A DNA stretch of 64,000 nucleotides from Amycolatopsis bartoniae. Lineage in GTDB: Bacteria; Actinomycetota; Actinomycetes; Mycobacteriales; Pseudonocardiaceae. Positions within the stretch are counted from its first letter, which is position 1. Each line of letters opens with the position of its first letter. Both the position numbers and the translations under genes were made by a program. The notes under the pieces are model-generated. The model searched no databases. It saw nothing but the letters and a program-made list of their open reading frames with translations, and had not been told where the DNA came from. The DNA is taken from NCBI RefSeq assembly GCF_014191255.1, contig NZ_JACHWH010000003.1:811501-875500 (forward strand). The letters run 5' to 3'. Of the stretch, positions 1 through 64,000 are shown piece after piece.

Positions 1-732
1 CATCGAGAACGCGAGCAGCGCCCCGGCCCGCGTGTCGGTGACCAGGACGCGCCCGTAGGAGTCGGCGACGGCGTTGGTGGCGCCGTCGCCCGCGCGCAGT
101 CCCTCGCCGATGGTGCCGCCCTGCACGTCGACCTTGAACACGGCGGTGCGCAGCCGGTCGAGGACCACGGTCTGGTCGCCGGAGTGCACCACCTCGTCGG
201 CGCTGTAGAGCCCGCCGGTGATCGACCGGACGAGCGCGCCGCCGGAGTAGACGTCGACCGACTTGCGGTCGCGCACCGCAACCAGCGTGTCGGTGCCCGC
301 CGCCACGGCGTCCGCGGGCTGCCCGGGCACGCCCAGCTCGGTCGCCTGCCCGCCGGACAGCGGCACGGCCGCGACCTGGCCGCGGCTGGGAATGCTGGCG
401 AGCACCTGCCCGGACCCGAAGCTGAGCTCCTCGACGGGACCGGTCACGCTCACCCGGACCGGTGCCGCGGCGGGGTCGGCGAGGCGGTACAGCAGCACCG
501 ACGGCGGCTGGTCGACGGCGACGGCCAGCACCCCGGACGCGGGGTCGGCGGCCAGCGCGGTGACCCCGGCGGACGCCAGCACCGTGCCGGCGGGGGCGAC
601 CGCGGGAGCGGGGGAGACGGCGGCGGTGGCGGCGACCGGGTTGGCCACGATCTGCAGCGCGTCGTCACCCTGCCCGGACTTCGAGGCGCAGCCCGTCGCG
701 AGCAGTGCGCACGCGACCGGCATCGCCACCAT
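1..732 (-). CDS. Secreted lipoprotein, probable beta-propeller-like (3' end outside window)
   Basis: Reverse-strand frame open from the ATG at 732 to the window edge (244 codons, no stop). The start is preceded by a GGAGG Shine-Dalgarno 6 nt away. The N-terminus is a short hydrophobic stretch ending in the lipobox LATGC (Cys14), so it should be a lipid-anchored extracytoplasmic protein. Downstream residues form repeating beta-rich segments with alternating Val/Ala and Gly-Asp turns (for example VLAVAVDQPPSVLLYRL and VAVRDRKSVDVYSGG), as in YncE/SMP-30-type propellers. No catalytic motif is visible in the part seen. The three GTCAC repeats at 803-829 lie upstream of it. Lipoprotein call is firm; propeller fold is inference. 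Confidence 0.75.
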   Translation of the reverse strand, partial: MVAMPVACALLATGCASKSGQGDDALQIVANPVAATAAVSPAPAVAPAGTVLASAGVTALAADPASGVLAVAVDQPPSVLLYRLADPAAAPVRVSVTGPVEELSFGSGQVLASIPSRGQVAAVPLSGGQATELGVPGQPADAVAAGTDTLVAVRDRKSVDVYSGGALVRSITGGLYSADEVVHSGDQTVVLDRLRTAVFKVDVQGGTIGEGLRAGDGATNAVADSYGRVLVTDTRAGALLAFSM

Positions 733-802
733 GGCGGACCTCCGCACCCGACCTCCGGATCCTCCAGCCTTGCGCCCCAGCATCCCCCAGATTGCCCGCC
801 AC

Positions 803-829
803 GTCACGTGTGTGTCACCTGCTTGTCAC
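803..829. promoter_or_regulatory. Three GTCAC direct repeats with 11-bp period
   Basis: GTCAC occurs at 803-807, 814-818 and 825-829, exactly 11 bp apart, 71-97 bp upstream of the lipoprotein start and overlapping the stop codon of the aldo/keto reductase. One-helical-turn direct repeats of this kind are typical of OmpR-family response regulators (MtrA and PhoP sites in actinobacteria). Which regulator binds is inference. Confidence 0.45.
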
Positions 830-1788
830 TTGGGCCACCGCTCCGGGTAACCGAACTCGATCGCGCTGACGTCGTCGAGCGCGGCTTTGATGGCGTGCGG
901 CAGCACGATGTCCTCGGCGGCCAGTGAACCGGTGAGCTGGCCCGTGTCCCGGGCCCCGACCACCGGCGCCACCACGCCGGGCCGGTCCCGCACCCACGCG
1001 AGCGCCACCGCCAGCGGGGAGGTGCCCAGCCCGTCGGCCGCGGTGGACACCGCCTCGACGATGCGGGCCGCCCGGTCGGTCCGGTGCTGCTCGACGTAGC
1101 CCGCGTAGGCCGGGGACGCGCCGCGGGAGTCGGCCGGGGTGCCGGTGCGGTACTTGCCCGTCAGGACGCCGCGGCCGAGCGGCGCCCACGGCAGCAGGCC
1201 GACGCCGTGGTGGCGTGCGGCGGGCACGACCTCGCGCTCCACCCCGCGCTCGACCAGCGAGTACTCGGCCTGCATCGACACCAGCGGGACCCCGCTGGTC
1301 GCCGCCGCCGTCGCCAGCTGCCAGCCGGAGTAGTTGCAGACCCCGGCGTAGCGCACCTTGCCCGACGTCACGGCGTAGTCGAGGGCGGACAGTGTCTCGG
1401 CCAGCGGCACGGCGTCGTCCCACGCGTGCAGCTGCCACAGGTCGAGGTGGTCCACGCCGAGGCGACGCAGGGAGCCGTCGAGGGCCGACAGGAGCGCGCC
1501 GCGGGAGGCGCCGCCGCCGAACGGGCCGTCCGTGCGCCGGGCGACGGCCTTGGTGGCGACCACGACGTCGTCGCGGGGCACCACGTCGGCCAGCAGGCCG
1601 CCCAGGATCCGCTCGCACTCGCCGTCGGCGTAGATGTCCGCGGTGTCGACGAGGGTGCCCCCGGCGTCCACGAACGCGACCAGCTGGCTCGCCGCCTCGT
1701 CGGCGTCGGTCTCGCCGCCCCAGCTCATCGTGCCGAGAGCCAGGCGCGAGACGCGCAGGCCGGACCGGCCCAGCTGTCGCTTCTCCAT
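826..1788 (-). CDS. Aldo/keto reductase
   Basis: 320-residue TIM-barrel NAD(P)H-dependent oxidoreductase. The tetrad is visible: Asp and Tyr in VDTADIYADGE, Lys in VVVATKAV and His in DLWQLHAWD, followed by the GVCNYSGWQ strand and a C-terminal cofactor-binding segment with VAPVVGARDTGQL. The start chosen is the ATG at 1788 (MEKRQLGRSGL), the usual family beginning; an in-frame extension to 1872 adds 28 unlikely residues. No clear Shine-Dalgarno precedes it; a TACTCT hexamer lies 8 nt upstream, so the transcript may be nearly leaderless. It is divergent from uppP. The substrate cannot be inferred from sequence. Confidence 0.9.
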   Translation of the reverse strand: MEKRQLGRSGLRVSRLALGTMSWGGETDADEAASQLVAFVDAGGTLVDTADIYADGECERILGGLLADVVPRDDVVVATKAVARRTDGPFGGGASRGALLSALDGSLRRLGVDHLDLWQLHAWDDAVPLAETLSALDYAVTSGKVRYAGVCNYSGWQLATAAATSGVPLVSMQAEYSLVERGVEREVVPAARHHGVGLLPWAPLGRGVLTGKYRTGTPADSRGASPAYAGYVEQHRTDRAARIVEAVSTAADGLGTSPLAVALAWVRDRPGVVAPVVGARDTGQLTGSLAAEDIVLPHAIKAALDDVSAIEFGYPERWPK

Positions 1789-1898
1789 AAGAACAGAGAG
1801 TAGTGGGGGCTTGCCGCGCGAAGCCCGACGGTCCGGTGATCGAGACGGCCGATACCCTTCCGGATCGTGCAAATCAGACTTAACGCGGCGGGGGTCCG

Positions 1899-2741
1899 GT
1901 GACCATGGGCTGGATCGAAGCGATCGTCCTCGGGCTCGTGCAGGGCCTCACCGAGTTCCTTCCCATCTCCTCGAGCGCGCACCTGCGCATCACCGCGGCG
2001 CTGGCGGGCTGGGCGGACCCCGGCGCCGCGTTCACCGCGGTCATCCAGATCGGCACCGAGGTCGCGGTGATCCTCTACTTCGGCCGCAAGATCGGCCGGA
2101 TCCTGCGAGCCTGGTTCTACTCCATTTTCCGCAGGGAGTGGCGGGCCGACCCGGACGCGCGGATGGGCTGGCTGGTGATCATCGGGTCGATCCCGATCGT
2201 GGTGCTGGGCCTGCTGTTCCAGGACAGCATCCACTCCACGTTCCGCGACCTGCGGATCACCGCGACCGTGCTCATCGTGTTCGGCGTCGTCCTGGCCGTC
2301 GCGGACCGGGTGGGCCGCCAGTACCGCACGCTCGACCACCTCACCGTGCCGCACGGGCTCGGGTTCGGGATCGCGCAGGCGCTGGCGCTGGTGCCGGGGG
2401 TGTCGCGCTCGGGCGGTACGGTCACCGGCGGCCTGCTGCTGGGCTACACCCGCGCCGAGGCCACGGAGTACTCGTTCCTGCTGGCGGTGCCCGCCGTGCT
2501 GGGCTCGGGCTTCTACGAGGTCAGCAAGATCGGCGAGGGCAGCGGCCCGGAGTGGGGCCCGACGATACTGGCGACGCTGGTCTCGTTCGGCGTCGGCTAC
2601 CTGGTGATCTCGTGGCTCATGCGGTTCATCAAGACCCGCAGCTACCTCCCGTTCGTGATCTACCGGGTGGCGCTGGGCATCGTGTTGTTCGTGCTCATCG
2701 CTGTGGGCACGCTGGACCCGAACGAAGGGCCCCAGTTCTAG
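1899..2741 (+). CDS. uppP: Undecaprenyl-diphosphatase UppP (BacA)
   Basis: 280-residue polytopic membrane phosphatase that recycles undecaprenyl diphosphate to the monophosphate carrier for peptidoglycan and other envelope glycans; it confers bacitracin tolerance. Both signature motifs are present: [10 protein letters not shown] at 19-28 and PGVSRSGGT near 166-174, in an overall hydrophobic protein of normal family length. The start is taken as GTG 1899; ATG 1905 (MGWIEAI) is nearly as good. The downstream histidine phosphatase begins 19 bp after its stop but has its own -10 element. Confidence 0.96.
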
Positions 2742-2748
2742 CGCAACG

Positions 2749-2754
2749 TAGGGT
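2749..2754 (+). promoter_or_regulatory. Putative -10 element of a leaderless promoter
   Basis: TAGGGT lies exactly 6 nt before the GTG at 2761, the position expected if transcription begins at the start codon. The same layout recurs at glgA (20349). No good -35 is seen. Confidence 0.45.
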
Positions 2755-2760
2755 GGGGCC

Positions 2761-3471
2761 GTGGCTACCGTGATCCTTCTCCGGCACGGCCGCTCGACCG
2801 CGAACGGGTCGGGCGTGCTGGCCGGCCGCACCCCCAAGGTGGGGCTCGACGACACCGGCCGCGGCCAGGCCGACGCGCTGTCCGCCCGGCTGGCCGGGGT
2901 GCCGCTGGCCGAGGCCGTGGTGTCGCCGATGCTGCGCTGCAAGCAGACCGTCGCCCCGCTGCTGGCCGACCGCGGGCTCGCCCGCACCGTCGAGCCCCGG
3001 CTGTCCGAAGTGGACTACGGCGACTGGACGGGCCGTGAGCTGAAGACACTCGTGAAGGAACCGCTGTGGCGAGTGGTGCAGGCGCACCCGTCCGCGGCGG
3101 TCTTCCCCGGCGGCGAGGGGCTCGCGGCGATGCAGGCGCGCGCGGTCGCGGCGGTCCGTGAGCACGACGCCCGGATCACCGCCGCACACGGCGACCACGC
3201 GGTCTGGCTGCTGTGCAGCCACGGCGACGTGCTCAAGGCGATCCTCGCGGACGCGCTGGGCCAGCACCTCGACGCGTTCCAGCGGATCGTCGTCGACCCG
3301 GCGTCGCTGTCGGTCGTGCGCTACACCGAGACCCGGCCTTTTGTGCTGAGGGTGAACGACCACGGCTCGGACTTCGCCGGGATAGTGCCCCCGCCTCCGA
3401 AGCGCGGTAAGAAGAAGGCATCCTCCGATGCCGAGGTCGGGGGTTCCACGGGACGAAAGGACGCTCAGTGA
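2761..3471 (+). CDS. Histidine phosphatase superfamily protein (MSMEG_4193-type)
   Basis: 236-residue member of the phosphoglycerate-mutase-like branch. The phosphate-accepting His9 is in LLRHGRSTANG, the acid region is SEVDYGDWTGRE, and the second catalytic His154 is in LLCSHGDVLKA. The length and the Lys-rich tail (KRGKKKASSD) resemble the actinobacterial group named after MSMEG_4193. The biological substrate is not known. The start is GTG 2761 with no Shine-Dalgarno and a TAGGGT hexamer 6 nt upstream, so it is probably leaderless. Its stop overlaps the GTG of the M3 peptidase by 4 bp, so the two are co-translated. Confidence 0.88.
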   Translation: MATVILLRHGRSTANGSGVLAGRTPKVGLDDTGRGQADALSARLAGVPLAEAVVSPMLRCKQTVAPLLADRGLARTVEPRLSEVDYGDWTGRELKTLVKEPLWRVVQAHPSAAVFPGGEGLAAMQARAVAAVREHDARITAAHGDHAVWLLCSHGDVLKAILADALGQHLDAFQRIVVDPASLSVVRYTETRPFVLRVNDHGSDFAGIVPPPPKRGKKKASSDAEVGGSTGRKDAQ

Positions 3472-5528
3472 GCACGCAGCTCTCCCCGGACAACCCGTTC
3501 GCGCGGCCGAGCGACCTGCCCTACGGACTGCCGCCGTTCGACCGGATCGGCGAGGAGCACTTCGCCCCGGCGTTCGAGGCGGGGCTGGCCGAGCACGCGG
3601 CCGAGATCGAGGCCATCGCGGCGAACCCCGAGCCCGCGACGTTCGACAACACGATCGTCGCGCTGGAGACCTCCGGGCGGCTGCTGTCGCGGGTGTCGTC
3701 GGTGTTCTTCAACCTGACCTCCTCCGACACGAACCCGGTGCTGCAGGACCTGCAGGCCGAGATCGCGCCGAAGCTCGCCGCGCACCACGACGCCATCCAC
3801 CTCGACCCGCGGCTGTACGGGCGGGTGCGGGAGCTGTACGAGCGGCGGGAGTCGCTCGGGCTGGACGCGGAGTCGGCGTGGCTGCTGCAGCGGGTGCACA
3901 CCGACTTCCAGCGCGCCGGGGCCGGGCTGCCCGAGGCGGACCAGGCGCGGTTGCGCGCGCTGAACGGGGAACTGTCGACGCTGAGCACCCGGTTCCAGGA
4001 GAACCTGTTGCGGGACACCAACGATCTCGCGGTCGTGGTGGACGACGAGAGCGAGCTCGCGGGCCTGTCGGCGGACGCGGTCGCCGCCGCCCGCGAGGCC
4101 GCGAACTCCCGTGGCCTCGAAGGGAAGTACCTGCTGAGCCTGAACCTGCCGACGTCGCAGCCGTTGCTGGCGTCGCTGGCGAACCGGGCGTTGCGGGAGC
4201 GGCTGTTCCGCGCCTCGGTGTCGCGGGGAAACCGGGGCAACGACAACGACAACGGCGAGGTGCTGACCCGCATCGCGGCGCTGCGGGCCGAGCGCGCGGC
4301 GGTGCTGGGCTACCCGCATCACGCGGCGTACGTCATTTCGGACCAGACGGCGGCCACCTCGGAAGCGGCGGTGGGCCTGCTGGAGCGGCTCGCGCCCGCG
4401 GCGGTGGCCAACGCGAAGCGCGACGCCGAGGAGCTGCAGCGGTACCTGGAGCAGGACGTGCCGGGCGCGACGCTGGAGCCGTGGGACTGGGCGTTCTACG
4501 GGGAGCGGGTGCGCAAGGCCCGTTACGACGTGGACGACGCCACGCTCCGGCCGTACTTCGAGCTGGACCGCGTGGTGCGCGACGGCGTGTTCTTCGCGGC
4601 GCACAAGCTGTACGGGCTAACCTTCACCGAGCGCCACGACCTGCCGAAGTACTCCCCGGAGGTGCGGGTCTTCGAGGTGTTCGACGCGGACGGCTCGCCG
4701 CTGGGCCTGTTCCTCGGCGACTACTACACGCGGGACTCCAAGCGGGGCGGCGCGTGGATGAACACGTTCGTCGACCAGTCGGACCTGCTGGGCGAGCGCC
4801 CGGTGGTGGTGAACAACCTGAACATCTCGCGCCCGCCGGAGGGCGAGCCGACGCTGCTCACGTTCGACGAGGTGGTGACGGCGTTCCACGAGTTCGGGCA
4901 CGCGCTGCACGCGTTGTTCTCGGCGGTGCGGTACCCGTCGTTCTCCGGCACGAACGTGCCGCGGGACTTCGTGGAGTACCCGTCGCAGGTCAACGAGATG
5001 TGGATGCTGTGGCCGGAGGTGCTGGCGAACTACGCGAAGCACCACGAGACGGGGGAGCCGCTGCCCGAGCGCCTGGTGGCGAAGCTGCAGGAGTCGGCGC
5101 AGTACGGCCAGGGCTACTCGACGACGGAGTACCTGGCCGCGGCGCTGCTCGACCAGGCGTGGCACGGCATCTCGAAGGACGACGACGTGCGCGACGTGGC
5201 GGCCTTCGAGGCGGCGGCGCTGGAGAAGGCCGGGGTGGCGCTGCGGGTGGTCCCGCCCCGGTACAAGAGCACCTACTTCGCACACGTCTTCAGCGGCGGC
5301 TATTCGGCGGGCTACTACTCCTACATCTGGAGCGAGGTCCTCGATGCCGACACCGTGGAGTGGTTCACCGAGAACGGCGGCCTGACCAGGGCGAACGGCG
5401 ACCGCTTCCGCAAGGAGCTGCTGAGCAAGGGCGGCAGCGAAGACGCCATGCGAGCCTTCCGCACCTTCCGCGGCAGGGACCCGGAAATCACCCCGCTCCT
5501 GAAGCGCCGGGGCCTGGACAACGCCTGA
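3468..5528 (+). CDS. M3 family metallopeptidase (peptidyl-dipeptidase Dcp / oligopeptidase A type)
   Basis: 686-residue cytoplasmic zinc peptidase that trims short oligopeptides. The HEXXH zinc site is FHEFGHALH with His474, Glu475 and His478; the downstream Glu ligand is expected in the VEYPSQVNEMW segment about 28 residues later, and a YFAHVFSGGYSAGYYSY substrate-binding motif follows. No signal peptide. Length is normal for Dcp/PrlC. GTG 3468 overlaps the previous gene's TGA by 4 bp. A perfect hairpin at 5558-5576 follows the stop. Dcp versus PrlC specificity cannot be settled from sequence. Confidence 0.93.
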   Translation: MSTQLSPDNPFARPSDLPYGLPPFDRIGEEHFAPAFEAGLAEHAAEIEAIAANPEPATFDNTIVALETSGRLLSRVSSVFFNLTSSDTNPVLQDLQAEIAPKLAAHHDAIHLDPRLYGRVRELYERRESLGLDAESAWLLQRVHTDFQRAGAGLPEADQARLRALNGELSTLSTRFQENLLRDTNDLAVVVDDESELAGLSADAVAAAREAANSRGLEGKYLLSLNLPTSQPLLASLANRALRERLFRASVSRGNRGNDNDNGEVLTRIAALRAERAAVLGYPHHAAYVISDQTAATSEAAVGLLERLAPAAVANAKRDAEELQRYLEQDVPGATLEPWDWAFYGERVRKARYDVDDATLRPYFELDRVVRDGVFFAAHKLYGLTFTERHDLPKYSPEVRVFEVFDADGSPLGLFLGDYYTRDSKRGGAWMNTFVDQSDLLGERPVVVNNLNISRPPEGEPTLLTFDEVVTAFHEFGHALHALFSAVRYPSFSGTNVPRDFVEYPSQVNEMWMLWPEVLANYAKHHETGEPLPERLVAKLQESAQYGQGYSTTEYLAAALLDQAWHGISKDDDVRDVAAFEAAALEKAGVALRVVPPRYKSTYFAHVFSGGYSAGYYSYIWSEVLDADTVEWFTENGGLTRANGDRFRKELLSKGGSEDAMRAFRTFRGRDPEITPLLKRRGLDNA

Positions 5529-5557
5529 GACCAGCACCCCGAACGCCCGAACGCCGA

Positions 5558-5576
5558 GGCCGCCCGAAGGGCGGCC
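5558..5576 (+). terminator. Factor-independent terminator-like hairpin after the M3 peptidase
   Basis: GGCCGCCC, GAA loop, GGGCGGCC: a perfect 8-bp stem starting 29 nt after the stop. There is no T tract, as is common in high-GC actinomycetes. Confidence 0.65.
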
Positions 5577-5629
5577 AACGGCCCGGCCCTTACACCCCTC
5601 CCAGCCCCTTCGTCCCCGCCTGCCTTTGC

Positions 5630-5712
5630 GCGCGGACGGCCGGGTCAAGAGTGAGGCGAAGCCTCATCGCGCAGCGACGCCGAAGGCGCTCTTGACGCGG
5701 CCCCTTCCGCGC
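5630..5712. repeat. Fully paired cloverleaf element between convergent genes
   Basis: The core 5644-5696 is an 8-bp outer stem (GTCAAGAG with CTCTTGAC) enclosing three consecutive hairpins: TGAGGC-GAA-GCCTCA (5652-5666), TCGC-GCA-GCGA (5667-5677) and CGCC-GAA-GGCG (5678-5688). Every base is either paired or in a 3-nt loop. Flanks continue the stem imperfectly: GCGCGGA (5630-5636) with TCCGCGC (5706-5712) and GGCC with GGCC. It lies in the 275-bp gap between the convergent M3 peptidase and mdh. It could be a REP-like mobile repeat, a bidirectional terminator or a structured RNA; the sequence does not decide. Confidence 0.7.
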
Positions 5713-5759
5713 GTAAGACACTGAAAAGCGAAGGGCCGCCCACAGCGCTCGAACGCAAT

Positions 5760-5788
5760 GACGCCCCGGCCCAAAGGGCCGGGGCGTC
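5760..5788 (-). terminator. Terminator of mdh
   Basis: GACGCCCCGGCCC, AAA loop, GGGCCGGGGCGTC: a perfect 13-bp stem 15 nt beyond the mdh stop on the reverse strand. Confidence 0.8.
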
Positions 5789-5803
5789 GAGCCGAACCGA
5801 GCC

Positions 5804-8951
<3,148 letters not shown>

Positions 8952-8952
<1 letters not shown>

Positions 8953-11909
8953 CAGCGCTCCCCGGCCAGGAGTTCCCACTGGGCGAGCGAAAGCCGCCGC
9001 CCCGAGGACCCGGTGACGCGCAGCCGGTAGCGCGGGAACGCGGCGGGCTCGGCGAGCGCGAACGGCCGGGTCTGCCGCGGCCACCGGAACGCCTCGCCGG
9101 AGCGTTCGTCGAGCACCTGCCACGCGTGCCCGTCGGCGGAGCCTTCGAGGACCCACGCGGTGGGGGAGCCGTGCGTACCGGAGGTGAGCGTGTAGAGCTC
9201 CACCGCGCGCGGCGAACCGTCCACAGTGAACTCGACGCTCGCCGTGCGGCCGAGCACGACCTGCGTGCGGCTGGTGTCGTCGGACAACGCGGGGTGCGAG
9301 GAGTGCCCGGTGAGGTCGGTCAGCGGCCGGGGCGGCGCGTCGCCCTCGGTGAGCGACGGGGGAGGGGCGCCCCACGACGACGGTTCACCGGACAGCTCGA
9401 ACTCCAGCGTCGCGCCCGCGACGAGGGTGTCGTGGGACAGCCACGCCCGCTCGTGCGGTTCGCCGTCGACGCGCAGGCCGCGTACGTACGGCCCGCTCCC
9501 GGTCGCCGTGATGGTCACGTGCCTCCCGTTCTCCAGTGCGATCGTCGCGCGCCGGAACAGCGGCGCGCCCAGAACGTACCCGGGGCTGCCGACGGCCAGC
9601 GGGTACAGCCCCAGCGCGGCGAAGACGTACCACGCCGACATCTCGCCGTTGTCCTCGTCGCCGGGGTAACCCTGCCCGATCTCGCTGCCCGAGTAGCAGC
9701 GCGTGAGTACCTCGCGGACCACGGCCTGGCCCTTCGCCGCCGCGTCCGCGTACGCGTACATCCACGGGATGTGGTGCGAGGGCTGGTTCGAATGCCCGTA
9801 CTGGCCCAACCGCACGTCGCGTGCCTCGGTCATCTCGTGGATGATCCCGCCGTACGAGCCCGGGTTGCGCCCCGTCTCCGGTGTCGCGAAAAGACTGTCC
9901 AGTTTGGACTCCAGTGCCGCCCGTCCGCCGTACAGGTTCGCCAGGCCCTGCCCGTCGTGCGGCACCGAGAACGCCGTGTTCCAGCCGTCGGTCTCGGTGT
10001 AGTCGAAGCCCCAGCGTGCCGGGTCGTACGCCTCGGGGGACCAGCGCCAGCGGCCGTCGCGGTGGCGGCCCTGGAAGAAGCCGATGCGGTGGTCGAAGTG
10101 GTGGACGTAGTGCAGGGCGCGCTGCCGGAAGTACCTCGCCTCATCGGTGCGGCCCAGCGCCGCGGCCAGGTTCGCGATGCCGAAGTCGTTGACGCACGCC
10201 TCCAGCGCCCACGAGAGGCCCTCGTGCGTGCTCAGCGGCGTGAAGCCGAGGAAGATCGACTCGTGCAGGCCCTTGCGGCCGACGCTCTTCCTCGGCGGCG
10301 CGACGGTGGCGTTCTTGAGCGCCGCGTCGTAGGCGGCCTGGACGTCGAAGTTCCGCACGCCCTTGAGGTACGCGTCGGCGAAGGCGACGTCGGAGCTGGT
10401 GCCGGTCATCAGGTCCGCGTAGCCGGGGGAGGACCAGCGGGAGATCCAGCCGCCCTCGCGGTACTGCTGGACGAAGCCCTCGATCAGCTCGCCGCACTTT
10501 CGCGGCGTGAGCAGCGCGTACGCGGGCCAGCAGGTGCGGTAGGTGTCCCAGAAGCCGTTGTTGACCGACATCGGGCCGTCGGCCACCTTCGCGCCGGTGC
10601 GCCGCCGCGTGCTCGGCCACCAGTGGCGGATCACGGGGCTCGCGTGCCGGCGCCCGCGCGGCGTTTCCTCGTGCCCGGAGTTCGGGTACAGGAACAGCCG
10701 GTACAGGCCGGAGTAGAAGGTGGTGAGCTGGTCCTCGGTCGCGCCGTCGAGTTCGATGCGGCCCAGCAGGTCCTGCCACGCCTGCCGCGCGTTGTCCCGC
10801 ACCTGCTCGAACGTCGTGCCCGCGGGAATCTCGGCGTCGAGGTTGCGGCGAGCCTGCTTCAGGCTGATGAGCGAGGTCGCGAGGCGCAGCTGGACGCCGG
10901 AGGTGTCGAACGCCAGGCCCTTGCGGACCCGGCGGCCGGGCCGGTCGAAGGTGCCGTACACGAACATCCGCCGGGCGCCGGCCGACAGGCGGCTGCGCAC
11001 CCAGGTGTACCCGGTGACGACCCCGCGCTTCGGATCGAGCCGGACGCCACCCCGCTTACAGGCGAAGGCGACCTTCGCTTCGCCGGGGAACGCGAACCGG
11101 ACCACGGCGGCGTGGTCGGCCGGCGCGAGGTCGACGGTGAGGCCGCTGTCGAACCGCACGCCGTAGTGGTACGGCCGGTCGGTCTCGTGCTCGTGCCCGA
11201 ACGCCAGGTCACCGGCGGGCACGAGGTGGAAGGTGTGCCGGTCGCCCATCCAGGGGCTGGGCTGGTGGCTGAGCGCGAACCCTTCGAGGCGCGGGCGGTT
11301 GGTCTCGTCGTTGCGGCGGTGGTACTCGTACAGCCAGGTCGTGGACGAGGCGTCGGTGACCGGGGTCCAGAAGTTGAAGCCGTGCGGCACGGCGGTCGCG
11401 GGGAACGTGTTGCCGCGGGAGAAGTCCTTGCCGGAGTGCGTGCCGCGCGTGGTGCGGACCCGGTCGACGGCGTCACGCCGCCGCGGCGGCCGGTCGGCGA
11501 TCCGCACGTCGTCGAGCCAGCCCGCGTCCTCGCCGCCGGACAGCGTGATCGCGCGGACCGTCCGCCCGGGTGGCAACGGGCGGCGGACGAGGTTCCACTG
11601 CCGCGGGTAGAGCGCCTTCGGGTCGAGGTCGTCCGGCAACGTGGAGCCGTCGTCCAGCTCCACGTCCAGTGCGACGGCCGTGCCGCGCTCGGGAAAGACC
11701 ACATAGGACAGCTCGGTGTGCTCGCCCGCCGGAACGTCCACGTCGAACAGCCGCACCCGCCCCGGCCGGTCGTACCGCAGCGTCCGCAGCCCGGTGAACC
11801 CCACGCCGGGCTTCGCCGTGGGGGACTCGCCGGGACCGGCGCCGATCTCGCCCGCCAGCGGGACGGGATCCCCCTCTTCAAAGGACGAACTGAACCGGAC
11901 GGCGATCAC
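8952..11909 (-). CDS. GH92 alpha-mannosidase without signal peptide
   Basis: 985-residue glycoside hydrolase family 92 enzyme (calcium-dependent inverting exo-alpha-mannosidases). Recognisable blocks are NGFWDTYRTCWPAYALL, SPGYADLMTGTSSDVAFADA, YGHSNQPSHHIPWMYAY and the catalytic-site segment GYPGDEDNGEMSAWY, followed by a discoidin-like tail. It starts directly in the sequence corresponding to the mature N-terminus of its neighbour at 12181 (FSSSFEEGDP versus FSSSFESGDP) and lacks both the signal peptide and the inserted F5/8C domain, so it is probably cytoplasmic. The start is GTG 11909 with TAACGT 6 nt upstream (leaderless). It overlaps the FUSC gene by 1 bp. Confidence 0.93.
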
Positions 11910-11915
11910 GTGCCT

Positions 11916-11921
11916 ACGTTA
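11916..11921 (-). promoter_or_regulatory. Putative -10 element of leaderless GH92 transcript
   Basis: On the reverse strand TAACGT is followed by 6 nt (AGGCAC) and then the GTG start codon at 11909. No Shine-Dalgarno is present. Confidence 0.4.
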
Positions 11922-11982
11922 ACCGCCGCCCGGTCTTCTTACCTGGTTGACGCGGCCTGCTCGCCGGTGCGGGTAGCGGAAC

Positions 11983-12115
11983 CTGAGGGGCCTTCTCACT
12001 CCGGGATCGCCGACTCATGACCCCCCGCCCGCCAGCCCGACCACCACCCCTCACGGACGCTTCGCGACTGTGCCTCTCACCACGTCGGCGCTGTCCTCGC
12101 GAGAAGGCCCCTCAG
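11983..12115. repeat. 133-bp intergenic segment bounded by 15-bp perfect inverted repeats
   Basis: CTGAGGGGCCTTCTC at 11983-11997 is exactly the reverse complement of 12101-12115. The inner about 100 bp is non-coding and C-rich. It fills most of the 271-bp gap between the two GH92 genes. The layout resembles a small non-autonomous mobile element or a long-loop hairpin; no flanking target duplication is obvious. Confidence 0.6.
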
Positions 12116-12146
12116 AACCCGCGGCGGTGCCGGTTGGCGGCCCACC

Positions 12147-12162
12147 ACGGACCACGGTCCGT
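12147..12162 (-). terminator. Short hairpin downstream of secreted GH92 gene
   Basis: ACGGACC-AC-GGTCCGT, a 7-bp stem with a 2-nt loop, 19 nt beyond the stop of the gene at 12181. Weak terminator candidate. Confidence 0.4.
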
Positions 12163-12180
12163 CGTTCAGCGCGCTACCGG

Positions 12181-15100
12181 CTATTGCTTCGGCTTGCCGA
12201 GGAACTCGACCTCCGAAAGGGTGGCGGGGGCGGAGAACTGCACGCGGTACTGCGTGTAGCTCCCCGGATGCGCCACCTGGAACGGCCGCGTCTGGTCTCG
12301 CCACTGGAACGTCTGCCCCGACCGGCTGTCGAGCGTCGTCCAGGTCACGCCGTCGTTCGAGCCCTGCAGCGTCCACGCCGTGGGGTCGGCGCCGGGCTGC
12401 GCGCCCGAGGTCAGCGTGTAGTACGACACCGGGTCGCCCGCGGCGTTCAGCTGGTACTGCACCGTGCTGACCTGCGCCTGCGTCTTCGACGTGTTGTCGA
12501 ACAGCGCCGCGTCGGAGCCGGTGCCCTTGCCCGGGCCGGTGACGTCCGCGAGCGGCTTCGGCGCCTGGTCACCCTTCGTGATCGACGCCGGGGCGTCGTT
12601 CGTGCCGGTGCCCCACTTCGACGGGGTCGGGCCCATGTCGAAGTCCAGCGTGCCGCCCTTCGAGATCAGGTCGGCCGGCAGCGAGGTCGACGTCCACGGC
12701 TTGCCGTTGACCCGCAGCCCCTGCACGTAGACGTTCTTCGCGTTGTTCTTCGGCGCGTTGACCACCAGGTCGCGCCCGGGCAGGTGGATCGTCGCCTTGG
12801 TGAACAGCGGCGAACCCACCGCGTAGTTCGGGCTGCCCATCTGCAGCGGGTAGAAGCCCAGCGCGCTGAAGATGTACCAGGCCGACATCTCGCCGTTGTC
12901 CTCGTCACCCGGGTAGCCCTGGCCGAGCTCGCTGCCGACGTACAGGCGCGAGAGCGCTTCGCGCACCTTCGCCTGCGTCTTCGACGGCTGTCCCGCGTAG
13001 TCGTACATGTAGAGGATGTGGTGCGACGGCTGGTTCGAATGCCCGTACTGGCCCATCCGCACGTCCCGCGCCTCGCGCATCTCGTGGATCACGCCGCCGT
13101 ACGCGCCCGGGAAGGTCGCCGTCTCCTGGGTGGCGAAGAACTGGTCGAGCTTGTTCGCCAGCCCCTGCTTGCCGCCGTAGAGGTCGGCCAGGCCCTGCCC
13201 GTCCTGCGGCACGGTGAACGCCATGCCCCAGCCGTCGGTCTCGGTGTAGTCCCCGCCCCAGTTGCGCGGGTCGTACTGGCTCGCCGGCGTGCGGAAGCTG
13301 CCGTCGGGGTTGCGGCCCTGGAAGAAGCCCACACTCGGGTCGAACATGTTCACGTAGTTCTGCGCCCGGTTGAGGAAGTACGTGTAGTTGTCCAGGTACT
13401 CCTGCTTCTTCGGGTCGTTCGGCTTCGCCTCGTCGGCGAGCTTCTTCGACAGGTTCGCGATGCCGAAGTCGTTGATGTAGCCCTCGATCGCCCAGGACAT
13501 GCCCTCACCGGTGGTGGTGGGGGTGTAGCCGAGGAAGATCGACGTGTCGAGCCCCTTGCGGCCGACCGCGGAGTTCGGCGGCGCCACCGTGGCGTCCTTC
13601 ACCATCGAGTCGTAGGCCGACTTGACGTCGAAGTTCGTGATGCCCTTGAGGTAGGCGTCGGAGAACGCGACGTCGGAGCTGGTGCCGGTCATCAGGTCCG
13701 CGTAGCCGGGGGAGGACCAGCGGGAGATCCAGCCGCCGTCGCGGTACTGCTGGACGAACCCGTCGATCATCTTGCCCGCCATGTCCGGCGAGAGCAGGTC
13801 GTACGCCGACCACGTGGTCCGGTAGGTGTCCCAGAACCCGTTGTTGACGTACATCGTGCCGTCCTTCACCCCGGAGCTGACGGGGCTCTGGTACTGGTAC
13901 TTCGGCTGCCGCGCGGTGCCGGTGTTCTCGAAGCCCGAGTTGGGGTAGAGGAACAGGCGGTAGAGGTTCGAGTACAGCGTGGTCAGCTGGTCCTGGCTCG
14001 CGCCCTGCACCTCGATCACGCCGAGCTGCCGGTCCCACGCCGCCTGCGCCGCGTCCTTCACCGAGTCGAACGACGCGCGCGGCGCGATCTCCAGGTCCAG
14101 GTTCTTCTTCGCCTGGTCGAGGCTGATCAGCGAGGTCGCGATCCGCATGGTCACGGTCTTCGACGCGAACTTCAGGTAGCCGCGCACGTTGTCCCGGCCG
14201 TCGCCCGGCAGCATCGCGCCGGTCGTGGGCGCCTGGTCGAACGTGGCGTACACGTACATCCGCGTCGCACCGGCGGATCCGGCGCCGACGTCGGAGTATC
14301 CGCTGAGCGAGTGGGTGGCCGGGTCGAGCGTGAGCCCGCCATCGTTGTTCACGTTGTCGAAAACCAGGTTCGCGTTCGTGTCCGGGAACGTGAACCGCAT
14401 CATCGCGGCGTGGTCGGTCGGCGCCAGCTCGGTGCGGATGCCGTTCTCGAACTGGACGCCGTAGTAGTACGGCCGCGCGGTCTCGTTGGCGTGCTGGAAC
14501 GGCAGCGCGCGGGCGGTGCGGTCCCCGGTCGGGGCGCCGGCGGCCAGCTGCGGCATGACCTGGAAGGTCTGCCGGTCACCCATCCACGGGCTCGGCTCAT
14601 GGGACAGCGAGAACGCCTGCAGCGTCGGCAGGTTCTGCGCGTTGTTGCTCTCCTGGTAGCGGTAGAGCCACTGGGTGCTGCCCGCGTCGGTCACCGGGGT
14701 CCAGAAGTTGAACCCGTGCGGCAGCGCGGTGGCGGGGAAGTTGTTGCCGCGGGAGAAGTTCCCGTTCGCGTTGGTGCCGCGGGTGGTGAGCACGTTGTCC
14801 GACAGGCGCTTCGCGGTCTCCTGCTGGACCGGGGCGACCTGCACGTCGTCGACCCAGCCGTTGAAGCTCGCCGGGCCGTTGACGCTGTCGTAGCCGATGA
14901 GGATGCGGTCGATCGTCTTGCCCCGCGCGACCTTGCCGACCGCCGAGCGGATCAGGTTCCACTGGTTGGTGTAGAGCGCCTTGCCCGCGCCCTGGCCCTG
15001 CGGCGACAGCGTGAAGCCGTACTGGTCGGTGGCGCCGAGGTCGGACAGGTAGGTGCCGTCGGTGAACGCGAGGTCGAGCGAGACGTTCGTGCTCGGGTAG

Positions 15101-15951
15101 CTGAGGTTCCCGCCGGTGAGCTCGGGGAAGATCTTGTACGACAGCTCGGTGTCCGGGCGCACCGGGATGTGCACGTCGAACATCGTGTTGTACGAGTAGC
15201 CGCGGCCCTGGCTGGTCTGCGTGCCGGTGTAGTGGAACGCCCGCAGCCCGGTGTAGCCCGCGCGCGGCTTGCTGCTGTACCCGCTGACCGGGCCGCTGTC
15301 GGGGTAGCTGCGCATGTTCGGCAGCGGCGGCGGGGCCGGCTCGTCGTTGGCCAGCAACAGCTCCGCCAGCTGCAGGATCGGGCCGCCGTTGTTGGCGGTG
15401 ACGTTCAGCCGGTAGTACCGGTAGGTCACCGGCGCGGCGAGCTGGTAGGTGTGGGTCTCGAAGCGGCTGCCGAAGCTCTGCCCGGTCTGCTGGTCGATGT
15501 TCGTCCAGGTCTGGCCGTCGGCCGAGCCCTGCAGCGCCCAGTCCTTGGGGTCGCGCTCGCTGGCGTCGTTCGCCGAGGTCAGCGCGTAGTGCGTGATCGC
15601 GACCGGCTCGGACAGCTGGAACTGCACCCAGCCCGTGGGCTCCCACGCGAGCCACTTCGTGTCGGGGTTCGCGTCGACGAGGTTGACCGCCACCTCGCCG
15701 CCGCCGGTGTTCTCGTCGCTGGCGGTCACGTCGGTGACCTTGCCGCGGACGTCGCCGGGGATGGCCGAACCGTTGGCGCCGTTGACACCCGAGGCACGCT
15801 CGGCGGTGTCGACCGCGGGCTGCGGGTCACCGGACTCGAAGGAGGAGGAGAAGCTCGCGATCGCCGGGGCGGCCGCCGCGGGCACGGCGGCCAGCCCGGT
15901 CACGAGGGCGGCGCACGCCACCAGCACCGACACTGCGTTGGTTCGGACCAT
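12181..15951 (-). CDS. Secreted GH92 alpha-1,2-mannosidase with F5/8C domains
   Basis: 1256 residues. A Sec signal peptide spans about 1-28 (cleavage near AAA/AP). An F5/8-type C (CBM32-like) domain follows at about 65-207, then the GH92 N-terminal beta-sandwich, the catalytic (alpha/alpha)6 region with the GYPGDEDNGEMSAWY segment, and a C-terminal discoidin-like region. It should remove terminal alpha-mannose from glycans outside the cell (fungal mannan or glycoproteins are plausible). It is the paralogue of the adjacent 8952 gene. A TTGACG -35-like hexamer lies at 15983-15988 on the reverse strand. Its linkage specificity is not visible from sequence. Confidence 0.94.
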   Translation of the reverse strand: MVRTNAVSVLVACAALVTGLAAVPAAAAPAIASFSSSFESGDPQPAVDTAERASGVNGANGSAIPGDVRGKVTDVTASDENTGGGEVAVNLVDANPDTKWLAWEPTGWVQFQLSEPVAITHYALTSANDASERDPKDWALQGSADGQTWTNIDQQTGQSFGSRFETHTYQLAAPVTYRYYRLNVTANNGGPILQLAELLLANDEPAPPPLPNMRSYPDSGPVSGYSSKPRAGYTGLRAFHYTGTQTSQGRGYSYNTMFDVHIPVRPDTELSYKIFPELTGGNLSYPSTNVSLDLAFTDGTYLSDLGATDQYGFTLSPQGQGAGKALYTNQWNLIRSAVGKVARGKTIDRILIGYDSVNGPASFNGWVDDVQVAPVQQETAKRLSDNVLTTRGTNANGNFSRGNNFPATALPHGFNFWTPVTDAGSTQWLYRYQESNNAQNLPTLQAFSLSHEPSPWMGDRQTFQVMPQLAAGAPTGDRTARALPFQHANETARPYYYGVQFENGIRTELAPTDHAAMMRFTFPDTNANLVFDNVNNDGGLTLDPATHSLSGYSDVGAGSAGATRMYVYATFDQAPTTGAMLPGDGRDNVRGYLKFASKTVTMRIATSLISLDQAKKNLDLEIAPRASFDSVKDAAQAAWDRQLGVIEVQGASQDQLTTLYSNLYRLFLYPNSGFENTGTARQPKYQYQSPVSSGVKDGTMYVNNGFWDTYRTTWSAYDLLSPDMAGKMIDGFVQQYRDGGWISRWSSPGYADLMTGTSSDVAFSDAYLKGITNFDVKSAYDSMVKDATVAPPNSAVGRKGLDTSIFLGYTPTTTGEGMSWAIEGYINDFGIANLSKKLADEAKPNDPKKQEYLDNYTYFLNRAQNYVNMFDPSVGFFQGRNPDGSFRTPASQYDPRNWGGDYTETDGWGMAFTVPQDGQGLADLYGGKQGLANKLDQFFATQETATFPGAYGGVIHEMREARDVRMGQYGHSNQPSHHILYMYDYAGQPSKTQAKVREALSRLYVGSELGQGYPGDEDNGEMSAWYIFSALGFYPLQMGSPNYAVGSPLFTKATIHLPGRDLVVNAPKNNAKNVYVQGLRVNGKPWTSTSLPADLISKGGTLDFDMGPTPSKWGTGTNDAPASITKGDQAPKPLADVTGPGKGTGSDAALFDNTSKTQAQVSTVQYQLNAAGDPVSYYTLTSGAQPGADPTAWTLQGSNDGVTWTTLDSRSGQTFQWRDQTRPFQVAHPGSYTQYRVQFSAPATLSEVEFLGKPKQ

Positions 15952-16026
15952 GAGCGGAAGCTCAACCCGAAGACCCCTGGTGCGTCAAGGATTCCGCGGA
16001 AACCTGACCGAAACCGGACAGGTTGT

Positions 16027-17316
16027 CTAGACCGACGAAAGGAGGTGCCCGAGGACGCGCTTGCCGAAACGCAGCCCCTCGACGGGTACGCGCTCGTCGA
16101 CGCCGTGCGCCATGGTCGAGTACGCGAAGCCTTCGGGCACCCAGAGCGGGGCGAAGCCGTAGCAGTCGATGCCCAGCTGGTCGAACGCCTTCGCGTCCGT
16201 GCCGCCGCCCATGCAGAACGGCACCACGACCGCCTCCGGGTCCTCGGCCCGCAGCGCCGCCGCCATGGCCTCGAACCACGGCGAGTCGACCGGCGCCTGC
16301 ACCGGCGGCTGGTGGGCGACGAACTCCCGCTCCACGCCCGGCCCGAGCAGCGAGTCGAGGGTGGCCAGCAGGTCCTCCTCCGTGCCGGGCAGCACCCGCA
16401 CGTCCACCTGCCCCTGCGCGACGCTGGGGATGACGTTGACCTTGTACCCGGCGTCGAGCATCGTCGGCGTGCTGCTGTTGCGGATCGTGTTCTCCACCAG
16501 CGACACGGCCGGGCCCAGCCCGGCCAGCGTACCGTCCACATCGGACAGATCAACGGGCACGCCGAGCGCCTTCCCGGCCCGCAGCAGGAACGCCTCGACG
16601 GCCGGGGTCAGTACCACCGGCCACTCGTGCGCGGCGATCCGGTGCATCGCGTTCACCAGGCGCACCACGGCGTTCTCGTCGTTGCGCCGGGAACCGTGCC
16701 CCGCGCGGCCGCGGGCGGTCAGCCGCAGGTGCGCGGTGCCCCGCTCGGCCGTCGCGACCGGATACAGCCGCACGGTGCGCCCGTCGGCGGTCGGCACGTG
16801 GAAGGTGTACGCGCCCGTCTCGCTGATCGCGGCGGCGCAGCCCTCGAAGAACTCCCGGTGCTCGGTGGCGAGCCAGTGCGCGCCCCACTCGCCGCGGTCC
16901 TCCTCGTCGGCGACGAACGCCAGCACCAGCTCGCGGCGCGGGCGCAGGCCGTCGGCGACCAGCGACAGCACCATGGCGCAGAAGTCCTTCATGTCCACCG
17001 CGCCGCGGCCCCACAGGTAGCCGTCGTGCACCTCGCCGGCGAACGGCGGCACCGACCAGTCGGCCGCGTCGGCGGGCACCACGTCGAGGTGGCCGTGGAC
17101 GAGCAGCGGCGGCAGCGTCGGGTCGGTGCCCGGCACCCGCGCGAGCACGCTCGCCCGCCGCGGCGCGGATTCCAGCACCTTCGGTTCGATCCCCGCGTCG
17201 GACAGCACCCCGGCGACGAACTCCGCCGCCTCGCGTTCCCCCTCGGCGTCCCCGTGCCCGCGGTTCGTGGTGTCGAACCGGATCAACTGGGCGCACAACT
17301 CCACTACGTCAGCCAT
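16027..17316 (-). CDS. M20 family metallopeptidase (ArgE/DapE-like)
   Basis: 429-residue dinuclear zinc amidohydrolase/peptidase. Metal and catalytic motifs are HGHLDVVPAD (His, catalytic Asp), WGRGAVDMKDF (bridging Asp) and DEEDRGEWGA (general base Glu and ligand Glu), with a dimerisation lid in the middle and the C-terminal His near MAHGVDERVPVEGL. No signal peptide. Its ATG overlaps the stop of the DppA gene by 8 bp, so the two form an operon and the pair is most simply read as intracellular dipeptide turnover. ArgE, DapE or dipeptidase specificity cannot be told apart. Confidence 0.9.
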   Translation of the reverse strand: MADVVELCAQLIRFDTTNRGHGDAEGEREAAEFVAGVLSDAGIEPKVLESAPRRASVLARVPGTDPTLPPLLVHGHLDVVPADAADWSVPPFAGEVHDGYLWGRGAVDMKDFCAMVLSLVADGLRPRRELVLAFVADEEDRGEWGAHWLATEHREFFEGCAAAISETGAYTFHVPTADGRTVRLYPVATAERGTAHLRLTARGRAGHGSRRNDENAVVRLVNAMHRIAAHEWPVVLTPAVEAFLLRAGKALGVPVDLSDVDGTLAGLGPAVSLVENTIRNSSTPTMLDAGYKVNVIPSVAQGQVDVRVLPGTEEDLLATLDSLLGPGVEREFVAHQPPVQAPVDSPWFEAMAAALRAEDPEAVVVPFCMGGGTDAKAFDQLGIDCYGFAPLWVPEGFAYSTMAHGVDERVPVEGLRFGKRVLGHLLSSV

Positions 17317-18136
17317 AGATCCCCTGTACCGCTCCCGCCGCGATGGCCGTGACCACCTTGAACGCCTTCATCGCCTCGGTCATGTCCGCTGCCTCGAACC
17401 CGACCTTACGCACCCCGGTCCGTTCGACGGTCGGGACCACCGCGGTGGCCTGGGCCAGGTGGCTCGCGTCGAACTCCACCTCGATCCGGTGCGGGCGGCG
17501 TTCCGGTTCCGCGTGCCCGGCCCGGGTCATCGCCCGCTCGGCGGCGACCCGCAGCGCGGTGGCGGTGCGCTGGGGCGGGGTGCAGATCGCGGCGTACCTG
17601 CTGACGCACTCCTTCACCGCGACGCCGAGCGCCTCGGGGGCGTAGTCGCGGGCGTCGTCGCAAGTCTTGTCATCGCCGGTGACCATCAGCACGGGCACGC
17701 CGTACTCCGCGGCGAGCGCGGCGTTGAGCCTGCCCTCGCTCGCGGGGACGCCGTCGAGCCACACGCCGGTGATCTGGTTTTCGAGGTAGGTGTGGGAAAG
17801 GACACCGTCCGCGCCGGCGCCCGCGTGGTAGCCGAGGAACACCACACCGTCCACGCCGGAGTCGATCCCCTGCATCATCGACAGCGGTTTGTGCCGCCCG
17901 GTGAGCATCCGCGCGCGCACGTCGAGGTCCTCCAGCAGCAGGTTGCGCTGTGAGGAGTGCGCCTCGTTGACCAGGACGTCCGTCGCGCCGCCCTCGTGCA
18001 GCCCGGCGACCGTGGCGTTGACGTCGCCGGTGAACAACCGCCGGAACCGCTGCCACTGCTCGGTTCCCGGCACGACGTCGTCGGTCCACGTGACGCCGGT
18101 GGCGCCCTCCATGTCCGCGGAGATCAGGATGCGCAT
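17309..18136 (-). CDS. dppA: M55 family D-aminopeptidase (DppA)
   Basis: 275-residue zinc-dependent D-aminopeptidase-like protein; the family releases D-Ala from D-Ala-containing peptides. Seen here: [10 protein letters not shown] (metal-binding Asp and Glu near the N-terminus), [33 protein letters not shown], and [17 protein letters not shown]. It starts at ATG 18136 and is divergent from the BtuF-like gene with only 24 bp between the start codons. A TAGGGT hexamer lies 8 nt upstream of its start, giving almost no leader. It is likely co-transcribed with the M20 peptidase; recycling of cell-wall peptides is the likely role (inference). Confidence 0.9.
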
Positions 18137-18144
18137 GGTCAGCG

Positions 18145-18154
18145 ACCCTATCCT
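18145..18154. promoter_or_regulatory. Overlapping divergent -10 elements
   Basis: The 10-bp stretch ACCCTATCCT contains TATCCT (18149-18154) exactly 6 nt before the + strand ATG at 18161 and, on the other strand, TAGGGT (18150-18145) 8 nt before the dppA ATG at 18136. The two hexamers share two base pairs, so only one polymerase could open the site at a time. Confidence 0.5.
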
Positions 18155-18160
18155 GGCCCG

Positions 18161-19069
18161 ATGCGGATCGTGTCCCTGTTGCCCGCCGCGACCGACCTCG
18201 TGGCCGACCTCGGCCTGGTCGCGGACCTCGCCGGGCGCACCCACGAATGCGACTGGCCGGCGGAGGTCGCCGCGGTGCCCGTGGTGACCGCGAGCGAGAT
18301 CGACCAGGACCGGTTGAGCAGCCGGGAGATCAGCGATGTCGTCGGCGGCGCCCCGCACCGCGGATCGTCCCTGTACGCGCTGGACGAACGGAAACTGGCG
18401 GAACTCGCACCCGACTTCGTGCTCACCCAGGACCTTTGCGACGTGTGCGCGGTGTCCTACCGCCGCGTCTCCGAGGCCGTGCGCGTGCTGGACGCCGGGC
18501 CACGGGTGCTCAGCCTCGAACCCCGCACGCTGTCCGAGGTGCTCGGCTGCCTCACCACGCTCGGTGCCGCGTTCGGCGTTCCGGACCGCGCCGCGGCTCG
18601 CGTCGCCCACTGGCAGGGCCGGCTGGCCGACGTGGCGCGGCAGGTCCTGGACCGGCCGCGGCCGCGCGTCGCGGCGATCGAATGGCTCGACCCCATCTGG
18701 CCGGCCGGGCACTGGGTGCCGGAGCAGATCGCGCACGCCGGAGGCGAGCCGCTGCTCGCGAAGGCGGGCGAGCACACGTCGCCCGTCGAGTGGGACGAGG
18801 TGCTCGCCGCGCGGCCGGACGTGCTCCTGGTGCTGCCCTGCGGCTTTCCGCCGTCCCGGACCCTGGCCGAACTGGACGTCCTCACCCGCCGTCCCGGCTT
18901 CTCCGGGATCCCGGAGGTGTGGGTGCTCGACGGCCCGGCGTACTTCAACCGGCCGGGCCCGCGGGTGGTCCGCGGGGTGGAGGTCCTGGCGCACGTGCTG
19001 CACGGGATCGGCACTGTGGCCCCCGGCGAGGCGGTCAGGGTGGGCCGGTCCGGTCGCTCGGGGGGCTGA
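18161..19069 (+). CDS. Lone BtuF-like cobalamin/iron-complex-binding family protein
   Basis: 302 residues with the fold signature of periplasmic-binding-protein clade III (BtuF/FhuD): [18 protein letters not shown] at the N-terminus, an inter-lobe helix after [10 protein letters not shown], and a second lobe with IAEWLDP-like and [19 protein letters not shown] segments. It carries the [15 protein letters not shown] motif of the actinobacterial single-gene group. There is no signal peptide or lipobox and no ABC transporter gene nearby, so it may act in the cytoplasm as a corrinoid-binding protein. That role is inferred; the family membership is clear. Confidence 0.82.
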
Positions 19070-19184
19070 CGCGACCGGGCCGGCTACCCGGGGGCCGGTG
19101 CGAAGCGTGGCGCCGCCTCGTGGTGACCTGCCCGACGGGTTAGAGGGGCCGGACCGGCGATCGGGACGACTTTCGCCGCCGGAC

Positions 19185-19198
19185 CACTCGATCGAGTG
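19185..19198. promoter_or_regulatory. 14-bp perfect palindrome upstream of ABM gene
   Basis: CACTCGATCGAGTG lies 68 bp upstream of the ATG at 19267. Perfect 14-bp dyads are typical of operators for dimeric repressors. The rest of the 197-bp gap 19070-19266 shows no coding signal. Confidence 0.4.
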
Positions 19199-19266
19199 AC
19201 CGCTGCGGAACGGCCGCGGAGGATGCCATGATCGGCCCGAGTCGTCCGAAAGCACGAAGGAGTGAG

Positions 19267-19596
19267 ATGACCTCGGAAAACGCTGTCGTCGTCGTGGCCA
19301 CCGCCGAAGCCGCACCCGGCAAGGAGGAGGAGGTCGAGCAGGCGTTCCGCACCGCCGTGCGTGCCGTGCACGCCGAGCCCGGGTGCGAGCTCTACGCCCT
19401 GCACCGCGACCCGCGCTCGCCCTCGACGTTCGTCATGGTGGAGAAGTGGTCGTCGCTGGAAGCGCTGCGCGACCACGGCCGCGCCCCGGCCCTGACCGAG
19501 CTGGGCGCCACGCTCAAGGACCTGCTGGCCGCGCCGCTCGACGTGCGGACGCTGATCCCGGTTCCCGAGGGCGACGAGCGCCTCGGCCGGATCTGA
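19267..19596 (+). CDS. Antibiotic biosynthesis monooxygenase (ABM) domain protein
   Basis: 109-residue ferredoxin-like alpha+beta barrel protein of the YgiN/ABM group. The characteristic segments are VVVVATAEAAPGKEEEVEQ, AEPGCELYALHRDPRSPSTF and MVEKWSSLEALRDH. Family members are cofactor-free quinol or polyketide monooxygenases; the substrate here is unknown. The ATG at 19267 has a good AAGGAG Shine-Dalgarno 6 nt upstream; an earlier in-frame ATG at 19228 lacks one. A second, unrelated copy of the family is at 40200. Confidence 0.85.
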   Translation: MTSENAVVVVATAEAAPGKEEEVEQAFRTAVRAVHAEPGCELYALHRDPRSPSTFVMVEKWSSLEALRDHGRAPALTELGATLKDLLAAPLDVRTLIPVPEGDERLGRI

Positions 19597-19665
19597 CCGC
19601 CCGTGGTGTGGATCACCTGAACCGGGATTTATTGTTTTGTGATCGGCCCGCCGGGAAATCGGGCG

Positions 19666-19692
19666 TCGGTCACCGGAAAAGCCGGTGACCGA
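19666..19692. terminator. Hairpin between ABM and NlpC/P60 genes
   Basis: TCGGTCACCGG, AAAAG loop, CCGGTGACCGA: an 11-bp perfect stem 70 nt after the ABM stop and 46 nt before the next start. It may end the ABM transcript or structure the NlpC/P60 5' UTR. Confidence 0.5.
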
Positions 19693-19737
19693 TTCGATAC
19701 CACAGGTTCGAATAGATTTCCCGAGGAGGATCACACC

Positions 19738-20184
19738 GTGTCCACTCGATTACGCGGGCTGGCGGTCGCGTCGGCCTTCACCACCGCCGCCACCGCCGGC
19801 CTGCTCGCTCCCGCCGCGCACGCGGCCGAAGCCACCACGGGTGACCGGGTGGTCAGCGCCGCCGCCGCCGAAGCGGGCAAGCCCTACGCCGCGGGCGGCA
19901 CCGGGCCGGACAGCTTCGACTGCTCGGGCCTGGCGCAGTACGCCTACCGGCAGGCGGGGATCAGCCTGCCGCGCACCGCGAGCCAGCAGCGCTCGGCCGC
20001 GCGCGGCGTGGCCCAGTCCGACGCGCGTCCCGGCGACCTGATCTTCTTCAGCAACGGCGGGCGCGTGTACCACGTCGGCATCTTCGCCGGCGGCAACCGG
20101 ATGTGGGCGGCCCCGCAGTCCGGGGACGTGGTCCGGCTGCAGACGATCTGGACCACCTCCTACACCGTCGGCCGCGCCTGGTGA
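19738..20184 (+). CDS. Secreted NlpC/P60 peptidoglycan hydrolase
   Basis: 148 residues: a Sec signal peptide of about 30 residues ending in AHA, then a single minimal NlpC/P60 domain. The catalytic Cys62 is in [11 protein letters not shown] and His112 is in VYHVGIF; the PGDLIFF strand lies between them. Such enzymes cleave the D-Glu to diaminopimelate bond of peptidoglycan stems. The GTG at 19738 has a strong GAGGAGG Shine-Dalgarno; longer in-frame starts break the signal peptide. There is no SH3 or LysM targeting domain, so it is a stand-alone catalytic domain. A GC-rich terminator follows at 20190. Confidence 0.93.
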
Positions 20185-20189
20185 CGCCG

Positions 20190-20224
20190 CGCCGGGCCTT
20201 CCCGCACCCCGGGGAGGCCCGGCG
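20190..20224 (+). terminator. Terminator of the NlpC/P60 gene
   Basis: A 14-bp stem (CGCCGGGCCTTCCC with GGGGAGGCCCGGCG, one G-U pair) and a 7-nt loop, beginning 6 nt after the stop codon. Confidence 0.75.
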
Positions 20225-20226
20225 TT

Positions 20227-20234
20227 AAGCGCTT
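20227..20234. promoter_or_regulatory. Candidate LacI-type operator upstream of glgA
   Basis: AAGCGCTT palindrome followed by TCC, 127 bp before glgA. The same AAGCGCTTTCC string sits in the TIGR04222 promoter at 37020-37030. LacI-family operators have a central CG with dyad symmetry of this kind. Similar strings also occur inside coding sequence, which weakens the call. Confidence 0.25.
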
Positions 20235-20348
20235 TCCCGACACCGGCCGCCCGCTTCCGGGGCGCCTTCCCGAAATCTGCCGTACACCTGCGTCCGTTCG
20301 GCGGATGTTCGCCCGGACACCGCACTGCGTACGACCCACTCCAGGCCG

Positions 20349-20354
20349 TAGGGT
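20349..20354 (+). promoter_or_regulatory. Putative -10 element of leaderless glgA transcript
   Basis: TAGGGT, then 6 nt (CGGGTT), then the ATG of glgA at 20361. No Shine-Dalgarno precedes the start. Confidence 0.5.
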
Positions 20355-20360
20355 CGGGTT

Positions 20361-21515
20361 ATGAAGGTCGGTCTGCTCACCCGCGAGTACCCGCCGGACG
20401 TCTACGGCGGCGCCGGGGTGCACGTGGAGTTCCTCGCCCGAGAGCTGCGGTCGCTCGTCGACCTGGACGTCCACTGCTGGGGTGCCGACCGCGAAGGCGC
20501 ACACGGGCACACCGACCCGCACGGCTACCGCCAGCCCGCGTTCACCACCATGGACATCGCCGTCTCCATGGCCGACGCGCTCGCCGGGCACGACCTCGCG
20601 CACAGCCACACCTGGTACGCCAACCTCGCCGGGCACCTCGCGAAGCTGACCCACGGCATCCCGCACGTGCTCACCGCGCATTCGCTGGAGCCGTTGCGGC
20701 CGTGGAAGGCCGAGCAGCTCGGCGGCGGGTACCGCGTTTCGTCGTGGATCGAGCGCACCGCGTTCGAAAGCGCGGACGCCATCATCGCGGTCAGCGCGGG
20801 AATGCGCCGGGACGTGCTCGCGGCCTATCCGGCGGTGCCGCCGGAGCGCGTGCACGTCGTGCACAATGGCATCGACACGAAGCTGTACCAGCCGGTGTCG
20901 ACCACGGACGCGGTGCGGCAGCACGGCATCGACCCGGACCGGCCGTCGGTGTTGTTCGTCGGCCGGATCACGCGCCAGAAGGGCGTGCCGCACCTCGTGC
21001 GCGCGGCGGCCGCGCTGGAACCGGGCGTGCAGGTGGTGCTGTGCGCGGGCGGTGCGGACACCCCGGAGCTGGACGCGGAGTTCCGCGGGCTCGTCGCCGA
21101 GCTGCAGTCCCGGCGCGACGGCGTGTTCTGGATCCCGGAGATGCTGCCGCGCGAGCAGGTCGTGGAGCTGCTGTCGCACGCGACGGTGTTCGTGTGCCCT
21201 TCGGTGTACGAGCCGCTGGGCATCGTGAACCTGGAGGCGATGGCGTGCGGCACCGCGGTCGTGGCGAGCGACGTCGGCGGCATCCCCGAGGTCGTCGACG
21301 AGGGCACGACGGGGTTGCTCGTGCACTACGCCGAGGAGGACACCGCCGCCTTCGAAGCCGGGCTCGCCGCCCGCATCAACGAGCTGGTGGGCGACCGCGC
21401 GCGGGCCGCGGCCATGGGCGCGGCCGGGCGCGAGCGCGCCGTGCAGGAGTTCGGCTGGCCGGCGATCGCGGCCAGGACCGTCGGGATCTACGAACAGAGC
21501 GGGAGGTCGTCGTGA
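20361..21515 (+). CDS. glgA: Glycogen synthase, actinobacterial GT4 type
   Basis: 384-residue retaining glycosyltransferase family 4 protein. It has the N-terminal [19 protein letters not shown] donor/acceptor motif, the Rossmann-domain [16 protein letters not shown] and [15 protein letters not shown] segments, and the EX7E region [18 protein letters not shown]. This matches the actinobacterial enzyme (Rv1212c/GlgM class) that uses ADP-glucose to extend glucan or to make maltose-1-phosphate; which one is not decided by sequence. It forms an operon with glgC, its stop overlapping the GTG of glgC by 4 bp. Confidence 0.94.
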
Positions 21516-22729
21516 ACGAGGCGTCAGACGTACTGGGCATCGTCCTCGCCGGCGGGGAGGGCAAGCGGCTGATGCCGCTCACCGCCGACCGGGCCAAGCC
21601 GGCGGTCCCGTTCGGCGGGGTGCACCGGCTCGTGGACTTCGTGCTGTCGAACCTCGTGCACGGCGGGATCCGGCGGATCTGCGTGCTGACGCAGTACAAG
21701 TCGCACTCGCTCGACCGGCACATCAGCACCACGTGGCGGCTGTCGTCGCTGACGGGGGAGTACGTCACGCCGGTGCCGGCGCAGCAGCGGCTGGGCCCGC
21801 ACTGGTTCCAGGGCAGCGCCGACGCGATCCACCAGAGCCTCAACCTGGTGTACGACGAGTGCCCGGCCTACATCGCGGTGTTCGGCGCCGACAACATCTA
21901 CCGCATGGACCCGCGGCAGATGGTCGACGCGCACCTGAAGTCCGGTGCGGGCGTGACGGTCGCGGGCATCCGGGTGCCGCGGCGGGAGGCGAGCTCGTTC
22001 GGCGTGATCGACACGACGGACGGCACCACGATCGACGCGTTCCTGGAGAAGCCCGCGGACCCGCCGGGGCTGCCCGACTCGCCGGAAGAGTCGTACGTGT
22101 CCATGGGCAACTACGTGTTCACCACGCAGGCGCTGATCGACGCGCTGAAGGCGGACGCGGCGAACCCGGAGTCGAAGCACGACATGGGCCGCGACATCAT
22201 CCCGGCGTTCGTCGGCGAGCGGGACGCGGCCGTGTACGACTTCAGCACGAACGAGGTGCCGGGTGAGACGGAGCGCGACCACGGTTACTGGCGCGACGTC
22301 GGCACGATCGACAGTTACTTCGAGGCGCACTGCGACCTGATTTCGACGCACCCGATCTTCAACCTGTACAACCGGAAGTGGCCGATCCTGGCGCACCCGG
22401 CCCAGCGCGCGGCGGCGAAGTTCGTCGAGGGCGGGACGGCCAACCAGTCGATCGTCAGCAACGGCTGCATCATCTCCGGCGCCCAGGTGATCGAGTCGGT
22501 GCTCTCGCCGGACGTGGTGGTCGAGAACGGGGCGGTGGTGCAGGGCTCGGTGCTGCTCGACGGCGTGCGCGTGGGGGCGGGCGCGGTCGTGCGGCGGGCG
22601 ATCCTGGACAAGAACGTCGTGGTGCCGCCGGGTGCCCACATCGGGGTCGACATGGCGCGGGACCGCGAGCACTACCACGTGAGTCCCGGCGGCATCGTCG
22701 TCCTCGGCAAGGGGGCGTGCGCGATCTGA
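21512..22729 (+). CDS. glgC: Glucose-1-phosphate adenylyltransferase
   Basis: 405-residue ADP-glucose pyrophosphorylase. The N-terminal nucleotidyltransferase motif [20 protein letters not shown], the WFQGSADAI segment, the [10 protein letters not shown] active-site strand and the SFGVIDTTD region are all present; a left-handed beta-helix with hexapeptide repeats forms the C-terminal about 100 residues. It makes ADP-glucose for the product of the overlapping glgA gene, so the pair is a two-gene glycogen or maltosyl-glucan supply operon. Length and motifs are intact. Confidence 0.97.
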
Positions 22730-22837
22730 CGGGGGTCACCTGATCCAGTGGTTCGTCCCCCTGGCAGGCGTCACCGCACCACTGCGTTGGGTAAGCCTTC
22801 CTGAGGGCCGGGGGAGGGCTCCGGCGAAGGAGGGGCG

Positions 22838-25288
22838 GTGACGGCCGGTATGTCGACATTGACGGCGAACGGGACCTGGGGCCTGGTCGCGCTCGTGGGG
22901 CTGGCCGGGCTGCTCGGTCTGCTGCGCCTGGTGAAGCCGCGTGAGCCGGAGAACCCGCTGGAACGCTACCCGGAGGCGAACCAGCCCCCGGTGCCGATCG
23001 AAGAGCTGCTGGGCACGTCGTCGAAGAGCGCGGCGATGCGCCCGGAGGGCCTGGGCCTGGCGGGGTCCGATCCTGCCGGGCCGGCGGCGGGGGCTGGGGT
23101 GGTCCCCGGCGCGTCGGCGTCGGAGCCGGTGCTGGCGTCGGACTCGCCGATGGCGTGGGCCGCGGCCGCTCCGGACCCTGCGGGCGCGGCGGGCGCGGCG
23201 GCGCCTGACTCTGCGATGGCTTCGGGCACGGCGGTGCCTGACCCCGTGATGGGTCCCGGCGCGGCAGGCCGTGACCTGGCGATGACGCGGGGCACGGGCC
23301 AGGACACGGGAATGGCCTCGGCGGCTCGGGGTGCCGCGCCTTCCGACCCCGCGGTGGCTTGGGACGCCACGCCTGCGGACTCCTCGGCGACGACTTCGGA
23401 GCCGGGCACGACTTCGGACCCGGCGGCTTCCCATTCGGCGATGCGTCCGGACCTGGAGCCGTCCCCGCAAGGCGACTACCCGGTTTCCGGCCCGGAGCCC
23501 GTTCCTGCCCCGGGGTCGCCGGAAACGGCGAGCCCTTCGCCCGCAGGCGCGGTCACCACGGCGGCGGACGACTGGGCGGCCTCCCTCCCGACCCCTCCGA
23601 CGGGGTTCGCCATGGCCCCGGCGCCCTCGGCGGAAGCCCCTCAGCCAGCAGAGGCGTGGGGCGGCTGGGCAGGCTCGGAACTGCGCGAGGTGAACCGTGT
23701 GGAGGAGGAGCCCGAAGTCGAGGTCCCGACCTCCCGGCAGGAGTCCGACTGGACCCCCTCGTGGTTCGAGAAGGAGCCGGAGTTCGAGTTCTCGCACGCC
23801 GGGCAGCCGCGGGTGCAGGTGCTGACCGAGCAGCAGGACGCCCCCGCGCCCGAGGGTTCCTTCGTAGGCCAGGTCCTCCCGGTGGACAGTCCGGCGGAGG
23901 CACAGGACCGCGCAGGCCGCCACCGCCTCGTCGAGGAAGGCGAGGCACCCGCATCCTCAGGCGGCCTGCACCCCGCACGCCACCTCCGCGACGAGCCCCC
24001 CTCCGAAGTCGAAGCCCTCCAGCAGACGGAATCGGCACTGCCCACACAGCGGGAACGCGCGGAAGCCGAGCCCGAGGCGATGGGGAGTGAGCAGCGCACC
24101 CCGGCCGCCGCGCCGCAGCGGGAACGGGGTGAAGGCGGGCGCGCCGCCGCCCAGCCGGAAGTGATGGGGAGCGAGCAGCGCACCCCGGCCGACTCGCAGC
24201 GGGAACGGGGTGAAGCCACGTCGACGGCCGCCGCCGAGCAGCCGGAGACCGATGCGAGCTGGAGCGAGCAGTGGCCTCCAGCCGGTTCGCAGCGAGAAGG
24301 TGCCGAAGCCGAGCCCATGGCCGCCAGCGGGGCGAGCTGGAGTGAGCAGCCTGCCTCCGCCTCCGCCGAGTCCGGGGCGAGGTGGAGTGAGCAGCGCACC
24401 CCAGCGGAGCCGCAGCGGGAAGGGGGCGAAGCCACGTCCACCGCCGCCAACGAGGCGAGCTGGACGGAGCAGCCCGCCGCTGTCCCGGCTGAGCCACAGC
24501 AGACCGAGCCGAGGCAAACCTCGGCCGCGTCCGCGAGCGAGCCGCAAACCCCCACGGGACCCGCGGCTGGGGCGCGCACTTCGGCCACGGCTGACGCCTC
24601 GACCGGGTCGCCCGCCGCAATAGAGCAGCCCACTCCGGCGGCAGTAGACACGAGGCCGAACGCGGCCCCGGCCGAGCCACTGCAGGCCGAGTCGAGGCAA
24701 ACCTCCACCACCACTGCGGCTGGGCAGCCCGCCCCGACTGCGGTGGACGTTGCCGCGCCTGAACCGCCCGCCCCGATCGCCACCGCGGGCGAGCCGAGGC
24801 GAAACTCAGCCGAGGCCACGACGGCTCCGCAAAACCCGACCGAGGCGACGACGGCGCCGCAAAGCCCAATCGACGCCGCGTCGGCCGAACCGACCGCCGC
24901 CGCGGGCGAGCCGAGGCGAAACTCAGCCGAGGCCGTGGCGGGGCCGCAAAACCCGACCGACGTTGCGGCCAAGTCGCAAACCCCGGTCGCCGCGTCGGCC
25001 GAACCGACCGCCGCCGCGGGCGAGCCGAGGCGAAACTCAGCCGAGGCCACGACGGCGCCGCAAACCCCGACCGGGGCCGCGGCGGCGCCGCAAAACCCGA
25101 CCGGGGCCGTGGCGGGGCCGCAAAACCCAGCCGACGCTGCGGCCAGGTCGCAAACCCCGGTCGCCGCGGCGGGGCCGCAAACCCCAACCCCGGCTGGACC
25201 CCGACCTCCGGCCGCCGAGCAGCGGGCCATGGAGGGGCCGCCCGCCGAGGGGCGTGGCGTGCGGCGCTTCTTCGGGCGCAACCGCTGA
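22838..25288 (+). CDS. Ala/Pro/Glu-rich repetitive protein with N-terminal membrane anchor
   Basis: 816 residues, no recognised domain. Residues about 12-32 form one transmembrane helix (WGLVALVGLAGLLGLLRLV) followed by positive residues, so the long tail is probably cytoplasmic. The rest is low-complexity Ala/Pro/Glu/Thr sequence with nested repeats: SEQRTPA and SWSEQ blocks near 24080-24480 and three copies of GEPRRNSAEA starting near 24788, 24905 and 25019. It ends in a basic aromatic motif, RRFFGRNR. The GTG at 22838 has an AAGGAGG Shine-Dalgarno; ATG 22850 is less well placed. Such proteins are often mislabelled as translation initiation factor IF-2. Function unknown. Confidence 0.75.
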   Translation: MTAGMSTLTANGTWGLVALVGLAGLLGLLRLVKPREPENPLERYPEANQPPVPIEELLGTSSKSAAMRPEGLGLAGSDPAGPAAGAGVVPGASASEPVLASDSPMAWAAAAPDPAGAAGAAAPDSAMASGTAVPDPVMGPGAAGRDLAMTRGTGQDTGMASAARGAAPSDPAVAWDATPADSSATTSEPGTTSDPAASHSAMRPDLEPSPQGDYPVSGPEPVPAPGSPETASPSPAGAVTTAADDWAASLPTPPTGFAMAPAPSAEAPQPAEAWGGWAGSELREVNRVEEEPEVEVPTSRQESDWTPSWFEKEPEFEFSHAGQPRVQVLTEQQDAPAPEGSFVGQVLPVDSPAEAQDRAGRHRLVEEGEAPASSGGLHPARHLRDEPPSEVEALQQTESALPTQRERAEAEPEAMGSEQRTPAAAPQRERGEGGRAAAQPEVMGSEQRTPADSQRERGEATSTAAAEQPETDASWSEQWPPAGSQREGAEAEPMAASGASWSEQPASASAESGARWSEQRTPAEPQREGGEATSTAANEASWTEQPAAVPAEPQQTEPRQTSAASASEPQTPTGPAAGARTSATADASTGSPAAIEQPTPAAVDTRPNAAPAEPLQAESRQTSTTTAAGQPAPTAVDVAAPEPPAPIATAGEPRRNSAEATTAPQNPTEATTAPQSPIDAASAEPTAAAGEPRRNSAEAVAGPQNPTDVAAKSQTPVAASAEPTAAAGEPRRNSAEATTAPQTPTGAAAAPQNPTGAVAGPQNPADAAARSQTPVAAAGPQTPTPAGPRPPAAEQRAMEGPPAEGRGVRRFFGRNR

Positions 25289-25310
25289 CCGGTCTGCTTC
25301 ACTGGACTGC

Positions 25311-26075
25311 GTGATCCTCGCCGTCGCTCAGCCGCAGCTGGGGCCTGACCTGGTGGCCAACGTGGCGGCCCACGTGGACCTCGTGCGGCGGGCGCGGGCG
25401 AGGGTCGTCGTGTTCCCCGAGCTCTCCCTCACCGGGTACGAGCTCGACGCCGACACCCTCGCCCCGGACGACCCGCGTCTCGCGCCGCTCGTCGAGGCGT
25501 GCGCCGGCACCGTCGCGCTCGTCGGCGCTCCCGTGCCCGGTGACCACATCGCCATGCTCGCCGTCGACGCCGCGGGCGCGCGTGTCGTCTACCGCAAGAT
25601 GTGGCTCGGTGACGCCGAGCGCCGGCGGTTCCGGCCCGGCACGCGGCCCGCCGTTCTGGAGGTCGACGGGCTGCGGCTGGGGCTGGGCATCTGCAAGGAC
25701 ACCGGCGTCCCCGAGCACGCCGCCGCCACCGCCGCCCTCGGGATCGACGTCTACGTCGCCGGGATCGTCGAGACCGAGCCACCACGGGACCGGGCCCGCC
25801 GCATCGCCACGACCCACCACATCTGGGTCGCCATCGCCAGCTGCGCCAACCCCACGACCGCCAGCCTCACGACCGCCAGCCTCACGACCGCCAGCCTTAC
25901 GACCGCCAGCCTTACGACCGCCGAGCCCACCACCGCCAACCCCAAAGCCGCCGGCCGCTCCGGTATCTGGCGTCCCGACGGCAGCACCGCCGCCGAGGCA
26001 CCGGAGACAACCGGCACCTTCGTCCGCCACGACGTCAGAACGCCCGCTTGTCGTTGCGCTGCCAGTTCCAGATGA
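25311..26075 (+). CDS. Carbon-nitrogen hydrolase (nitrilase superfamily) with inserted pentapeptide repeat
   Basis: 254 residues. The Glu-Lys-Cys triad is present: Glu37 in VVFPELSLTGYE, Lys96 in VVYRKMWL and Cys128 in LGICKDTGVPEHA. The usual length is 250-280 residues. Between the strand IWVAIASCANP and SGIWRPDGS an about 30-residue Thr-Thr-Ala-Ser-Leu repeat replaces the short glycine-rich loop found in relatives. The GTG at 25311 is the only start near the first beta strand. The 3' end overlaps the convergent gene at 26035 by 41 bp. The substrate amide is unknown, and activity with the insertion is uncertain. Confidence 0.82.
   Translation: MILAVAQPQLGPDLVANVAAHVDLVRRARARVVVFPELSLTGYELDADTLAPDDPRLAPLVEACAGTVALVGAPVPGDHIAMLAVDAAGARVVYRKMWLGDAERRRFRPGTRPAVLEVDGLRLGLGICKDTGVPEHAAATAALGIDVYVAGIVETEPPRDRARRIATTHHIWVAIASCANPTTASLTTASLTTASLTTASLTTAEPTTANPKAAGRSGIWRPDGSTAAEAPETTGTFVRHDVRTPACRCAASSR
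25854..25943 (+). repeat. 15-bp tandem repeat inside nitrilase-family gene
   Basis: Units of ACGACCGCCAGCCTC at 25854, 25869, 25884 and 25899 (the last two end in CTT), then two decayed units at 25914 and 25929. The repeat is in frame and encodes TTASL four times. Near-identical units imply recent expansion and possible length variation. Confidence 0.9.
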
Positions 26076-27384
26076 CGCTCAGCTTCGCCTCGTGGGACAG
26101 CACCGCGACGAGCAGCCGCAACTGGTCTTCCGGCAGGGGAGTGCCGTCCACCCCCTCCGGGGGCGCGTACTTCCCCTTCGGCGCGTACACCTTCAGCAGG
26201 TCCGTCGCGGTCCGGACGCCCACCCGCCGCAGCGCCGCGCGCGCTTCCGGGCCGGGCAGCGCCTCCGAAGAGCAGGCCCCGCCGTCCCCGAAATCCAGGT
26301 GGATGAGCAGGAACGCCTGGTCCAGCCAGTCGACCAGCCGCCCGGGCGGCACCTTCGTGTGCAGGACGACGTCGACGAGGTTCATGCTCGTCAGGTTCTG
26401 CATGTCCTCCACGCCCTCCTCCAGCAGCCGCGCCTCGTACCACAGGTTCAGCCCGTCCAGCCGGTCCAGCGGATAGGCCGGTTTCAGCGGCGGCACCACC
26501 TTCCCGAACACCTTCACCACCATCCGCTGCACCAGCTGCAGCCCGGCCAGCGGGAAGAACCCGATCAGGAACGCCAGCGCCAGCTCGGCCGTCACCGCGG
26601 GCACCACCATCGCGCGCACGACCTGGTGCACCACGGCCACCACCAGCAGCACCAGCACGATCCGCAGCACCGCCGAGGTGTACGCGCTCGGCCGCAGGTC
26701 GGTCTGGAAGAACCGCCGCATCAGCATCCCCGTCACGAACGCGTACGCCCCGATGAACCCGTACTTCAGCACGTCCCACACCCCGGTGGGCGCGGTGAGG
26801 AACGACGTCTCCCACAACACCGCCGACCAGCCGACCGCGAGCATCGTGGTGAACAGGAAGACCGGGAACATCGACTCGGTGCTGACCATCACCGGATCGT
26901 CCTGGCCGGGCTCCCGCCCGCGCAGCCGCCCGTAGTACGCCTCGAACTTCTCGAGGTAGATGTTGTCCCGCGGTCCCTCGGCCCACTGCGCGTGGTACGC
27001 GGAGTTCACGGGTGGTTCCGGCAGGTACTGCGGCTTGTCCCAGCCCAGCCGGTGCAGCGTCACCACGTACTCGGTCCACACCGCCTGCGCGCGCACCCGC
27101 AGGAACCGCAGGTACAGCCAGCCCGGCAGGAACGACAGGCACCACAGCACGAAGAACTTCAGCGCGCCCGCGCCCCACTCCGACGACCGTGGCCACGTGT
27201 GGTGCGGCAGGAACCCGGCGACCACGGCCGCGCCGGCGGCCACCACGATCAGCGCGTTGATCCACGCGATCAGGATGACCATCCACGCGGCCACCCCCTG
27301 CCGTCGCAGCCACCGCCACAGCCGCGGGGCTCGCAAGAAGCGCAAGAAGCGGTCGGTGTCGACGACGGCCGTGGCGGTGCTCAT
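26035..27384 (-). CDS. Polytopic membrane protein with soluble C-terminal region, unknown function
   Basis: 449 residues. Hydrophobic segments near residues 34-55, 75-95, 170-190, 205-225, 240-265 and 270-290 indicate about six transmembrane helices. The C-terminal 150 residues are soluble; the segment LPGPEARAALRRVGVRTATDLLKVY looks like a helix-hairpin-helix, and the tail VIWNWQRNDKRAF is distinctive. There is a long soluble loop with WAEGPRDNIYLEKFEAYYGRL between helices 2 and 3. I do not recognise a named family. The start is ATG 27384 (MSTATAVVD); longer starts run into non-coding sequence. It is monocistronic and convergent with the nitrilase gene. Confidence 0.72.
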   Translation of the reverse strand: MSTATAVVDTDRFLRFLRAPRLWRWLRRQGVAAWMVILIAWINALIVVAAGAAVVAGFLPHHTWPRSSEWGAGALKFFVLWCLSFLPGWLYLRFLRVRAQAVWTEYVVTLHRLGWDKPQYLPEPPVNSAYHAQWAEGPRDNIYLEKFEAYYGRLRGREPGQDDPVMVSTESMFPVFLFTTMLAVGWSAVLWETSFLTAPTGVWDVLKYGFIGAYAFVTGMLMRRFFQTDLRPSAYTSAVLRIVLVLLVVAVVHQVVRAMVVPAVTAELALAFLIGFFPLAGLQLVQRMVVKVFGKVVPPLKPAYPLDRLDGLNLWYEARLLEEGVEDMQNLTSMNLVDVVLHTKVPPGRLVDWLDQAFLLIHLDFGDGGACSSEALPGPEARAALRRVGVRTATDLLKVYAPKGKYAPPEGVDGTPLPEDQLRLLVAVLSHEAKLSVIWNWQRNDKRAF

Positions 27385-27538
27385 CGGAGGCGTCCCCTCT
27401 GCCGGTTTCCGGGGAAGTCGCAGTTCACGGCCCGGCGTGACACCGTCACCCAAGCGGCCCAGTACCGCGTTTGTACGTCCCTTGTATCGCCACCGGCCAG
27501 GCTGGCCGCACAGCGATGGCGAACAGGGAGGAACAACC

Positions 27539-28300
27539 ATGAAGATCGTGCGACGCGTGGCGGGCGCGGTGGGCATCGCCGCGACGGCCGTGCTGCTCGG
27601 CGCCACGCCGGCGCTGGCGGCGGGGGGCACCGTCCACACCGACTCGGGCGCCCCGCTGACGGTCCGCTCGTCGCCCAGCACGAGCGCGGGCTCGGTCGGC
27701 ACGATCGCCGACGGCACCGCCGTCACGATCGACTGCCAGACCAGCGGCGACACCGTCACGGGCAAGTACGGCACCTCGGACGTCTGGGACCACGTGCCCG
27801 CCAGCGGCGGCTACATCAGCGACGCCTACGTCTACACCGGTTCCGACGGCCGCGTGGCCCCGGACTGCGGGGGCTCCAGCACCACGGCCTGCTCCACCTC
27901 CGGCACCGGCGACCCGAACACCTGCGCGGAGGCCGTCGCGAAGGCGAAGTCGCGGGTGCACACCACCTACGACTCGTCCTACGACGGCTGGTGCGACCGC
28001 ATCAACGCGCAGAACTACGGCTGGAGCGCGAGCGGCTCGACCACCGCGTACGTGCACTGGACCCAGATCCCGGCGTCCTACAAGCACGCGAACGACACCA
28101 ACGTGCCCGCGGGCGGCCTGGCGTTCTTCAGCAACGGCGGCGCCGGGCACACGATGATCTCCATCGGCGGCGGGCAGTTCCTGTCGAACGACATCCACGG
28201 CGCGGGCACCTACACCCAGACCACGATCGCGGAGATCAAGCAGACGTGGGGCCAGACCTACCTCGGCTGGGCGCAGCCGTGGTTCAAGGTCAACCACTGA
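27539..28300 (+). CDS. Secreted SH3-domain protein with C-terminal CHAP/NlpC-like region
   Basis: 253 residues: Sec signal peptide 1-28 (ends ALA), a bacterial SH3 domain at about 31-110 with LTVRSSPSTSAGSVGTI and YVYTGSDGRVAPDCG, then a Cys-papain-like module with Cys152 in YDGWCDRINAQNYGW and His204 in GAGHTMISIGGGQF. This resembles secreted peptidoglycan amidase/endopeptidase modules (CHAP or NlpC-type), but the match is loose and activity is inferred. The ATG at 27539 follows a GGGAGGAA Shine-Dalgarno. A 15-bp hairpin directly after the stop ends the transcript. Confidence 0.82.
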   Translation: MKIVRRVAGAVGIAATAVLLGATPALAAGGTVHTDSGAPLTVRSSPSTSAGSVGTIADGTAVTIDCQTSGDTVTGKYGTSDVWDHVPASGGYISDAYVYTGSDGRVAPDCGGSSTTACSTSGTGDPNTCAEAVAKAKSRVHTTYDSSYDGWCDRINAQNYGWSASGSTTAYVHWTQIPASYKHANDTNVPAGGLAFFSNGGAGHTMISIGGGQFLSNDIHGAGTYTQTTIAEIKQTWGQTYLGWAQPWFKVNH

Positions 28301-28307
28301 CACCACC

Positions 28308-28341
28308 GGGAGTCCTCCGGGCGCGTGCCCGGGGGACTCCC
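28308..28341. terminator. Bidirectional terminator between convergent genes
   Basis: GGGAGTCCTCCGGGC, GCGT loop, GCCCGGGGGACTCCC: a 15-bp stem with one mismatch on one strand (G-U on the other). It lies 7 nt after the + strand stop and 3 nt after the - strand stop. Confidence 0.85.
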
Positions 28342-28344
28342 GCG

Positions 28345-28731
28345 CTAGTCCAGCGAGTCCAGCGCGGCGGGCACGGACTCGTGCAGCAGGGCGGGATCGT
28401 CGACGCCGACGAGGGCGAAGGTACGCAGCACCGGCCGTGTCGAGGCGGCCACCCGCACGGTGAACCCCTCGCGGCGGCCCTGCAGGAGCAGGTCGCTCAG
28501 CAGGTCCAGGCCGGCGGCGGAGAGGAACCGCACGCGGGTGAAGTCGAGCACGAGCCCCGTGAGCTCCCGGCCGGCGGTCGCGCTCGCCGCGGCCCGCTCC
28601 AGAACGACGATGCTGTGCGCGTCGATCTCGCCGTGCGCCCTGAGCAACCACACACCCGGGCGCGGGACCGCGGTCACGACGGACAGCACCGCGTGGGGAG
28701 CGGGAGCGGACTGGCACGGTACTGAGTTCAC
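28345..28731 (-). CDS. STAS domain protein (anti-sigma-factor antagonist type)
   Basis: 128 residues forming one STAS domain, GVWLLRAHGEIDAHS then LVLDFTRVRFLSAAGLDLL with Ser71 at the phosphorylated position, then a C-terminal strand FTVRVAAST. Such proteins bind anti-sigma factors or kinases of the RsbW/SpoIIAB type and are switched by Ser phosphorylation. No anti-sigma or sigma gene is next to it. The start is GTG 28731. The 133 bp upstream (to 28864) contains an AT-rich TTTTATAACC stretch in otherwise GC-rich DNA, a plausible promoter region. A second STAS gene is at 40564. Confidence 0.85.
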   Translation of the reverse strand: MNSVPCQSAPAPHAVLSVVTAVPRPGVWLLRAHGEIDAHSIVVLERAAASATAGRELTGLVLDFTRVRFLSAAGLDLLSDLLLQGRREGFTVRVAASTRPVLRTFALVGVDDPALLHESVPAALDSLD

Positions 28732-28864
28732 TCGAACCTCGGCTCGCGGGGTATGGGCTGGCGAGCCACCGCTGCTTTTATAACCGTGGCGGACTCACCA
28801 TAGCCGATCCGCCCCGCCCGGCCGGGGTGACTCGGCGAGGAATCACGGCGAGCCGCCGCGGGCC

Positions 28865-30049
28865 TCAGACGAAGGCGCCCATCCCGGTGATCGCGCGGCC
28901 CACGATCAGCTGGTTGATCTCGCGGGTGCCCTCGTAGGAGTAGAGGGCCTCGGCGTCGGCGAAGAAGCGGGCGACGCTGTTCTCCAGCAGGATTCCGTTG
29001 CCGCCGAACACCTCCCGCGCCAGCGCGACCGTCTCCCGCATCCGGGTGGTGACCACCGACTTCGCCATCGCCGAGTGCTCGTCCTTGTTCACCCCCGAGT
29101 CCTGCAGCTGGGCCAGGCGCACGACGAGCGCGAGCGACGAGGTCACGTTGCCGAGCATCGTCGCGAGGTGGTCCTGGATGAGCTGGAACTTCGCGATCGG
29201 CCGCCCGAACTGCTCGCGCTCGCGGGCGTAGTCCAGCGCCAGCTCGTACGCCGCCATCATGCAGCCCACCGAGCCCCACGCGACGCCGCCGCGGGTCTGG
29301 CGGAGCACGTCGCTGGTGTCGCGGAACGTCCGCGCGTTCTGCAGCCGGTTCTCCTCGGGCACCACGCAGTCGGTGAAGGTGATCTGCGCGTTCTGCACGG
29401 TGCGCAGCGCGATCTTGCCCTCGATCTTCTCCGGGTGGAACCCGGGCGTGCCCTTCTCGACGACGAAACCCTTGACGTGGCGGTCCTCCTCGTCACGCGC
29501 CCACACCACGACGAGGTCGGCGAACGTCGCGTTGCCGATCCACTTCTTCTCACCGTTGAGGACCCAGTGGTCGCCGTCGCGGCGCGCGGTGGTCTCCAGC
29601 CCGCCCGCGACGTCCGAGCCGCCGTGCGGTTCGGTGAGCGCGAACGCGCCGATCTTCTCCAGCCGGGCCATCGCGGGCAGCCACCGCTCCTTCTGCTCCG
29701 GCGAGCCGCAGCGGTTGACGCTGCCCATCGCGAGTCCGGTGTGGACACCGTAGAACGTGTTGATCGACGGGTCGGTGCGGCAGATCTCCAGCGCGAGGAA
29801 CCCGGTGAGCAGGCGCGTGCCGCGGTGCGCGGCGAGCCCGTCGTACATCAGGCCGGCGATGTCGAGCTTGCGGAAGCCGTCGACGAGCTGGAACGGGAAC
29901 TCCGCGCGGGCCCAGTACTCGTTGGCGATCGGCTCGACCTCGGTGCGCAGGAAGTCCCGCACCAGCGCCACGATTTCCTGCTCCACGCCGGAAAGCAGGC
30001 TCTCGAAACCGAAGAAGTCGCCTTCGAGTGTCGTGAGTGGACTGTTCAT
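28865..30049 (-). CDS. Acyl-CoA dehydrogenase (glutaryl-CoA dehydrogenase-like)
   Basis: 394-residue FAD enzyme with the TEPHGGSDVAGG and GEKKWIGNATFAD flavin and substrate motifs and the catalytic Glu373 in YEGTREINQLIVGRAITG, the position used by glutaryl-CoA dehydrogenases. The adjacent arginine of the same motif would be compatible with a dicarboxylate, but glutaryl-CoA specificity is only a suggestion. Its ATG overlaps the stop of the CoA-transferase gene (ATGA), so the pair acts together: CoA transfer followed by oxidation of the acyl-CoA. No beta-oxidation partners are in the vicinity. Confidence 0.92.
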   Translation of the reverse strand: MNSPLTTLEGDFFGFESLLSGVEQEIVALVRDFLRTEVEPIANEYWARAEFPFQLVDGFRKLDIAGLMYDGLAAHRGTRLLTGFLALEICRTDPSINTFYGVHTGLAMGSVNRCGSPEQKERWLPAMARLEKIGAFALTEPHGGSDVAGGLETTARRDGDHWVLNGEKKWIGNATFADLVVVWARDEEDRHVKGFVVEKGTPGFHPEKIEGKIALRTVQNAQITFTDCVVPEENRLQNARTFRDTSDVLRQTRGGVAWGSVGCMMAAYELALDYAREREQFGRPIAKFQLIQDHLATMLGNVTSSLALVVRLAQLQDSGVNKDEHSAMAKSVVTTRMRETVALAREVFGGNGILLENSVARFFADAEALYSYEGTREINQLIVGRAITGMGAFV

Positions 30050-31257
30050 GCGCGGACCTCCTGCCCGACCGTGACGACTCCCCGGGCGGCCAGCGCCGCG
30101 ATGATCTCCTCGTCGTACCCCAGCTCCGCCAGCAGTTCCGCGGTGTGCTGCCCGAGCAGGGGCGGGTGGCTGCGCACGGCGGGCGGGGTGGCGGAGAACC
30201 GCAGCGGGCTCGCGACCACGCGGTAGGCCCCTTCCGTGGGGTGCTCGGCGACCGACACCAGCCCGCTGCGGGTGAAGTACTCGTCGTCGACGGCGTCGTC
30301 GAGGTCGAGCACCGGCGAGAACGGGATGCTGTGCCGGGCGCACAGCTCGCCCCACTCCGCGGTGGTGCGGGTCGGCGTGAGGTGCTCGATGAGCTCGTAG
30401 AGGTCGGCGTAGTGCGCCGAAAGCGCGCCGGAGTCGGCGAACCGCGTGTCTTCGGCCAGGTCCGCCCGGTCGACGGCGGTGAAGAAGTCGTGGATGTTGC
30501 GCGGGGTGTAGGGCAGGATGCAGGCCCAGCCGTCGGCGGTCGGCATCGCGCGGTGCCCGGACGAGAGCGACCGCGGGAAGCCGACCGGGCCGGCGGGTGG
30601 CTCGAACGTGCGGCCGGACAGGTGCTCGACGAGGTTGAACGCGAGCATCGTGTCGGTCATCGGCACCTCGACGTGCTGGCCCTGGCCGGTGGTGCGCTGG
30701 TGCACCACGGCGGCGAGCACGGAGTACACGATCGTCAGCGCGCACACCTTGTCGGCGAGGATCGTGGGCACGTAGGTCGGCTCGCCGGTCGCGCGGCGCA
30801 TGAGGTCCGCCAGCCCGGAGCCGGACTGGACGATCTCGTCGTAGGCGGCGTGGTCGGCCCGGTCGGAGTCGCCGCGGAAACCCTGGGCGTTGCAGTAGAC
30901 GAGCTTCGGGTTGACCTCGGCAAGGCTCTCGTAGTCCAGCCCCAGGCGGCGCAGGCCCCCGGGTCGGGTGTTGGTGATCAGCACGTCGGCGGTGCGCACC
31001 AGCGCGAGGAAGGCGTCGTGCCCTTCCGGCGACTTGAGGTCGAGGGCGAGGCTGCGCTTGTTGCGGTTGACGTTCAGCGCGAGCGCGCCCATGCCCTCGT
31101 GCCGCTGGGGCCGGGTGCGGCGCGTCATGTCCCCGGCGGGCGGTTCGACCTTGACGACGTCGGCCCCCAGATCACCGAGGATTTGCGCGGCGTACGGGCC
31201 CATCACCACCGCCGCCATGTCGATCACCCGGATCCCGTGCAGCGCACCCGTCGCCAT
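30046..31257 (-). CDS. CaiB/BaiF family III CoA-transferase
   Basis: 403-residue class III CoA-transferase. The N-terminal GIRVIDMAAVVMGPYAAQIL and LGADVVKVEPPAGD motifs, the KRSLALDLKSPEG strand and a candidate catalytic Asp140 in AAYDEIVQSGSG fit the family. It would move CoA between organic acids (succinate, glutarate or similar), supplying the overlapping acyl-CoA dehydrogenase. ATG 31257 has a strong GGAGG Shine-Dalgarno; the GTG 21 nt earlier is less likely. An XRE regulator lies 78 bp upstream in the same orientation and may control the pair. Confidence 0.93.
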   Translation of the reverse strand: MATGALHGIRVIDMAAVVMGPYAAQILGDLGADVVKVEPPAGDMTRRTRPQRHEGMGALALNVNRNKRSLALDLKSPEGHDAFLALVRTADVLITNTRPGGLRRLGLDYESLAEVNPKLVYCNAQGFRGDSDRADHAAYDEIVQSGSGLADLMRRATGEPTYVPTILADKVCALTIVYSVLAAVVHQRTTGQGQHVEVPMTDTMLAFNLVEHLSGRTFEPPAGPVGFPRSLSSGHRAMPTADGWACILPYTPRNIHDFFTAVDRADLAEDTRFADSGALSAHYADLYELIEHLTPTRTTAEWGELCARHSIPFSPVLDLDDAVDDEYFTRSGLVSVAEHPTEGAYRVVASPLRFSATPPAVRSHPPLLGQHTAELLAELGYDEEIIAALAARGVVTVGQEVRA

Positions 31258-31335
31258 GCGTCCTCCTTCGCGTGTCACGAAGTCGCATACCCGGCGGGCG
31301 TGGGCTCACACGCGGGGAGAGCGGGCTCACCTGGT

Positions 31336-31743
31336 TCAGGCGCGCACGGGCTGCGGGGTGCGGAGCTGTTCGAGCAGCGGGTTCGGCGGCAGGCACAGGG
31401 CCGCGCAGGCGGCGCGGACGTACTGCACGGGGCACGGCTCGCCGGAGTCCAGCAGCGCGGTCAGGTCGACGCGGAACAGCCGCGCGAGGGTGAGCAGCGT
31501 GTGCTCGTCGCCGGGGACCGCGCGGCCGTGGAGCCAGCCCTGCACCGTCGCCTCGCGTCTGCCGGTCGCGACCGCGAGCTGCCCGGCGGTCAGCCCGCGG
31601 GCCGCGAGGAGCGCGCGGACCCGGCACGCCGTCGCGCGCCGGTGGAGGACGGCGTCGTGAACGGCGCCCCGGCAGCGGACCACCCGGGCCCGCTGGAGCA
31701 GCGCACCCGCCCGCAGGCGGGGCGCCGGAACGTGCTGGACCAT
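31336..31743 (-). CDS. XRE-family transcriptional regulator
   Basis: 135 residues with one helix-turn-helix: RALLAARGLTAGQLAVATG, then RREATVQGWLHGRAV as the recognition helix, followed by a short LLTLARLFRVDLTALL helix. The Cys-rich tail (CPVQYVRAACAALCLPPN) holds three closely spaced cysteines that could bind metal or sense redox, which is speculative. The start is ATG 31743; the TTG 21 nt upstream is a possible longer start. It points at the CoA-transferase/acyl-CoA dehydrogenase pair but a 78-bp gap separates them. Confidence 0.75.
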   Translation of the reverse strand: MVQHVPAPRLRAGALLQRARVVRCRGAVHDAVLHRRATACRVRALLAARGLTAGQLAVATGRREATVQGWLHGRAVPGDEHTLLTLARLFRVDLTALLDSGEPCPVQYVRAACAALCLPPNPLLEQLRTPQPVRA

Positions 31744-31809
31744 GATCCAGAATGGTCCGGACAACGCCGCGGGAAACCACCCGGAACGGTGACAAGGGGA
31801 CGGAACGGG

Positions 31810-32430
31810 CTAGCTTCGCCGGACTGTGGCGAGCCAGGCCGGGGCGCCGTCCGGGCCGTGGAACGCCGTGCGGAGCCGTTCGGCCTCGACGCTGACCAGC
31901 TGCCAGTCTGCGAACGCTTGGGCCAGTTCGGCCCGGCTGACCGGGTGCGGGCCGGTGTCGGGGCCCTCGTCGCTGAAGCACAGCACGTACACCGTGCCCC
32001 CGCGCTCGGTCACCGCCGCCAGGCCGGCCACGTAGTCCTGCCGTTCGCCGGCGTCGAAGGTGTGGAACAGGGCGCAGTCCAGGACCGTGCCGAACCGCCG
32101 CCCCAGCCGTTCCAGCGCGAGCGCGTCGGCGACGGTGAACTCGGCGTCGAGACCGCGTTCGGCGGCGTTCTCGCGAGCGATCGCGACCGCGGTCGGGGCG
32201 ACGTCGAAACCGAAGACCGGCAGCCCCAGCGACGCGAGGTGCAGCGCGTTCTCGCCGGTGCCGCAGCCCGCGTCGAGAACCGGCCCGGTGAACCCGCCCC
32301 TGGCCGCCAGCCGCACGACCGCCGGTTGCGGGCCGCCGATGTCCCACGGCGCGGGGCCGTCCCGGTAGGACGCGTCCCACGGCTGCCCCGAGGCCTGCTC
32401 GTGGCTGGTCGGTCGCCGGTCCGGGCCCAT
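31810..32430 (-). CDS. Class I SAM-dependent methyltransferase
   Basis: 206 residues with a complete class I fold: motif I VLDAGCGTGENALHLA, motif II GFDVAPTAVAIA, then FTVADALAL and DCALFHTFD. It has a WDASYRDGPAPWDIGGPQP N-terminus as in thiopurine/tellurite-resistance-type (TehB/TPMT-like) small-molecule methyltransferases. The ATG at 32430 shares one base with the stop of the PPOX-like gene (TGATG), so it is co-translated with it and falls under the DosR-like promoter upstream. Substrate unknown. Confidence 0.87.
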   Translation of the reverse strand: MGPDRRPTSHEQASGQPWDASYRDGPAPWDIGGPQPAVVRLAARGGFTGPVLDAGCGTGENALHLASLGLPVFGFDVAPTAVAIARENAAERGLDAEFTVADALALERLGRRFGTVLDCALFHTFDAGERQDYVAGLAAVTERGGTVYVLCFSDEGPDTGPHPVSRAELAQAFADWQLVSVEAERLRTAFHGPDGAPAWLATVRRS

Positions 32431-32882
32431 CAGCTGGCCGCCGCGCCGGGAACGGGATCCGCGACCGCCAGCCGCAGCATGCGGCCGCTGATCATGTCGA
32501 TCGGGATGCGCAGGAAGCGGGAGCGTTCCCCGTGTGCCCACAGCGGGTGGCGGGGGCCGGCCAGCGTCGCCAGCTCTTCGGCGTCGGTGACCGCCTCGGC
32601 CTTGCCGACCACGACGACGCTCCAGCCGGTGGCCGGCGCCGGTTCGACGTCGTCGACCTCGAACGCGACCACCTCGCCGGACAACCGCCCGATCGCGCCG
32701 GCCGCGCTGGTGCGCACGACGATGTCGCCGTGGTGCAGGACGAAGTTCACGGGCCGCACCGTCGGCAGGGCGTGCTCGGAGAACGCGAGCCTGCCGACGG
32801 CCTGTGAGGCCAGCCGGTCGAGGCATTCCCGCGGGGTCAGCGGTCGCAGGTCGGTCATGTGCGCTCGGCTTTCGGGCAACAT
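32430..32882 (-). CDS. Pyridoxamine 5'-phosphate oxidase-like FMN/F420-binding protein
   Basis: 150-residue split-barrel flavin-binding protein. It contains ECLDRLASQAVGRLAFSEH, VRPVNFVLHHGDIVVRTS and VVFEVDDVE-like segments with the GWSVVVVGKAEAVTD strand, as in mycobacterial DosR-regulon PPOX proteins. Probably an oxidoreductase or flavin-binding stress protein; substrate unknown. The start is uncertain: ATG 32882 has a GAGGTG Shine-Dalgarno 8 nt away; ATG 32858 (MTDLRPL) is also plausible. A DosR-like half-box (32928-32944) lies 46 bp upstream. Confidence 0.82.
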   Translation of the reverse strand: MLPESRAHMTDLRPLTPRECLDRLASQAVGRLAFSEHALPTVRPVNFVLHHGDIVVRTSAAGAIGRLSGEVVAFEVDDVEPAPATGWSVVVVGKAEAVTDAEELATLAGPRHPLWAHGERSRFLRIPIDMISGRMLRLAVADPVPGAAAS

Positions 32883-32927
32883 CAACATCACACCTCAGTG
32901 TGCCCGGTGGTCACCCGGGATGATGAG

Positions 32928-32944
32928 AGTCCTTGGTCCCCAAA
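32928..32944. promoter_or_regulatory. DosR-like half-box upstream of PPOX gene
   Basis: On the reverse strand TTTGGGGACCAAGGACT contains the TTGGGGAC half-site of the mycobacterial DosR/DevR consensus, oriented toward the PPOX-like gene and its coupled methyltransferase. Identification is by eye. Confidence 0.4.
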
Positions 32945-32972
32945 GTGGGGGCCGGGAGCCTTCCGCGCGCGC

Positions 32973-32990
32973 GGTGACCTTCGGCCCTGG
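32973..32990. promoter_or_regulatory. DosR-like box upstream of nitroreductase-like gene
   Basis: GGTGACCTTCGGCCCTGG lies 32 bp before the ATG at 33023. The first 15 bases recur exactly on the reverse strand at 34625-34639, before the SRPBCC-like pair. The imperfect dyad resembles the DosR consensus. Confidence 0.5.
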
Positions 32991-33022
32991 CCGCTGCGGC
33001 GCGGGCCGGGAAAGGTGTCCGC

Positions 33023-33619
33023 ATGCCGTCGCCGCGCGAGAAGCTCGACGTCGCCCTGCGTGCCGTGGACCGGCTCGAACTGCATCCGCCCGCCCGGCTC
33101 CACGTGCGGCCCTGGACGGTGCGCGCCGAACCGGCCGAGGCTACTTCGGCGGCCCGGATCTCCGCCGGTGCCACGGTTTTCGTGCTGGCCGTCACGCTGC
33201 GGGCGCAGGGGAGTGCCGCCCGGATCGACCTGCTGCCCGGCGCCGCCGCGGTCCGATTCGCCGACCTGCGCGCGCCCGCCGGCGAGGATCTCCGGCTCGC
33301 CGCGGCGCGGCCGGATCGCGGGGAGCCGCTCACGGACGACGTCCGCCGCGGCCTCGAACGGGCCGCCGCCGTCGAGGGGGCGGCGCTGCGTTTCGTCGAC
33401 GACGGGCACGCCGTGCTGCTCACTCCGCGTGACGACGCCTTCGCCCAGTGGGTGGCCGGGCTCGCACTCGCCCGTGTGCTGCTCACCGCGGCGGCAGCCG
33501 GGGTGCCCGCGCGCTGGGCGGAGGGCGGGAGCCAGGGCCGCGTGCAGGCCGTCGTCGCAGTGGGAACCGCGGCCGCCGCCCCGGCCAAGTTCGGGGCGGC
33601 GGCCGCCGCCTCGGGTTAG
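33023..33619 (+). CDS. Divergent Acg-like nitroreductase-family protein
   Basis: 198 residues. The layout HPPARLHVRPWTVR, ISAGATVFVLAVTLRAQG and ADLRAPAGEDLRLAAA, with a late ARVLLTAAAAGVPARW helix, parallels the Acg/Rv2032 group of the DosR regulon (their SVHNTQPW, ISCGAALHHARVAL and ALSAVLLTA blocks), but the protein is about 130 residues shorter and lacks the classical FMN-binding arginines, so it may have lost catalysis. This is a weak, pattern-based assignment. Its neighbours and the upstream DosR-like box support it. It ends in TTAG, overlapping the convergent gene's stop. Confidence 0.55.
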   Translation: MPSPREKLDVALRAVDRLELHPPARLHVRPWTVRAEPAEATSAARISAGATVFVLAVTLRAQGSAARIDLLPGAAAVRFADLRAPAGEDLRLAAARPDRGEPLTDDVRRGLERAAAVEGAALRFVDDGHAVLLTPRDDAFAQWVAGLALARVLLTAAAAGVPARWAEGGSQGRVQAVVAVGTAAAAPAKFGAAAAASG

Positions 33620-34053
33620 GACACCGTGTGCTCGATCCTGCGCAGCGTGCCGCGGCTCAGCTCGCGCACGGCGGGCCGCAGCAGCCGCCAGTACGGCCGG
33701 AACCGGCGGAACGCGTCCTCGTCCTCGAACTGCAGCCGGGTCTCGCACGTCAGCAACGTCCGTGTCGTGCCGTAGGGCGTCACGGAGAAGCCGGTGGTGA
33801 CCCGGCACAGGTGCCGTCGCGGCGAGCGGAACCCCGCGACGCCGCGGTACACCACTTCGCGGCCCGGGCGCACGTCCAGCACCTGCCAGCCGTCGAGCAG
33901 CAGCGGCGCGGGCGGCTCGTGGTCGCGCACGCGGGCGAAGACCGGTTCCACCGGCGCGTCGACCACCCGGTGCTCGCGCAGGACGGCGGGGGAGTCCGGG
34001 GCGAGCCGGTCCAGCAGCAGGACGTCGCGGCGGAGTGCGGTGTGCACGCTCAC
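33616..34053 (-). CDS. SRPBCC-like protein, downstream copy of tandem pair
   Basis: 145 residues. It shares with the adjacent 34050 gene an EPVFARVRDHE/VPAADAYRALRDLD start, a central FRSP-type region, TPYGTTRTLLTCETRL and a C-terminal helix RRFRPYWRLLRPAVREL, the pattern of START/Bet-v1-like (SRPBCC) helix-grip proteins. No ligand is known. Its ATG overlaps the stop of its paralogue by 4 bp. Its stop shares bases with the convergent gene (TTAG). Confidence 0.7.
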   Translation of the reverse strand: MSVHTALRRDVLLLDRLAPDSPAVLREHRVVDAPVEPVFARVRDHEPPAPLLLDGWQVLDVRPGREVVYRGVAGFRSPRRHLCRVTTGFSVTPYGTTRTLLTCETRLQFEDEDAFRRFRPYWRLLRPAVRELSRGTLRRIEHTVS

Positions 34054-34568
34054 TCTCCGGCCGCGCGCAGGGCCGCGGCCTGGATGCCGCCGACGATCGG
34101 GCCGAGGATCGCCCAGTAGGCGCGGAACTTCGCGCGGCCGGCTGTGTCGTTGAGCGCCACCCGCACGTCACTGGTCAGCAGTGCGCGGGATTCGCCGTAG
34201 GGCGCGGCCGACAGCGAGAAGACGATCTTGCCCCAGCCCGGCTCCGCGAACGCGGGGAACTCGGCGGGCTCGATCCGGCGCCACTCCAGGGTGGGACGCC
34301 AGGCCACGCCGGCGGCGATCTCGGCGCCCGGCCGCTCCCCGAGGACCACCCAGCCGGAGTCCGCCGCCAGGTCGTCGAAGGTCAGGTGGGCGGGCCGGCC
34401 GCGGAGCCAGAACCCGAAGCCGCCGACGGTCGTGAAGTCGAGGTCGCGCAGCGCCCGGTAGGCGTCGGCGGCGGGCACGGCCGTGACCAGGTGCCGGGTC
34501 TGCATCACGTCGTAGCGCGGGGCGTAGTGGTCGGCCAGCAGGGCTTCGCGGATCTCGGTGCCGTTCAC
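34050..34568 (-). CDS. SRPBCC-like protein, upstream copy of tandem pair
   Basis: 172 residues, paralogue of the next gene. Visible features are the ALLADHYAPRYDVMQTRHLV N-terminus, VPAADAYRALRDLDFTTVGG, AAPYGESRALLTSDVRVAL and the C-terminal helix KFRAYWAILGPIVGGIQAAAL. The GTG at 34568 has a GGGAG Shine-Dalgarno. A DosR-like box lies 57 bp upstream. Function unknown; a hypoxia or stationary-phase role is inferred only from that box and the neighbouring PPOX and nitroreductase-like genes. Confidence 0.72.
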   Translation of the reverse strand: MNGTEIREALLADHYAPRYDVMQTRHLVTAVPAADAYRALRDLDFTTVGGFGFWLRGRPAHLTFDDLAADSGWVVLGERPGAEIAAGVAWRPTLEWRRIEPAEFPAFAEPGWGKIVFSLSAAPYGESRALLTSDVRVALNDTAGRAKFRAYWAILGPIVGGIQAAALRAAGE

Positions 34569-34624
34569 GGCGGACTCCCTTCGCGGGGTCCTCCGACCGT
34601 GGCGCCTTCCGGGCGGCGCCGGAA

Positions 34625-34639
34625 GGGCCGAAGGTCACC
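34625..34639. promoter_or_regulatory. DosR-like box upstream of SRPBCC-like pair
   Basis: On the reverse strand GGTGACCTTCGGCCC, identical to 32973-32987, 57 bp before the GTG at 34568. The two copies lie in promoter regions of divergent transcription units facing each other. Confidence 0.5.
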
Positions 34640-34665
34640 GACCGGCGGAGATTCCACAGTGGACG

Positions 34666-34914
34666 TCAGCGGTGCTGGCGCGTCTCGTCCTTCCGGGCGG
34701 GCTGGGTCCGCAGGCCGGGGCACCACCCGCTGCGGGTCGTGCTGTGGCGACGGCGGTTCGGCGGTGGGGCGAGGTGGCCGTGCAGGTGCCACTCGCGGCC
34801 GTCGAAGGCCCAGTGCAGCAGGTCCTCCTCCCACGGGCGGTTGAGCAGGTCCTGGCGTTGCGCCAGTTCTGCCTGGGTGGCCAGGAACTCGCGAACTCGG
34901 GTCAGCATGCTCAT
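34666..34914 (-). CDS. Small conserved-looking protein, unknown function
   Basis: 82 residues (ATG 34914; ATG 34908 also possible). The region ELAQRQDLLNRPWEEDLLHW and the segments AFDGREWHLHGHLAPPP and TTRSGWCPGL are aromatic-rich and unlike a random antisense translation, so it is likely a real gene. There is no signal peptide or known domain. Its stop lies 97 bp before the SRPBCC-like pair and it may not belong to that unit. Confidence 0.55.
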   Translation of the reverse strand: MSMLTRVREFLATQAELAQRQDLLNRPWEEDLLHWAFDGREWHLHGHLAPPPNRRRHSTTRSGWCPGLRTQPARKDETRQHR

Positions 34915-34987
34915 GTGCCCAGAGTGCGCGGGTCCGGCGCGGGGAACGAGTGGCAGGTCCGCACGTTAGCGACGAAATCCTGCCAGT

Positions 34988-35308
34988 TCATTTCCGCCGG
35001 CGGCGCAGGTGCCCGTGGCGGCGGGCCCACTGGACGAACGCCCGGGCGTCCTCCCGGGCGCGGGTGCCGTCGGCGCGGGGGTGGGCGCGGGCGTACTCGT
35101 CGAAGAGGGCGGGAAAGCGCTCTCCCAGCCGGCGGCACTCCTCGGCGGCGAGCTTCGCGACGACGCGCCTTCGCTTGGCGCGCAACGCTTCGGCCTCGAC
35201 CCGCAGCCGGTCCACGTCGAATCCGGGAGGCGGTGGAGCGTCGGCGAGGAGGGTGTGGAGGAGGGCCGCCTGGGCCGCGGCGAGGCGGTCACGCTGGGGC
35301 TGGGTCAT
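34988..35308 (-). CDS. SCO6045-like protein, partner of the MNIO gene
   Basis: 106 residues, matching the SCO6045-like C-terminal-domain family: DRLAAAQAALLHTLLADAPP, GFDVDRLRVEAEALRAKRR, CRRLGERFPALFDEYARAHP and a basic end (ARRHGHLRRRRK). It is all-helical by appearance. Many MNIO enzymes need a small partner protein; this gene, 60 bp after the DUF692 stop in the same orientation, is the natural candidate here (inference from position). Confidence 0.8.
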   Translation of the reverse strand: MTQPQRDRLAAAQAALLHTLLADAPPPPGFDVDRLRVEAEALRAKRRRVVAKLAAEECRRLGERFPALFDEYARAHPRADGTRAREDARAFVQWARRHGHLRRRRK

Positions 35309-35368
35309 GGCTGTGCCGTGGGGGAGGAAGCGCTGGGGTTGGGGCGGCAGGAGCGCACCGGGGCGGGG

Positions 35369-36166
35369 TCATCCCAGTGCCGCGCGGATGGCGGTCAGCT
35401 CGGCGGCCAGTTCGCTGTCCGCGGGGAAGTCGTCGTCGCGTTCGAGGAGGACTCCTGGCGGGTCCGTGCGCGCCGCCAGTTCGGTCAGCAGCGACAGCAC
35501 CTCCGGGCGCACCGGGTGGGCGTGCGTGTCGTGGTACACGCCGTCCCGCTCGACGCCGCCCGCGATGTGGACGTACGCGAGCCGCTCCAGGGGTAGCTCG
35601 TCCAGCAGCCGCACCGGGTCCGAGCCCAGGTTGCGGGCGTTCGCGTACAGGTTCGCGACGTCGATCAGCAGCAGGCAGTCCGTCCGCTCCGTCAGCTCAC
35701 CCAGGAACTGCGCCTCGCCCAGCTCCGCGTCCGGCCACTCCAGCAGCGCGGCGATGTTCTCCAGCGCCAGCGGCACGGAAAGCGCTTTCTGGGCCGCCCG
35801 CACGTTGGCCACCAGCACGTCCAGCGCCTCCCGTGTGCGCGGCATCGGCAGCAGGTGCCCGGAGTCCAGCCCGCCGGCGCGCACGAAACACACGTGGTCG
35901 CTCACCAGCGGCGCGTCGAGCGCCTCGGCGACCGCGGCCAGGTGCTCGACCCTGCCGCGGTCCACCGGCTCCGCGCCACCGAGCGAGAGCGACACCGCGT
36001 GCGGCAGCACCGGCAGCCCGCGCTGCCGCAGCAGCCGCAGCGAGTCCGGCAGCCGCTCCGGCCGCAGGTTCTCCGCGACGACCTCGACGAAGTCCACCCC
36101 GGGCAGCCGCTCGATGCTCAGGTCCAGCTCGGGCCGCCACCCCAGCCCGACGCCCAATCCGTCCAT
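35369..36166 (-). CDS. DUF692 multinuclear non-heme iron oxidative enzyme (MNIO)
   Basis: 265-residue TIM-barrel enzyme of the DUF692/MNIO family, which uses two or three iron ions to modify cysteine, aspartate or other residues in ribosomal peptides (MbnB-type chemistry). Candidate metal ligands line up with the family: [56 protein letters not shown] and [10 protein letters not shown]. The start is taken as ATG 36166, which overlaps the TIGR04222 stop as TGATG; ATG 36178 is also possible. Operon TIGR04222, MNIO, SCO6045-like implies the TIGR04222 tail is the substrate. Confidence 0.92.
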
Positions 36167-36999
36167 CAACCGCCGCATCCGCCACCACCACAACCGCCGC
36201 CTCCGCAGGAGGACGAGTCGCCTCCGCCGGAGGAGCTCGACGGCATTGCCGAGCGCAGTTGGGCGGCGATGGCCTCGTCCGGGAAGGCCACCAGGCCGCC
36301 GACCGCCACGAGGCCCACCGCTCCGGTGAGCGCAGGCAGGCCCACGTGCCCGTTCCGCTCCGGCGCCTTGCCTTCCACCGAAGCCCGCACCTCCCGCCCC
36401 GGGGCGCTGAGCCATCGCGCCCGCGGCCACAACGCCACGCCCGTCACCAGCACGGCGACGATCAGCAACAGCACCAGGAACCCCACCGGCCGGTGCAGCG
36501 CCACGCCGTTCACCAGCCGTGCCACGCCGAGTGCCACCACGGCCAGCAGCGGCAGCGCCGGAACCAGCAGCCTCGGCACCCGCGGCCGGACGAGCAGCCC
36601 GCGCTCGGTGAGCGAAGCGTGCGCCCACCGCACCACGTCGTGATCGCCGAGGGCACCGCGCACCTGCGACAACGTCCGGCTGTCGTGCTCCCGCACGTAC
36701 GCGAACACGGCCTGCTCCAGCCGCTCACCGGCCGCCTGCCGGCCCACCGCCTGCAGCTTCCCGCCGCGCTGCACCCGCAGCCGTTCGGCGTCGATCAGGC
36801 CCGCCACGGCGGAGTCGACCACGCGGTGCGGCCCGCCGACGAGGAACGCCGCCTCCTCCAGCGACAACGGCGCCTGGGCGGCCGCCACCGGGACGCGGGA
36901 CACCACGCGGCGCAGTGCGAACATCAGCGCGAGCGCGACGACGAGCGCCGCCACGTACACCCCGATGAACTGCGGCCCCGACAACCCCCATGGCTCCAT
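36166..36999 (-). CDS. TIGR04222-domain membrane protein with C-terminal Cys-Gly tail
   Basis: 277 residues. Residues about 9-27 form one transmembrane helix, followed by a soluble helical domain (to about 140) and two to three more helices ([52 protein letters not shown]). The last residues are Ser/Gly-rich and end in three CGGGG-type units with Cys265, Cys270 and Cys275. This architecture is that of TIGR04222 proteins, found beside DUF692 genes. The tail looks like a core peptide fused to a membrane protein. A TAATCT hexamer lies 6 nt before the ATG (leaderless). Confidence 0.9.
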
Positions 37000-37005
37000 A
37001 CGGGA

Positions 37006-37030
37006 AGATTAGCTTCGGGAAGCGCTTTCC
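37006..37030 (-). promoter_or_regulatory. Leaderless promoter with LacI-like palindrome
   Basis: On the reverse strand TAATCT (37011-37006) precedes the TIGR04222 ATG by 6 nt. The palindrome GGAAGCGCTTTCC (37018-37030, core AAGCGCTT) lies just upstream, in the spacer between -10 and -35, where a repressor would block polymerase. Confidence 0.45.
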
Positions 37031-37042
37031 GGAGGCGGAACG

Positions 37043-37450
37043 TCAGTAGTCGTCCCGGCCCGTGATCTGCTCCTCCAGCATCTCGGCCGAACCGGTGACG
37101 AGCTCCAGCGGATCGGTGAACTCGTTGATGTCGAGATTCTTCAGCGGCAGCGAGTGGCGCAGCACGAGGTACTCGCCCATCACGCAGGCCCCGCCGACCA
37201 CCGTGGTGTGCCCGATCTCCTCCAGCACCGCGTGCAGGTCGCACTCGTCGGCCCGTGCGAACGGCGTCGCGATCTGCACCCACTCCTCACGCTTGTCGAG
37301 CACCTCGCGCGCGATGACCACCATCTGGGTGCGCTCCTCGTCCTCCGGATCCTTCCGGAACCGCAACCGGATCCGGAGCTCCTCCGGCTCGTCGCGGATC
37401 ACGCGATAGGACTGCCTGATGAACGTCACGAGCTCGCGCCAGGTCGCCAC
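37043..37450 (-). CDS. YbjN/type III-chaperone-like conserved protein
   Basis: 135 residues: WRELVTFIRQSYRVIRDEP helix, LRIRLRFRKDPEDEERTQMVV strand, then ADECDLHAVLEEIGHTTVVGG and LVLRHSLPLKNLDINEFTDP, an alpha-beta layout like the YbjN/secretion-chaperone fold. The assignment is loose. The start is taken as GTG 37450 with a purine-rich upstream stretch; a longer frame to 37540 is possible. It is divergent from the TauD gene. It stops 43 bp before the TIGR04222 start codon; the TIGR04222 promoter lies in that gap, so it is likely separate. Confidence 0.6.
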   Translation of the reverse strand: MATWRELVTFIRQSYRVIRDEPEELRIRLRFRKDPEDEERTQMVVIAREVLDKREEWVQIATPFARADECDLHAVLEEIGHTTVVGGACVMGEYLVLRHSLPLKNLDINEFTDPLELVTGSAEMLEEQITGRDDY

Positions 37451-37578
37451 CCGCGTTCCCTTCCTCTCCCTGACCGACTGCGGATCGTGAGCAGTCAAGC
37501 ACACCCGCGCACGCGCGCACGAGTCCTGCCATGTGGACACTGTTGACCATCACCCGATCCCGCCACGATGCTCGGGCC

Positions 37579-38502
37579 ATGCTCGATGTGGCCTCCCCCC
37601 TGCGCCCCGCCCACGTTCCGGACACGAGCATCGTCGAGGGGCCGCGCGTGCTGCGGCGGCTTCCCGACGGCGTCGAGTCGCGCCCCTACGACCTGTTCGG
37701 CCTGCGCCCGCTCGGCCGGGTCATCGGCGCCGAGATCGAGGGCGTCGACCTGGGCCGCCCGCTGACCGGACCGCTGCGGGCGGAGCTCGACCGGGCACTG
37801 CTGGAGTGGAAGGTGCTGTTCTTCCGCGACCAGGACATCACGTCCGAGCAGCAGCGCGCGTTCGCCCGGAACTGGGGTGAGCTGGAGACGAACCCGTTGC
37901 TGCCCCAGGGGGACTCCGACGAGGTCACCCGGTTCGCGCGCACCGAGTCGATGCCCGCGTTCGAGAACGTCTGGCACACCGACGTGACCTTCCGGCCCAG
38001 CCCCGCGCTGGGCTCGGTGCTGCGGCTCGTGCGGGTGCCACCGTTCGGCGGGGACACGATGTGGGCGGACATGGCCGCCGCGTACGACAACCTGCCCGCC
38101 GACGTCCGCGAGCGGATCACCGGACTGCGCGCGGTGCACGACTTCGTCCCCGGCTTCGCGCGCTTCGCGAAAGCGGGCTTCCTCGCCGCGCGGCAGGACG
38201 AGTTCCCGCCCGTCGAACACCCGGTGGTGCGCACGCATCCCGTGACCGGCCGGCGCACGCTGTTCGTGAACCCGTCGTTCACCACGCACATCGTCGGCCT
38301 GGAACGCGACGAGAGCGACGAGCTGCTGCGGCTGCTGTTCGCGCAGGCGCACGTGCCGGAGTTCCAGGTCCGGTTCCGGTGGACCGAGAACGCGGTGGCG
38401 TTCTGGGACAACCGCGCGACGCAGCACTACGCGGTCAACGACTACGCCCCGCACGTGCGGATCGCGGAGCGCGTCGCGATCGCCGGTGACCGGCCCTACT
38501 GA
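37579..38502 (+). CDS. TauD/TfdA family Fe(II)/2-oxoglutarate dioxygenase
   Basis: 307 residues. The iron facial triad is visible: His133 and Asp135 in VWHTDVTF, and the distal His in NRATQHYAVNDY followed by the 2-oxoglutarate-binding Arg region. The fold starts with GRVIGAEIEGVDLGRPL and RDQDITSEQQRAFA, as in TauD. Substrates of the family are alkylsulfonates (taurine), 2,4-D and alkyl sulfates; no transporter for such compounds is adjacent, so the substrate is open. ATG 37579 was chosen over 37531 because the family N-terminus begins later. Confidence 0.91.
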   Translation: MLDVASPLRPAHVPDTSIVEGPRVLRRLPDGVESRPYDLFGLRPLGRVIGAEIEGVDLGRPLTGPLRAELDRALLEWKVLFFRDQDITSEQQRAFARNWGELETNPLLPQGDSDEVTRFARTESMPAFENVWHTDVTFRPSPALGSVLRLVRVPPFGGDTMWADMAAAYDNLPADVRERITGLRAVHDFVPGFARFAKAGFLAARQDEFPPVEHPVVRTHPVTGRRTLFVNPSFTTHIVGLERDESDELLRLLFAQAHVPEFQVRFRWTENAVAFWDNRATQHYAVNDYAPHVRIAERVAIAGDRPY

Positions 38503-38541
38503 CGGGTTTGTCCCGGCCTCGGGAAGGGCATTCCCCGCGGC

Positions 38542-39204
38542 ATGAGCCGCGTACTGGTCCTGGATGTGGACGGAACCCTGGTCGACACGAACTACCACCA
38601 CGCCGTCGCGTGGTTCCGCGCGTTCCGCAGCTGCGACGTGACCGTGCCGATCTGGCGCATCCACCGCGCCATCGGGATGGGCGGCGACCAGCTCGTGCCC
38701 ACCGTCGCGGGGCAGGAGGTCGAGGACCGGTTCGGCGACACCGTGCGCGACAAGTGGAAGGAAGAGGCCGACGCCGTCCTCGGCGAGATCTGCGCGATCG
38801 AGGGCGCGCGGGAGCTGCTGGAGGCCGCGCGCGACGCGGGGTACACCGTGGTGCTCGCCAGCTCCGGCAAGCCCGACCACGTCGACAAGTACCTCGACCT
38901 GCTCGACGCCCGTGAGCTCGCGAAGGACTGGACCACTTCCGGCGACGTGTCGGAGACCAAGCCCGAGCCGAACCTGATCGAAGTCGCGCTCGAGAAGGCG
39001 GGCGACAACGAGGCCGTCGTCGTCGGCGATTCGGTGTGGGACTGCGAGGCGGCGCGGCGGATCGGCCTGCCGTCGGTGGCCGTGCGCACGGGTGGTTTCG
39101 GCGAGCAGGAGCTGCGCGACAGCGGCGCGTCGCGGGTGTACGAGGACCTGCACCAGCTCCGCGCGGACCTGCCGAACCTGCCCACCGGGAAGCCGGAGAA
39201 CTAG
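38542..39204 (+). CDS. HAD superfamily hydrolase (phosphoglycolate-phosphatase-like)
   Basis: 220-residue HAD subfamily IA enzyme. Motif I is LVLDVDGTLVDTNYHHA (nucleophile Asp), motif II is ASSGKPDHV, motif III includes KPEPNLIEVALEK and motif IV is VVVGDSVWDCEAARRIG. The cap is the alpha-helical C1 type. It may dephosphorylate phosphoglycolate, beta-phosphoglucomutase-type sugars or related metabolites; specificity is not readable. It starts at ATG 38542. Its TAG stop overlaps the convergent GH172 stop by two bases. Confidence 0.9.
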   Translation: MSRVLVLDVDGTLVDTNYHHAVAWFRAFRSCDVTVPIWRIHRAIGMGGDQLVPTVAGQEVEDRFGDTVRDKWKEEADAVLGEICAIEGARELLEAARDAGYTVVLASSGKPDHVDKYLDLLDARELAKDWTTSGDVSETKPEPNLIEVALEKAGDNEAVVVGDSVWDCEAARRIGLPSVAVRTGGFGEQELRDSGASRVYEDLHQLRADLPNLPTGKPEN

Positions 39205-40196
39205 GCGTACCAGAACGCCGTCGTCGCGATCGACGCGTTCTCCAGCGGCAGGTACAAGCCGCCGGACTGCCAGCCCAGGGCCTGGATCGTCACGCGCAGG
39301 TCCCGCTCGAACGAAATCGGGTCGCGCACGTGCCAGCGGTACATCCCGAACCGCTGGTCCGGCTGGTAGATCTCGTCCGGCGGCAGCACCTGGTGCAGCC
39401 CGAGCCAGCGGGTCGAGTACGGCACGTACCGGCCGCCCACGTCGAAGTTCCACGCGCCGCCGAAGTAGTCCTCGGTGCCGGTGCCGCAGATCGTCGGGAA
39501 CTCCTGGTCGCCGTCGAGGTAGAACTTCACCTCGCCCTCGCCCCACCAGCCCGGTACGCGCGGCTGGATCGCCAGGTACGTGCCCGCGTACTGCCCGGGC
39601 CCGCTGACGCCGTCGAGGATCGGGTGGATCGCCGGTGAGCCGAGCGGGTCGCTGCGGCGCCAGGCGGCGTGCAGGTACGCGGTGTCCGGCGGCAGGTCCC
39701 GCAGCCGGTAGTCGACCTGGTAGTACACCGGCAGATCGGTGCCGCTGGCGTTGGTCAGCGTGAGCCGCGCCCGGCGGCGGAACGGCATCGGCCAGTAGCT
39801 GTTCAGGCCGCCCGCGGGCGCGACCACGACCAGGTCCGATTCGAGTGGCGCGAACTCGCCCCAGGCGCTGCAGAAGAACGCGCCCAGCGGCACGTCCACC
39901 GCCGGCGTCTCCTCCTCGTCCCAGTACAGCCGCAGGGTGAGCGCCTGCAGGCGGGAGAAGTCGGTGGTGAGCCACACGTGCGTCAGCAACCCCGGCCCGG
40001 CGACGTCGGCGAGGGTCGCGGTGGCGCCGTCGGCCAGGATGATCGACGGCGAGACCTTCCAGCCCCGGCCCAGCTCGCGCGCGGCGTCCGCGCCCGTGCC
40101 CGTGGTGGCCCGGGCGCCACCGCCCTTCGCGCCGTCCGGGTTCTCCGCGCTGATCGACCTGCTGGATCCCGGCTCCAGCTGCCAGAGCTCGGCCAC
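39201..40196 (-). CDS. GH172 (DUF2961) family glycoside hydrolase
   Basis: 331 residues with the jelly-roll signature of the DUF2961/GH172 family: FFCSAWGEFAPLESD, NSYWPMPFRRRARLTL, TGTEDYFGGAWNFD and FGMYRWHVRDPI. Characterised members act on difructose anhydride, alpha-fructofuranosides or alpha-D-arabinofuranosides. Actinobacterial arabinan is a plausible substrate here (inference). No signal peptide, so it is cytoplasmic, fitting import before cleavage. It is preceded by an ABM monooxygenase with only 3 bp between them, so the two are co-expressed. Confidence 0.9.
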   Translation of the reverse strand: MAELWQLEPGSSRSISAENPDGAKGGGARATTGTGADAARELGRGWKVSPSIILADGATATLADVAGPGLLTHVWLTTDFSRLQALTLRLYWDEEETPAVDVPLGAFFCSAWGEFAPLESDLVVVAPAGGLNSYWPMPFRRRARLTLTNASGTDLPVYYQVDYRLRDLPPDTAYLHAAWRRSDPLGSPAIHPILDGVSGPGQYAGTYLAIQPRVPGWWGEGEVKFYLDGDQEFPTICGTGTEDYFGGAWNFDVGGRYVPYSTRWLGLHQVLPPDEIYQPDQRFGMYRWHVRDPISFERDLRVTIQALGWQSGGLYLPLENASIATTAFWYA

Positions 40197-40199
40197 GGC

Positions 40200-40520
40200 T
40201 CAGCCCACGGCCAGCTCGCCCAGTTCCGACCAGCCGTCCTGCGGGACCGTCGCGTTGACGATCCGCGGGGTCTCCACCAGGTGCGGCGGCAGGGTCTGCT
40301 GGGCCTGCTTGAAGTGGCCGGACTGCACGTGCGCGGCGGCGGCGTCGTCGCGGAACGCCTCGACCAGCACGTACTCCGCCGGGTCGTCGAGGCTGCGTGA
40401 CCAGTCGAACCACAGGCAGCCGGGCTCGGCACGCGTGGCCTCGGTGAACTCCCGCGTGATCTCCGGCCAGCGGTCGGCGTCCTGCGGCTTGACCCGGAAC
40501 TTGGCGGTGATGAAGATCAT
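40200..40520 (-). CDS. ABM-domain monooxygenase, second copy
   Basis: 106 residues with FITAKFRVKPQDADRWPEI, RAEPGCLWFDWSRSLDDPAEY and VLVEAFRDDAAAAHVQSGHF, as in YgiN-type antibiotic biosynthesis monooxygenases. The ATG at 40520 follows GAGGAGAGTC. It precedes GH172 by 3 bp. A role in oxidising a quinol or sugar-derived compound is possible, but no substrate can be named. It is only distantly related to the 19267 gene. Confidence 0.86.
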   Translation of the reverse strand: MIFITAKFRVKPQDADRWPEITREFTEATRAEPGCLWFDWSRSLDDPAEYVLVEAFRDDAAAAHVQSGHFKQAQQTLPPHLVETPRIVNATVPQDGWSELGELAVG

Positions 40521-40563
40521 GACTCTCCTCGCACGGTCGGTGTTCGTACTGTGACAGCCCGGC

Positions 40564-40896
40564 TCAGGCCACGTCCAGCACCGGGATCACGCGGTCGAGC
40601 TGGGTCAGCGCGAGCATGCGCGAGAGGAAGCGCGGCACGCCGATGAGCGCCAGCACCCCGTCGTACTCCGACACCCGCCGGTAGCCCGCGACCAGCGCCG
40701 CGAGGCCGCTGGAGTCGATCAGCGTCAGGTGCCGCAGGTCCAGGATCAGGTCCGGCCCGTCGGCGAGCTCCAGCAGCGCCGGGACGAACTCCGGCGCCGT
40801 GGACGCGTCCAGCTCACCCCGCAGCGTGACGACCAGGCGGCCGCCCAGCGGGGTGACGGTGTAGGAGAACGGTTCCCGCCCGTGCACTCCGGCCAT
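40564..40896 (-). CDS. STAS domain protein (anti-anti-sigma factor)
   Basis: 110-residue single STAS domain: VTPLGGRLVVTLRGELDASTAPEF and LTLIDSSGLAALVAGYRR with Ser62 at the phosphorylation position. It has the size and motif of RsbV/SpoIIAA-type antagonists. The start is uncertain between GTG 40899 and ATG 40896; the TAGATT hexamer upstream suggests a near-leaderless transcript. It is divergent from the Rieske gene and unlinked to any sigma factor. Confidence 0.87.
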   Translation of the reverse strand: MAGVHGREPFSYTVTPLGGRLVVTLRGELDASTAPEFVPALLELADGPDLILDLRHLTLIDSSGLAALVAGYRRVSEYDGVLALIGVPRFLSRMLALTQLDRVIPVLDVA

Positions 40897-40989
40897 CACC
40901 GGAGAATCTACCGGGCGCGGCGGCGAGATGCGTGGTCGGCGCGCACCGGGGAGGATGGACGCGCAGCCGGGCAGGTGGAGGGAGCGGAC

Positions 40990-41997
40990 GTGGCCGAGCA
41001 CGGGATCGCGAAGCGGTGGCCGGCGCGCTGGCCCGTCCAGCCGACCCCGCGGGAGCTGTGGTCGGCGCAGGAGCCCACGTTCCGCGACGCCGCACCCGCG
41101 CTGATCGAGGCCGCGGCCAAGCGCGCCGAGGCCCGTCCGTCGGGCAACTGGTTCGCGTTCGCGGCGAGCAGTGACGTGCGGCCGGACCGCCCGTTCGGCA
41201 CGCGCGTGGCGGGCCGCGAGCTGGTGGCGTGGCGGGACGCGGCCGGGCAGCTGCTGGTGGGGCCGGGGGAGTGCCCGCACCTGGGCGCGCCGCTCGCGCA
41301 GGGCCGGGTCGTCTGCGACACGGTGGTGTGCCGGTGGCACGGGCTGCCCGTCGGGGCGAGCGGCAAGTACGGCTGGGAACCGCTGCCCGGCCACGACGAC
41401 GGCGTGCTCGCGTGGGTGCGGCTCGACGGTCCCGGTGGCGAGGAACCGCTGCCCGCGCCGGTGCTGGCGCCGCGCCCGGCCGCGGCGGGCAGCGTCGCGG
41501 CGGTGACGCGGCTGGTGGGCGTGTGCGAGCCGGGCGACGTGGTGGCCAACCGCCTCGACCCGTGGCACGGCTCGTGGTTCCACCCGTACTCGTTCGCGCA
41601 CCTGACGGTCGCGTCCGCGCCGCCGGTGGACGCGAGCGAGGAGGACGACAGGTTCGTCGTCGACGTGACCTTCCGCGTCGGCCCCGGGCTCGGCGTGCCA
41701 GTGCGGGCGGAGTTCGGCTGCCCCGAGCCGCGCACGGTGGTGATGACGATCGTCGAGGGCGAGGGGGAGGGCAGCGTGGTCGAGACCCACGCGACGCCCC
41801 TGGGGCCGGGCCCGGACGGCAGGCCCCGCACGGCGGTGCTGGAGGCGACGATCGCGACGTCGGAACGACCGGGTTTCGCGCTGGCCCGCAGGGCCGCGCC
41901 GGCGCTGCGCCCGCTGATGCGCCGCGCGGCGGCCCGCCTCTGGCGCGACGACCTCGCCTACGCCGAGCGTCGTTACGCCCTGCGGGCAGGACGTTAA
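40990..41997 (+). CDS. Rieske [2Fe-2S] protein (DUF5914), carotenoid-cluster associated
   Basis: 335 residues with an N-terminal Rieske domain: Cys95 and His97 in GECPHLGAPLAQG, and Cys114 and His117 in VCRWHGL, which give the complete CXH...CX2H set. The C-terminal half carries the WHGSWFHPYSFAHLTV segment of DUF5914. In green sulfur bacteria a Rieske domain is fused to the CrtU aromatase; in this window it is separate and convergent with the CrtU gene, so the pair may act together. The start is GTG 40990 with GGAGGGAG upstream. Function as a CrtU partner is inference. Confidence 0.85.
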   Translation: MAEHGIAKRWPARWPVQPTPRELWSAQEPTFRDAAPALIEAAAKRAEARPSGNWFAFAASSDVRPDRPFGTRVAGRELVAWRDAAGQLLVGPGECPHLGAPLAQGRVVCDTVVCRWHGLPVGASGKYGWEPLPGHDDGVLAWVRLDGPGGEEPLPAPVLAPRPAAAGSVAAVTRLVGVCEPGDVVANRLDPWHGSWFHPYSFAHLTVASAPPVDASEEDDRFVVDVTFRVGPGLGVPVRAEFGCPEPRTVVMTIVEGEGEGSVVETHATPLGPGPDGRPRTAVLEATIATSERPGFALARRAAPALRPLMRRAAARLWRDDLAYAERRYALRAGR

Positions 41998-42470
41998 GCC
42001 GTCCGGGCGGGGCGGTCGGACTCCGGCCACACGTACGGGAGGTCGGTGGGCACGTCGGGGAACCAGCGGCCGTAGTGCTCGGGGTCCTTGCGCAGCAGCG
42101 CGGACTGGTGGCTGCGGTGGAACTCCTGGTCGCCGAACCACGGCGGCATCTCCCCGGCCTCCAGCAGCGACGGCTCGGTGCGCACCAGCGCCAGACCGGT
42201 CGCCTTCTTCAGGTCCGCCAAGAGCGTCGCCGAGCACGTGTCCGCCCGGCCGGCCGACGTCCACACCTCGCACATCTGCAGCCCGTACCGGGTGAGCGCC
42301 TCCTCGTACCCGCGCCACATCTTGACCGCCGGGTGGTGCCGCCAGCCGTAGCTCGGCACGGTCAGCGCCCGCAGCACCTGGATCGTCTCGACCCGCTGCT
42401 TGCCGAGCCGCCGCGGGTCGAGCACGCGGGCGCTCGCCGCGAAGTCGGGGTACGGCAGGAAAGTCTGCAC
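41994..42470 (-). CDS. MSMEG_6728 family protein (pyrimidine-dimer DNA glycosylase-like)
   Basis: 158 residues. The N-terminus QTFLPYPDFAASARVLD, RRLGKQRVETIQVLRAL, WRHHPAVKMWRGYEEAL and FGDQEFHRSHQSALLRKDP match the MSMEG_6728 group, which is related to pyrimidine-dimer-excising glycosylases (Pyr_excise). The GTG at 42470 follows GAGGAGACC, 16 bp after the crtU stop, so it is probably on the carotenoid transcript. That would place UV-damage repair beside a photoprotective pigment. Activity is predicted only from the family. Confidence 0.8.
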   Translation of the reverse strand: MQTFLPYPDFAASARVLDPRRLGKQRVETIQVLRALTVPSYGWRHHPAVKMWRGYEEALTRYGLQMCEVWTSAGRADTCSATLLADLKKATGLALVRTEPSLLEAGEMPPWFGDQEFHRSHQSALLRKDPEHYGRWFPDVPTDLPYVWPESDRPARTA

Positions 42471-42486
42471 GGGCCGGTCTCCTCCT

Positions 42487-43965
42487 TCACTGCAGGCGGG
42501 CGAGCGCGCGGAGCGGCGCGAACCGGCCCCGGGTGGGCACGGTCGTGACCGGGTGCCCGGCGGTGCCCCACCCGCCCAGCAGCCGGTTCGCGGCCAGCCA
42601 CCCGGTGGTCGCCGCACGCTCCATGAGCGCCACCGGGAGGTCGACGCGCACGCCGTCGCCCGCCAGCACCAGCCCCGGCACGGGGGTGGCCACCGGCGGG
42701 CGGCGGAAGTACGTGCCCGGCGCGAACAGCGGGCAGTCGGCCCGCCACTCCTCCCGGTCGCCCACGATCGTCGCCTGCTGGGTTTCCGGATAGATCGCGT
42801 GCAAACGCGACAGCAGCTCCTTCGCCGTCGTCTCCCGGTCCTCCGCCGCGTACGCGTGCAGCTCCACGACGGAACCACCGGTGTGCGCGGCCCACGCGGC
42901 GGCCTCGGCGTCGTACCGGTCGAGCACGCTGATGTTGTCCAGCGGCGGCAGGCCACCGGTGGCGAGGAACGCGGTCCGGTCCGCGCGCACGGGGCGGTCG
43001 AGCCACAGCCGCCGCACCAGGAACGGCGGCGCGGTCTCCTGTTCGGCGATCTGTTCGCGCCACTGCGGCGGCCCCAGCGGCGACGCCGCGACGAGCGTCC
43101 GCAACGCCGGGATCTCCAGCGCCAGCACGACGGCGTCGGCGGGGTACGAGCGGTCCGCGGTGTGCACGGTGAAACCCGGCTCGATCTCGGTGACCGCGGT
43201 GCCCGGGTGCAGCCGCACGCCGAGCTCGCGCAGCCGGTCGGTCACCGGCGTCCACAGCGTGTGGAACGGCTCGCGCGGCACGTCGAACAGCAGTCCCTCG
43301 GCGGAACCGAGGAAGTACAGGTGGAACATCACCGCCAGCTCCGCCGCGGAAAGCCGCTGCGGGGAGGCGAAGAAACTACGTGAGAACACGTCGAAAGCCA
43401 GGTGCCGGGCGGCTTCCGGAAAGCGTATTCGCGCGAGGAAGTCGGCGGCGTTCTCCGCGTCGAGCCGTTCGTAGGTCTCCGGCACCCGGACGTCCACAAG
43501 CGACAGTGCCGCGCGCAGGTTCACCTTGCGCAGTCCGGAAAGCGTGAACGTGGGGCTGCGCAGTGCGAAACCGAACGCGTTCCACGGCGGAACGCGGGGA
43601 ATGCCGCGGAAGGTGTCCGTGTGGCCGTGCTCGTCGAGCAGCGGATAGTCCGGCACCGGCCGCAGTGCGACCCCGGCGCGGCCGAGCAGCGCACGGAGGT
43701 TGTAGTACTGGCGGAAGAACGCGTGGAACCCGCGGCTCATCCCGACCGTGCTGCCGTCGGCGAGCGTCGTGGTCCAGCCGCCGACCCGGCCGCCCCAGTA
43801 CCGCTCGCGTTCGAACAGGTCCACCACCACGCCACGCTCGGCCAGCGCGGTGGCCGCCGTCAGCCCGGCGATACCGCCGCCCACCACGGCGACGCGCTTC
43901 GGTTCAGGAACCCGCTCGGCTCCCGCGGGCGCGGCGAACCGCACCCGCCTGCGGTCGCGGCTCAC
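42487..43965 (-). CDS. crtU: Carotenoid aromatase/desaturase CrtU (FAD-dependent)
   Basis: 492 residues with the FAD-binding motif VAVVGGGIAGLTAATAL (GGGIAG at 29-34) and phytoene-desaturase-like features (ERERYWGGRVGGW, SRGFHAFFRQYYNLRALL), ending in AGDGVRVDLPVALMERA. CrtU converts beta-ionone rings of beta-carotene into aromatic rings (isorenieratene) by desaturation and methyl migration. Context fits: crtB, two lycopene-cyclase halves and a methyltransferase precede it. The GTG at 43965 overlaps the methyltransferase stop by 4 bp. A crtI-type desaturase is not excluded, but the ring-cyclase neighbours favour CrtU. Confidence 0.8.
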   Translation of the reverse strand: MSRDRRRVRFAAPAGAERVPEPKRVAVVGGGIAGLTAATALAERGVVVDLFERERYWGGRVGGWTTTLADGSTVGMSRGFHAFFRQYYNLRALLGRAGVALRPVPDYPLLDEHGHTDTFRGIPRVPPWNAFGFALRSPTFTLSGLRKVNLRAALSLVDVRVPETYERLDAENAADFLARIRFPEAARHLAFDVFSRSFFASPQRLSAAELAVMFHLYFLGSAEGLLFDVPREPFHTLWTPVTDRLRELGVRLHPGTAVTEIEPGFTVHTADRSYPADAVVLALEIPALRTLVAASPLGPPQWREQIAEQETAPPFLVRRLWLDRPVRADRTAFLATGGLPPLDNISVLDRYDAEAAAWAAHTGGSVVELHAYAAEDRETTAKELLSRLHAIYPETQQATIVGDREEWRADCPLFAPGTYFRRPPVATPVPGLVLAGDGVRVDLPVALMERAATTGWLAANRLLGGWGTAGHPVTTVPTRGRFAPLRALARLQ

Positions 43966-44639
43966 GCGGCCTCGGCCCGGAAGGTGTGCACGATCCCGCG
44001 CTGCCAGCCGGTCATCGTGCTCGTGCGGACGCCGGTGAAGCCCGCGCGGCGCAACCGGGCGGCGAAGGCCGTCGCGCCGTCGAAGTCGAGCACGCTGCGC
44101 CACAGGTACCGGTACAGCCCGGCGTCGCCGGAGACCACCTTGCCCAGCGGGATGATCACCGACCAGCACACCGCGGTCCACACGGCCTTTGCGACGAGGC
44201 TGTCATTGACGCTGTAGTCGTGCACCACGAGCACCCCACCGGGACGCAGCAGGCCGCGCAACGCGGCGAGCGTGGTGTCCGGGTCGGGGAGGTTGCGGAT
44301 GAGGTACGCGGCGAAGATCGCGTCGAACCGCCCCTCGATCCCAGCCAGGTCCTCCGCGCGGCTGTGCACGAAGCTCACGCCGTCCGGCCAGGGCTTGCGC
44401 CGCGCCTCGGCGAGCATCCCGGCCGACCCGTCGAGCCCGACGACCTCCGCCCCGGGCACCACGCTCAGCACGGCGGCCGTGGACGCCCCGGTGCCGCAGC
44501 CGGCGTCGAGGACGCGGCGCGCGTCCGCCGGGATCGCCGCCGCCGAGCGGCGCAGGTGCACGTGGTAGCCGGGGTTGAGACCCACGAGCCGGTCGTAGGC
44601 GCGGGCACCGCGGTCGAACGCCGCGGGAACCTCGGTCAT
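43962..44639 (-). CDS. crtT: CrtT-like methyltransferase (UbiE/class I SAM)
   Basis: 225 residues: VLDAGCGTGASTAAVL (motif I), VVGLDGSAGMLAEAR, FDAIFAAYLIRNLPDPDTTL and LRPGGVLVVHDYSV. It is the methyltransferase that accompanies crtU and lycopene-cyclase genes in actinomycete crt clusters (CrtT in S. griseus). It overlaps crtYd and crtU by 4 bp each. Its substrate is unproven; carotenoid methylation is the default idea. Confidence 0.75.
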   Translation of the reverse strand: MTEVPAAFDRGARAYDRLVGLNPGYHVHLRRSAAAIPADARRVLDAGCGTGASTAAVLSVVPGAEVVGLDGSAGMLAEARRKPWPDGVSFVHSRAEDLAGIEGRFDAIFAAYLIRNLPDPDTTLAALRGLLRPGGVLVVHDYSVNDSLVAKAVWTAVCWSVIIPLGKVVSGDAGLYRYLWRSVLDFDGATAFAARLRRAGFTGVRTSTMTGWQRGIVHTFRAEAA

Positions 44640-44947
44640 GCGGGGGTGTCCTTTCGCGCGCGGAGCCAGCACAGCAGGGTGAGGGTGACGAGGCTGAAGC
44701 CGAACAGGTAGTCCTCGACGGGGATGTCGAACGGGAAGCGCACGCCCGTCATGTCGTCCGGGTTGTAGCGCACGATCGGGTCGGGCAACCTGGTGAGCCA
44801 GCCGTCCACGGGCACCTGGAAGGCCACGACGATGACCATCGAGATCCAGTAGGCGGGCCGCCGGAACAGGCCGGTGCGCAGCCACAGCAGCTCCACGGCC
44901 ACCACCGCCGGCACCGACAGCACCGCGGGCACGGTGTAGCCCATCAT
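44636..44947 (-). CDS. crtYd: Lycopene cyclase subunit CrtYd
   Basis: 103 residues, three transmembrane helices: MGYTVPAVLSVPAVVAVELLW start, ISMVIVVAFQVPVDGWLT, and DIPVEDYLFGFSLVTLTLLCW with the conserved PxEDYLF motif. It is the second half of heterodimeric lycopene beta-cyclases (CrtYcYd of Brevibacterium and mycobacteria). The ATG at 44947 overlaps the crtYc stop by 4 bp. Confidence 0.85.
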   Translation of the reverse strand: MMGYTVPAVLSVPAVVAVELLWLRTGLFRRPAYWISMVIVVAFQVPVDGWLTRLPDPIVRYNPDDMTGVRFPFDIPVEDYLFGFSLVTLTLLCWLRARKDTPA

Positions 44948-45261
44948 CGGCGGATCCTGGCGAGCATCCGCTCCACGGTCTCGAACGTCAGCAGCCCGCA
45001 CAGCGGGACCACGACGAAGAACAGCGCCTCCTCCAGCGGGACACCGAACGGCAGCGTGAGCCCGACCAGGAAGCGCGCGTCGTAGCTCCACACGTGCGCC
45101 GCGATGGCCAGCACGTCCCACACCAGGAACACCACGGCCGCGGGCAGGATCGCCCGCGCCAGCCGGGCGGGCCGCCGGTACACCCGCGACCCCGTCAGCT
45201 CCAGTGGCAACGTCACCAGCAGGCACGCGGCCAGCACCAGCAGGTACTGCAGGTGGTCCAT
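44944..45261 (-). CDS. crtYc: Lycopene cyclase subunit CrtYc
   Basis: 105 residues with three transmembrane helices and the GVPLEEALFFVVVPLCGLLT motif, which pairs with PVEDYLF of CrtYd. Together they make beta-cyclase activity on lycopene ends. The ATG at 45261 lies 21 bp after the crtB stop with an AGAGGAACGGGAAGG stretch before it. crtYc and crtYd overlap by 4 bp, as expected for an obligate pair. Confidence 0.85.
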   Translation of the reverse strand: MDHLQYLLVLAACLLVTLPLELTGSRVYRRPARLARAILPAAVVFLVWDVLAIAAHVWSYDARFLVGLTLPFGVPLEEALFFVVVPLCGLLTFETVERMLARIRR

Positions 45262-45282
45262 CCTCCGCCCTTCCCGTTCCTC

Positions 45283-46218
45283 TCACGCCGGACTCCGCCC
45301 GGCCGCGCCGACCCGGGCCCACAGCACGCGCGTCGCGGCGCTGCCGGCGAGCGCGAGCCGGGCCGGGTTGCCGACCGTCGCCCTGGTGCGGAACACGTTG
45401 TGCCCCTCCGCCTCGATGCGGTCGAGGATGCGAGCGTAAAGCGTGAAAGCGGTGGCCACACACGGGCGCGACACGGGGTCCAGCAACGCGATCCCCGGCC
45501 GGGCACGCCGGTAGATCGCCCGGGTGAAGGCGATCTGGTCGGCCAGCGCGCGCCGCACCCGCTGGTCGAGGCGGCCGGTGCGGTGGCACCACGCGAGCAG
45601 CTCGCGGTCGACGCCGTAGGCCGCCAGCTCGTCCTCGGGCAGGTACACGCGGCCGCGGTCGAGGTCCTCGGCCACGTCGCGCAGGAAGTTCGTCAGCTGG
45701 AACGCCTCGCCCAGCGCCGCCGCGTGCGGGGCCGCCTCGGCCGGGTCGCCGACCGTGCCCAGCACCGGCAGCATCTGCAGCCCGATCACCTCGGCGGAGC
45801 CGTGCACGTAGCGGCGCAGGCTGGCGCGGTCGGGGTAGCCGGTGACGGTGAGGTCCATCCGCATCGAGTCGAGGAACGCCCAGTACAGCGCGGGGTCGAT
45901 GCCGAACCGCGCGGTGGTGTCCACGACCGCGGCGAGCACGGGGTGCGCCGAGCGGCCGGTGCGCAGGCCCTCGGCCAGGTCCTTCCGCAGCTGTTCCAGT
46001 CTGCCGGCGATGTCGCCGCCGGGCTCGTCGACGATGTCGTCGGCGTGGCGGGCGAAGCCGTAGAGCGCGTGGACCGCGGGGCGCTGCCGGGGGTGCAGCA
46101 GGCGGGTGGCCAGGAAGTACGTCCGTCCGTGCCGGGCGTTGAGCGTGCGGCACCGGAGGTACGCGTCGTGCAGCAGCGGGTCGGTGATCCGCGCCGCCGC
46201 GAGCTCTCGCCGGGTCAA
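45283..46218 (-). CDS. crtB: Phytoene synthase CrtB
   Basis: 311-residue squalene/phytoene synthase. The two Asp-rich motifs are [14 protein letters not shown] and [18 protein letters not shown]; the [13 protein letters not shown] and [19 protein letters not shown] blocks are also present. It condenses two geranylgeranyl diphosphates to phytoene. The start is TTG 46218 with an AGGAG Shine-Dalgarno 8 nt upstream; no better ATG/GTG exists and upstream frame is non-coding. First gene of the crt operon. crtE (GGPP synthase) and crtI (phytoene desaturase) are absent from the window. Confidence 0.9.
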
Positions 46219-46521
46219 GTGGCCGCTCCTGGAATCCGAGGTGTGCGCCGGGGGTCTCCGGGTACCCGGGTGGGCACGAAGCGATGCACAACCGTTGCAA
46301 CCATAGCGAGGTGGGGTGCCCTGAGCACGATCACGGACCTCGCGGTACCCCCGTCCACTGTGCCCGACCGGTGGGCGCAGCCGGGAGACGAGCGCCGGGC
46401 GGGATGAACCCGGGGGCGAACCCCGCCCCGCGCGGGGGGCCAGAACTTCTCCTCTTCCAATATTGGGATCTATATTGCTGGAACGGACCGCCGAAGCGCC
46501 GAAACCCGAAGGGCGGGTCAC
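46219..46521. promoter_or_regulatory. Divergent promoter region of crt operon and 46522 gene
   Basis: 303 bp with no coding signal. It contains an AT-rich palindrome CCAATATTGG (46457-46466) followed by ATCTATATTGC, in strong contrast to the GC-rich surroundings, about 55 bp before the 46522 start. Nearer crtB there is CAACCGTTG (odd-centred dyad) in AACCGTTGCAACCATAGC. Either could be an operator or promoter; MerR/LitR light control of crt genes is known in other actinomycetes but is not shown here. Confidence 0.35.
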
Positions 46522-47412
46522 ATGCCCGAAGACACCGCGGACGTCGCCCTCGAGGTCGCGCACACCGCGGACCAGTGCACCCTCGCCATCCGGGCCGACC
46601 AGCTCAGCCGGCTGAGCGACCTGATCGCCCGGAGCGGCCACCGCGAGGAGCTGGTCGCGATGTGGGCGCGGCTGCTGGTCACGGTGGTGCCGGAGGACCG
46701 GGCCGCCGAGCTGGTCGAGCAGCTGTGGCAGCGGGGTGAGGACCGGTGGCTCGTCGCGGTCGAGCACTTCCTGGACTACGCCCACCGGCGCCACCCGGCG
46801 AGCCTGGGGAACTTCGCCGCCGAGGTCACGTCGTGGCCGGGCGCGGAGCAGTCCGCGTTCGCCGAGCTGGTCCTCGCCGCGATCGCGGGCGCGCTGCCGG
46901 AGGGGATCGTGCCGTCGCACTACCTCGTGGCGCGCGGCCTGGTCGTCGAGGCCGCGGCGGCGCTGGGTTGCGGCGAGCTGACCGACGCGCTGGCGGGGCT
47001 GGTCGCGCTCGGCTGGCGCGAGCCCGGTGCGCTGCCACCCGCCCGGCTGGCGTACGACCTCGCCCGGCACGTGGAGCAGGAGCTGCCGGGCCTGGCCGTG
47101 CGGCGGCGGGCGATCGCGGTGCTCGCACTGGTGGTGGGCGGTTTCCGCGACCCGGGGGAGGCCGTGGTGATCCGCCTGCACGACGGCGCGCTGTTGCTGA
47201 CCGACGGCGACGACCCGGCGGACGCGGCGGGCGAAGCCGAGAAGGCGACGGTGGTCGCGGCGCGCGTGGCGCGTCACGGCGGCCGGGGCGACCTGGCACG
47301 GATCGAGACCGAGCTGGCACTGCACGCGCCGGAGGAGCAGGACCTGCTGCCGGTGCTGCTGGCACTGGCGCTGGCCGCCGGGGCCCACGTGCGCGAGGAC
47401 GCGCGGGTCTGA
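46522..47412 (+). CDS. Hypothetical protein, helical, unknown function
   Basis: 296 residues, no recognised domain. It starts [25 protein letters not shown] and then forms long amphipathic alpha-helices ([42 protein letters not shown]) with a repeat-like ARM/HEAT appearance; no signal peptide or transmembrane helix. The ATG at 46522 has a purine-rich GAAGGGCGG upstream. It is divergent from the crt operon and could share its promoter region. I do not recognise a family. Confidence 0.7.
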
Positions 47413-47504
47413 GCTCGGATGTTTTTCCGGTGGCGGAGCCACTTCATGCGGGCCGTCAGCTTGCTCCGCCACTCGCACCGCTTCGCACGCCTTCAACCAC
47501 CCTC

Positions 47505-48137
47505 TCAGGTCAGGACGAGGCCGCGTTCGCGGACGAGGTCCCAGGTGTGCAGGGGCAGGTCGGCGGCGGTGAACACGTCCTCGACGCTCAGGAACCGGCC
47601 GCCGAACTCCTGCCGCGCGTCGACGACGGCCTGCGCCTGTTCCGGGGTCAGCTCGCAGACGCGGGCGAGCACGGCGGGCGGCGCGGTGTTGAGGTCGACC
47701 AGGCCGCCGTCGTCGTAGTCGCGCCCGAGGTCGGGGCGGCCGATGCCCAGCTCGCGGGCCAGCAGCGGGTCCTTCGCGGCCAGCTCCCGCGCCGCCTGCC
47801 GTCGCGCGCGGGCCGCGAGCACCCGGGCGACGGCCGGGTCCACCTCGGGCGCTGGCGCGGGGAGCCGGACCGGCTGCTTCCCCAGCCGCACCTGCAGGAC
47901 GCAGGCCGACGCGACCCCGGCGAGCACGACGAACCCGCCCGCGGCGCTGGGCAGGGCCACCTCCAGCACCGCCACCACGACGTAGACCAGCGCCCAGAGG
48001 TAGAGCCGCGGGCGGGCGAGCCGCGCCGCCGCGTGCAGGAACGGCACCCACCCGAGCAGCCCGGCGCTGAAGATCGTCACCGGCAGGTACCACCACCACG
48101 TGAGGCGGCGGGCGGGAGCGGGGTTCGGGGCGGTCAT
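47505..48137 (-). CDS. Helix-hairpin-helix membrane protein
   Basis: 210 residues: two or three N-terminal hydrophobic segments ([56 protein letters not shown]), a long basic linker ([19 protein letters not shown]), then a ComEA-like HhH domain with [29 protein letters not shown] and FLSVEDVF. The HhH fold usually binds DNA, but in membrane-anchored forms its role is unknown. ATG 48137 has a GGAAGGACC upstream. Confidence 0.78.
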
Positions 48138-48270
48138 GCTGGTCCTTCCGTTCGTCCGGTGATCGCCGGGCCGCCGGGTGCCGTTACGCGACTCACCCCG
48201 ACATGTGCCGGACCGCTCGTGCACCTCCGCCGTTCACGTCCGGTTCGCCCGTGGCGGCGACGCTTCGTCG

Positions 48271-48885
48271 GTGAGCCCTTCGCACGCCCCGGCCCGGCGA
48301 GGTGCTGCCTCGTGGTTCGGCCTCGACACCGGCACCCGCACACTCGGAGAGGCGGACGACCTGGCACACGAGCTGGTGGACCGGCTCCGCCTGCCGGAGT
48401 CCGCGGTGGTGTGCACGCACCTCGTCCGGCTGGGAGAGCCGCACGTCGCGCTGTCCCTCGCGGTGCCGCCCGGGTTCGACGGGGTGTGGAACGAGCTGAC
48501 GAGGTACGCCGAGCACGGGACGGCCGGAGCGGCCGGCGGCAGCGGCCGGTCGGGCCGCCCGGACCTGGCCGCGGCGGCGGCGCTGGCGGCGGCCGAGCAC
48601 CAGGCGGGCACGGGCGGGCGCGCCGTGGTGTTCCCCGGTTCGGCGGCACTGCGCGGGACGGTGCTCGCCGGGGAGCTGCTGGCGCGCTCCGCGATCGGGC
48701 GGCTGGTGGTGTTCGGCGGGCAGCCGCCGGAGGCCGGTGACCTGCTCGAAACGCGGGACCACGTCCGTCCGGAATGGAGGGACGGGGAGCTGGTGCTGGC
48801 CGTGACGCGGATCCACAATGGACGGTTCGCGCCGTTCGAGGCGGCTCCTTCGGCGGTCTGCCAGGCGGACCAGATCAGTCCATAG
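48271..48885 (+). CDS. Hypothetical protein, unknown function
   Basis: 204 residues from GTG 48271 (frame open from 48178 but the first 30 residues look non-coding). Visible segments are GLDTGTRTLGEADDLAHELV, AVVCTHLVRLGEPHVALSLAV, HQAGTGGRAVVFPGSAALRG and VLAVTRIHNGRFAPFEAAP, suggesting a small alpha/beta protein. I cannot name a family. It is divergent from the HhH membrane protein and convergent with ethR. Start uncertain. Confidence 0.5.
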   Translation: MSPSHAPARRGAASWFGLDTGTRTLGEADDLAHELVDRLRLPESAVVCTHLVRLGEPHVALSLAVPPGFDGVWNELTRYAEHGTAGAAGGSGRSGRPDLAAAAALAAAEHQAGTGGRAVVFPGSAALRGTVLAGELLARSAIGRLVVFGGQPPEAGDLLETRDHVRPEWRDGELVLAVTRIHNGRFAPFEAAPSAVCQADQISP

Positions 48886-48904
48886 TGGACGACGGCTGCC
48901 TCGG

Positions 48905-49537
48905 TCAGCCGTAGATCGCGCGGAGCCAGATCTCCAGCAGCACGTCCACCACGTCGGCCTCCGCGACCGTCGGCTCCTCCGCCGCGAAGGTGGCGTGCAG
49001 CATCCGCTCGTTCATCAGGTTCAGCGCCGTCGCGATGTCGCGCGCCGGGCGGCCGGGGGGAGCGGCGCCGCGCTCGCGTTCGGCCTCGATGCTCGCCGCC
49101 GTGCGCTCGACCCAGCGGTCCATCACCTTCGACCACAGCTCGCGCACCTCGGCGTTCGCGGGGCGCGCCTCCGCCAGCGCGAGCGCCACCGCCCGGTGCG
49201 CGCGGAACGTTTCGTAGAACGCGTTGATGCAGCCCCGCCACGCCTGCGCCTTGTCCTCGTTCGGCTCGTCCAGCACCCGCGACGACGCCCGGTCCGCCTC
49301 CTCGGCCACCCGGTCCAGCAGCGCGAGCAGCACCGCGTCCTTGCCGCGGAAGTAGAAGTAGAACGTCGGCCGCGAGATGCCCGCGCCCCGCGCCAGCTCG
49401 TCGATCGAGATGTCCCGCAGCGGCCGCTGTTCGAGCAGCCGCTCCGCGGTGGCCAGGATCGCCAGCTCCCGGTCGTCCCCGGTCGCCCGCGGCGGACGGC
49501 GCCCGCGGGTGGGCCGGTTGCCGGCTTCGGTGCTCAT
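48905..49537 (-). CDS. ethR: TetR-family repressor EthR
   Basis: 210 residues. The N-terminal helix-turn-helix reads GDDRELAILATAERLLEQ and ISIDELARGAGISRPTFYFYF, very close to mycobacterial EthR; the ligand domain ends with ALNLMNERMLHATFA and VDVLLEIWLRAIYG, also EthR-like. In M. tuberculosis EthR represses the ethA monooxygenase; here it is divergent from an ethA-like gene with 124 bp between them containing a 35-bp dyad. ATG 49537 is preceded by TAGAGT and 6 nt (leaderless). Ligand unknown. Confidence 0.9.
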   Translation of the reverse strand: MSTEAGNRPTRGRRPPRATGDDRELAILATAERLLEQRPLRDISIDELARGAGISRPTFYFYFRGKDAVLLALLDRVAEEADRASSRVLDEPNEDKAQAWRGCINAFYETFRAHRAVALALAEARPANAEVRELWSKVMDRWVERTAASIEAERERGAAPPGRPARDIATALNLMNERMLHATFAAEEPTVAEADVVDVLLEIWLRAIYG

Positions 49538-49543
49538 ACCGGC

Positions 49544-49549
49544 ACTCTA
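49544..49549 (-). promoter_or_regulatory. Putative -10 element of leaderless ethR transcript
   Basis: Reverse-strand TAGAGT, then 6 nt (GCCGGT), then the ethR ATG at 49537. A TTGAGC -35-like hexamer lies in the left arm of the dyad with a shorter 15-bp spacer. Confidence 0.45.
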
Positions 49550-49566
49550 GCGGGCGCCGAGCTGGC

Positions 49567-49601
49567 TCAACACTGTGTCGAGTCCCTCGACGTGGTGTTG
49601 A
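49567..49601. promoter_or_regulatory. 35-bp imperfect dyad, candidate EthR operator
   Basis: Arms TCAACAC (49567-49573) and GTGTTGA (49595-49601) plus inner GTCGAG (49577-49582) and CTCGAC (49586-49591) around a 3-bp centre; 13 of 16 arm positions pair. It covers the -35 region of both divergent promoters. Confidence 0.7.
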
Positions 49602-49627
49602 CGAGGCGAACCTACTCTGGGTAAGTT
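49598..49627 (+). promoter_or_regulatory. Promoter of the ethA operon
   Basis: TTGACG (49598-49603), 18-bp spacer, TAAGTT (49622-49627); the -35 overlaps the right arm of the dyad, consistent with repression. About 34 nt separate the -10 from the ATG at 49662. Confidence 0.55.
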
Positions 49628-49661
49628 CCGGTCAGCAGGAGTCCGCGAGCAAGGGAGCCCG

Positions 49662-51143
49662 ATGACACGCGAACACGGAGACGTCCTCATCGTCGGCGCC
49701 GGGCTGTCCGGCATCGGCGCGGCCTGCCACCTCGTGCGCGAGAACCCTGGCAAGACCTTCACGATCCTGGAGGCACGCGGCGCGATCGGCGGCACGTGGG
49801 ACCTGTTCCGGTACCCCGGTATCCGCTCCGACTCCGACATGTTCACCCTCGGCTACGAGTTCCGGCCGTGGACCGACGCCAAGGCCATCGCCGACGGCGA
49901 GTCGATCCGCCGCTACATCCGCGAGACCGCGCGCGAGTACGGCGTCGAGGACCGGATCCGCTTCCACCACAAGGTCGTGCGGGCCGAGTGGTCGAGTGCC
50001 GACGCGCGCTGGACCGTGACCGCGGAGCGTTCGGACACCGGCGAGACCGCCGAGTTCACCTGCGGCTTCCTGTTCACCAACGCCGGGTACTACGACTACG
50101 ACGAGGGCTACACGCCGAAGTTCCCGGGCGTCGAGGACTACCGCGGCCGCCTCGTCCATCCGCAGCACTGGCCCGAGGACCTCGACTACGCCGGCCGGCG
50201 CGTCGTCGTCATCGGCAGCGGCGCCACCGCCGTCACGCTCGTGCCCGCGATGGCCGAAAAGGCCGGGCACGTGACGATGCTGCAGCGCTCGCCCAGCTAC
50301 GTCCTCGCGCTGCCGGGTACCGACCGGCTCGCGCAGCGGCTGCGCCGGATCCTGCCGTCGAAGGTCGCCGACCCGGTCATCCGCTGGCAGCACGTCCTGG
50401 CGAGCTCGCTGCTGTTCAGCCTTTCCCGCCGCCGTCCCGGGCTCGTCAAGAAGCTCCTGCGCAAGGCGGCGCAGCGGCAGCTGCCGCCGGACTTCGACGT
50501 CGACACCCACTTCAACCCCAGCTACGACCCGTGGGACCAGCGCCTGTGCGTGGTGCCCGACGGCGACCTGTTCCGGGCCGTGCGCCACGGCCGCGCCTCC
50601 GTGGTGACCGACCGGATCGCGACGTTCACCGAGCGCGGGCTGCGGCTGGAGTCGGGCCGGGAGCTGGCGGCCGACGTGATCGTCACCGCCACCGGGCTGA
50701 ACCTGCAGCCCGTCGGCGGGATGACGCTCGCCGTCGACGGCGAGGACGTGGACCTGAGCAGGACGGTGTCCTACAAGGGGATGATGCTCTCCGGGGTGCC
50801 CAACTTCGCCTTGACCGTCGGCTACACGAACGCGTCCTGGACGCTCAAGGCCGACCTCGTCGCCCGGTACGTCGGCCGCCTGCTCCGCCACATGGACGAG
50901 CACGGCTACGACCGCTGCACGCCCAAGGCGCCCCCGGGGCCGCTGCCGAGCGTGCCGTTCATCGACCTCAAGTCCGGGTACGTCCTGCGCAGCATCGACA
51001 AGCTGCCGAAGCAGGGAGATGACGCCCCTTGGCGGCTGTACCAGAACTACCCGCGGGACGTACTGTTGCTCCGCCGCGGGCCGCTGGAGGACGAGGGGAT
51101 CGAGTTCTCCAGGGCGGCGGCGCGGAAGACGGCGGCGGTCTGA
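49662..51143 (+). CDS. ethA: Baeyer-Villiger monooxygenase, EthA-like
   Basis: 493-residue FAD/NADPH monooxygenase. The first Rossmann motif is VLIVGAGLSGIGAACHL (GAGLSG at 12-17), the second is VVVIGSGATAVTLVPA, and a Baeyer-Villiger fingerprint with H...WP occurs in YRGRLVHPQHWPED; the TNASWTLKADLV and YVLRSIDKLPKQG blocks are EthA hallmarks. EthA oxidises ketones to esters or lactones and activates thioamide prodrugs. Regulated by the divergent ethR. Operon with an acyl-CoA ligase (16-bp gap) and a phosphotriesterase-like hydrolase (4-bp overlap). Confidence 0.92.
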   Translation: MTREHGDVLIVGAGLSGIGAACHLVRENPGKTFTILEARGAIGGTWDLFRYPGIRSDSDMFTLGYEFRPWTDAKAIADGESIRRYIRETAREYGVEDRIRFHHKVVRAEWSSADARWTVTAERSDTGETAEFTCGFLFTNAGYYDYDEGYTPKFPGVEDYRGRLVHPQHWPEDLDYAGRRVVVIGSGATAVTLVPAMAEKAGHVTMLQRSPSYVLALPGTDRLAQRLRRILPSKVADPVIRWQHVLASSLLFSLSRRRPGLVKKLLRKAAQRQLPPDFDVDTHFNPSYDPWDQRLCVVPDGDLFRAVRHGRASVVTDRIATFTERGLRLESGRELAADVIVTATGLNLQPVGGMTLAVDGEDVDLSRTVSYKGMMLSGVPNFALTVGYTNASWTLKADLVARYVGRLLRHMDEHGYDRCTPKAPPGPLPSVPFIDLKSGYVLRSIDKLPKQGDDAPWRLYQNYPRDVLLLRRGPLEDEGIEFSRAAARKTAAV

Positions 51144-51159
51144 GCGGAGGAAGAACCCG

Positions 51160-52665
51160 ATGAGCTTCACGCTGGCAACGATGCTGCGGGAGTCCCGGCT
51201 GGCGGCGCCGGACAAGGTGCTGTGCCACTTCGGCGACGCGTCGTTCACCTACGCGCAGGTCGACGAGCTGTCCGGGCGGGTCGCCGCGAGCCTGCTCGAC
51301 CTCGGGCTGACGCGGGGGGACAAGGTCGCCGTGCACCTGCCGAACCTGCCGCAGTTCCTGTTCGCCTACTTCGGCATCCTCAAGGCCGGGCTGGTGATGG
51401 TGCCGCTCAACCCGTTGCTGCGCGCGGCGGAGATCGCCTACCATCTGTCCGATTCGGACGCTCGTATGATCGTCACGTTCGAGTCCTTCGCGGCCGAGGC
51501 CGTCAAGGCAGCGTCCGAAGTGGACGTTCCGGCCTACGTCGTGACCGCCCCCGGTGCCGAGCCGCCCGCGGGCACGCGCCACTTCGACGAGCTCTACCGC
51601 GGCGCCGACACCGGCGACCTCGTGCCGACGAACGCCGACGACACCGCCGTGCTGCTCTACACCAGCGGCACGACGGGGAGGCCCAAGGGCGCCGAGCTGA
51701 CGCACTTCCAGCTGTACATGAACTGCACGGTCAGCGGCGAGCTGTTCGGCTACCGCGACGACGACGTCGCCATGGGCGTGCTCCCGCTGTTCCACGTGTT
51801 CGGGTTGTCCAGCGTGCTCAACATCTCCGTGCGCTTCGGCGGCACGGTCGTGCTGGTGCCCCGGTTCGAGGTGGCCGCCGTGCTCGACGCCGTCGAACGG
51901 CACCGGTGCACGATCTTCTCCGGGGTGCCGACGATGTTCCACGCGCTGGCGCACGCCGACGTGGCCGGGCGCGACCTGTCGTCGCTGCGGGTCGGGGTGT
52001 CCGGTGGTGCCGCGATCCCCGGCGACACGATGCGCGCGTTCGAGGAGAAGTTCTCGGGCGTGGTGATCCTGGAGGGCTACGGGCTGTCGGAGACGGCGAG
52101 CACCGCGACCTTCAACCGCAGCGCGCAGGAGCGCAGGGTGCTCTCGATCGGGAAGCCGATCTGGGGCGTGGAGGTCCGCGTGGTGGACGAGAACGACACG
52201 CCGTTGCCGCCGGGGGCGGGGAACGTCGGCGAGGTCGTCGTCCGCGGGCACAACGTGATGAAGGGCTACTACCAGCGGCCCGAGGCGACGGCGGAGGCGT
52301 TCCGCGGCGGCTGGTTCCACACCGGCGACCTCGCGTACGCCGACGAGGACGGCTATCTGTACATTGTGGACCGCAAGAAGGACCTGATCATCCGCGGCGG
52401 CTACAACGTCTACCCGCGGGAGATCGAGGAGGTCCTCTACGAGCACCCGGCGGTCGGCGAGGCCGCGGTGATCGGCAGGCCCGACGCGAAGCTCGGCGAG
52501 GAGGTCGTCGCCGTCGTCAGCACCACGGCGGAGATCACGCCGGACGAGCTGGTGGAGTACTGCCGGGAACGGCTCGCGGCGTACAAGTACCCGCGTGAGG
52601 TGCGGATCGTGCCCGAGCTGCCGAAGGGGCCGACGGGCAAGATCCTCAAGAAGGAGCTGCGGTGA
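51160..52665 (+). CDS. Fatty-acyl-CoA ligase (FadD type)
   Basis: 501-residue AMP-forming acyl-CoA synthetase. The ATP-binding P-loop is LLYTSGTTGRPKGAELTH, followed by GYGLSETAS, the FHTGDLAYADEDGYL hinge and GRPDAKLGEEVVAVV; the catalytic Lys is in PTGKILKKELR. All domains are intact. ATG 51160 has GGAGGAAGAA upstream. It activates a free acid produced by the flanking monooxygenase and hydrolase (inference). Confidence 0.93.
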   Translation: MSFTLATMLRESRLAAPDKVLCHFGDASFTYAQVDELSGRVAASLLDLGLTRGDKVAVHLPNLPQFLFAYFGILKAGLVMVPLNPLLRAAEIAYHLSDSDARMIVTFESFAAEAVKAASEVDVPAYVVTAPGAEPPAGTRHFDELYRGADTGDLVPTNADDTAVLLYTSGTTGRPKGAELTHFQLYMNCTVSGELFGYRDDDVAMGVLPLFHVFGLSSVLNISVRFGGTVVLVPRFEVAAVLDAVERHRCTIFSGVPTMFHALAHADVAGRDLSSLRVGVSGGAAIPGDTMRAFEEKFSGVVILEGYGLSETASTATFNRSAQERRVLSIGKPIWGVEVRVVDENDTPLPPGAGNVGEVVVRGHNVMKGYYQRPEATAEAFRGGWFHTGDLAYADEDGYLYIVDRKKDLIIRGGYNVYPREIEEVLYEHPAVGEAAVIGRPDAKLGEEVVAVVSTTAEITPDELVEYCRERLAAYKYPREVRIVPELPKGPTGKILKKELR

Positions 52666-53624
52666 CGGCCGTGCCCACCGTGCGCGGCACGGTGGACAGC
52701 GGGGAGCTCGGCCGCACCTACATGCACGAGCACATCTTCGCGCTCACGGCCGACGTGCAGCAGAACTTCCCCGAGGAGTGGGGCGACGAGGACGCGCGGG
52801 TCGCCGACGCCGCGGCCAAGCTGAAAGCGCTTGCCGCGCAGGGCGTCCGGTCTATTGTGGACCCCACGGTGATCGGGCTGGGCCGGTACATCCCGCGGAT
52901 CCAGCGGGTCGCGGAGCTGGTGCCGGAGCTGAACATCGTGGTGGCGACGGGGATCTACACCTACGAGAGCGTGCCGCCGTTCTTCTACCACCGCGGGCCC
53001 GCGGTGGGGCGGCCCGAGCCGATGGTGGACATGTTCGTCCGCGACATCACCGAGGGCATCACCGGCACCGGCGTGCGGGCGGGGATGCTCAAGTGCGCGA
53101 TCGACGCGCAGGGCCTGACCGAGGGCGTCGAGCGGGTGATGCGCGCGGTCGCGCAGGCGCACCACCGCACGGGCACGCCGGTCACCGTCCACACGCACCC
53201 GGACTCGAAGACGGGCCGCCACGTCAAGCGCGTGCTGTGCGACGAGGAAGGCGTCGACCCGCGGCGCGTGGTGCTCGGGCACAGCGGCGACACCACCGAC
53301 TGCGACCACCTGAGCGAGCTCGCCGATGCCGGTTTCGTGCTGGGCATGGACCGGTTCGGGATCAACCTCGCCACCACCTTCGAGGCGCGCGCCGACACGC
53401 TGGTCGAGATGTGCCGCCGCGGCTACGCGGACCGCATGGTGCTCTCGCAGGACGCGGCGTGCTACATCGACTGGATCGACCCCGAGGTACTGGGCCTGCT
53501 GCCGCAGTGGCACTACCTGCACATCGCCGACGAGGTGCTGCCGTACGTGCGCGAGCGCGGCGTCACCGAGGAGCAGGTTCAGACCATGCTCGTCGAGACG
53601 CCGCGCCGCGTCTTCGAGGGGTGA
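52662..53624 (+). CDS. Phosphotriesterase-like lactonase
   Basis: 320-residue amidohydrolase of the phosphotriesterase group. All metal ligands are visible: His22 and His24 in YMHEHIF, carbamylated Lys144 in GMLKCAID, His177 in TVHTH, His207 in LGHSGD and Asp264 in SQDA. Family members are often lactonases (M. tuberculosis Rv0230c-like). The GTG overlaps the FadD stop by 4 bp. It could hydrolyse the lactone made by the EthA-like enzyme. Confidence 0.9.
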   Translation: MTAVPTVRGTVDSGELGRTYMHEHIFALTADVQQNFPEEWGDEDARVADAAAKLKALAAQGVRSIVDPTVIGLGRYIPRIQRVAELVPELNIVVATGIYTYESVPPFFYHRGPAVGRPEPMVDMFVRDITEGITGTGVRAGMLKCAIDAQGLTEGVERVMRAVAQAHHRTGTPVTVHTHPDSKTGRHVKRVLCDEEGVDPRRVVLGHSGDTTDCDHLSELADAGFVLGMDRFGINLATTFEARADTLVEMCRRGYADRMVLSQDAACYIDWIDPEVLGLLPQWHYLHIADEVLPYVRERGVTEEQVQTMLVETPRRVFEG

Positions 53625-54293
53625 TCAGGTGCCGAGGAACGTCCGCACCTGGGTCAGGACCGCGGTGTCGGTGAGGTACCCGATGTGCGTCTGGCACGCG
53701 ACGTAGTTGTTCGTCGCCCCGTTCAGCTCCGTGCTGGTGTACGGGATGATGATGCCGTCACACGGCGAGTACCACGTGGCGTACCGCGTCGGGCCCGGGG
53801 TTTCGTCGCCGGAGGTCACCTGCGCGATGAACGACGAGCCCGGGTACATCTCCTGGCACGACGGGTTGGTCAGGCACGCGCCGGCGTACGTCGTGCCGTG
53901 GTTGGCGCCCGCGATCGACGCCACGTGGTTCACGTACGCCGACCCGCCGAGCTCGTGGACGTACCAGTCCGTCACGAGACCGCCCATCGAGTGGTTCACG
54001 ATGTCGACCTTCGCCGAGCCGGTCTGCTGCCGCACCTGGTTGACGTAGGACGCGAGGCCCTGCGCGCTCGTCTTGTTGGATCCCGCCCAGTTGTAGTTGT
54101 AGGCGTACAGCTCGTTGCTGCTGTACCCGGCCGCGGCGAACAGCGCCTCCGCGGTCGTCCAGTTCGACGCGTTTCCGGAGTAGCCGTGGACGAAGATCAC
54201 GGGGGTGTGGGTGGCGGCCTGCGCGGGACCGGCACCGGCGAGCATCAGCACGCCGGTGCACAACGCGAGCAGTGCGCCCAGGACACGACGCAT
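53625..54293 (-). CDS. Secreted lipase/esterase (alpha/beta hydrolase)
   Basis: 222 residues: signal peptide 1-27 ending in AQA, then the oxyanion region VIFVHGYSGNASNW, the nucleophile elbow VDIVNHSMGGLV (Ser in NHSMGG; the usual first Gly is Asn), and the acid-base region with DGIIIP and QTHIGYLTD. Four Cys residues suggest disulphides. Resembles the small Streptomyces-type triacylglycerol lipases. The ATG at 54293 follows GAGGAGGTTCC. Its stop abuts the phosphotriesterase gene stop. Confidence 0.9.
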   Translation of the reverse strand: MRRVLGALLALCTGVLMLAGAGPAQAATHTPVIFVHGYSGNASNWTTAEALFAAAGYSSNELYAYNYNWAGSNKTSAQGLASYVNQVRQQTGSAKVDIVNHSMGGLVTDWYVHELGGSAYVNHVASIAGANHGTTYAGACLTNPSCQEMYPGSSFIAQVTSGDETPGPTRYATWYSPCDGIIIPYTSTELNGATNNYVACQTHIGYLTDTAVLTQVRTFLGT

Positions 54294-54383
54294 GGAACCT
54301 CCTCGTCGAGGGAACAGGGATCTCCGAGTGTCGCGTGCCGCGCACGGGCGCACATCGGTGAAACGGCCAGTGCGCGACAGGAA

Positions 54384-54411
54384 AGGACCCCGGCCCGCGG
54401 GCCGGGGTCCT
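54384..54411 (-). terminator. Terminator of the DUF6801 gene
   Basis: AGGACCCCGGCCC, GC loop, GGGCCGGGGTCCT: a 13-bp perfect stem 13 nt beyond the stop at 54424 on the reverse strand. Confidence 0.8.
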
Positions 54412-54423
54412 CCCGGTGCGAGG

Positions 54424-55689
54424 TCAGGACGCCTTGGGGGTCAGCGTCGCGTTGATGGTGTTGCCCGGGCCGGTGGCCAGCGCGCTGATGAGCCCGTTCA
54501 GCGGCCCGCAGCCGGTCAGCGACGCCACGTCGTAGGTGCCGCTGAGGTTTCCGCCCGTCAGCGGGTCGAACCCGGGGCCGGACCGCAGCGCGATGTCCGA
54601 CGGGGCCGAGGTCCGGCAGCTGGGCGACTTGCTGATCGGGAAGCCCAGCACCTTCACGACCGGCAGCTTGATCGTCGTGCTGCTGTGGGAGGTGAGCACG
54701 CCGTTCGCGAGCGTGCCGGTGGTCTGGCCCTCCTGCTGGAACGCCACGTTCGCGGTGATCGGGATGAAGTGGAACAGCTTCGCCTGGAGGCTGCTCGGGT
54801 CGAGCGTCAGGTCCGCGGTGAAGGCCCCGGTCGCGAGGTCGAGGTTAGCGTCGATGCCGCCGGTCAGCGGCACGTTCGCGCCGAGCTTCTTCAGCGTGGA
54901 CGAGCCCTGCAGCGCGTAGCCGTACTGGATGCCGCCACCGGGGTTGCCGGGCGTCGTGGTGGGCGCGGTCGTCGTCGGCTCGGTGGTGGTGGGTTCGGTG
55001 GTGGTGGGCTGCGTCGTGGTCGGCTCGGTGGTGGTGGGTTCGGTGGTGGTTGGCTCCGTCGTGGTGCCGCCGCCGTTGATGGTGATCGTGGCCAGTGTGT
55101 TGTTCTGGCCCGGCACCTGCGTGCACTGGGAGTCGAACGTGCCGAGCCCGGTGTCACTGCCGTCCGCCCGCTTCGGGTGCAGCGTCAGCTTGACGTCCCC
55201 GACCGTGATGGTCGCGGTGCCGGGCTGGGTGAACGTCATCGACGGCGCGGAACCCGTCGCGGTGACGTCGAACGAGCCGGACGCGGGCACCGGGGTGGTC
55301 GGGATGGTCGCCGGCACGGTGACCGGGATCGTGCCCTCCGGCGCGGTGACCGTGGAGCTCGCCGCGGCCGAGCCTTCGACGGTGGCGGCCCCGACCAGCG
55401 TCAGGCCCTGGGTGGCCGTCGCCGGCACCGTCGAGACCGTCGTGACGTCGAACGCCGGGGTCGGTTCCCCGACCGTCGCCGTGTCCGGGACGTCGGCGCT
55501 GATCCTGATCGGCAGCGTCTGCGTGCCGATCAGCGGGAACGGGCACGTGTAGTTCAGCGTCAGCGACGCCGGCGCCGCCGAGCTGACGCCGCCGCCGAGC
55601 AGCACGGCGGTGAGCGCGGTCCCCGCCGCCACACAGCCGGACGCGCCCGCAGCGAGCCATTTCTTCGTTCTGTTCCGGTGCTTCACCAT
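54424..55689 (-). CDS. DUF6801 secreted/surface protein with Thr-Glu-Pro repeat
   Basis: 421 residues: a signal peptide (about 1-38, ending SSAAP), a DUF6801-like N-terminal half (TLNYTCPFPLIGTQTLPIRI), a central spacer of TTTEP repeats (eight TTTxP units) and a C-terminal domain with GIDANLDLATGAFTADLTLD and the GPGNTINATLTPKAS end. The repeat spacer suggests an extended wall-crossing stalk. Its paralogue at 58168 has the same ending pattern (GPGNTMTTTLT). It is divergent from the FadD fusion of the mce locus; role unknown. Confidence 0.82.
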   Translation of the reverse strand: MVKHRNRTKKWLAAGASGCVAAGTALTAVLLGGGVSSAAPASLTLNYTCPFPLIGTQTLPIRISADVPDTATVGEPTPAFDVTTVSTVPATATQGLTLVGAATVEGSAAASSTVTAPEGTIPVTVPATIPTTPVPASGSFDVTATGSAPSMTFTQPGTATITVGDVKLTLHPKRADGSDTGLGTFDSQCTQVPGQNNTLATITINGGGTTTEPTTTEPTTTEPTTTQPTTTEPTTTEPTTTAPTTTPGNPGGGIQYGYALQGSSTLKKLGANVPLTGGIDANLDLATGAFTADLTLDPSSLQAKLFHFIPITANVAFQQEGQTTGTLANGVLTSHSSTTIKLPVVKVLGFPISKSPSCRTSAPSDIALRSGPGFDPLTGGNLSGTYDVASLTGCGPLNGLISALATGPGNTINATLTPKAS

Positions 55690-55754
55690 GATCCTCCGAA
55701 TATCGGCGGTGATACCCGAGATCCCACGAGGAGAAATCGGCGGAAACGGTTTTG

Positions 55755-55767
55755 CTACCGGTGAGTA
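55755..55767. promoter_or_regulatory. Shared motif in mce locus, copy 1
   Basis: CTACCGGTGAGTA at 55755-55767 matches, as reverse complement, TACGCGCCGGTAG at 58110-58122 (11 of 13 identical positions). Both lie in upstream regions of the mce-linked genes, and may be binding sites for one regulator. Confidence 0.4.
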
Positions 55768-55904
55768 AGCTAGTTTCGCGGAATCGGCGGCCGCAAGGTG
55801 CCGGACCATTTCCCCGGTGAAGTTGTCACGGGACGGCACGCTCGCGCGGGCCCGACTGGCACGCGGAGGCCAAGAGTGGGCCCGAGCTTCGTGCTCCGGG
55901 AGCG

Positions 55905-55934
55905 TTGACCGGACGCCAGGAACGGCTCTAGTTT
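55905..55934 (+). promoter_or_regulatory. Promoter of SRPBCC-FadD gene (leaderless)
   Basis: TTGACC (55905-55910), 18-bp spacer, TAGTTT (55929-55934), then 7 nt to the ATG at 55942. No Shine-Dalgarno. Confidence 0.6.
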
Positions 55935-55941
55935 CGGCCGA

Positions 55942-57972
55942 ATGCCGGACTGTGTCAGCGTCGACATCGACATCGACTCCCCGCGCTCCGAGGTGTGGCA
56001 GGTGATCAGCACCCCGGAGCTGTACCCGCGCTACTTCCGCGGGGTGGGCACGTGCGAACGCACGGGCACCGTGGGCGGGCGGGGCGCCCGCTACCGGATC
56101 AGGCTGAGCCTCTGCGGCGCCCCGGCCGAGCACGAGCTGCGCGTGCTGATCAGCCGCCGCGACGAACAGCTGGTGCTCGACAGCGAGGGTGACACCGCGG
56201 GCTCGGTGTCGCTGCAGCTCACCGACGCCGGCCCCGGCCGCACGCAGGTGCGGTGCATCTTCTTCCGCCCGCCGGGCAACCCGAACGACCTGCGGGAGTG
56301 GGTGCGCGACGGGCTCGCGCGCGTCGGCAGGCACCTCGCGGGCGTGCCGGACCAGCTGCCCGCCGAGCGCGCGCCGACGGCGCTGCAGATCGCGAACACG
56401 CTGGTCTCGGCCGGCATCATCACCGCGGGCCGCCCCGACCGGCTGCTGCGTCAGCTGCGGGCGGTGTCGAAGTGGGGCGCCACCCTCGCGGGCGGCTACA
56501 CCGCGGCCGCGGCGAGCGCGCCGAAAGAGCTGGCGGTCATCGACGACGAGGGCCCGCGCTGGACGTTCGCGGAGCTGTCGCACCGCGCCGACCGCCTCGC
56601 GGGCGTGCTGCGCACGATGGGTGCCGGTCCGGACGGGAAGGTCGCCGTGCTGGCCCGCAACTCCGGCGAGCTCGTGCTCACGCTGCTGGCCTGCGGAAAG
56701 CTCGGCGCCGACGCCGTGCTGTTCAACACCGGGCTCGCCGAACCGCAGGTGCTCGAAGGGGTGGAGCGGCACGGGGTGCGGATCGTGGTCGCCGACCCGG
56801 AGTTCACGCCGCTGCTGACCGGGCTGCCGTCCGCCACCGCGTGGCTCGACACCGACCGCCTCGGCCCGCTCGTCGACCGGGCGCCCGACGTCCGGATCGA
56901 CCCGCCCGAGGTCCCCGGCAGGCTCGTGGTGCTCACCTCCGGCACGACCGGGGAGCCGAAGGGCGCCCGGCGCCCCACGCCGAAGGGGCTGTCCGCCGCC
57001 GTCGCGCTGCTGTCGCGGATCCCGCTGCACGCGCGCGACCGGATGCTGATCGCGGCGCCGCTGTTCCACACGTGGGGCCTCTCGGCGCTGCAGGTCGGCA
57101 CGCCGCTGCGGACCACGCTCGTGCTGCAGCGGCGGTTCGACGCCGAGGAGTGCCTGCGCGCGGTCGCGCGGCACCGGGTCAACACGATGTTCGTCGTGCC
57201 GCTGATGCTGCAGCGGATGCTGGCCCTGCCCGCCGACGTGCGGGAGAAGTACGACACCAGCAGCCTGCGGGTGGTCGTGAGCAGCGGCTCGGCGCTGCCC
57301 GGCGCGCTCGTCGAGAACTTCACCGAGGCGTTCGGCGACGTGCTCTACAACTTCTACGGCTCCACCGAGGTCTCCGCGGCCGCCGTCGCCACGCCCGAGG
57401 ACCTCAGGTGCGCGCCGACGACGGCGGGCTACCCGCCGCTCGGCTCGCGCCTGGCCGTGCTCGGCCCGTCCGGCGAGCCGCTGCCGCCGGGCGAGGTCGG
57501 CTGGATCCACGTGGGCAACGACCTGCTGTTCGACGGCTACACCGACGGCAGCAGCCGCGCTGTGCGGCACAACCTGATGGACACCGGTGACCGCGGTTAC
57601 CTCGACGCCGACGGCAGACTGTTCGTCTCCGGCCGGGCCGACGACATGATCATCTCCGGTGGCGAGAACGTGTTCCCGCGCCCCACCGAGGAGGCGCTGG
57701 CCACGCTGCCCGGCGTGCTGGAGACCGCGGTGCTCGGCGTACCGGACGCCGAGTTCGGGCAGCGCCTGGTCGCCTACGTCGTCGCCGACCCGCGGGCCGG
57801 GCTGACGGAGGACTCGGTGCGCGAGTACCTGCGGCACCGGGTGGCGCGCTTCGCGCTGCCCCGGGACGTGGTGTTCGCCGCGGCCCTGCCCCGCACCCAG
57901 ACGGGCAAGGTGCTCAAACGATTGCTGCTGGAGGAGGGCTGGCTCACCGGGGAAAGACGCGCACACGCGTGA
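55942..57972 (+). CDS. SRPBCC-acyl-CoA synthetase fusion, mce-associated FadD
   Basis: 676 residues. Residues 1-140 form an SRPBCC/polyketide-cyclase domain (VDIDIDSPRSEVWQVIS, LYPRYFRGVGTCERTG, CIFFRPPGN). From about 165 a complete AMP-forming synthetase follows: VVLTSGTTGEPKGARRP P-loop, NFYGSTEVSAAA, MDTGDRGYLDADGRLF and GVPDAEFGQRLVAYVV, ending with a KVLKRLL lysine. Like mycobacterial fadD5, it precedes yrbEA/yrbEB/mce, but the SRPBCC fusion is unusual; it could bind the incoming lipid before activation. Confidence 0.85.
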   Translation: MPDCVSVDIDIDSPRSEVWQVISTPELYPRYFRGVGTCERTGTVGGRGARYRIRLSLCGAPAEHELRVLISRRDEQLVLDSEGDTAGSVSLQLTDAGPGRTQVRCIFFRPPGNPNDLREWVRDGLARVGRHLAGVPDQLPAERAPTALQIANTLVSAGIITAGRPDRLLRQLRAVSKWGATLAGGYTAAAASAPKELAVIDDEGPRWTFAELSHRADRLAGVLRTMGAGPDGKVAVLARNSGELVLTLLACGKLGADAVLFNTGLAEPQVLEGVERHGVRIVVADPEFTPLLTGLPSATAWLDTDRLGPLVDRAPDVRIDPPEVPGRLVVLTSGTTGEPKGARRPTPKGLSAAVALLSRIPLHARDRMLIAAPLFHTWGLSALQVGTPLRTTLVLQRRFDAEECLRAVARHRVNTMFVVPLMLQRMLALPADVREKYDTSSLRVVVSSGSALPGALVENFTEAFGDVLYNFYGSTEVSAAAVATPEDLRCAPTTAGYPPLGSRLAVLGPSGEPLPPGEVGWIHVGNDLLFDGYTDGSSRAVRHNLMDTGDRGYLDADGRLFVSGRADDMIISGGENVFPRPTEEALATLPGVLETAVLGVPDAEFGQRLVAYVVADPRAGLTEDSVREYLRHRVARFALPRDVVFAAALPRTQTGKVLKRLLLEEGWLTGERRAHA

Positions 57973-58015
57973 CAAGTTCCGGCGGAGTAATTCGCGGGAA
58001 GTGCCAAAAGCGGAT

Positions 58016-58059
58016 TTCCGTGACAACGTCCGCGGGTGCGGTGCGCAGTTCCGTGACAA
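58016..58059. promoter_or_regulatory. Direct repeats of TTCCGTGACAA upstream of second DUF6801 gene
   Basis: TTCCGTGACAA at 58016-58026 and 58049-58059 are exact copies 33 bp apart (three helical turns). The inverted relative GTTGTCACGG occurs at 55822-55831, upstream of the FadD fusion, and GTGACAAG at the end of that gene. The remainder of the 195-bp gap 57973-58167 has no coding signal. Confidence 0.4.
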
Positions 58060-58109
58060 GAATCGCGGCGTTTTCGAACACCGGGGACGAGATCATTGTG
58101 GGTAGTTCC

Positions 58110-58122
58110 TACGCGCCGGTAG
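58110..58122. promoter_or_regulatory. Shared motif in mce locus, copy 2
   Basis: TACGCGCCGGTAG, reverse-complement relative of CTACCGGTGAGTA at 55755, 45 bp before the start of the second DUF6801 gene. Confidence 0.4.
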
Positions 58123-58167
58123 CGTCGGCTCCCGTCCCGTCTCCGCCGTCCTTTCCGGGAACCCGCC

Positions 58168-59286
58168 GTGAACCGTGCTCTCCGCGCCGCCGTCGCCGCC
58201 GTGGCGCTGGCTGCCGGCCTCGTCGCGCTGCCGCCGGGGGCGGCGCTCGCCGGACCGGTGAGCCACGACGGCACGAGCACGTGCGACGGCTCGCCGGTGA
58301 CGGTGTCGTTCAGCGCCACGTTCGCGGACGCGGTGCCCGCGGGCGGCGAGGTGGTCGCGGCGCAGCCGGCGGTCCGGATCGTCGTGCCCGCCGCGACGGT
58401 GGACGGCTGGCGTTCCGGTGGGGTCACCGCCGTCGACGCCTCGGCCGTCGCGGAGCTGACCTACGGCACGGCGACCGCCACGGTGGCCGGACTGTCCACA
58501 TCGGACGTCGCGCTGCCGGAGTCCGGTGACCTGACCGTCACGCTCACCGGGCAGGCGCCGGGGATGCCCGCGCAGGCGGGGGAGCAGCCGGTGGCGCTCG
58601 GGCGGCTGGCGCCGGCGCTCGTGGCGCACGACCGCAGCGGCAGCAGGGACCTCGGGTGCACGGAGGTGCCCGGTGCGCCGTTGACCACGGTGGCCGTCGC
58701 CCCGACCGCGCAGGCGCCCGCGATCCTGGCGGACACCCCGTTGCTGACCGCGCACTTCCTCGTGGACGGCACCTCGCGGATCGCGAAGCTCGGCTCCGAC
58801 CTGAAGCTGACCCAGGGCACCTTCGACGCGGGCCTCTACAACGGTGACGCGGGCACCATCCGGATCGAAGGCGATCTGGCGATCCCGCCCACAACCGGAT
58901 ACTTCATCGCCTTCCGCTTCATGCCGGTCACCAGCCTCGTCCAGCTGCCGCAGACGGAGAAGGCCACGGGCACGGCGGACATCTCCAGCGGCCTGTTCAC
59001 CCCGGACATCGACGTCACGGTCCGGGTGAACCTCACGGTGGGCGACGTGCGGGAGGACGGGGTGCCCATCGAGGTCGGCGACTCCTGCCACGCGCCGCTG
59101 GTGATCCGGATGCGGGGCCGCTCCTCGCTGACTCCAGGCTCGCAGTCGACCATCCAGTCCACTTTCGACATTCCGCCGTTCACCGGGTGCGGGGTGACCG
59201 AGAACCTGGACCCGCTGCTGACCGGCCTGATCTCCGGGCCGGGCAACACGATGACGACGACGCTGACCGCGCAGGGGGTGGGCTGA
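58168..59286 (+). CDS. DUF6801 secreted protein, mce-linked
   Basis: 372 residues: signal peptide 1-28 (ends ALA), then two DUF6801-like halves of beta-rich repeats (VTVSFSATFADAVPAGGEVV, VRIVVPAATVDGWRSGG) and a C-terminal domain ending GPGNTMTTTLTAQGVG, matching its paralogue at 54424. No repeat spacer. GTG 58168. The next start, yrbEA, follows after 1 bp, so it belongs to the mce transcript. Function unknown; an envelope component of the transporter is plausible. Confidence 0.82.
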   Translation: MNRALRAAVAAVALAAGLVALPPGAALAGPVSHDGTSTCDGSPVTVSFSATFADAVPAGGEVVAAQPAVRIVVPAATVDGWRSGGVTAVDASAVAELTYGTATATVAGLSTSDVALPESGDLTVTLTGQAPGMPAQAGEQPVALGRLAPALVAHDRSGSRDLGCTEVPGAPLTTVAVAPTAQAPAILADTPLLTAHFLVDGTSRIAKLGSDLKLTQGTFDAGLYNGDAGTIRIEGDLAIPPTTGYFIAFRFMPVTSLVQLPQTEKATGTADISSGLFTPDIDVTVRVNLTVGDVREDGVPIEVGDSCHAPLVIRMRGRSSLTPGSQSTIQSTFDIPPFTGCGVTENLDPLLTGLISGPGNTMTTTLTAQGVG

Positions 59287-59287
59287 C

Positions 59288-60070
59288 GTGACCACCCCGC
59301 TCACCGCCGCCCGCGGCGCGGTCTCCCAGTTCGGGCAGCTGTTCGCGCTCGGGGCGGACGTGCTCGTCGCGATGACGAAGCGCCCGTTCCAGGTCCGCGA
59401 GTTCGTGCACCAGTTCTGGTTCGTCGCCAGCGTGTCGATCCTGCCCGCCGCGCTCGTGGCCATCCCGTTCGGTGCCGTGATCACGCTTCAGCTCGGCTCG
59501 CTCACCAGCCAGCTCGGTGCCGAGGCGTTCAACGGCGCCGCGAGCGTGCTCGCCGTGATCCAGCAGGCGAGCCCGATCGTCACCACCCTCGTCGTCGCCG
59601 GGGCGGGTGGTTCCGCGATCTGCGCGGAGCTGGGCGCGCGGACCGTGCGTGAGGAGATCGACGCCATGGAGGTCCTCGGCGTCTCCCCGGTGCACCGGCT
59701 CGTCGTGCCGCGCGTGCTGGCCGCGACCGCGGTCGCCGTGCTGCTCAACGGGATGGTCAGCTTCGTCGGCGTCACCGGCGGCTACGTGTTCAACGTGCTC
59801 CTGCAGGGCGGCACGCCGGGCGCGTTCCTCGCGAGCTTCTCCTCCCTGGCGCAGCTGCCCGACCTGTGGGTGGGCGAGATCAAGGCCGTCGCGTTCGGGT
59901 TCCTCGCCGGGCTCGTCGCCTGCTACCGCGGCCTGCACCCGCGTGGCGGCGCGAAGGGCGTGGGCGACGTGGTGAACCAGTCCGTGGTGATCACGTTCCT
60001 GCTGCTGTTCTTCGTCAACTTCGTGATCAGCGTCCTCTACCTGCGGCTCGTGCCCGCGAAGGGAGCGTGA
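59288..60070 (+). CDS. yrbEA: YrbE/MlaE-type permease A of mce transporter
   Basis: 260-residue inner-membrane permease of the MlaE/YrbE family with five to six helices and the conserved GGSAICAELGARTVREEIDAMEVLGV cytoplasmic loop that contacts the ATPase. It pairs with yrbEB to form the membrane core of the Mce lipid importer. GTG 59288; 1 bp to yrbEB. Confidence 0.93.
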   Translation: MTTPLTAARGAVSQFGQLFALGADVLVAMTKRPFQVREFVHQFWFVASVSILPAALVAIPFGAVITLQLGSLTSQLGAEAFNGAASVLAVIQQASPIVTTLVVAGAGGSAICAELGARTVREEIDAMEVLGVSPVHRLVVPRVLAATAVAVLLNGMVSFVGVTGGYVFNVLLQGGTPGAFLASFSSLAQLPDLWVGEIKAVAFGFLAGLVACYRGLHPRGGAKGVGDVVNQSVVITFLLLFFVNFVISVLYLRLVPAKGA

Positions 60071-60071
60071 C

Positions 60072-60881
60072 GTGACCACCCGACCGGCCTACGCGCTGGC
60101 GCGCCTCGGCGACCAGCTCACCTTCTACCTGCGGGCGCTGGCGTGGATCCCGCGCACCGTCACGCACTACTACCGCGAGGTGATCCGCCTGCTGGCGGAG
60201 GTCGCGTTCGGCAGCGGTGCGCTCGCCGTCATCGGCGGCACGATCGGCGTGATGGTCGGCATGTGCGTGTTCACCGGCACCGTCGTGGGGCTGCAGGGGT
60301 TCAGCGCGCTCAACCAGATCGGCACGTCCGCGTTCGCCGGGTTCCTGTCCGCCTTCTTCAACACCCGCGAGATCGCCCCGCTCGTCGCCGCGCTCGCGCT
60401 GTCCTCCACCGTCGGCTCCGGGTTCACCGCCCAGCTCGGCGCGATGCGCATCGCCGAGGAGATCGACGCGCTGGAGGTGATGGCGATCCGCAGCATGCCC
60501 TACCTCGTGACCACCCGGATCGTGGCGGGCTTCCTCGCGATCATCCCGCTGTACGTGATCGGGCTGCTGACGTCGTATCTGGCCGCCCGGACCACGACGG
60601 TGTTCGTCTACGGCCAGTCCGCGGGCACCTACGACCACTACTTCAGCCTGTTCCTGCCGCCCGGCGACGTGCTGTGGTCGTTCGCGAAGGTGCTGGTGTT
60701 CAGCATCGCGATCATCCTCACGCACTGCTTCTACGGCTACCGCGCCAGCGGCGGCCCGGCCGGCGTCGGGGTCGCGGTGGGCCGTTCGGTGCGGACGTCG
60801 ATCGTCGTGGTCAGCATCCTCGACTTCTTCCTGAGCCTCGCCATCTGGGGCGCCACCACGACCGTGCGGGTGGCGGGATGA
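60072..60881 (+). CDS. yrbEB: YrbE/MlaE-type permease B of mce transporter
   Basis: 269 residues, same fold as yrbEA: GSGFTAQLGAMRIAEEIDALEVMAI loop and helical segments with FAGFLSAFFNTREIAPLVAAL. The cytosolic loop should bind an MceG-type ATPase, which is not in the window. GTG 60072. Its stop overlaps the mceA ATG by 4 bp. Confidence 0.93.
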   Translation: MTTRPAYALARLGDQLTFYLRALAWIPRTVTHYYREVIRLLAEVAFGSGALAVIGGTIGVMVGMCVFTGTVVGLQGFSALNQIGTSAFAGFLSAFFNTREIAPLVAALALSSTVGSGFTAQLGAMRIAEEIDALEVMAIRSMPYLVTTRIVAGFLAIIPLYVIGLLTSYLAARTTTVFVYGQSAGTYDHYFSLFLPPGDVLWSFAKVLVFSIAIILTHCFYGYRASGGPAGVGVAVGRSVRTSIVVVSILDFFLSLAIWGATTTVRVAG

Positions 60882-62059
60882 CCGGCGGGCGCCCGCTCCT
60901 GCGGTTCCAGGTGCTCGGCCTGGTGTTCCTCGCCGTGCTGGCCGGGCTCGGCTGGCTCACCGTCGAGATCTACGACAAGGCGTTCACCTCGGTCGTCCCC
61001 GTCACGCTGCGGGCCGACCGCGCGGGCACCCAGCTGAAGGCGAACGCCGACGTGAAGGTGCGCGGCGTGCTCGTCGGCGAGGTCCGCGAGGTGACGGTGC
61101 GCCCCGGCGGCGTCGACGTGCACCTGGCCCTCGACCCGGCGATGACCGGCCGCATCCCGCGCAACGTCACCGCGCGGCTGCTGCCGAAAACCCTGTTCGG
61201 GCAGCGGTACGTGAGCCTCGTGCTGCCCGCCAGCCCGGCCGGGAAGATCACCTCCGGCGCCGTCATCGACGAGGACCGCAGCGCCGGGGCGGTCGAGCTG
61301 GAGCAGGCGCTGCGCGACCTGCTGCCGGTGCTGCAGACCGTCCAGCCGCAGAAGCTCGCGAGCACCCTGGGCGCCGTTTCCCAGGCGCTGGAAGGGCGCG
61401 GCGAGGAACTGGGCACCACGCTCGGCACGCTGCAGGACTACCTGGCGCGGCTCAACCCGGAGGTGCCGCAGCTCCAGTCCGCGATCTCGAAGTTCGCCGA
61501 CACCGTCCGCACCTACGAAACCGCCGCGCCGGACCTCGTCGACGCCCTCGGTGACCTGCGTTCCACCGCGACCGCGGTCACCCGGCAGCAGCAGGACCTC
61601 GCCGCGCTGTTCACCACCGTCACCGGCGCCGCCGACGACACGCACGGCTTCCTGAACGCGAGCGGCGGCACGATCGTCTCGCTGTCCGCGGACAGCAGGC
61701 CCGTGCTGGACCTGCTCGCCGAGTACGCGCCGGAACTGCCCTGCCTCGCCGACGCCGCCGCGAAGCTGGTGCCCACTGTGGACAAAGCACTCGGCGCGGG
61801 CACGAACCAGCCCGGCCTGCACGTCGAACTGCACGTCAAACCCGCACCCGCGCAACGGACTCCGCCGACTGTCGCGAAAGGACCAAAGTGCTACTCGGCG
61901 GGTTCGGCGGCCCCGCCCACCGCGAACAGCCCCGCCGAGCAGCAGCTGTTCTCCGAGCTGCTCGCGCCGGTGTACGGGGTCTCGCCCGACGACATCCCGG
62001 GCTGGAGCGGGCTGCTGCTCGGCCCGGTGCTGCGGGGAACGGAGGTGACGCTGAAATGA
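60878..62059 (+). CDS. mceA: MCE family protein, first in series
   Basis: 393 residues: N-terminal single transmembrane helix (VLGLVFLAVLAGLGWLTVEIYD), the MCE/MlaD domain at about 40-125 (VTLRADRAGTQLKANADVKVRG, VLVGEVREVTVRPGG, RLLPKTLFGQRYVSLVLP), a long alpha-helical needle-like region and a Cys-containing C-terminal tail. It forms part of the periplasmic lipid conduit. ATGA overlaps with the upstream and downstream genes. Confidence 0.93.
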   Translation: MTGGRPLLRFQVLGLVFLAVLAGLGWLTVEIYDKAFTSVVPVTLRADRAGTQLKANADVKVRGVLVGEVREVTVRPGGVDVHLALDPAMTGRIPRNVTARLLPKTLFGQRYVSLVLPASPAGKITSGAVIDEDRSAGAVELEQALRDLLPVLQTVQPQKLASTLGAVSQALEGRGEELGTTLGTLQDYLARLNPEVPQLQSAISKFADTVRTYETAAPDLVDALGDLRSTATAVTRQQQDLAALFTTVTGAADDTHGFLNASGGTIVSLSADSRPVLDLLAEYAPELPCLADAAAKLVPTVDKALGAGTNQPGLHVELHVKPAPAQRTPPTVAKGPKCYSAGSAAPPTANSPAEQQLFSELLAPVYGVSPDDIPGWSGLLLGPVLRGTEVTLK

Positions 62060-63069
62060 GGGGACTGGCGGCCCCGCTGGTCAAGGGCCTCGTGTTCGCC
62101 GTGGTCACGGTCCTCGCGACCGCGCTGCTCGCGGTGACCATCGCGAACCAGGGCGGCGGGGAGACGGTGAGCTACCGCGCCCGCTTCACCGACGTGACCT
62201 CGCTGAACGACGGCGACGACATCCGCATGGCCGGGGTGCGGGTCGGGCAGGTGGAGGACATCGAGCTGGTCGATCGGCGCTTCGCCGAGGTCACGTTCAG
62301 CGTCGACCGCGACCGGAAGCTGGCCGCGACGGTGACCGCGACCGTCAAGTACCGCAACCTGATCGGCCAGCGCTACGTCGCGCTGGACCAGGGCACCGGC
62401 GCGGGCACGCTGCCGCCGGGCGGGCTCATCCCGCTGGAGCGCACGCACCCCGCGCTCGACCTGACGGCGGTGTTCAACGGGTTCAAGCCGCTGTTCCAGG
62501 CCCTGTCGCCGACCGACGTCAACAAGCTCGCGGGCGAGATCGTGCAGGTGCTGCAGGGCGAAGGCGGCACGGTCGACGACCTGCTGCGGCACACCGCTTC
62601 CCTCACGTCGTCGCTCGCGAACCAGGACCAGGTGATCGGGCAGGTCGTCACCAACCTCAACACCGTGCTGGAGCGGGTGAACGCCCACGACGCCCAGCTC
62701 TCGCAGCTGCTGGACGCGACGCAACGGCTGGTGTCCGGGCTCGCCGCCGACGCGAAACCGCTCGGCGACGCCATCGACGGCATCGGGCAGCTCACCGCCA
62801 GCGCCGCGAACCTCGTCCAGGACGGCCGCGCCCCGGTGCACGCGGACGTCGACGCGGTCAACCAGCTGGCCAAGGCGCTGGGGGACAACACCCCGGAGTT
62901 CGAGAAGTTCCTGGCGAACCTGCCGCAGAAGTACGAGGCGATCGGCCGCATCGCCTCCTACGGCTCGTGGCTCAACTTCTACCTGTGCGCGGTGTCGTCC
63001 GACGCCGCGCCCGCCCCCGGCGGCGGCCCGGTGGGCGTGCCGGACACGCAGGCGAGGTGTGGCGCATGA
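62056..63069 (+). CDS. mceB: MCE family protein, second in series
   Basis: 337 residues: TM helix (LVKGLVFAVVTVLATALLAVTIA), MCE domain (SYRARFTDVTSLNDGDDIRM, AGVRVGQVEDIELVDRRFAEV, KYRNLIGQRYVAL), helical needle and the family tail with GSWLNFYLCAVSSDA. Overlaps the neighbours by 4 bp on both sides. Confidence 0.94.
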   Translation: MRGLAAPLVKGLVFAVVTVLATALLAVTIANQGGGETVSYRARFTDVTSLNDGDDIRMAGVRVGQVEDIELVDRRFAEVTFSVDRDRKLAATVTATVKYRNLIGQRYVALDQGTGAGTLPPGGLIPLERTHPALDLTAVFNGFKPLFQALSPTDVNKLAGEIVQVLQGEGGTVDDLLRHTASLTSSLANQDQVIGQVVTNLNTVLERVNAHDAQLSQLLDATQRLVSGLAADAKPLGDAIDGIGQLTASAANLVQDGRAPVHADVDAVNQLAKALGDNTPEFEKFLANLPQKYEAIGRIASYGSWLNFYLCAVSSDAAPAPGGGPVGVPDTQARCGA

Positions 63070-64000
63070 GGTCCTTCCGCTCGCGCAGCCCGTTCCGCGT
63101 CGGCCTCGTCGGCGGCGTGGTCCTGCTGCTGGCCGGGCTGCTCACGCTGTTCTGGGACGACCTGCCCGGGCTCGGCTCCGGCACCACCTACACCGCCGAC
63201 TTCGGCGAGGCCGCGGGGCTCGCGTCCGGCGACGAGGTACGCATCGCCGGAAAGAAGGTCGGCGAGGTGACCGGCGTGGCACTCGCGGGCGATCACGTGC
63301 GGATCTCCTTCCGCGTCAGCGGCGCGTGGGTCGGCGACCAGACCGTCGCGGCCATCCGGATCAAGACGCTGCTGGGCGCCAAGAACCTCGCGCTCGACCC
63401 GCGCGGCGACCGCGACCAGGACCCGCACCAGGACATCCCGCGGAACCGGACCGTGACGCCCTACGACGTGACGGCCGCCTTCGGGGACCTGGCGCAGACC
63501 GCCGGGGAGCTGGACACCGACCAGCTGGCGCAGAGCTTCCGTACGCTGTCCGACACGTTCTCCGCCGCCACCCCGGACGACGTGAAGTCCACTCTGGACG
63601 GTCTGTCGTCGTTGTCCCGCACCATCTCCTCCCGCGACACGCAGCTCAAGCAGCTGCTGGCGGGCACCTCGAAGGTCACCGGCACGATCGCGCAGCGCAC
63701 CGGCCAGCTCGCCGACCTCATCACCGACGGCAACGTGCTGCTGGCCGAGTTCCAGAAGCGCCGCGACGCCATCGACGCGCTGCTGCGCGGCACGCAGGAC
63801 CTCGCGGCCCAGGTCCGCGGGCTGATCCAGGACAACGACGCGCAACTGCGGCCCGCGCTGGAGCAGCTGGACCGCGTCACCGACGTGCTGGCACGCAACC
63901 AGGGCAACCTCGACCGCAGCCTGGCGCTGGCCGGGCCGTTCTACCGGCTCGTCGGCGACGCCATCGGCAACGGCGACTGGATCGACACCTACGTCTGCGG
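63066..64000 (+). CDS. mceC: MCE family protein, third in series (cut by window edge)
   Basis: 311 codons seen. TM helix RVGLVGGVVLLLAGLLTLFW, MCE domain (TTYTADFGEAAGLASGDEVRIA, GKKVGEVTGVALAGDHVRISF, LLGAKNLALDP), needle region and the GDWIDTYVC tail just at the edge. The remaining mceD-F genes are expected downstream. Confidence 0.93.
   Translation, partial: MRSFRSRSPFRVGLVGGVVLLLAGLLTLFWDDLPGLGSGTTYTADFGEAAGLASGDEVRIAGKKVGEVTGVALAGDHVRISFRVSGAWVGDQTVAAIRIKTLLGAKNLALDPRGDRDQDPHQDIPRNRTVTPYDVTAAFGDLAQTAGELDTDQLAQSFRTLSDTFSAATPDDVKSTLDGLSSLSRTISSRDTQLKQLLAGTSKVTGTIAQRTGQLADLITDGNVLLAEFQKRRDAIDALLRGTQDLAAQVRGLIQDNDAQLRPALEQLDRVTDVLARNQGNLDRSLALAGPFYRLVGDAIGNGDWIDTYVC

Follow-up and report, generated by a model that had tools for sequence, protein, structure and literature searches.

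A membrane-carrier cysteine tail as the putative substrate of an MNIO enzyme in a recurring actinobacterial locus

The window, by which we mean the whole stretch of 64,000 nucleotides of Amycolatopsis bartoniae DNA that was analysed, contains a three-gene set that is a genuine, recurring system and that encodes, in this order on the minus strand, a TIGR04222 membrane carrier, an MNIO (DUF692) enzyme and a protein of 106 residues. The best explanation of the whole, to which we assign a probability of about 0.6, is that the MNIO and its small partner oxidise a cysteine-bearing tail that stays bound to the carrier, giving a metal site at the inner face of the membrane. What supports it in the sequence is the operon, its recurrence, the way in which the tail cysteines track the MNIO, and a conserved iron site.

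In kind, the system is the one described by Antoine et al. in 2025 (Microb Genom, PMC12452194), who collected more than 3,500 TIGR04222 proteins and proposed those with Cys-rich Ser/Gly C-terminal segments as MNIO substrates. The idea that the tail is a substrate, put forward for the window in a sequence-only reading, is therefore already in print as a prediction. The published clusters share with ours the carrier family, the MNIO, a partner after the MNIO (DUF2063-like, named PME-type 2) and the Ser/Gly/Cys C-terminal segment. However, the published partner is sparse, being reported in at least 10% of clusters while many appear without one, one third of the TIGR04222 genomes are reported to lack an MNIO, and the tails are considered likely periplasmic. 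What our computation adds is a near-universal, often fused partner, which may explain the published "missing" partners, together with a tail that appears to be portable and is predicted to face inward.

According to the mechanism that we propose, the three genes would give a RiPP-type modification that stays attached to a protein. The small DUF2063-like partner would hold the MNIO to its substrate, and the MNIO would oxidise the tail cysteines while the tail remains bound to the membrane carrier. Tail and enzyme would lie on the same, cytoplasmic side, so that no export step would be needed. Each Cys-Gly would undergo a four-electron oxidation to a 5-thiooxazole or a close relative (oxazolone/thioamide), and the modified cysteines, lined up along a flexible stalk of glycine, could form a site for a soft, copper-like metal at the inner membrane face.

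A recurring operon and its small partner protein

The carrier, which would also be the substrate (277 residues; 36166..36999, minus strand), is recognised by its open reading frame, by its match to the TIGR04222 family (E 2.9e-35, 122 bits against a cut-off of 43) and by an AlphaFold2 model. Its low-complexity C-terminal tail (residues 252-277; 36169..36246, minus strand), delimited by sequence, conservation and low pLDDT, holds the proposed modification sites, Cys265, Cys270 and Cys275, with Gly-Gly after each. The ATG of the MNIO reading frame (265 residues; 35369..36166, minus strand) sits in a TGATG that overlaps the TGA stop codon of the carrier; the enzyme matches DUF692 (PF05114; E 2.7e-83, 279.7 bits, cut-off 25) and was aligned to 8hci and 7dz9. 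The third gene (34988..35308, minus strand) encodes the 106-residue partner, for which a 56-row alignment and a model indicate four helices, a DUF2063-like character and a relationship to the published PME-type 2. The reading frames and the sequence thus bear out the layout given in the sequence-only reading, with its three tail cysteines, the TGATG overlap and a third gene on the same strand.

The genome itself (7.76 Mb, 23 contigs) has a single TIGR04222 match and a single MNIO match, both at this locus. Among named relatives of the MNIO, the top 20 share 77-81% identity with it; most are from Saccharothrix, Amycolatopsis, Umezawaea and other Pseudonocardiaceae, and the top row carries the label Rhodococcus. 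A 165-residue gene directly upstream (37043-37540, minus strand), without a Pfam match over the cut-off, was excluded from the system: it recurs in one of 80 named loci (L294, Amycolatopsis rhizosphaerae) and in no locus of the class sample besides the window's own.

Recurrence was followed in a class sample of 394 genomes, each searched with the TIGR04222 and MNIO families, in which at most seven TIGR04222 candidates were scored per genome, so that misses are possible, and from which 160 loci were taken for tail reading. Named loci are the best 80 of 574 relatives, picked by MNIO similarity. In the class sample, TIGR04222 gave 134 matches over the cut-off in 106 genomes and MNIO 108 matches in 94; 78 genomes had both families, 28 had TIGR04222 without MNIO, 16 had MNIO without TIGR04222, and 272 had neither. 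An MNIO is found no more than 10 kb away from 79 of the 134 TIGR04222 matches, and always on the same strand. Of the 107 MNIO-bearing loci, 70 have both genes in one orientation, more than chance would give, and the partner is found in 69 of these 70, the exception (L113) being a contig that ends inside the MNIO; the expected co-occurrence of the genes therefore holds. Among the 80 named loci, TIGR04222 is present in 74 and the partner in 77, and the remaining three stop at contig edges.

Neither Pfam nor NCBIfam gave a match to the 106-residue protein at E values up to 1, and the label "SCO6045-like", attached to it in the sequence-only reading, was not borne out by any search. The partner profile, grown from this protein, detects an 87-residue domain, which was found in 91 of the 107 MNIO loci sampled from the class; 15 MNIO loci have neither partner nor TIGR04222. 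In 45 of the 91 (38 of 69 with TIGR04222 and 7 of 22 without), the domain follows the MNIO within a single open frame. Near-universal co-occurrence supports the reading of the third gene as a partner of the enzyme.

The partner model is a four-helix domain with a mean pLDDT of 85.2. DUF2063 is the Pfam family matched by most partner members, below the cut-off (16 of 56, best E 0.001). Furthermore, an hhalign comparison of the partner profile with ten plasmid-borne DUF2063 proteins scored 25.5 (probability 9.7%). By comparison, 40 column shuffles gave at most 18.4, the unrelated MNIO profile reached 19.0 and that of the carrier 17.0. Kinship of the partner to DUF2063 is likely on these comparisons, but weak on its own. 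Searches of solved structures with the partner gave nothing convincing (best E 0.04 and 0.13), Foldseek with its model reached only E 4.5, and the genome itself has no DUF2063 match at E 0.001. The window partner is 59% identical to the 115-residue partner ORF of locus L245 (Saccharothrix sp. NRRL B-16314), which fits, by strain and length, model A of Antoine et al., described as a 115-residue protein of that strain (PMC12452194). SCO6045 is listed at 3.01-fold in an RNA-seq table on the HbpS-SenS-SenR redox system (PMC4991794); this was not used as evidence on the partner.

Carrier topology and the side of the tail

The carrier begins with a transmembrane segment (TM1, residues 8-33), followed by a winged-helix-like domain (about 47-145), TM2 (149-167), TM3 (173-190) and then the Gly/Ser/Cys tail. 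Its AlphaFold2 model has a mean pLDDT of 86.6 and a pTM of 0.78, with low pLDDT in the tail. Among solved structures, Foldseek matched Vps74/GOLPH3 (2zih; probability 1.00, E 0.093), which is a fold hint only. The carrier domain is homologous to DUF2207_C (PF20990), with an hhalign probability of 98.0% (E 1.8e-13) against at most 0.4% in 40 shuffles; this was noticed at L018-L031, which are weak matches. DUF2207 membrane proteins (PF09972/PF20990) share with the carrier the winged-helix domain, the transmembrane hairpin and a Gly-rich C-terminal tail; they differ in their N-terminal domain, and the 11 listed have no Cys in the last 45 residues.

Lysine and arginine near the membrane average 13.3 on the side of the domain and tail against 0.6 on the other side (0.169 against 0.047 per residue), and the excess is on the same side in all 51 aligned rows. 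By the positive-inside rule, it follows that domain and tail would be cytoplasmic. The same orientation is implied by the DUF2207 architecture: all five scanned DUF2207_C homologues have both DUF2207 domains, and 10 of 11 show, by hydropathy only, an earlier hydrophobic, signal-like segment ahead of the matching transmembrane one. Other proteins that bear this kind of tail agree with a cytoplasmic side, since single-TM carriers have Arg clusters and two carriers appear soluble. We consider it probable, from these sequence features, that the tail lies on the cytoplasmic side; a "surface-tethered" tail, as the sequence-only reading had it, is the less favoured reading, as charge distribution, DUF2207 homology and the other carriers all lean towards the cytoplasm.

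A fourth hydrophobic segment at about residues 222-240 deserves consideration, because a tail behind it would face out if the segment crossed the membrane. The same modification would then be made in the cytoplasm and the modified tail exported, a course of events that we regard as rather unlikely. The hydropathy of the segment is 2.01 in the window carrier and at least 1.6 in 18 of 51 near relatives, and the published prediction of a periplasmic tail (PMC12452194) points the same way. Class-wide, however, only 11 of the 58 Cys-tailed proteins reach 1.6, with a median of 1.29, and AlphaFold2 places here a helix of nine residues, too short for spanning. The Arg cluster between transmembrane segment and tail in single-TM carriers (judged by eye), the two soluble carriers and the DUF2207 architecture also speak against an outside tail.

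The enzyme and its expected chemistry

The iron ligands reported for TglH are H71, H107, E151, D184, N187, H216, D229, H231 and E258 (PMC10880893). All nine are retained in the window MNIO, where the predicted ligands are H56, H91, E136, D169, N172, H200, D213, H215 and E242, and they are invariant across 11 MNIOs; this mapping, like that of MbnB, comes from visual inspection of the alignment with 8hci and 7dz9. In particular, Asp244 of the window enzyme aligns with MbnB Asp240, thought to act as a base in MbnB, and is likewise invariant in the 11 MNIOs, while the position of Asn73, essential in TglH, is a gap. Five NCBIfam subtypes match the enzyme, none of them at its cut-off: BufB (201.6 bits, cut-off 310), HvfB (164.9, 360), ApyH (114.8, 400), ChrH (56.4, 600) and MbnB (42.8, 325). 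By score, the enzyme is therefore nearest to thiooxazole makers; by cut-off, it is no member of them.

The resemblance extends to the bufferins and captophorins, in which an MNIO and a DUF2063 partner give a copper-binding 5-thiooxazole: the window has a BufB-nearest MNIO, a Cys-rich substrate and a partner directly after the MNIO. Captophorin has been reported to lose 4 Da on each Lys-Cys motif, the product being a 5-thiooxazole that binds copper (PMC13097082). Different from these systems, the window has no DUF2282 match, no EGKCG precursor and, by eye, no signal peptide; its BufB score stays under the cut-off, its partner lacks the Pfam-level DUF2063 of PME-type 1, and its candidate substrate is a membrane carrier. 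With TglHI, which makes 3-thiaglutamate, it shares the conserved iron ligands and a partner protein; the differences are the missing Asn73 and a tail that ends in Cys-Gly-Gly, so that the cysteine is not C-terminal. On these comparisons, thiooxazole-type chemistry on the tail cysteines has about an even chance of being right, and copper as the bound metal is a tentative suggestion.

MNIOs are chemically diverse (PMC12452194), and the enzyme might act on the tail by beta-carbon removal of the TglH type, by cyclisation or by cross-linking; the sub-threshold subtype scores leave room for such chemistry, yet we think it unlikely, as BufB is the best subtype, the TglH Asn73 is missing and the MbnB-type Asp is present. 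Moreover, no recurrent tailoring enzyme was found in 142 neighbour ORFs (of 164 called) around 28 named loci, where SelR/MsrB was the only family in more than seven of the ORFs (18 of 142).

A gene for SelR/MsrB and one of 104 residues precede the operon in 46 and 44, respectively, of the 80 named loci (for example L245:1254-1688, L247:2565-3002 and L249:2395-2820). As a functional neighbour, MsrB was rejected because its pattern is that of clade synteny: it occurs in one of 91 class loci with MNIO and partner and in one of 53 loci without MNIO, and is absent from the window. The 104-residue gene, too, is found in one of the 91 class loci and is absent from the window.

Cysteine tails, their enzyme and their carriers

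Among 51 aligned rows including the window, Cys270, Gly272 to Gly274, Cys275, Gly276 and Gly277 are at least 90% conserved. The five-residue spacing of the cysteines, noted in the sequence-only reading, is common among relatives but not conserved: named relatives show spacings of 6 (84 cases), 5 (44), 4 (35), 7 (22), 8 (18) and 3 (12), plus longer ones. The presence of tail cysteines among homologues does hold, and their number tracks the MNIO neighbourhood.

A protein was scored as having a Cys tail when its final 60 residues contained two or more [GSA]C[GSA] motifs and G/S/C made up at least 50% of the final 40. Such a tail occurs in 58 and is missing in 21 of the MNIO-adjacent TIGR04222 proteins, against 9 and 46 of the non-adjacent ones (Fisher p 7e-11, uncorrected for kinship). 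When tails with at least 50% G/S/C/D are compared, all 58 beside an MNIO have at least three Cys motifs, whereas the 30 away from it comprise 19 with no motif, two with one and nine with at least two. For seven of these nine the genome has an MNIO at another place, one (G462) is next to an MNIO fragment truncated where the contig stops, and one (G542) is likely a wrong frame. Glycine makes up 52% both of the 58 Cys tails and of the 21 non-adjacent Gly-rich tails; the latter are richer in Asp and poorer in Ser, and their lower Cys content is a matter of selection, as they were chosen for fewer than two Cys motifs. Of the 74 named loci with TIGR04222, 71 have at least two Cys motifs in the copy nearest the MNIO, and all 74 have them in at least one copy.

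The association between tail cysteines and MNIO is clean in counts, yet rests on few events, because the trait changes only nine times on a quick tree (106 of the 134 domains) and five supported independent pairs (on average 2.1 concordant, 0.0 discordant, 2.9 undecided) are not significant. Low-complexity tails are prone to change by replication slippage, which we counted against the substrate reading. Even so, we hold it very probable, from sequence comparison, that the tail is the substrate of the MNIO, as had been proposed, given the co-occurrence, the tracking of cysteines, the other carriers and the conserved iron ligands.

The tail cysteines could instead be free thiols, forming a metallothionein-like metal or redox tail while the MNIO acts elsewhere. 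Some MNIO-partner loci do lack an adjacent Cys-tail protein, and the literature found gives no measurement of a modification for TIGR04222 tails. We deem this improbable in view of the contrast in Gly-rich tails with two or more Cys motifs, which are 58 of 58 beside the MNIO and nine of 30 away from it, of the circumstances of those nine, and of the other carriers with such a tail beside MNIO and partner, even though their loci were chosen for MNIO. That a chance low-complexity tail stands beside an unrelated operon has a negligible probability: Gly-rich repeats expand easily in GC-rich DNA and the independent trait changes on the tree are few, but TIGR04222 accompanies 70 of the 107 class MNIO loci with strand and partner conserved, and 21 of the 30 Gly-rich tails away from MNIO have at most one Cys motif.

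Loci with MNIO and partner but no TIGR04222 number 22, and in 11 of them another protein bears the same kind of tail; these loci were selected for having an MNIO, and starts and Arg clusters were judged by eye. Nine of these carriers (L213, L216, L217, L220, L228, L234, L236, L237 and L238) are short, with a TM-like segment, an Arg cluster and then the tail. The other two (L230 and L239), of about 450 residues, have no TM-like segment and are soluble by hydropathy. This larger carrier has matches in six of the 394 genomes (four candidates scored per genome), small numbers from one bacterial family (code f92): three copies stand beside MNIO and partner with tail cysteines, one of them irregular, a copy beside an MNIO in L340 (G486) ends in one Cys-Gly, and none of the five matches away from MNIO has a Cys tail. 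The single-TM Cys-tail peptide at L236:3569-3841 (minus strand) gave a sub-threshold match to a YxzE-like putative bacteriocin family (PF25184, 22.9 bits against 40).

As for the 21 MNIO-adjacent TIGR04222 proteins without a Cys tail, 19 are paralogues without a Gly tail from one genus (code g8), which we infer to be Streptomyces; five of them share the locus with a Cys-tailed sister and 14 have no such sister. The two cysteines of a CxxxC in or near TM1 are kept in 18 and 17 of the 21, and a further Cys in TM3 is kept in 18. Fifteen of the 69 loci (14 of this genus and L134) have no Cys-tailed TIGR04222, and all 15 have an MNIO-partner fusion; a tail-less TIGR04222 beside such a fusion is seen at L087, L088, L091, L094, L098, L101, L128, L138, L144, L152, L166, L173, L180 and L192. 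Searches reaching about 4 kb to either side at these 15 loci and at 11 of the 22 TIGR04222-free ones brought up no convincing ORF with a Cys tail; hidden Cys-rich ORFs listed as candidates were judged to be wrong-frame noise, and L207 has one Cys-Gly-rich frame on the strand opposite to the MNIO.

Two further arrangements were noticed. At L285 and L298, four tandem TIGR04222 ORFs, several with Cys tails of their own, precede one MNIO and one partner, and at L103, L104, L151, L169, L202 and L205 TIGR04222 proteins without a nearby MNIO have, by eye, a common CxxAxxC and then a Cys-free Gly-rich tail.

The range of carriers points to a tail that can move as a unit. It is possible to hypothesize, tentatively, that the Cys-Gly tail is a portable module, placed on unrelated carriers (three-TM DUF2207-like, single-TM and soluble) for one MNIO-partner pair, and that its modified form would be a polythiooxazole metal site attached permanently to the cytoplasmic membrane and facing inward; such a RiPP-type product would be neither cleaved nor exported. 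In the searched, mostly open-access literature, the term TIGR04222 appeared only in PMC12452194 and in one Pseudonocardia genome paper of 2016, and neither that literature nor the main text of PMC12452194 gave a statement on an MNIO-partner fusion or a cytoplasmic tail for TIGR04222. The earlier remark that no product or function is assigned to this fused-substrate type stands in the literature found.

To our knowledge, the MNIO products described to date are metallophores that are either small or exported. In-place modification of the tail on a carrier at the inner membrane face would, if it occurs, give a protein a lasting metal site of post-translational origin and would avoid the puzzle of export timing raised by Antoine et al. 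for precursors with signal peptides. Fused forms of enzyme and partner would serve as ready-made, single-chain reagents for reconstitution, and the tail would be a simple substrate with which a large, so far uncharacterised group of actinobacterial systems could be tested.
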